IMG/VR virus record: IMGVR_UViG_3300031841_001241
Span: 1-21,440 of that record
Source of the DNA: a virus
Direction: 5' to 3' (one strand)
DNA: 21,440 nt
The notes beneath the pieces are model-generated. The model ran no database searches. It worked only from the letters and a program-made list of their open reading frames with translations, and was not told the origin of the DNA. Below are positions 1-21,440 of the stretch, in pieces; the stretch's first letter is position 1, and each line of letters begins with the position of its first letter. A program made the translations under genes and the position numbers.

Positions 1-1029
1 TTCTTTTTCTTGAAGCATTTTTCTGCCTTCATTAAACTTTGATCTTAGATAACCATCGGTATACCAAGACGACGCAACTTTTTTAGCAACTTCAAAATCA
101 AAATTTTTATCATGTATGTCTGTTAGCGCATCGTATAGTACAGCTATATTTTTGGGTGTATTAAAATCATTTTCGTCTACAGTACCGCTACCATCAATAT
201 CATATTTATCTTTATTTAAAGTTTGCAAAACTTTGTGTATATTAGGATTTGTTAATAAAGCTTCTCTATACGAAATATCACCAAAAGTGTCTGATGATGT
301 AAGGTTTGCAAACTTTTCAGGAGTATTAATTAAAGATTCAACATTTCTTGTAGCATCAGTTTCATTAAAAGTACTACCTTTTGTAGCACCAAGCTTCATA
401 GAACTTAAACCTTGATTACCTAACCCAATAGCAGGAGCATCATCTTTAGTAACTAATTTGTTAAATAAATCACTTATTTTTTGCGTTTCACCACCTACGG
501 TAACACTTAGTTTATTATTATCATCCCAACTAAACTGAACATCGTCATATTTACCATCTTTATCCCAAACTTTACCAAAAACATCATAAAAATTAGGGTC
601 TGTAGTTTTTACATTTATAGTACCGTCAATATACGCTTGACCAAACTTACCAAAACCAGCTGCTACAGAGTTTATTTCAGATGCAAGTTGTTCAATTTTA
701 AATTTAATTTCATCTTCTTTTTCTTTGTTACCGTAAACAGAATTAAACTCTTGCTGTAATTGCTTTAGTCTTTGCACGTTTGCTTGATGCATACCGCCTA
801 ACTGCTCACTTCCAGAAGCAAGCTTTCTCATCATATCTTCTACATTACCAGCAATATCGTCAAAAGCTTTTTGCTTACCAGACTCATACTGATTGTAAGC
901 ATTAACAATATCTGTCATAACACCAGTTTTAGCTTGTGTCATGGCGATATTGTAATCAGTGGTAGATAATGGTACCCTTGACTCTGCCTCTCTAAACGAT
1001 GCTTCTATTAATTTTTGATTTACTGCCAT
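1..1029 (-). CDS. Large virion protein, N-terminal part only (runs off the left edge)
   Basis: An open frame of 343 codons begins at an ATG (1029-1027; MAVNQKLIEASFREAESRVP) and continues without a stop to base 1, so the C-terminus is missing. The first ~130 residues are helical, with a likely coiled coil around residues 70-125. A more beta/loop-like part follows, then a calcium-type loop (D277-I-D-G-S-G-T-V-D-E-N-D288) resembling EF-hand or dockerin loops. A weaker Asp-rich stretch (DKDGKYDD) lies at 156-163. There is no signal peptide or membrane segment. The gene starts 13 bases after the Gln/Ala-rich candidate ejection protein and ends the tail block visible here. I infer an internal virion/ejection or tail-associated protein from position and helical content. 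I do not recognise a named family, and an enzymatic domain could lie in the missing part. Confidence 0.75.
   Translation of the reverse strand, partial: MAVNQKLIEASFREAESRVPLSTTDYNIAMTQAKTGVMTDIVNAYNQYESGKQKAFDDIAGNVEDMMRKLASGSEQLGGMHQANVQRLKQLQQEFNSVYGNKEKEDEIKFKIEQLASEINSVAAGFGKFGQAYIDGTINVKTTDPNFYDVFGKVWDKDGKYDDVQFSWDDNNKLSVTVGGETQKISDLFNKLVTKDDAPAIGLGNQGLSSMKLGATKGSTFNETDATRNVESLINTPEKFANLTSSDTFGDISYREALLTNPNIHKVLQTLNKDKYDIDGSGTVDENDFNTPKNIAVLYDALTDIHDKNFDFEVAKKVASSWYTDGYLRSKFNEGRKMLQEKE
166..201 (-). other. EF-hand-like calcium-binding loop (residues 277-288 of the edge protein)
   Basis: Read on the minus strand in the frame of the edge gene, these 36 bases encode DIDGSGTVDEND. Acidic or polar ligands stand at loop positions 1, 3, 5, 9 and 12, Gly at 6 and a hydrophobic residue at 8. 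This matches the 12-residue EF-hand/dockerin consensus, except that position 12 is Asp rather than the usual Glu. Calcium binding is an inference from the pattern alone. Confidence 0.5.
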
Positions 1030-1042
1030 ATTTTATATTTTA

Positions 1043-1729
1043 TTAATCGTTATCACCTCCTCCTTTAGGTCCAAATAAACCTTGCAAACCACTCATTACA
1101 CTTGGGTTTAAAAGAGTTTGTGTTAAAGTGCTCATAGCTTGTCTTCTACCTTGCGCAGCAGCTAAATTTGCACCCATAAGATTTTGTTGCGCTGCTCTAA
1201 CACCTAAATTAGCGCCTGTAGTTTGACCAAGTTGCATACCAAGTAAAGTCGCTTGTCTATCAGCTTCAAATTGTTGAACCATTTGCTGTCCTGCTTGCAC
1301 TTGTAATTGCCCTTGTGCTCTAGCCGCTTGATTAGCCCTTTCTTGTTCAGCTATACCAGCTGATATTGCCTGCGCTTGCAATTGCCCTTGATTAGCTAAT
1401 GTTTGAGCCAAACCAGCTATACCGCTAGTACCAGCTGCAGCTCTAAGCCCTTGCAATATATCAGCTCTTTGCTGTAACCCTTGTTGAGCTTGAAACTCAG
1501 CGGCTCTTTGACTTACAGTCAAATCTTCAAAAACATTTTCTGCAAAAGGATTTCTAAATTGAAGAGCTCTATATTCTTGTTTTTGCTGCTCCAACAAAGC
1601 CGCTTGTTCTCTTTGAAGTTCTAATGCTTGCTGTTGTTGCTCACGCGCTACTTGTCTATTTGCCCTTCCTTGTCTAGCAGAAGATATAGCCCCAACAGCA
1701 GCTGAGGCAAGTGGTATCCACCAAGCCAT
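1043..1729 (-). CDS. Candidate internal virion / DNA-ejection protein, Gln/Ala-rich
   Basis: A 228-aa protein with a short hydrophobic N-terminus (MAWWIPLASAAVGAI), then almost continuous Gln/Ala/Arg-rich helix from about residue 18 to 205 and a Gly-rich end (GLFGPKGGGDND). A short less repetitive block (RNPFAENVFEDL, 59-70) interrupts the helix. It has no cysteine. Small, Ala/Gln-rich helical proteins with a hydrophobic start, encoded after the tail proteins, are typical of podovirus ejection proteins (compare the roles of T7 gp14 and P22 gp7). That comparison concerns character and position; I saw no diagnostic motif. The ATG is preceded by an A-rich leader without Shine-Dalgarno. The next gene starts 13 bases later, so the two are probably co-transcribed. 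A membrane-inserting role during DNA entry is inference. Confidence 0.7.
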   Translation of the reverse strand: MAWWIPLASAAVGAISSARQGRANRQVAREQQQQALELQREQAALLEQQKQEYRALQFRNPFAENVFEDLTVSQRAAEFQAQQGLQQRADILQGLRAAAGTSGIAGLAQTLANQGQLQAQAISAGIAEQERANQAARAQGQLQVQAGQQMVQQFEADRQATLLGMQLGQTTGANLGVRAAQQNLMGANLAAAQGRRQAMSTLTQTLLNPSVMSGLQGLFGPKGGGDND

Positions 1730-1760
1730 TAGTTATTTTGATTTTTAAAGTTCATAATTC

Positions 1761-1776
1761 TTTATTTATTTATTTA
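1761..1776. repeat. Short tetranucleotide repeat, four TTTA units
   Basis: Four perfect TTTA units lie in the 66-base gap between the 119-aa and 228-aa genes. The same gap has a weak 5-bp hairpin (TACAC, loop TTTTT, GTGTA; 1781-1795) right after the upstream stop codon. No T-run follows that hairpin on the minus strand, so it is not a convincing terminator. The repeat may simply be part of the A/T-rich leader. Confidence 0.4.
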
Positions 1777-1795
1777 TAATTACACTTTTTGTGTA

Positions 1796-2155
1796 TTATT
1801 TACTACTTTGAACAACTTCAGAGCTAACTGCAAAAAGCTCAGACTCTGTAGTTGAATTATTTTTCATTTTAACGCTAGCATAGTAACCTGTTAAGCCAGA
1901 TGTATTAACAGCCGCATCTTTAGAAAATAACAGCATATAATTGTTTAAGGCATTAGTAGAAATAACTGTAGAACCAACATCAACGGTAATTGTATTCGTA
2001 GATGTATTTATAGCAGTTACATCACCAAGTTCAACGATGCTAGACAAATCAGTTGAAAAACCTCCAGAAGAAGTTAAACGAACATGATACGTGGTGTCTC
2101 CAATGCTTAGTGAGTCATTTAAATCGTTACCTATTGTTATATCTATTGTTGCCAT
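1796..2155 (-). CDS. Small beta-rich structural protein, unknown function
   Basis: A 119-aa protein starting MATIDITIGNDLNDSLSIGD. The Thr/Ser/Val/Ile-rich composition with alternating hydrophobic residues predicts an all-beta fold. It contains a segment (GDVTAINTSTNTITVDVGST) similar in style to the beta repeats of the preceding 546-aa protein. The C-terminal half (LTGYYASVKMKNNSTTESELFAVSSEV) looks like the end of a small virion-decoration or tail protein with several strands. It starts one base after the 546-aa gene ends, so translation is probably coupled. I do not recognise the family. A structural role is inferred from composition and from lying between other structural genes. There is no signal peptide or membrane segment. 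Confidence 0.7.
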   Translation of the reverse strand: MATIDITIGNDLNDSLSIGDTTYHVRLTSSGGFSTDLSSIVELGDVTAINTSTNTITVDVGSTVISTNALNNYMLLFSKDAAVNTSGLTGYYASVKMKNNSTTESELFAVSSEVVQSSK

Positions 2156-2156
2156 G

Positions 2157-3797
2157 TTATGATATTGTTAAAATACTATCTAAATTAATTGTTAGTGTAT
2201 GATCTTGTGTTCCAAAATTAGTTATAGCAAGATCAAAAGCTAATGTTGCATTTCTACTACTACCTGTAAATGTAAGTGGCGTGTTGTCGTCTAACGTTTG
2301 AACTGCGCTTAATGTCAATTGATTCACATTAACATTATCTACGTGAGGAGCTACTACCGCAGCATTTATACCTCTACCACTAACAAAAGTTGTTGAAGCC
2401 GCTTTTATACCAGCCGCGCTATCAACATTTACAATTGCACTACCACTCACGGCGCCATTAACTAACGTTGTAACATCTTGTAAAGTTACTGCATTTAATA
2501 AATAACCAGTAGTTACTTCGTCTATACCTAATAACTCAAACTCACAACCGCTAATTAATTTACTAGTTCCAGACCCACCGTAAGTAAACGTGATACTTGC
2601 ATCATCTGCCATACCTCCATCACCAACCGCATTTTGTGTAACGTCAACAACTATAGTATTTGCAGATGAATCTACAGAGACTATTCTTGGACTACCTGTT
2701 ACACCAGTCCCAGTCATAGTCATGCCAGGAACTAAACTAGTTACATCGTCAAAAGCAACAGTGGTACTAGCTGTTTGGTCGCCATTTTTAATTTTTACAA
2801 TACTTGATCTAATATCTAAAGGATGCATGCCAGCTACATTAGCCCCATAACCTCTAGCAAATGTAAATGAGTTTGCCGAAAGCGACAAGTCATAAGAAAA
2901 GCTTGTAACTAATCTTTCAGTAGAGTTTCTTTCACCAGTTATAGTTATATTACTAGGCAGCGTATTATAAGAACCTGAGTATGATGTAGACGATAACGAT
3001 ATTGTTATTGTTATAAGTTTATATTGATTTATAGTTAAAGTATATAAATTTTCATTTGTACTGTCTTGTATACTGCTATTTAAAGTAGTACCTTTAGACA
3101 GCGTCGGTGTCAATTCTACCGTATAAGTATCATCAACACTTATATTTGGAAAAGTAATAAATCCTATAAACTCACCAGTAGCATCTATTTCTTGATCTGT
3201 TAGTTCTGTAACTGAAGCGGTAAATGTATTTGTAGTAAAATCATAAGTAGTATCAGAACCACTAGGATTATCTTTTGTTATTTTTAAACTAAACTTTGCC
3301 GTAGCATCTCCTTTTACAATAAAATTTCTAGTAGTTCCATTCGAGGCTATATCACTAGTATCAAGTTCAAAAGATTTTATTTCTATAAGATTATTATTAT
3401 GCACGTTGGTAGTAGCTGGCAAAGCTTTTGTAGCATGACTAAATATTATAGTATCTCCAAAAGAATTTACAGTATTTGTATATTTTATAACAAATACTTT
3501 AGAAGTTATTCTGTTATTAGAATCTCTAGTTATAGTCTCTGTTATGTTATAAGCAGAAGAATAAGCAGTTCTAATATTATACTTTGGCTCTTTAAAATAA
3601 TAATAACCACTTGAGGCTGTAAATGTTATTGTAGCAATAGTTGCTTCAACACCACTATCAGGCGTTAATATGTAGTTTGTATTAGACGCATAATTTGTTG
3701 TTGTCGTGCTTGCCGTAACACCAGCACCAGCAGATATAGATACAGTATGATTAGCATCTACGGTTACAGTACTATTTAAATTTATTGATAATGCCAT
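2157..3797 (-). CDS. Beta-rich tail or fibre-like structural protein with two inserted repeat domains
   Basis: A 546-aa protein dominated by Ser, Thr, Val, Ile and Asn with short alternating strands, typical of phage fibre, spike or decoration proteins. Two segments, about residues 342-406 and 451-512, share a layout: a short strand, a G-x-x-x-x-G-x-G-[IV] turn (PGMTMTGTGV; SGRGINAAVV), a V-D-[SN] strand, a strand of hydrophobic/Thr residues, then an Asp-rich turn and a closing T-F strand. A related segment occurs in the 321-aa connector protein. The N-terminal 330 residues contain several Ig-like stretches (for example ATAKFSLKITKD). No enzymatic motif is seen. It starts two bases after the giant stabilisation protein and is followed at one base by a small beta protein. 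The exact role is not known; receptor binding is one possibility. Confidence 0.72.
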   Translation of the reverse strand: MALSINLNSTVTVDANHTVSISAGAGVTASTTTTNYASNTNYILTPDSGVEATIATITFTASSGYYYFKEPKYNIRTAYSSAYNITETITRDSNNRITSKVFVIKYTNTVNSFGDTIIFSHATKALPATTNVHNNNLIEIKSFELDTSDIASNGTTRNFIVKGDATAKFSLKITKDNPSGSDTTYDFTTNTFTASVTELTDQEIDATGEFIGFITFPNISVDDTYTVELTPTLSKGTTLNSSIQDSTNENLYTLTINQYKLITITISLSSTSYSGSYNTLPSNITITGERNSTERLVTSFSYDLSLSANSFTFARGYGANVAGMHPLDIRSSIVKIKNGDQTASTTVAFDDVTSLVPGMTMTGTGVTGSPRIVSVDSSANTIVVDVTQNAVGDGGMADDASITFTYGGSGTSKLISGCEFELLGIDEVTTGYLLNAVTLQDVTTLVNGAVSGSAIVNVDSAAGIKAASTTFVSGRGINAAVVAPHVDNVNVNQLTLSAVQTLDDNTPLTFTGSSRNATLAFDLAITNFGTQDHTLTINLDSILTIS

Positions 3798-3798
3798 A

Positions 3799-6700
3799 TT
3801 AGTTTGCTGTTGTGTGAGATGATATAGTTCCTAAACCTTGAACATTAAATTCACCTGTGTCTAAGTTGCTTAATGTAGTTGTATCACCTTTTATATAATT
3901 AAACCATTTACCTTCTTTTTCTATAAACTCATTTAAACTACCACTTTGCTTGTCAGTTGTTATATCTTCTGTATACCAACCTGTTTTAGCTGTTAAGTTA
4001 TAATATTCACCTTCATCAGTGTTTGTATTTTGATCAACTTTAGCCTGCGTACCTTCATAGTTTAATGTTTTAAAAGTTTTTATTGTACTTGGTTCTTGAT
4101 TAAATACAAAAGTAACATCGGAATAATATTGTGTTCCATAAAAATTATTATATGTAGTATTGTTATGATGCCACCATATTTTTAAATTACCACTTTCAGG
4201 AGCTATTGTATAATAGTTGTTAGCTATACTTAAACCTTGTTCTGGTATAAACGATTTAAAACTTGTCCAACCTTTTACATTTTCTTTATAACTAACAGTA
4301 TAATTTGAACTTCCTTTTAAAGTTACATTATATTCTTTTTTATCGTTATCATAAGTTCCAAGTATAGTTGTAGAGGATTTTAAATTATCTTCAAACCAAG
4401 TACCCATACCAGCATCAGATATATCTGTTAAACCATCCATTGATAATCTTAATACTGCACCTCTTTGTTTATCTGTAAAATAAGCCCTGTAGTTTTGAGT
4501 AACAAATGACTCTGGATTTTTTGATATACCATAATCACCAGCGAAAGGTATTGTTTGGCCAAGTACATTTGAACTAGCAGTTACATTTACATTGCCATCG
4601 GCGTTAAACAAAGCGTCTTTATTAGCTTGTATACTTAACACTTTATCTTCACATAGCGTTAATAAATCAGAGTTTCTAGTATGTAATTTTTGTATACTAC
4701 CATATTCTGGGTTTACATCTTTAGTAATTTTTTCAGCAGCAATAAATTGATTTGTCTCGTTAATACCACTTGTAGAGTTATATAAACCAGAGTATATTAA
4801 ACCATATTTTCTTCTTTCTTCTTCATATTCACCTTGTAAAGTTGTAGAAGCTCTAGGATTTTTATCAATAACAACTTGGTTAAAATCATCTTTTATTCTA
4901 TTAGACTCTACACCATTACCAAAACTATAGCAGTTAAACCAAGGTAGCTCATGAAACACTGTATGATTACCAACACTTATAAAGTCACTCGCTTCGTAAT
5001 AAATATCTAAACCTTCATTAGTCTTTGGTTGTGTTTCAAATATAGCTGGTTCATTAGAAGGCAACTGACGCTCATCATTTAATGATGGTTCTACAAACTC
5101 TATAAACTGCGGAGTATCTTCGTCCATTAAAGTACTACTTGTTCCAGAAGTTCTATTTAAAGGGTCGTAATTACTATTAAAACCAGGCGCATCATCTAAT
5201 TCTATAGTCCATGTTAACCTTCTATTTGTGGCAAGACCAAATCTATCTTTTTCATTATTTATACTATCCGCACCTCTTAAGGTAAGTGTGGCTGTTTCAT
5301 TTATAATCTGTCTAGTTCCAGCTGATTGGTTTTCAAACGATTGAGAATTTTTAAAAGAATAACTGTTGTTAGTACTTAAATTACTAGGTCTTACATATGT
5401 ACCATCTGATTCTCTACTAACTATAAACTCATTACCACTAGCATCAAGAGCAAAAGGATAAGCGGTGTGATTCCATCTTCTTTCTTTTCTTATTTTTGTT
5501 ATAGTGTAAACCTTTTCACTAGTATCACCGCTAAATCTAAACTTACTACCTACTTTTAATTTCTTAACAAACTCTTGCTCGTTAATGTGATTTGAATTAT
5601 TTGGACTACCAACAGACCAGGCATCTGACCAAGAAGAGGCTGTATCAATATTACTACCATCAATATCTTTTAAATTACTTTCTGCCCAAATTTTAGAATA
5701 AGAAAGTTCCATATAATATTTACCAGGGGTAAACCAAGTATCAGTTGTAACTCCATCAAACTTTTTTTCACTACCATCAGCCTCAAAAATACCTCTACCA
5801 AATCTACCTGATGTTTTTACTGCTTTGTTATTTTTGTGATCCCAATAACCAGAAGCTTTAAACGTACCGTTTGCTGGTAAATCTTGGTTTAAAGGTTGTA
5901 TACCTATATAAGAAACATTATCTATAAAAAAGTTTTTTCTCGTGCTGTTATTATCGTCGTTTAAAGGGTTTATTTGTGTGTTTGCGTAAAGTTTAAACTT
6001 AAGTATTCTATTCCATTTTAAAACAGCTTCTTCAGAAAGTCTCATATAACGATTACTACCGTCTAAATATGTAGTTCCTCTAGCCGGAGAATATGAACTT
6101 TCTCCAGAAATCTCGTAATTAGGGGTAGTACCACCGTTAAAAGGAGCGTCACTAGTTACAGTTGTTTGTACTAAAATATTTTCGTCTAACTTTTGATATC
6201 TTGTTGCTGTTCCAGAATTATTACCAACAATACCATCATCAGACGCATACCAAGCTTCAGTTCTAGCAACAATACCAACATTACTTTCTGATAAAGCAGC
6301 TTGTGATAATACAAAATTCCTTAAGTTATCATCAAGCAGTAGTTTAACAAAAAACTTACCATTAAATTCTGGTCTTGCCTCGTCTTTTTCCTCTGAAACA
6401 ATAAGGCTAACACCAGTGTTTAAGTTTGTACCACTCATTATCCAAGAAGCGTCGTAATCACTTATAGGAGTGTTTAAGTGAAACATATAATAGTCAGTAC
6501 CATTTATATCTTTAACAGATAACAAATCTACTTTATAATAACTTGATAGACTAGTACCATCTTTGAATCTTAAAACTAAATTACTTAAATCGTCTAATGG
6601 TGCGCCATCATCATTGTCTATCCATATATCTTTTTTAATAGCTAAAACAGTTTGATCGTCTGTAGGTCTATAATTAGTGTCTCCAAATAAAGTGTTAATA

Positions 6701-9396
6701 CCAGCAGAAGCATTTAAACCAACACCACTACCAAGAGAGTTTCTAGTTAATCTTATGTATTCAGGCGCTTCATTTTCTATTGCAAGAATTTTATATGTAG
6801 CAGATTCTTGTAATACAGCTGGCCCCTCTATTTGTTTCTTTAAAACTAAATAAGTTTCTTCATCAACTTTGTTTCTTTCAGAAGATGGAAAAGAAATCCA
6901 AACATTGCCATCAATAGAATTATATATTCTATCCATAGCTAAATTGTAATATTCAGAAGAAGTTTCTTTTACAAAAAATTTAAATGAATAAGCAAAAACA
7001 GGTGGATTATTTTGCAGTTTTACTTTTATAGAGTTTGCATTTACACTTTCTGATTTAGGAACTTTTAACGATGCTGTTTCATCTGTTAACACTGGAGTTT
7101 GTCTACCAAATTCATCCGCATAAACTACACCTATTTGATAATTTCTTTGAGATTTAATAGATTTTTTAGAGTCTACTATTTCTTGACAACTAAAGTTTGA
7201 TATTTGCCCTTTCCAATTAAACGAGCTAGACAAGGATTGAAAACTAAATGTAGTTCCATTACTATATAAATTATTTTGACCTCCTCCATTTACAGTATCT
7301 AATTTGAGAGTAAAGTTATATTCTCCGTTAGCGTTAATATCTTTTCTAGCAAATTTATTTGAAGCTATTAATTGTAATCTTAAAACACCTTGCACATAAT
7401 TTTCTACTTTAAATTTTATTCTATAAACACCGTCATTTTGAAAATTTATATTTTGAGATATTTTGTCAAATTGACTAACACCTGTAGAAGGATTTTTTTC
7501 TTCAAAACCACCACCTAAAAATAATGTATTATAAAAATCAGCTGTTAAACTCCAAGAGTTATCCATATTCCAACCGTCTACAATATTTCCTGTTGTGTGA
7601 TTAATTGGAGTTGCCAATGGATTTGCTAATAATTCTGCAGAATTGTTTAGTCTTGGACTTATTAACGCACTTAATTGCGGTTTTACTATATCATTAGCAT
7701 CGTCTTTTAAATTATAATTTTGCAAATAATTACCATAAACAACCCTGTTACCTGTTATGCTTTGAGCTAAAGCTCTTCTAGGTACATTGTCAAAATGTCT
7801 TAATATTTGGTTAGATGGTATTGCAGCATATATATTTTCAGAAGTTATAGAATATTTGCCTTGAAAAGTAAAGCTGTCGTTTACAGTATTCCAAGCGTTA
7901 GTACTTCCGTTAATAACAATGTCTGTTCTACTTATATTATCTACTGTATATATAATAGGTGAATTAGACTCTTTATACAATATGTCTATTTGAACAACTT
8001 CTTTAGATATGTTGACAGGTATAAAATCTTTTATTATAACTTCTTTAACTTGATTTACCATACCGGTGTTATAACCTTTTATAGTCTCATAATTAAACTC
8101 ATCAGGAATAAAAGCAATGTCTGAAAAAGGAGAGATGGTAGAGTATTCACCATCAACATATTTCCATCTTGTAGCAAATCTTACAAACTTTTCTTCAAAA
8201 AGATTTTTAGCTATATGTTCTAAAATTATATTATAAGTATTACTACCACTAGGGGTGTTTTGCTTACTCAACATTTGCAGTGTAACAGTAGTATCTTCAA
8301 TAATTTTAACTCTAGCTTTTACATGAAAATTATCTGAAGAAGGCGTTATATTATACCCAAATAATATGGTATCATTAGGTTTATAATTTGTAGCAACAGT
8401 AGTTTCTATCTCAATAGTATCATTAATACTAACGTCGTCAAAATTAAATGTAGTTGTTGTTGATATTATTCCAGACCTGTCAGAAGTACTTAGATCAATA
8501 ATAGGTGCTGTTTCAGGATTTTTCTTTATAACAGTTATATCACTTTCTTTATAATAATCATATTCTACTCCATTTACAACAACTTTTGTTGATTTATTTA
8601 AATCAGAAGCGTCAGTACCTGCTAACGCTCTAGTTAAATTTATTTTTTTAGGTTCACTGTTATTATCTGTCCAAAACAATAAATCATCAATTATATTCAA
8701 ACCAGTAATTAAAACATTTTTATCAAATCTTAATACTCGCTTTTTAAATTGAGGGCTATCTGTAAAAGCATTTGACCCGTAAGTATCAGGTACTTGCCAA
8801 GAAAACTCTATCCAATCCCAATCTTTTTTATAAACTTCAACATCGAGTGTTACTGTACTTCCAGAAACAGTTATTTGTCTATAAACAGAGCTAGTTGTTC
8901 CTACAAGTTTAACATACATACCTGTTGATAAATTTGTAGTTGTTGTTGTAAAAGCTGTATATGGATTACTACCTGTCCAGTCACCAGACGCTGGTGTTGG
9001 GTGTTTTTCTAACCAAAAATCTATAAAAACAGGTGTTGTAGTATGTGTGTTTGTAGTAGAGTTATACACGCTTTTGTATATAAAATCTTTGTAGGTAAGA
9101 ATAGAGGAAGGAGCTGCAGCAACCCAATCGGTAGTATCAGCTATTAACCAATAAGCTGTATTATTTGATTCATCAGCAATAGCGCCAACGCAAAAACCAG
9201 AATCAGAAACTGTAGTAGGACTAGCAACAGGTATTGCACTATTACCTAATAAACTTTGTACAGTTCCAACATTATCTGTGTCAGATGTTGATACTTGAAT
9301 ATTGTTTGCGTCTATATATTCTCCATTAGGAACTAGTCTTTCATCAAGGTCTTTGTTCATTTTACCTTGATTGAAAACATGTTTTATTTCTGGCAT
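3799..9396 (-). CDS. Giant tail stabilisation / muzzle-type protein
   Basis: A 1865-aa protein. Its start, with GKMNKDLDERLVPNGEY at residues 11-27, and the motif LFWTDNNSEPKKINL (240-254) are hallmarks I associate with the phage stabilisation protein family found next to connector genes in crAss-like and uncultured marine phages. The family is related in role to P22 gp10 and to the crAss muzzle protein that closes the portal-tail channel. Residues 550-562 and 745-770 (RNYQIGVVYADEFG) are conserved-looking core. Between them, about 586-742, sits a lectin/jelly-roll-like insertion. The rest is predominantly beta. There is no transmembrane segment or catalytic motif. The length exceeds that of most P22 gp10-like proteins by more than threefold and is nearer to crAss muzzle proteins. 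It follows two connector candidates with a three-base gap. The family call is recall, not a search. Confidence 0.82.
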   Translation of the reverse strand: MPEIKHVFNQGKMNKDLDERLVPNGEYIDANNIQVSTSDTDNVGTVQSLLGNSAIPVASPTTVSDSGFCVGAIADESNNTAYWLIADTTDWVAAAPSSILTYKDFIYKSVYNSTTNTHTTTPVFIDFWLEKHPTPASGDWTGSNPYTAFTTTTTNLSTGMYVKLVGTTSSVYRQITVSGSTVTLDVEVYKKDWDWIEFSWQVPDTYGSNAFTDSPQFKKRVLRFDKNVLITGLNIIDDLLFWTDNNSEPKKINLTRALAGTDASDLNKSTKVVVNGVEYDYYKESDITVIKKNPETAPIIDLSTSDRSGIISTTTTFNFDDVSINDTIEIETTVATNYKPNDTILFGYNITPSSDNFHVKARVKIIEDTTVTLQMLSKQNTPSGSNTYNIILEHIAKNLFEEKFVRFATRWKYVDGEYSTISPFSDIAFIPDEFNYETIKGYNTGMVNQVKEVIIKDFIPVNISKEVVQIDILYKESNSPIIYTVDNISRTDIVINGSTNAWNTVNDSFTFQGKYSITSENIYAAIPSNQILRHFDNVPRRALAQSITGNRVVYGNYLQNYNLKDDANDIVKPQLSALISPRLNNSAELLANPLATPINHTTGNIVDGWNMDNSWSLTADFYNTLFLGGGFEEKNPSTGVSQFDKISQNINFQNDGVYRIKFKVENYVQGVLRLQLIASNKFARKDINANGEYNFTLKLDTVNGGGQNNLYSNGTTFSFQSLSSSFNWKGQISNFSCQEIVDSKKSIKSQRNYQIGVVYADEFGRQTPVLTDETASLKVPKSESVNANSIKVKLQNNPPVFAYSFKFFVKETSSEYYNLAMDRIYNSIDGNVWISFPSSERNKVDEETYLVLKKQIEGPAVLQESATYKILAIENEAPEYIRLTRNSLGSGVGLNASAGINTLFGDTNYRPTDDQTVLAIKKDIWIDNDDGAPLDDLSNLVLRFKDGTSLSSYYKVDLLSVKDINGTDYYMFHLNTPISDYDASWIMSGTNLNTGVSLIVSEEKDEARPEFNGKFFVKLLLDDNLRNFVLSQAALSESNVGIVARTEAWYASDDGIVGNNSGTATRYQKLDENILVQTTVTSDAPFNGGTTPNYEISGESSYSPARGTTYLDGSNRYMRLSEEAVLKWNRILKFKLYANTQINPLNDDNNSTRKNFFIDNVSYIGIQPLNQDLPANGTFKASGYWDHKNNKAVKTSGRFGRGIFEADGSEKKFDGVTTDTWFTPGKYYMELSYSKIWAESNLKDIDGSNIDTASSWSDAWSVGSPNNSNHINEQEFVKKLKVGSKFRFSGDTSEKVYTITKIRKERRWNHTAYPFALDASGNEFIVSRESDGTYVRPSNLSTNNSYSFKNSQSFENQSAGTRQIINETATLTLRGADSINNEKDRFGLATNRRLTWTIELDDAPGFNSNYDPLNRTSGTSSTLMDEDTPQFIEFVEPSLNDERQLPSNEPAIFETQPKTNEGLDIYYEASDFISVGNHTVFHELPWFNCYSFGNGVESNRIKDDFNQVVIDKNPRASTTLQGEYEEERRKYGLIYSGLYNSTSGINETNQFIAAEKITKDVNPEYGSIQKLHTRNSDLLTLCEDKVLSIQANKDALFNADGNVNVTASSNVLGQTIPFAGDYGISKNPESFVTQNYRAYFTDKQRGAVLRLSMDGLTDISDAGMGTWFEDNLKSSTTILGTYDNDKKEYNVTLKGSSNYTVSYKENVKGWTSFKSFIPEQGLSIANNYYTIAPESGNLKIWWHHNNTTYNNFYGTQYYSDVTFVFNQEPSTIKTFKTLNYEGTQAKVDQNTNTDEGEYYNLTAKTGWYTEDITTDKQSGSLNEFIEKEGKWFNYIKGDTTTLSNLDTGEFNVQGLGTISSHTTAN

Positions 9397-9399
9397 ATG

Positions 9400-10269
9400 T
9401 TAGTGTTTTATATGCTTAGACTTGCCTCTAAGTACTTGAGTTAATTCTTCTAATTTTAAATTTGATAATCTTAGTTTTGCCTTTCTTGTAGCGGCAAATT
9501 TGTCTTTTTGAAATCTACGAACTATATATTCTGGTGTATTAGCTTTTGTAGACATTATCGCGTATGCTATACACTTATACATTGCTTCTTCAGCAAACTT
9601 ATGCACTTGCATTTCTGCATCTGTACCTAAACTATCGCTTATATATTTTAAAGTTACAGTTTTACCACTTAAAAAAGAACTAAAATGTATTTTTCCAGCA
9701 AGCTCATCTATATAATAAGAACCGTTAACTTGCGAGTGTTGTGGATCTAAACCATATCTTTGACCTTCAGCTGGCCATAACGTATCATCTTCATAATCAT
9801 CTCTAGTTGTAATTGAAGTGTGGGCTTTAAAAGCTGTCCAAGTGTCTGATTCAGTTTCAAAATCTAATTCATTACCACTTAAGTTATAAGTACCATCTGC
9901 ATTTTGTTTTATAGATTTTGGATTTGAAGTTCTTGAAGTCGGGTAAATAGGGTGTTCTACCCCAGCAGAATCTTTCCAAGTTAATTTAACATAGTTAACA
10001 TAATCTTGTGGTAGCAACATTTGCAATGTAGCTGGTATAGTTATTTCTTGTGCTTTAGTAGATTTAAAAGTGTCAAAGCTTAATTCTTGCAACGCTCTTT
10101 GAGCGTGAAAAGCAACATCAACTCTTTTAACTTTTTGAATTATTTTATCTTCACCAACATAAGCAATAAGAAATTGATCTATTATGTTTTCTAACGATGT
10201 AAACTGGTAGCCACCAAGATTACCTGAATCTTGATATTGCTGTTGTGTTTGGTTGTCTAATAATCCCAT
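9400..10269 (-). CDS. Head-tail connector / ring protein candidate
   Basis: A 289-aa protein. A helical N-terminal half includes the conserved-looking block YVGEDKIIQKVKRVDVAFHA (37-56) followed by QRALQELSFDTFKS, then a beta segment with LPQDYVNYVKLTW (86-98), and a very basic C-terminal helix (RKAKLRLSNLKLEELTQVLRGKSKHIKH). I recognise this combination from uncultured marine and crAss-like phage contigs, where it sits directly before the stabilisation/muzzle gene. The layout (helical bundle, short beta domain, basic tail) resembles ring or tail-tube adaptor proteins that dock under the portal. It starts four bases after the 321-aa gene ends and ends three bases before the 1865-aa gene starts. 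Both gaps lack a Shine-Dalgarno sequence. The assignment as a ring protein is inference from order and fold character. Confidence 0.72.
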   Translation of the reverse strand: MGLLDNQTQQQYQDSGNLGGYQFTSLENIIDQFLIAYVGEDKIIQKVKRVDVAFHAQRALQELSFDTFKSTKAQEITIPATLQMLLPQDYVNYVKLTWKDSAGVEHPIYPTSRTSNPKSIKQNADGTYNLSGNELDFETESDTWTAFKAHTSITTRDDYEDDTLWPAEGQRYGLDPQHSQVNGSYYIDELAGKIHFSSFLSGKTVTLKYISDSLGTDAEMQVHKFAEEAMYKCIAYAIMSTKANTPEYIVRRFQKDKFAATRKAKLRLSNLKLEELTQVLRGKSKHIKH

Positions 10270-10273
10270 TTAT

Positions 10274-11239
10274 TTATTGTTTTTCTTGTTGAATATCGCT
10301 TGATTCTTTTTGACTAGCAACTTGTGTTACATTATAATCTTTCATAGATATACCTGCTAACTGTAATATTTTTATTACTAAATTATTTTCTTCTGACTCA
10401 TGAAGTTCAAAGTTTTGTAAATCAGTAGCACTCGCATTGTATAACGCTTTGCCAACAATGACTGTATACGTCCACTTTACAGTAGCAGGTTTTCTTATAT
10501 AATTACATTTTACATCATCTGATGCAAATGTTAATGTAACGTCTGGACTACTTCCTGTAGCCGCCTGTGATATTTCTAAATTATTAGGACCAGAACCTGA
10601 TATAGAAACAACTGTAGTTCCAGCTGGTATATCTGTACCAGTTATTGTTTGCCCAGCTTCTATAAAATCTAAATTACCACCAGCATCAACAGATATTGTA
10701 GTTGTGCCATCAGTATCACCATTTTGAGTAAAATAAACCGCTGCAGAAGCAGAAGGTGTAACACTGTGTGGTTTTATCTTAACTCCAGTAGCAGAAGTTC
10801 TCACATAAACAGGCCTTTCAATCGTTGCTTTTGCTAATGGTGTTCTATCCATCAACATAAACTCATCTTCAGTTACTTCTTCTATTATATTTGCCGTAGA
10901 ACCGCTAACACCAGTTAAAGAAAGTCTAGTTAAATTATCTAATCTATATACATCATTTGGTAAAGTCCCGTCACCAAATTGATTTATAATAGTAACTGGC
11001 TGTTGTCTTTTTTTAAATATACTTATTTTTTCTTCTAATAAATGATCTAAATCAGCATAAGGCGTGTTATCTTTTGGAAGTCTATTATACTGATTTTTAT
11101 CATAAAAATATTGCTCAAATATATCCATTTGAGCTTGATTAGCAAATAAGTTAAACTCCTGCGGAGTTATATATCCTCTTTGCTCTTTGTTAGCTATTGC
11201 TAAAACTTTTTGATATACATTGTTTATACTTACTGCCAT
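10274..11239 (-). CDS. Head-tail adaptor / ring protein candidate with inserted beta domain
   Basis: A 321-aa protein starting MAVSINNVYQKVLAIANKEQ. The N-terminal helices (1-50) include GYITPQEFNLFANQAQMDIFEQYF, a pattern I associate with a podovirus adaptor/ring family. A mixed region (95-170) follows, then YIRKPATVKW (247-256) and a helical end. Residues about 177-239 are a Gly/Thr/Ser-rich beta insertion (AGQTITGTDIPAGTTVVSIS) that splits the adaptor core just before the YIRKP strand. The same kind of module occurs twice in the 546-aa protein. It is separated from the upstream 274-aa gene by a gap holding a GC-rich palindromic element, and from the 289-aa connector gene by four bases. No enzyme motif is seen. 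I am confident that it is a virion protein, less so of its exact ring position. Confidence 0.72.
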   Translation of the reverse strand: MAVSINNVYQKVLAIANKEQRGYITPQEFNLFANQAQMDIFEQYFYDKNQYNRLPKDNTPYADLDHLLEEKISIFKKRQQPVTIINQFGDGTLPNDVYRLDNLTRLSLTGVSGSTANIIEEVTEDEFMLMDRTPLAKATIERPVYVRTSATGVKIKPHSVTPSASAAVYFTQNGDTDGTTTISVDAGGNLDFIEAGQTITGTDIPAGTTVVSISGSGPNNLEISQAATGSSPDVTLTFASDDVKCNYIRKPATVKWTYTVIVGKALYNASATDLQNFELHESEENNLVIKILQLAGISMKDYNVTQVASQKESSDIQQEKQ

Positions 11240-11250
11240 AATTTTTTTAT

Positions 11251-11289
11251 TGTAGTTTGCGATCGCCCCGTAGAGCGACCGCTCCTACA
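11251..11289. repeat. GC-rich palindromic (REP-like) element between structural genes
   Basis: A 39-base block with TGTAG at one end and CTACA at the other, about 59% GC by hand count in a genome near 30%. Inside are the 8-base palindrome GCGATCGC (11259-11266) and a hairpin with AGCG pairing to CGCT (11273-11282), itself bordered by GTAG (11269-11272). The whole could fold into a three-way junction with two hairpins. GTAG next to a short GC-rich hairpin is the layout of bacterial REP elements. The minus-strand downstream sequence is A-rich, not T-rich, so it is unlikely to be an intrinsic terminator. It lies between the stop of the 274-aa gene and the start of the 321-aa gene. No second copy was seen in this window. 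Confidence 0.55.
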
Positions 11290-11295
11290 GTTTGA

Positions 11296-12120
11296 TTATT
11301 TTAATCTTTTTTCTATACTTGCATATATCTCCATACCTTCATCAGTTTTAAACCAATGTGCTAAAGCAGTGTATGGATGCTCGTCAAATGGAACTGTCAT
11401 TATAGGCCTATCATTTGATCCCCATAAAAAGTTTCTTTGATCTTGAGTTAATTTTATAATACCAAGCTCTGTAGCTTTAATACCAAAATTTCTAAGTTGA
11501 ACATTATCATCAGAAGCTAACTCTAAGAATAAATTAGGATTTTTCTTAGCAAACAGTAATAAGTCACGTTTTATCTCCTTAGAACTCATATCTGATACCT
11601 TAGAACCTAATTCTACACGCATAATAGCTTCTGCCATATCAATATCCATATCTCTAGCAGCTAATAAAGCGTCAACTTCTAAATTTAAATCTTCTATTTG
11701 ACTTTTAGCTATTTCAACAGGTTTGTATTCTTCAAATAACTTGTCTTTGTGAGGATGGTATATTGATAGTAATTTTTGTAAAACAGTTTTGTTTTTAGGA
11801 ACGAACAAAGAACCGTTTTCAAAGATAATATGTGCTAATCTTTGGTCGCCTTTCATTTCATCAACAAAACAAGTTTTTTGGTTTGAAGTATATTTTAATT
11901 CTCTTTCATAACCTTTTTCTTCATCAAACCAATATATATTGCTACCTCTTATTAAATAAGTCAAAGGAGACTTACCATTTTTAAGATAGTACATCCTATC
12001 TTTTATAACCCAACCATCTTCTGGGTGGGATTTTGTTTTTGTTTTAGGTTTTGGTGTTTCAACAACTGGTGTTTCAACAACAGGCACCTCTACCTCTTCT
12101 ATTTTTTGTTTTTTTGCCAT
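11296..12120 (-). CDS. Conserved head-associated protein downstream of the capsid gene, unknown function
   Basis: A 274-aa protein. The N-terminus is Lys/Pro/Val-rich and probably disordered, with the repeat VVETP (about residues 14-23). A compact domain follows with YYLKNGKSPLTYLIRGSNIY (44-63) and a D-E-x-x-G-Y-x-R-E-L-x-Y block, then IIFENGSLFVPKNK and a helical C-terminal half (about 140-270). The pattern 'K-N-G-x-x-P-L-T-Y then D-E-E-K-G-Y' is one I recall from proteins encoded immediately after major capsid genes in marine crAss-like contigs. Its function is unproven; auxiliary capsid or head-completion roles fit the position. The gene is flanked by the capsid terminator upstream and the palindromic element downstream, so its level may depend on read-through. 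Its leader and first codons resemble those of the scaffold gene. Confidence 0.65.
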   Translation of the reverse strand: MAKKQKIEEVEVPVVETPVVETPKPKTKTKSHPEDGWVIKDRMYYLKNGKSPLTYLIRGSNIYWFDEEKGYERELKYTSNQKTCFVDEMKGDQRLAHIIFENGSLFVPKNKTVLQKLLSIYHPHKDKLFEEYKPVEIAKSQIEDLNLEVDALLAARDMDIDMAEAIMRVELGSKVSDMSSKEIKRDLLLFAKKNPNLFLELASDDNVQLRNFGIKATELGIIKLTQDQRNFLWGSNDRPIMTVPFDEHPYTALAHWFKTDEGMEIYASIEKRLK

Positions 12121-12147
12121 AATATAATATATAATAAAATTAATAAA
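12121..12147 (-). promoter_or_regulatory. A/T-only initiation leader of the 274-aa head gene
   Basis: The bases before the ATG are A and T only (ending TATATTATATT-ATG) and contain no Shine-Dalgarno motif. The stretch is nearly the same as that before the scaffold gene (14858-14883), differing by a one-base indel and a few substitutions. Both genes then continue ATGGCAAAAAAA. This is probably an unstructured, Shine-Dalgarno-independent translation leader. A promoter function is possible but unproven. Confidence 0.4.
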
Positions 12148-12177
12148 AAGAAAGGGTCGAGGCCGAAGCCTCGATCC
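12141..12177 (-). terminator. Intrinsic terminator downstream of the major capsid gene
   Basis: On the minus strand the capsid stop codon is followed by a 10-base stem (GGATCGAGGC / GCCTCGACCC, one A-C mismatch) closed by a TTCG tetraloop and followed at once by TTTCTTTTTATT. A GC-rich stem, a stabilising UUCG loop and a U-rich tail are the textbook parts of a Rho-independent terminator. On the plus strand the hairpin is followed by no T-run, so it works only in the direction of the genes. It separates the capsid gene from the 274-aa gene and all tail genes, which implies partial read-through or a separate promoter for them. Confidence 0.88.
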
Positions 12178-12190
12178 TTAAAATAAATGC

Positions 12191-13624
12191 TTAGTTCATT
12201 AACATGAAGTTATTAGCTCCTTGTGTAATTAAACATCTTTCAGATAAGTAGTGAACTTCCATCACGTCTTTACCAGTAGTAGCAGCACCAACAGAACCAG
12301 TAACCCAAGTTTTTAATCTTCGGTCATCAGTTTGTGAAGCTCTATATCTTACGTGTAAGAAAGGACGCTTCATGTTAGAACCTAATTGCTCATCATAAAC
12401 TGAAGATACACCAGCAGGAATAATAACCCCTCTAACTGCATTTACAGTATCATTAAGAGCACCTCTAGTACCTTTGTCGTTTAGGTATTTAAAGTCAGAT
12501 TTATAGAAGTCATAAGAACCTCTTCTGAAACCAGAGAAACCTAAATTTAACGCCATGTCTTCAGAGTTATTAAATACTCCGTAAGAAGTACCACCAGCTC
12601 CGTAAGAGTTCATTGAAGCTAACATGTCATCAATAGCTAAGCTAGTTGATCTGTTTACAAACATCATGTTTTCTTCAATAGCACCGTTTTGGTCGAATAC
12701 AGCTAAGATAGCATCAAACTCAGCTAAATCAGTAGCAGCGTTAACACCAGTAATACCTGTAGTTTGGTGACCTCTGTTTTCAATAGCTTTGAATAAACCT
12801 TCAGTACCAGAACCATCAGCACCAGTATCACCAGCGTTAGTTGGTACACCAGAAGGAGCAGCAGCTAAGCTTAACTCACTTTCCATCATAGACATCTCTA
12901 AGTAATCAGTAAATCTAGCTCTTGTATCACCTTCAGCTTTTAAATACCATAGGTAACCATTTTGACCTTCTTCACCAGATACTTCGATCCAACCGATTTG
13001 AGCAGTATCAGATCCAGATACTTCGTAGTAATCTTTCAAGATAATGTGCTTATTCATATGAGACTTGAACTTAGGCTCGTTAGCAGAAGATCTACCATCT
13101 TGACCTTTAGCAAATTCAGAACCATAAACTAATATTCTAAAGTCATCATTATCAGTTAAACCAGCAGCATCACAGTCAGCGTGAGTATAAGGTAAAACTG
13201 TAACACTAGCACCTGAAACTGTACTAACAAAACCTCTAATAGTGTTTCCAGAAGCCTCTGAAATTAATACAGTGTCACCAACTCTAATACCGTGATCAGC
13301 ACCAACAGAGTTCCCATCAACATCGTTTACAATTGTAAATATGTTTAAAGAAACGTCAGCATTAGTTGCAGTATAAGCTAAATGTAATCTACCTTGCTCT
13401 GACCAGATTACTCTATCAGAGTTAGAAGCTTCTTCAGCTCCTACTTGAGCTAAGAAACCTGCGATTGTTCTCTTACCATAAACCTCAGCTTCTTTTTCCA
13501 TAAGATCTGGTAAGTATTGTTGTGCCCAACCTTCAGTTGCAGAAGACGTAAAGTCTACATAGTTAGACGCAAGCGTTTGTTTTCTAGGAGCAGCATCTAT
13601 ACCACTCGCACTTGTAATTGACAT
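12191..13624 (-). CDS. Major capsid protein (HK97-fold, crAss/marine type)
   Basis: A 477-aa protein of the length typical for crAss-like capsid proteins. The N-terminal arm (1-50) includes WAQQYLPDLMEKEAEVYGKRTI. A Gly/Val/Ser-rich insertion of about residues 90-168 (VGDTVLISEASGNTIRGFVS) looks like a beta sub-domain. The helical/beta core contains MFVNRSTSLAIDDMLASMNS (321-340) and RPFLHVRYRAS (420-430), and the end is ERCLITQGANNFMLMN. Placement right after a scaffold candidate and before a strong terminator, with base composition richer in G+C than its neighbours, suits the most abundant virion protein. No delta-domain or protease gene is seen, so proteolytic maturation is not indicated. 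The start is the only in-frame ATG near the leader; there is no Shine-Dalgarno sequence. The HK97 fold is inferred from position and length. Confidence 0.85.
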   Translation of the reverse strand: MSITSASGIDAAPRKQTLASNYVDFTSSATEGWAQQYLPDLMEKEAEVYGKRTIAGFLAQVGAEEASNSDRVIWSEQGRLHLAYTATNADVSLNIFTIVNDVDGNSVGADHGIRVGDTVLISEASGNTIRGFVSTVSGASVTVLPYTHADCDAAGLTDNDDFRILVYGSEFAKGQDGRSSANEPKFKSHMNKHIILKDYYEVSGSDTAQIGWIEVSGEEGQNGYLWYLKAEGDTRARFTDYLEMSMMESELSLAAAPSGVPTNAGDTGADGSGTEGLFKAIENRGHQTTGITGVNAATDLAEFDAILAVFDQNGAIEENMMFVNRSTSLAIDDMLASMNSYGAGGTSYGVFNNSEDMALNLGFSGFRRGSYDFYKSDFKYLNDKGTRGALNDTVNAVRGVIIPAGVSSVYDEQLGSNMKRPFLHVRYRASQTDDRRLKTWVTGSVGAATTGKDVMEVHYLSERCLITQGANNFMLMN

Positions 13625-13645
13625 AATTTTTTAATTTTAAATTAG

Positions 13646-14857
13646 TTATTTATTTTTAATTTTAAACTTAAAAGTAGGAGAAGTATCGCTAAGTACTCTT
13701 ATTTTAGGCCCACTAGTGTTATCGTTTGAAAATGATTGCCTTGGATCCATACTTACGTTTTTAGCCCTAGCAATACTTTCTTTCATAGCATCAGCTTTAC
13801 CTTGCTCGTAAAAATGCTTAGCAATAGCGTCGGGATTCATTGCTGTATATAAAGATTTATGATAACCTTTAGCATCTGACATTTCATTGTTTTCATTCAA
13901 GAACTTCTTGACAAAATTATTAATGTCGCTTTGTGTTTCTTGTATCTCTGCAGCGTTCTTCACGTTAAACCGATATTTTTTATCACCGACGTTATATTCA
14001 AAACCTTTGAATTTATCGTTAAAAACTTGTTGAGTTTTTAATTTAAAAGTATTAGTTTGTTTGTCCGCTATCTTTTTATTCTCTTCGCTTTCTTTGTTAT
14101 ATCTATTAAAAAAGTTAATTGCTTTCTGTTGCTCACTCGTGAGCTTTGAACCAGCTTTAACTTCTTCATAGTATCTGGACTTTTGCCCGTCCAAGTGGCT
14201 TTTAGCGTTGGCAACTTGCTCTTTTAACGCTATTTTCTTTTTTCTTATTTCTCTTTCATCGTCTTCTGTTTCATCAAACGAAAACGAATCTTCAATTAAG
14301 AAAGTTATTTCATCGTCAGTTAGATGTTTTTTTGTTTGTTTATAATACTCTCTTAATACTGTCATATCGTCGTAACTAGAATAGTCTTGATTAAGACGTA
14401 CGTAATCTTCTAATGTGCCACCAGTTTCTTCCATAAAATCTACAACTTTTTGTAAATTTTCAGGTATTGCTTTACCAGTTTCTTGAGCTTCTTCTATAGC
14501 TTCTTGAACTTCTTCAGCTAATTCTTCTGTTTGTTCTTGAACTTCTTCTTCTGTTACTTCTTCAAGAGCGGGTATTTCATCTTGAACGGTATCGGATTTT
14601 TCTTCTCCGGCAGGTTCTTCATTTGTTTCTTCGACGATTTCTTCGACCATTTTTTCGCTAGTTTCGGATTCGTCGCGTACATGTATCTCATCTGTGCTTT
14701 GCTCTGGAACGGCATCTTCTTTTGTTTTTGGTGGTTTACTTAAATCTACTTTGATGACATTGTCATCTTCTTGTTTGTTTTGTTTTTTAAGATCAACTTT
14801 TATAACGTTGTCTTCAGCAGCCTTTTCGACTACTTTTTCTTTTTTCTTTTTTGCCAT
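13646..14857 (-). CDS. Candidate scaffolding protein
   Basis: A 403-aa highly charged protein. It opens with a Lys-rich start (MAKKKKEKVVEKA), followed by an octapeptide repeated at 16-23 and 32-39 (DNVIKVDL) and a very acidic Glu-rich stretch (about 60-130). Helical segments follow (NLQKVVDFMEETGGTLEDYV near 135), with long coiled-coil-like helices around 195-270 and a basic C-terminus (PTFKFKIKNK). Acidic, helical proteins with a basic C-terminal tail located between portal and capsid genes are the usual picture of podovirus scaffolds, whose C-terminal tail contacts the capsid protein. It lies 28 bases after the portal gene and 21 bases before the capsid gene. No protease motif is seen. Scaffold is the best reading, but it rests on charge pattern and position. 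Confidence 0.72.
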   Translation of the reverse strand: MAKKKKEKVVEKAAEDNVIKVDLKKQNKQEDDNVIKVDLSKPPKTKEDAVPEQSTDEIHVRDESETSEKMVEEIVEETNEEPAGEEKSDTVQDEIPALEEVTEEEVQEQTEELAEEVQEAIEEAQETGKAIPENLQKVVDFMEETGGTLEDYVRLNQDYSSYDDMTVLREYYKQTKKHLTDDEITFLIEDSFSFDETEDDEREIRKKKIALKEQVANAKSHLDGQKSRYYEEVKAGSKLTSEQQKAINFFNRYNKESEENKKIADKQTNTFKLKTQQVFNDKFKGFEYNVGDKKYRFNVKNAAEIQETQSDINNFVKKFLNENNEMSDAKGYHKSLYTAMNPDAIAKHFYEQGKADAMKESIARAKNVSMDPRQSFSNDNTSGPKIRVLSDTSPTFKFKIKNK

Positions 14858-14883
14858 AATATAATATAATAATAATTAATAAT
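14858..14883 (-). promoter_or_regulatory. A/T-only initiation leader of the scaffold gene
   Basis: These 26 bases between the portal stop and the scaffold ATG consist only of A and T on the minus strand and end TATTATATTATATT-ATG. There is no Shine-Dalgarno sequence. They resemble the leader of the 274-aa gene (12121-12147), and the similarity continues into the first codons. This is likely a translation-initiation leader for a host that does not rely on Shine-Dalgarno pairing. Confidence 0.4.
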
Positions 14884-14885
14884 CT

Positions 14886-17297
14886 TTATCTAGGTTCAAA
14901 CGCACCTAAATCAAATCCGCCTCCTAGTATATCATTACCTGCAGACTCAAAGTTTTTAGGTGCTTTTGCACTTTTTCTTTGATCTATAAGCTCACTTTGT
15001 TGTGTAGCTTGTATTCTAGTTCTTTCGTCTTTACGATCTTCTTTTTCTTTTTCTCTTGCTTTATAACCTTCAACCTCCATATTTTTCAACTGCATGTTCA
15101 TTTGAAACTCTAATTGCATAAGTTCTTTTTTATGCTCTACTTCTTGTTGCATTTTTTGAGATTGCATTTGAGCTTTCATTTGTTCAAGTTGAGCTTCAGC
15201 TTGCATTTTAGCTTGATTTTTTTGAACTTCAAGTTGTGCGGCAGCTTGTTGTGTTTGCATATTAGCTTGCGCTTGTGCTTGTATATTTTGTTGTGCTATT
15301 GCTTGATCTCTTTCTAATTTTTGCTGTCTACGTATTTTTAATAATTGATTAGCTAGCTTTATATTTTTTATTTCTCTAAGATCAATAGCGTCTTCAAGCT
15401 CTATATTCTGTTGTGCTAAAGCAACTTGTATATTATTTTCAAGTAAAGCTTTTTCTTCTTCATCTGGAGTTAATTCAATAAATATACCAAAATCATATAA
15501 ATGTAAATTAGACATTTCATCAAGAGTTGCTACGTTGTGAGCACCTATAGCCTGTACAAAAGCATCTGCAGTAGGTGAATATTCTAGTATATCAGATATT
15601 CTAAGTGATAAACATTCTGCTGCTTGAGAAGTTAAATATAAACCGGCTTGTAATATATGTCTAGTTGCTGTGTTAGAATTAGCAGCAGCTAACTTTTGCA
15701 CACCTACTAAAGCGTTTTTATCTGGCATACTACCATCTCTAGCTTCATTAAGACCGGTTACATCTCTAATCATTTGTAAATAGTAGTTATATGTACCAAT
15801 TAAACTTTGCATTTTAGCACCACCACTACCTGATTGTATTTCTTGTATAGGTACTTTACCAGGATTTAAATCACCTTCGCTCGTAAACGATCTACCGATT
15901 ACAGAACCTGTTTGGAAAAACATATTTAAAGCTTCTTGTGGATTATAGTTTGTTCCGTTACCTAAATCTATTTCAGCAAGGCCATCAGCGTCTAAATAAA
16001 CACCATCTGGTACCATACGAGATAATACTTGCTGTAACTTTAAATGAGTTAGTTGTATCATATCTGCAAAACCAGTGATACGTTGTACTAACGACTCTAT
16101 ACGACCTTTATACATACGAGGAGCTACAACAGCGTAATTCATTTTTACTTTAGTAAAATCGCTTTTCGGCCTCATCATATTTTTAGCCATTTCCCATTTA
16201 AGCAATTTATCAGTGCCAAGTATTATAGCACCGTCATATAAACACTCTACTGATCTATGTAGTTTGCCAAAATTATCAGAATCTTCTGGTGGATTAAAAG
16301 TATCATCTTTTGCTAATATTTTTTCAGCACCAGTACCAGTTTCTTTTACTTTATAAACCTCATTCATATAAGTTTTATAATTAAAATATAAAACTTGAAC
16401 TTTATTGTTGTCTTCTTCTAATGTATTGTATGAATTATTGTGATAGTTAGCTTGATGATAACTTTTGCTTCTAATTATATCTTCTAACTCTTCTTGATCT
16501 AAATGTGGAAACTGTTTTACAAGTTCATTTATAGGTATCATTTTAACTTCACCAACGTAATATAAATCATCAAAATACGGTGATTCAGTATATGAATATA
16601 CTAAATCTGCTGGATCGACGTATTCAACAACAACACCTTCAGATGTATTAAATCCAGTTTTAACAGCGCCAATACCTAAAACAGTTAAATCATAATAAAA
16701 CTGTTTTTTAATTAATTCGTAATTACTACCTTCAAATAAAACGTTTAAAGCTTGTTCTTCAGCTAACTCTACAGCTTGTTTATATGTTAACTGCATATGC
16801 AGCTTTAATTCTTCTTCAGAACCAGGTAGTATATTTGGATCGTTTTCATATAAATTTATGCCTGTTGTTTCTTGAACAAAATCATTTATTTCTGAAGACC
16901 TAATATCTTTTAACATAGACTCCATATATTGAGTACGTTGTTCTACTCCATATGGATCTTGTGAATATGCTTTTATATCGTAAGTACGCTCAGCAATACC
17001 ATTTACAACTATATCAACAAATTTAGGTATAATAGGTACTGGCTTCCAGTCTAAATTTAAATAAGACAAATCACCATTTATAGATAATTCATCTTTGTAT
17101 TTTTGTATTGATTGTTCACCTCTTGCATATAATCTAAGGTTATGGTAGTTGTTATGATTTGTTCTATATCTATTGCTACCTTTTTCAGTATGAAACCACT
17201 CGGCTTCAATAGCTTTAGCTACCTTTAAACCATAGTCGTAACTCATTTTTTCAACGTCACTTACAACTTGAGATGGGAAATAACTTCTTACAGCCAT
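14886..17297 (-). CDS. Portal protein
   Basis: An 803-aa protein immediately after the large terminase. It has the portal-like order of an N-terminal helical/clip region, a long helical stem and a charged C-terminal tail. Supporting segments are YDLTVLGIGAVKTGFNTSEG and VVVEYVDPADLVYSYTESPY near 205-240, MNYAVVAPRMYKGRIESLVQ near the middle, and DVTGLNEARDGSMPD before the stem. The length fits crAss-like portals (about 750-850 aa) and exceeds T7-type ones. Residues about 640-779 are an exceptionally Gln-rich coiled coil (QAQAQANMQTQQAAAQLEVQ), probably the barrel or internal extension, and the protein ends with a Gly/Phe-rich tail (GGGFDLGAFEPR). The portal forms the dodecameric channel at one capsid vertex for packaging and ejection. 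It starts two bases after terL ends. Confidence 0.88.
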   Translation of the reverse strand: MAVRSYFPSQVVSDVEKMSYDYGLKVAKAIEAEWFHTEKGSNRYRTNHNNYHNLRLYARGEQSIQKYKDELSINGDLSYLNLDWKPVPIIPKFVDIVVNGIAERTYDIKAYSQDPYGVEQRTQYMESMLKDIRSSEINDFVQETTGINLYENDPNILPGSEEELKLHMQLTYKQAVELAEEQALNVLFEGSNYELIKKQFYYDLTVLGIGAVKTGFNTSEGVVVEYVDPADLVYSYTESPYFDDLYYVGEVKMIPINELVKQFPHLDQEELEDIIRSKSYHQANYHNNSYNTLEEDNNKVQVLYFNYKTYMNEVYKVKETGTGAEKILAKDDTFNPPEDSDNFGKLHRSVECLYDGAIILGTDKLLKWEMAKNMMRPKSDFTKVKMNYAVVAPRMYKGRIESLVQRITGFADMIQLTHLKLQQVLSRMVPDGVYLDADGLAEIDLGNGTNYNPQEALNMFFQTGSVIGRSFTSEGDLNPGKVPIQEIQSGSGGAKMQSLIGTYNYYLQMIRDVTGLNEARDGSMPDKNALVGVQKLAAANSNTATRHILQAGLYLTSQAAECLSLRISDILEYSPTADAFVQAIGAHNVATLDEMSNLHLYDFGIFIELTPDEEEKALLENNIQVALAQQNIELEDAIDLREIKNIKLANQLLKIRRQQKLERDQAIAQQNIQAQAQANMQTQQAAAQLEVQKNQAKMQAEAQLEQMKAQMQSQKMQQEVEHKKELMQLEFQMNMQLKNMEVEGYKAREKEKEDRKDERTRIQATQQSELIDQRKSAKAPKNFESAGNDILGGGFDLGAFEPR

Positions 17298-17299
17298 AT

Positions 17300-19516
17300 T
17301 TATTGTTTAATTATTTTTGACATATTACCATTGTTTGAATATTTAGCAATACTTATATTTAGTTTTGGTTTTTCTATTACAGCATTTGGTCTGTATAAAT
17401 GTCTATTGCAAGCCATTATTGCAAGACCAGAGCTTATAGAAGCATCGTGTTTCGTTCTTTTGTTTATATCAAATTTAGCCCAGTCGTTTAACAACTCGTT
17501 AAAATAACAACTACCAAATTGACCTTCAGCATTCATACCTACGTGATTTTGTATATACATTTCAATAGCCGCAGCATGAGCTTGTTTAATATCTTCGCTA
17601 GAGTTTGGTATACCACCTATTTCTTTTTCTGCAGTTGATAGTTTATTCCAAACTTTATCAGGTCTATTCATACTAAAACCCCTGTAGCCACGTCTTCTTA
17701 AATAATACAATAGACGAGGTTTATTGTTTTCTGCAAGTAAAGGCATCCCATAAAATACTAATGCCATTAGAACATCTTCAAAAAACATCTCTGCAGTTTG
17801 TGGTCTAGCTATATACTCTAGAAAAAACTGATTAGCAGGCGCGTCTTCCATGCTAAACTTAGTTAAGCCGTGCAAAGCTCCTTTAGAACCTTTACCATCT
17901 ACAGTTCCTGATATATCGTATGAATCACAACCAAAAGCACCCATGTGCTCGTTACCAGGATATTTGATACCATTTTTTAATACAATTTTATTTTGTATAT
18001 GTGTTGGTGGTACCCAACTTACTTTAAATCTACCTTGTGGATCTGGATAAAATATAACGCTTGTATCTTTTACACCGTTAACCCACTGAAAACTACCTGT
18101 TGAAATACCTAGTGTTCTTGACATTTCTTCATTGTAGTCTATTTGTTCGTATATTTTTACTAAGTTAAATATACTGTTTTTAGTCTCATCTCTAAACGCG
18201 TGTTCTTCAGTTCTTGGAAACTGCCTGTAAAATTCGTTTAGCGCGTCTTGATCTCCTTTTAAACCATCAGCTTCATTTTGCCAGTGGTCTATTACACCTA
18301 CGTCTATTAACTCTCCATGGGGGTCAAAGACGTCATCACTCGGAGTATTGAAGACTGGGCTTCCGTGCTCATCAATAAATCCTTCGTAGTTCCACTCCAT
18401 TGGGATAAAAAGAGAATATAAACCAGACGCTGTCTGTCCATTTCTGTTTCGCTTAGTGACGTCGGATGCGCTATATAATTTTTTGAAGTTTTCTCCACCT
18501 TTATCTAATGAGTTTGATGTCGAGCCCATCATACATTTACCTATAATCCTACTACCTAATCGTAAACATGTTTTTGTAACTCTCCAGTTATTTAATATAT
18601 TATCGGGTCTTTCCCACTTACCACTTTCATCGTGTACTAACAGCTGTAGCTTTTCTCCGTCATAGCTGTTATCACCTGTATTTTTCCAGTCAATAGTAGT
18701 ATCAAGTCCAACCAAGTCTTCCTGCTGTTCGTTTGCAGTAATCTTTTTACGCGTGAACTTACTTGCAGGAACCCTATAAGCAAGCTCAGACTTAGGTCTA
18801 TCCATACCGTCTTGAATCGGTTTAAAAAAGAACGGATAGTTAATACTAATTGGAACAACTTTATCTGTAAACATTTTTTTAGCATCTGCACCTGTTTTAG
18901 AGAGTATACCAAACCTACTATCACTTGCTAATGTAGCTTGGTTAACTGTTTCTGCTGAAGACATGAAAGAAAATCCAGACCTACGATTTTTAAGGTAGCA
19001 CATCCCGTAACATCTTTTGTCGGCTTTACAAGCTTCCCAGAATATAAAAAATAGTCGATTTGCTTCTCTAAAATCAGGCGCACCTACATCTATTTTACTC
19101 CATTGCAAGTACATATAGTGTGTACCTGTTATATATGTTGGTGTACCGTTGTTATTAAACCAGAAACCTTCTTCACGTCTTTTAAACTCTTCATCTATAT
19201 AATCATACCACTGCACTTTCTTTTCTTCAGGGTATGCTCTCCAGTCAAATATATTTTTAAGTCTTGCTAGTTCTTTTGGATATTCAAATTGTTGCCACTT
19301 TTTTAGTTCATTAGAGAACACTTGCACTGGTTCTTTTGGCAGCGCGATTCGCAGATTTTGTATCTCAAGTATTTCACCAATCTTCCCAGTTTTTGATATA
19401 ACGACAATATCGTGTTCTTTATTATATCCATATTCCCATTTATTTTTTTTATTAAGCCTTTTTATTGTGTTAATTTTAACTGGCTCAACTATTTTAACTA
19501 AATTTTGTTCGTACAT
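17300..19516 (-). CDS. terL: Terminase large subunit (packaging ATPase and nuclease)
   Basis: A 738-aa protein. The N-terminal ATPase has an adenine/entry motif region (NGTPTYITGTHYMYLQWSKI, 123-142), a deviant Walker A (KNRRSGFS, 176-183, without the usual Lys after Gly), a Walker B (LLVHDE, 292-297, catalytic Glu 297) and a coupling motif (GSTSNSL, 331-337). The C-terminal RNase H-like nuclease shows acidic residues in FGCDSYD (D531/D534), an E around 575-580, and KHDASISSGLA (D691). It drives ATP-dependent DNA translocation into the prohead through the portal and cuts the concatemer. Length and the THYxYLQW segment match crAss-like/marine Bacteroidetes-phage terminases as I recall them. 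Its ATG overlaps the stop of the 90-aa gene by one base (TAATG), so translation is coupled. Confidence 0.93.
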   Translation of the reverse strand: MYEQNLVKIVEPVKINTIKRLNKKNKWEYGYNKEHDIVVISKTGKIGEILEIQNLRIALPKEPVQVFSNELKKWQQFEYPKELARLKNIFDWRAYPEEKKVQWYDYIDEEFKRREEGFWFNNNGTPTYITGTHYMYLQWSKIDVGAPDFREANRLFFIFWEACKADKRCYGMCYLKNRRSGFSFMSSAETVNQATLASDSRFGILSKTGADAKKMFTDKVVPISINYPFFFKPIQDGMDRPKSELAYRVPASKFTRKKITANEQQEDLVGLDTTIDWKNTGDNSYDGEKLQLLVHDESGKWERPDNILNNWRVTKTCLRLGSRIIGKCMMGSTSNSLDKGGENFKKLYSASDVTKRNRNGQTASGLYSLFIPMEWNYEGFIDEHGSPVFNTPSDDVFDPHGELIDVGVIDHWQNEADGLKGDQDALNEFYRQFPRTEEHAFRDETKNSIFNLVKIYEQIDYNEEMSRTLGISTGSFQWVNGVKDTSVIFYPDPQGRFKVSWVPPTHIQNKIVLKNGIKYPGNEHMGAFGCDSYDISGTVDGKGSKGALHGLTKFSMEDAPANQFFLEYIARPQTAEMFFEDVLMALVFYGMPLLAENNKPRLLYYLRRRGYRGFSMNRPDKVWNKLSTAEKEIGGIPNSSEDIKQAHAAAIEMYIQNHVGMNAEGQFGSCYFNELLNDWAKFDINKRTKHDASISSGLAIMACNRHLYRPNAVIEKPKLNISIAKYSNNGNMSKIIKQ

Positions 19517-19788
19517 TACTTTGACCTACCCTCTGCAAACCCTTTAAATACTTTTACTTTATCTTCAGGCTCTTTACCTTCTAATAAGTTTTCTTCTTCT
19601 TGGATCCTGTTTAATATTTCAAATGCGTCAAATATTGCTAGTTTTTTTGTAGCAGCGGCATTTTTTAATCTATCAGCAGATATATCATCATCGGAGTCTA
19701 CAATTGGTTCTTTAGCAACTTTGATTAATTCATCAACTGCTCTCTGCCCAGCTTTTATAATTTCTTTTTTTGTCTCTTTAATATTCAT
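19516..19788 (-). CDS. Candidate small terminase subunit / conserved small protein upstream of terL
   Basis: A 90-aa, wholly helical, charged protein starting MNIKETKKEIIKAGQRAVDE, with a central block SADRLKNAAATKKLAIFDAF and a Glu-rich helix (EILNRIQEEENLLEG). It lies directly before terL and overlaps it by one base, the usual place of the small terminase subunit, which recognises phage DNA for packaging. No helix-turn-helix is certain from the sequence, and it is short for a TerS. I recall similar small proteins before terL in marine contigs without a proven role. Its start overlaps the stop of the homing endonuclease gene (ATGA), and its first 11 codons are repeated at the start of that gene, which suggests the start region was duplicated when the endonuclease arrived. 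Confidence 0.62.
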   Translation of the reverse strand: MNIKETKKEIIKAGQRAVDELIKVAKEPIVDSDDDISADRLKNAAATKKLAIFDAFEILNRIQEEENLLEGKEPEDKVKVFKGFAEGRSK

Positions 19789-19789
19789 A
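19756..19789 (-). repeat. Repeat copy R: start region of the 90-aa gene
   Basis: These 34 bases (TATGAATATTAAAGAGAC then A-rich) match 20289-20322 at 25 of 34 positions by hand alignment. Eight of the nine differences fall at third codon positions of the shared reading frame, so both copies encode MNIKETKK-x-II. This is the downstream border of the homing endonuclease insertion. Confidence 0.7.
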
Positions 19790-20321
19790 AGTATCTAGAT
19801 TTAACAGTGTTCTTATGTATACCTAGAGCTAATGCAGCTTGTCTAAGTGAGTTATACTCTATGCCGTCTATAGTTACGGTGACCCTATTTTTTTGCCCAA
19901 TAGACATTTTAAGTTTAGATTTATCACTATGTTTCCTCCCTTTTAAAGAATCGCTTATTTTAGCTCTTCTGCAATCCTCTAACTCCTTGTTTAAGGAGCC
20001 AGTTCCTTCTCCCCCACAAGTCATATTGCATAGACACCCATTCTGCAAATCCAACCTGCCGTACAGTTTGATAAATTCTATTTCCTTTTGTATTGCCTCC
20101 TTCTTTGTTAAGTTGTCTAGTAAAATATCTACAAAATATTCTGTTTTATTTGTAATGTTTTTCCAAAAAATAGATCTATCCTTTTTGTTATAAGGCCTAT
20201 TTCTGTCGCTACAGATACCTATGTAGAACGGAATATTCTTGTCTTTTCTTATATGCCTATATACAGCCCAGTTACCTAGCCCACTTGGGATTATATTCTT
20301 CTTCGTCTCCTTGATATTCAT
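19785..20321 (-). CDS. GIY-YIG homing endonuclease (free-standing)
   Basis: Taken from the ATG at 20321 it is 178 aa; an upstream ATG at 20369 would add 16 residues but lies deeper in the preceding gene. Motifs, numbered from the chosen start: WAVYRH (18-23) and FYIGIC (32-37) form the GIY-YIG core. Arg residues in DRNRPY (39-44), the KEAIQKEIEFIKLYGR helix with catalytic Glu candidates 80/82, and NMTCGGEG (99-106) follow. SDSLKGRKHSDKSKLKMS (123-140) is a NUMOD3-type DNA-binding repeat, and SLRQAALALGIHKNTVKSRY (158-177) is a NUMOD1-type helix-turn-helix. The family cuts phage DNA at specific sites to spread its own gene, often near packaging genes. Its start overlaps the GroES-like gene by 50 bases; its TGA overlaps the next ATG. 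Its first 11 residues copy those of the next gene. Confidence 0.9.
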   Translation of the reverse strand: MNIKETKKNIIPSGLGNWAVYRHIRKDKNIPFYIGICSDRNRPYNKKDRSIFWKNITNKTEYFVDILLDNLTKKEAIQKEIEFIKLYGRLDLQNGCLCNMTCGGEGTGSLNKELEDCRRAKISDSLKGRKHSDKSKLKMSIGQKNRVTVTIDGIEYNSLRQAALALGIHKNTVKSRYL

Positions 20322-20874
20322 ATTTAATTGTAATAAATTTTGATAGTAGTCTATATAGCTTTTGACCATCTATAATAAACTCATATTCTGAGCTTGGCCT
20401 AAAACCTATTAAGTCACCTTTTTCTACTGTACCGTCTGTGTATTTAACAATACCTACTAAAGGTTTTTCTTTTTCTGTACTTAGCTCGTCTGTTGATTTC
20501 ACTGGTGCTACAAAGCAGTAACCGTCTACTGCTTGCCATTTAGCGTGGTAATCAAATACAGACTTTTTTTTGTATAAAAATATTTGATCTGGTTGTACTA
20601 GATAATGATCTTCATCAATATAAGCCCTACTGTTTTTTTCTATACCGTGTTGGTTGTGCCATCTTCTAAAAACATTATGATGTACAATTACGGTATCACC
20701 AACTTTAATTTCTGTTTCACCTACAGTTGGTATTGCTTTTACTATAGCTTCTCTGCTAACGTATTGATGATTGAATATCTCAGTATTTACTATCAGCTCT
20801 TTACCGTCTATATCTTTAGTATTGTTGTATCTATTTTTTATAGGCGTTACAACAAAGTTGTAAACTGATTTCAT
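20272..20874 (-). CDS. Protein with two tandem GroES (Cpn10)-like domains, candidate phage co-chaperonin
   Basis: A 200-aa protein that appears to hold two copies of the co-chaperonin layout. Copy 1, about 5-103: an N-terminal strand FVVTPIKNRY like the 'rPLxDRv' strand, REAIVKAIPTVGE, then IKVGDTVIVHHNVFRRW (57-72) and YLVQPDQIFLYK at the end. Copy 2, about 112-186: WQAVDGYCFVAPVK, KEKPLVGIVKY, VEKGDLIGFRPSSEYEFIID (150-169), then KLYRLLSKFITIKYE. The [IV]-x-[KV]-G-D-x-[IV] plus closing 'x-x-[DK]-x-I' strand is the GroES signature. T4 gp31 shows that phages use such proteins with host GroEL to fold capsid protein. A mobile-loop sequence is not obvious (20-36 is a candidate), so GroEL binding is unproven. 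It overlaps the previous gene by one base (TAATG). The alternative is an unrelated beta-barrel structural protein. Confidence 0.6.
   Translation of the reverse strand: MKSVYNFVVTPIKNRYNNTKDIDGKELIVNTEIFNHQYVSREAIVKAIPTVGETEIKVGDTVIVHHNVFRRWHNQHGIEKNSRAYIDEDHYLVQPDQIFLYKKKSVFDYHAKWQAVDGYCFVAPVKSTDELSTEKEKPLVGIVKYTDGTVEKGDLIGFRPSSEYEFIIDGQKLYRLLSKFITIKYEYQGDEEEYNPKWAR
20289..20322 (-). repeat. Repeat copy L: end of the GroES-like gene and start of the endonuclease
   Basis: These 34 bases encode the C-terminus of the GroES-like protein in one frame and the first codons of the homing endonuclease (MNIKETKK) in another. They match 19756-19789, the start of the 90-aa gene. The G residues that differ from copy R fall at first codon positions of the GroES-like frame (Gly, Asp and Glu codons), so they are constrained here and free to change in copy R. 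Confidence 0.7.
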
Positions 20875-21095
20875 TAATACTGTAAGTTGTATTCTACAGA
20901 TACAGCCATGTTTTTATTAAAGTCTTTCCAAGGCAAAACATCTTTACCTTTTCTAATATAAACACTGTACTTATCGTCTTCTTCTAGTATATCACATATA
21001 GTATGACCACCATACACTTCTTGCCCAACGGCATAGTGCATGGCGTCATTCTTATAATCTTTACCGATACTAATCTTCCTTATCAGCTTGCTCAT
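20874..21095 (-). CDS. Conserved small protein, unknown function
   Basis: A 73-aa protein starting at the ATG at 21095 (MSKLIRKISIGKDYKNDAMH). The frame is open upstream to a TTG at 21125, but the ATG gives a normal start that overlaps the preceding gene by 26 bases, so I prefer it. The sequence GKDYKNDAMHYAVGQEVYGG followed by short strands and VLPWKDFNKNMAVSVEYNLQY suggests a small alpha/beta or beta protein. I recall similar proteins in uncultured marine phage contigs next to packaging genes, none with a known role. It has no signal peptide, membrane segment or metal-binding motif. The stop overlaps the ATG of the GroES-like gene by one base, indicating translational coupling. Confidence 0.7.
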   Translation of the reverse strand: MSKLIRKISIGKDYKNDAMHYAVGQEVYGGHTICDILEEDDKYSVYIRKGKDVLPWKDFNKNMAVSVEYNLQY

Positions 21096-21357
21096 CTTCT
21101 GGGTATTGTATAGTTCCGTCCTCAATACTGATATTCACAGTTCCGTAATCTTTCTCAAGTTCGTCCTGTATTTCTTTTAAAACATCTTGCATTTTTACAG
21201 TTTCGTGACTTAACATATGTTTTTGAGTTTCAAGTCTACCTATTTCTAGTTGAACCCTGTTAATATCACTAACAGCCTTTTGTACTTTTTCAAGTTGCGA
21301 AGGAGTTATTTTTTCTGGTTTTGGATTTAAATCCACTATATTATCTTCTTTTGTCAT
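21070..21357 (-). CDS. Small coiled-coil protein, unknown function
   Basis: A 95-aa acidic protein starting MTKEDNIVDLNPKPEKITPS. Residues about 18-70 form a continuous amphipathic helix with heptad-like spacing of Leu, Val and Ile (LEKVQKAVSDINRVQLEIGR), and a short strand-forming, acidic tail (YGTVNISIEDGTIQY then DEQADKED) follows. It is probably an oligomeric coiled coil. The function is not recognisable; small coiled-coil proteins next to packaging genes may be assembly factors. It is the first gene of the block in this window. The leader is A/T-rich with no Shine-Dalgarno. The end overlaps the next gene by 26 bases. Confidence 0.72.
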   Translation of the reverse strand: MTKEDNIVDLNPKPEKITPSQLEKVQKAVSDINRVQLEIGRLETQKHMLSHETVKMQDVLKEIQDELEKDYGTVNISIEDGTIQYPEDEQADKED

Positions 21358-21440
21358 TTTATTTAATTTAATTGTTTGTTAATAGTATTATTACATGTTT
21401 ATTTAATAGTCTAAATACCACTGTCTTCTGTCCAATCAGA
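21358..21440. other. Right-edge non-coding leader with possible end of an upstream gene
   Basis: This 83-base A/T-rich stretch precedes the first complete gene on the minus strand. One minus-strand frame from the edge reads SDWTEDSGI and stops at 21413-21411, so the C-terminus of an upstream gene may end there. Another frame is open to about 21371, so the choice is uncertain. I see no Bacteroidetes-type -33/-7 promoter (TTTG / TAnnTTTG), terminator hairpin or Shine-Dalgarno sequence. Confidence 0.3.

Follow-up and report, generated by a model that had tools for sequence, protein, structure and literature searches.

Related copies of a small, predicted β-barrel module in tail proteins of a marine crAss-like podovirus

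β-barrel insertion domains in virion proteins are already known, case by case, from structures. The capsid protein of crassviruses is known to contain a β-barrel I-domain, and variation in muzzle length through insertions was noted in the same source (PMC10172136). The barrel inserted in LKA1 was reported to resemble the I-domain of P22 (PMC5701251), and "double insertion domain" forms have been described for tailspikes and depolymerases (PMC13385381). Dimers of the Bridgette decoration protein gp7 bridge two P-hexon capsomers (PMC13033339). Our literature searches found no paper on the module described below in crassvirus ring or muzzle proteins. What this analysis adds is the module as a sequence family, its occurrence in a ring protein of the crassvirus type, the record of its gain, loss, and copy number, and its link with a free decoration protein.

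The structural gene block and its module-bearing proteins

The window, meaning the whole stretch of DNA that was analysed, is 21,440 bases long and is the entire virus record; it is a contig of a marine crAss-like podovirus. Its structural genes form a block on the minus strand in the order terminase, portal, 403-aa protein, MCP, 274-aa protein, 321-aa connector, 289-aa protein, 1865-aa giant protein, 546-aa protein, and 119-aa protein, where terminase and portal are putative names of our own reading. The features discussed are collected in Table 1.

Table 1. Positions of genes and protein segments in the window
Feature	Position (strand)	Residues	Remarks
119-aa protein	1796-2155 (-)		
546-aa post-muzzle protein	2157..3797 (-)		facultative gene between the muzzle gene and the 119-aa gene
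546-aa module copy 2	2265..2441 (-)	453-511	divergent; 32 bits in the iterated HMM; pairwise not significant
546-aa module copy 1	2583..2768 (-)	344-405	40 bits in the iterated HMM; AF2 model Z 7.9 to 8eci
1865-aa giant protein	3799..9396 (-)		crassvirus-type muzzle; Pfam crAss_MUZ_C, E 1.5e-12
Muzzle insertion	8809..8985 (-)	138-196	insertion present in some rows and absent from others; probably a module copy that has diverged strongly
289-aa second ring-type protein	9400..10269 (-)		phrog_13977; module absent in the window's version
321-aa connector	10274..11239 (-)		probable crassvirus-type tail-barrel ring protein; phrog_14543, E 2.3e-42
Connector module copy	10523..10705 (-)	179-239	boundaries by HMM; in the preliminary description 177-239, 10523-10711
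274-aa protein	11296-12120 (-)		family matches crAss001 gp33 (hhalign E 6e-4, probability 29%); syntenic position
MCP insertion	13121..13357 (-)	90-168	capsid insertion (I-domain), not a module member by sequence
194-aa ORF	19785-20369 (-)		upstream of terminase; putative GIY-YIG-type homing endonuclease by its motif

The match to crAss_MUZ_C identifies the giant protein as a crassvirus-type muzzle. The 119-aa protein and the C-terminal part of the muzzle match different regions of the same two families, phrog_18548 and phrog_38031, so the two are seemingly fused in other phages.

The connector aligned collinearly with the crAss001 ring protein gp34 over 179 columns (hhalign E 0.0011, at a probability of just 20%), and the order MCP, gp33, gp34 of crAss001 is mirrored in the window. 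With moderate confidence, this collinear likeness and the gene order point to a crassvirus ring protein. None of crAss001 gp35, gp40, and gp43 exceeded 20% against the connector in hhalign, and the connector profile retrieved no ring protein from the PDB. By name, its relatives belong to phages of Flavobacterium (68), Cellulophaga (15), and a few others; none of these 87 records covered 80% of the query.

A PHROGs search with six post-muzzle proteins gave no match, and neither did P0002 when searched against phages. Elemovirus (L201), an isolated relative, has no post-muzzle gene at this place, where a 426-bp gene directly follows the muzzle-like gene; the module was absent from the 42 ORFs of the Elemovirus stretch that was read.

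Relationship among the module copies

The preliminary description, made from the letters of the window, had proposed that one segment of the connector and two of the 546-aa protein contain the same small β module, and its coordinates and residues for these segments are correct. Within the window, the connector segment matched 546-aa copy 1 with a BLASTP E value of 0.005, a score reached in 2 of 500 shuffles. The match to copy 2 was marginal (26 of 500 shuffles, again within the window), and the two 546-aa copies gave no pairwise signal with each other (132 of 500). When the connector segment was scanned over 1079 windows cut from the other proteins of the contig, the best 11 all began at residues 311-361 of the 546-aa protein, while copy 2 scored level with a stretch of the portal.

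Profiles were more decisive. A profile of 43 module copies, which contains no orthologue of the window's 546-aa copies, matched six copies (those of the window's 546-aa protein and of its L001 and L028 orthologues) with an hhalign probability of 95.6% and E 1.1e-8. An iterated HMM, run over 1709 unique ORFs from 196 loci plus the window, recovered all three segments, the connector copy scoring 65 bits; at these final scores the window copies were already in the training set, and the highest reversed or shuffled decoy reached 8.5 bits. Copies from the connector, the 546-aa slot, and the muzzle, which had been chosen with a connector-seeded HMM, matched each other as profiles at 97.6-98.6%, against at most 0.8% in 20 column-shuffled controls. 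The proposal of a common module thus stands: the connector segment and both 546-aa segments are very probably homologous, inserted copies of one all-β module of about 60 residues.

In 81 copies, the conserved columns are the core residues I, G, V, I, V, L, and F, and conservation outside them is very low. The composition is strongly T/S/G/V (W 0.1%, Y 1.0%, C 0.0%), with tryptophan, tyrosine, and histidine less frequent than in the proteins that harbor the module. Pfam scans of the copies gave weak matches at most and no clear family; one of 43 copies matched PF12195 End_beta_barrel (endosialidase) at E 3e-4, and it is not one of the 20 copies that were scanned singly. A single-sequence search of the PDB found nothing, and tblastn with two copies as queries returned 0 and 2 phage records, low-complexity filtering probably hiding such queries.

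AF2 predicted five strands for the connector module (43 rows, pLDDT 80.1, pTM 0.68). For residues 330-546 of the 546-aa protein (14 rows) pLDDT was 76.9 and pTM 0.46, with copy 1 well predicted. The best PDB match of the connector model was 8eci, Bridgette gp7 (Foldseek E 0.11, probability 0.99), with Z 7.4 and rmsd 1.9 over 62 aligned residues at 39% identity. The model of copy 1 matched residues 103-179 of the Mystique tail tube (Z 9.8), the LKA1 insertion domain (Z 8.2), 8eci (Z 7.9), and the P22 I-domain (2m5s, Z 7.5); copy 2 in the same model matched other barrels at lower Z. By their separate matches to 8eci, the two models point to the same predicted fold. A Z value under 8 may reflect just a common arrangement and is no proof of kinship. 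Among the 50 viral predicted proteins listed for the connector model, 24 had a probability of 1.00 and none an E value below 0.001. The sequence profile retrieved 8eci too (E 0.0014 among 177635 sequences), and a second profile, built on all copies, gave gp7 10.1 bits at E 0.22. Profile and predicted fold together suggest that the Bridgette-type decoration protein carries a homologous barrel, less strongly so with the second profile.

Presence, absence, and exchange of the module

The module is inserted cleanly in the hairpin turn ahead of the connector's CNYIRKP strand, which in the gp34 alignment is the turn before the RYIRRP strand of crAss001. That it splits the core just before YIRKP, as the preliminary description had it, was confirmed by homologues with a short turn alone at that site. 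Among 65 aligned connectors, 26 carry the module in a stretch of 82 to 242 residues, and the module-free ones have 7-16 residues there (42 in L073). When the set was widened to 135 connector ORFs, the module was recognised in 32, all of them long at this site, and the other 103 have neither module nor length; the module is dispensable in this family. Recognised copies number one to three per connector (three in L024-L027, two in L118).

A quick maximum-likelihood tree was calculated from the connector core with the insert removed (108 rows, 25 with the module). Three changes account for the module on this tree, at least two of them forced by well-supported branches, and each may be a gain or a loss; the mean for shuffled states was 22.6. 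A supported clade of 21 rows keeps the module in frame. The module was thus gained or lost as a unit.

At the window's muzzle site (residues 138-196), more than 40 residues are present in 23 of 101 rows and at most 16 in the other 78, counting the window twice and including near copies. Recognised copies occupy this site in L082, L153, and L194, and the 13 unrecognised inserts, the window's among them, were not significantly similar to the module (E 0.007-0.05, probability at most 5.6%). The looser likeness to the module reported for residues 150-190 of the giant protein is probable, judging by the recognised copies that this site bears in relatives, although the segment alone was not significant (0.4%; E 0.02-0.05). 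Module copies occur at several muzzle positions. Of 20 such copies, 16 have one or more homologues that align on both flanks and lack the copy; the other four have none.

In post-muzzle relatives, the module is retained down to about 26% identity. The window's 546-aa protein shares 74% and 68% identity with those of L082 and L083, whose connectors are nevertheless module-free, so the two genes vary independently.

Counted over ORFs of at least 80 aa, fragments and near copies included, the recognised module occurs in 32 of 137 connector-family, 23 of 41 post-muzzle, 16 of 155 muzzle, and 1 of 131 second-ring ORFs. It was absent from the families of the MCP (138), portal (68), TerL (59), and the 274-aa (135), 403-aa (144), 228-aa (47), 119-aa (46), and 343-aa (5) proteins, and no free-standing module gene was found among the 72 module-bearing proteins. 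The sole second-ring case is a 389-aa protein with two copies (L067:10744-11910). With 27 bits, the module also occurs in a "phage stabilization protein" of an uncultured siphovirus (L200:7224-9242). The module accounts for some of the length differences among ring and muzzle genes that otherwise align.

The capsid insertion, to which a looser likeness had also been ascribed, was rejected as a module member by sequence; the comparisons gave 1.1%, 3.3 bits, and 2.6% and 28%.

When each of 81 non-redundant copies was paired with its nearest counterpart at another locus, the two sat in the same gene slot in 66 cases (connector 33 of 35, post-muzzle 23 of 27, muzzle 10 of 17, second-ring 0 of 2). 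The module has therefore truly spread between slots, but for the most part long ago. Across slots, the closest pairs are the L030 muzzle copy with the L005 post-muzzle copy (55% identity) and the L131 connector copy with the L129 and L131 muzzle copies. In the L131/L129 lineage (L131: 3001-3909 and 5062-6903), the L131 connector module is nearest to muzzle copies of its own or the sister genome (48% identity), which makes this lineage a candidate for within-genome copying. As a general rule such copying was unsupported: the 15 same-genome cross-slot pairs had a mean normalised score of 0.184, against 0.162 for 2880 other pairs, and L131 and L129 alone stand out.

The idea of an exchangeable decoration domain spread among virion proteins, put forward in the preliminary description, holds in part. 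A homologous module does occur in different virion proteins, it comes and goes as a unit and sits at several muzzle positions, and among solved structures it is closest to a capsid decoration protein that stands alone. However, exchange is mostly old, the capsid insertion is unrelated by sequence, and the decoration function is proposed by homology. Tentatively, and with less than even probability, the module may be a mobile cassette, present as a free gene for capsid cement in some phages and as a plug-in in others. Within one genome it would be copied from one tail-protein gene to another (between muzzle and ring in the L129/L131 lineage), and by shifting a single 180-bp unit a phage would re-armour different regions of its virion.

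Role of the module and comparison with known systems

The reading that we favor, with somewhat better than even confidence, is an exterior, cement-like barrel in tail-protein loops. A β-barrel of about 60 residues would have been inserted repeatedly into surface loops of the ring, second ring-type, muzzle, and facultative post-muzzle proteins, each copy presumably folding by itself. With twelve ring subunits, the number in crAss001, the barrels would form a belt outside the tail tube. A position outside the tube is likely, since the DNA channel would be crowded by an additional 60 to 240 residues per subunit. The barrels could act as decoration or cement through contacts among neighbouring subunits or with other parts of the tail, much as Bridgette gp7 bridges capsomers; we give cement or decoration an even chance of being the main role. 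Exposed loops may secondarily contact the host surface. Conservation of the core type and the scarcity of W, Y, and C speak less for an enzyme or a lectin lined with aromatics than for a structural part, and the conserved β-core, the apparent homology to a cement protein, and the restriction to tail-type proteins favor an exterior structural module.

The main rival to a structural role is that the module is chiefly an adhesion domain, which binds host surface polysaccharide weakly and multivalently and whose gain and loss follow host range. Every recognised protein harboring it is of the tail type, and similar barrels occur in the capsular depolymerases and tailspikes LKA1 gp49, K1 lyase, and phi92 colanidase. 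The LKA1 barrel helps form the active or substrate site of an LPS-degrading tailspike (PMC5701251), and the weak End_beta_barrel match of one copy fits as well. However, no conserved polar or aromatic surface residue was found, the rarity of aromatics lowers the case for a lectin-like role, and the crAss001 ring is distant from the tail tip (PMC10172136). We consider adhesion as the main role rather unlikely.

Less probable again is a neutral passenger, a stable barrel tolerated in exposed turns that spreads and disappears without function. Its gain and loss in connectors, the variation from one to three copies, and the low conservation outside the core are in keeping with this explanation, but neutrality would predict quick loss, whereas an intact frame is kept in the supported connector clade and in distant post-muzzle relatives. 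That Ser/Thr/Gly/Val-rich β stretches are alike without common origin agrees with the composition and with the non-significant pairwise result for copy 2, but is extremely improbable, being rejected by the HMM decoys (none above 8.5 bits, where the window copies score 32-65), the column-shuffled profiles, and the pairwise shuffles, and being at odds with presence or absence as a unit and with barrel predictions that were made from separate alignments and both match 8eci.

A single sequence family here connects a free decoration protein with insertions into no fewer than four tail-protein slots in this marine crAss-like lineage. With 0 to 3 copies in the ring protein and measurable gain and loss, the re-use of one exterior module by phages becomes testable.

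Among known systems, the P22 coat I-domain, a six-stranded β-barrel, and the I-domain of the crassvirus MCP are likewise small barrels inserted in a virion protein, and the model of 546-aa copy 1 matches the former at Z 7.5, a value too low to prove kinship. These I-domains are part of HK97-fold capsid proteins, whereas the module belongs to the tail, was found in 0 of 138 MCP-family ORFs, and has no sequence similarity to them that we could find. LKA1 gp49 (residues 284-370), K1 lyase, and Kp P560 also have a barrel inserted in a tail protein, and the model of copy 1 matches LKA1 at Z 8.2; in them, however, the barrel is carried by a β-helix enzyme and is 17% identical to the module. Cyanophage virion structural proteins contain the same sequence module (S-PM2 p091 at 36 bits; phrog_5838 and phrog_6005 match 13 and 8 of 43 copies), but their carriers are other proteins, in T4-like myophages. 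Bridgette gp7 is like the module in profile, fold, turn, and strand order. It is encoded by a free-standing 126-aa gene directly after the MCP gene and belongs to a siphophage capsid, whereas the module is an insertion in tail proteins; since the module is built into tail-type proteins and was not found as a free gene, it is best regarded as a probable relative of the decoration protein and not as a decoration protein itself.
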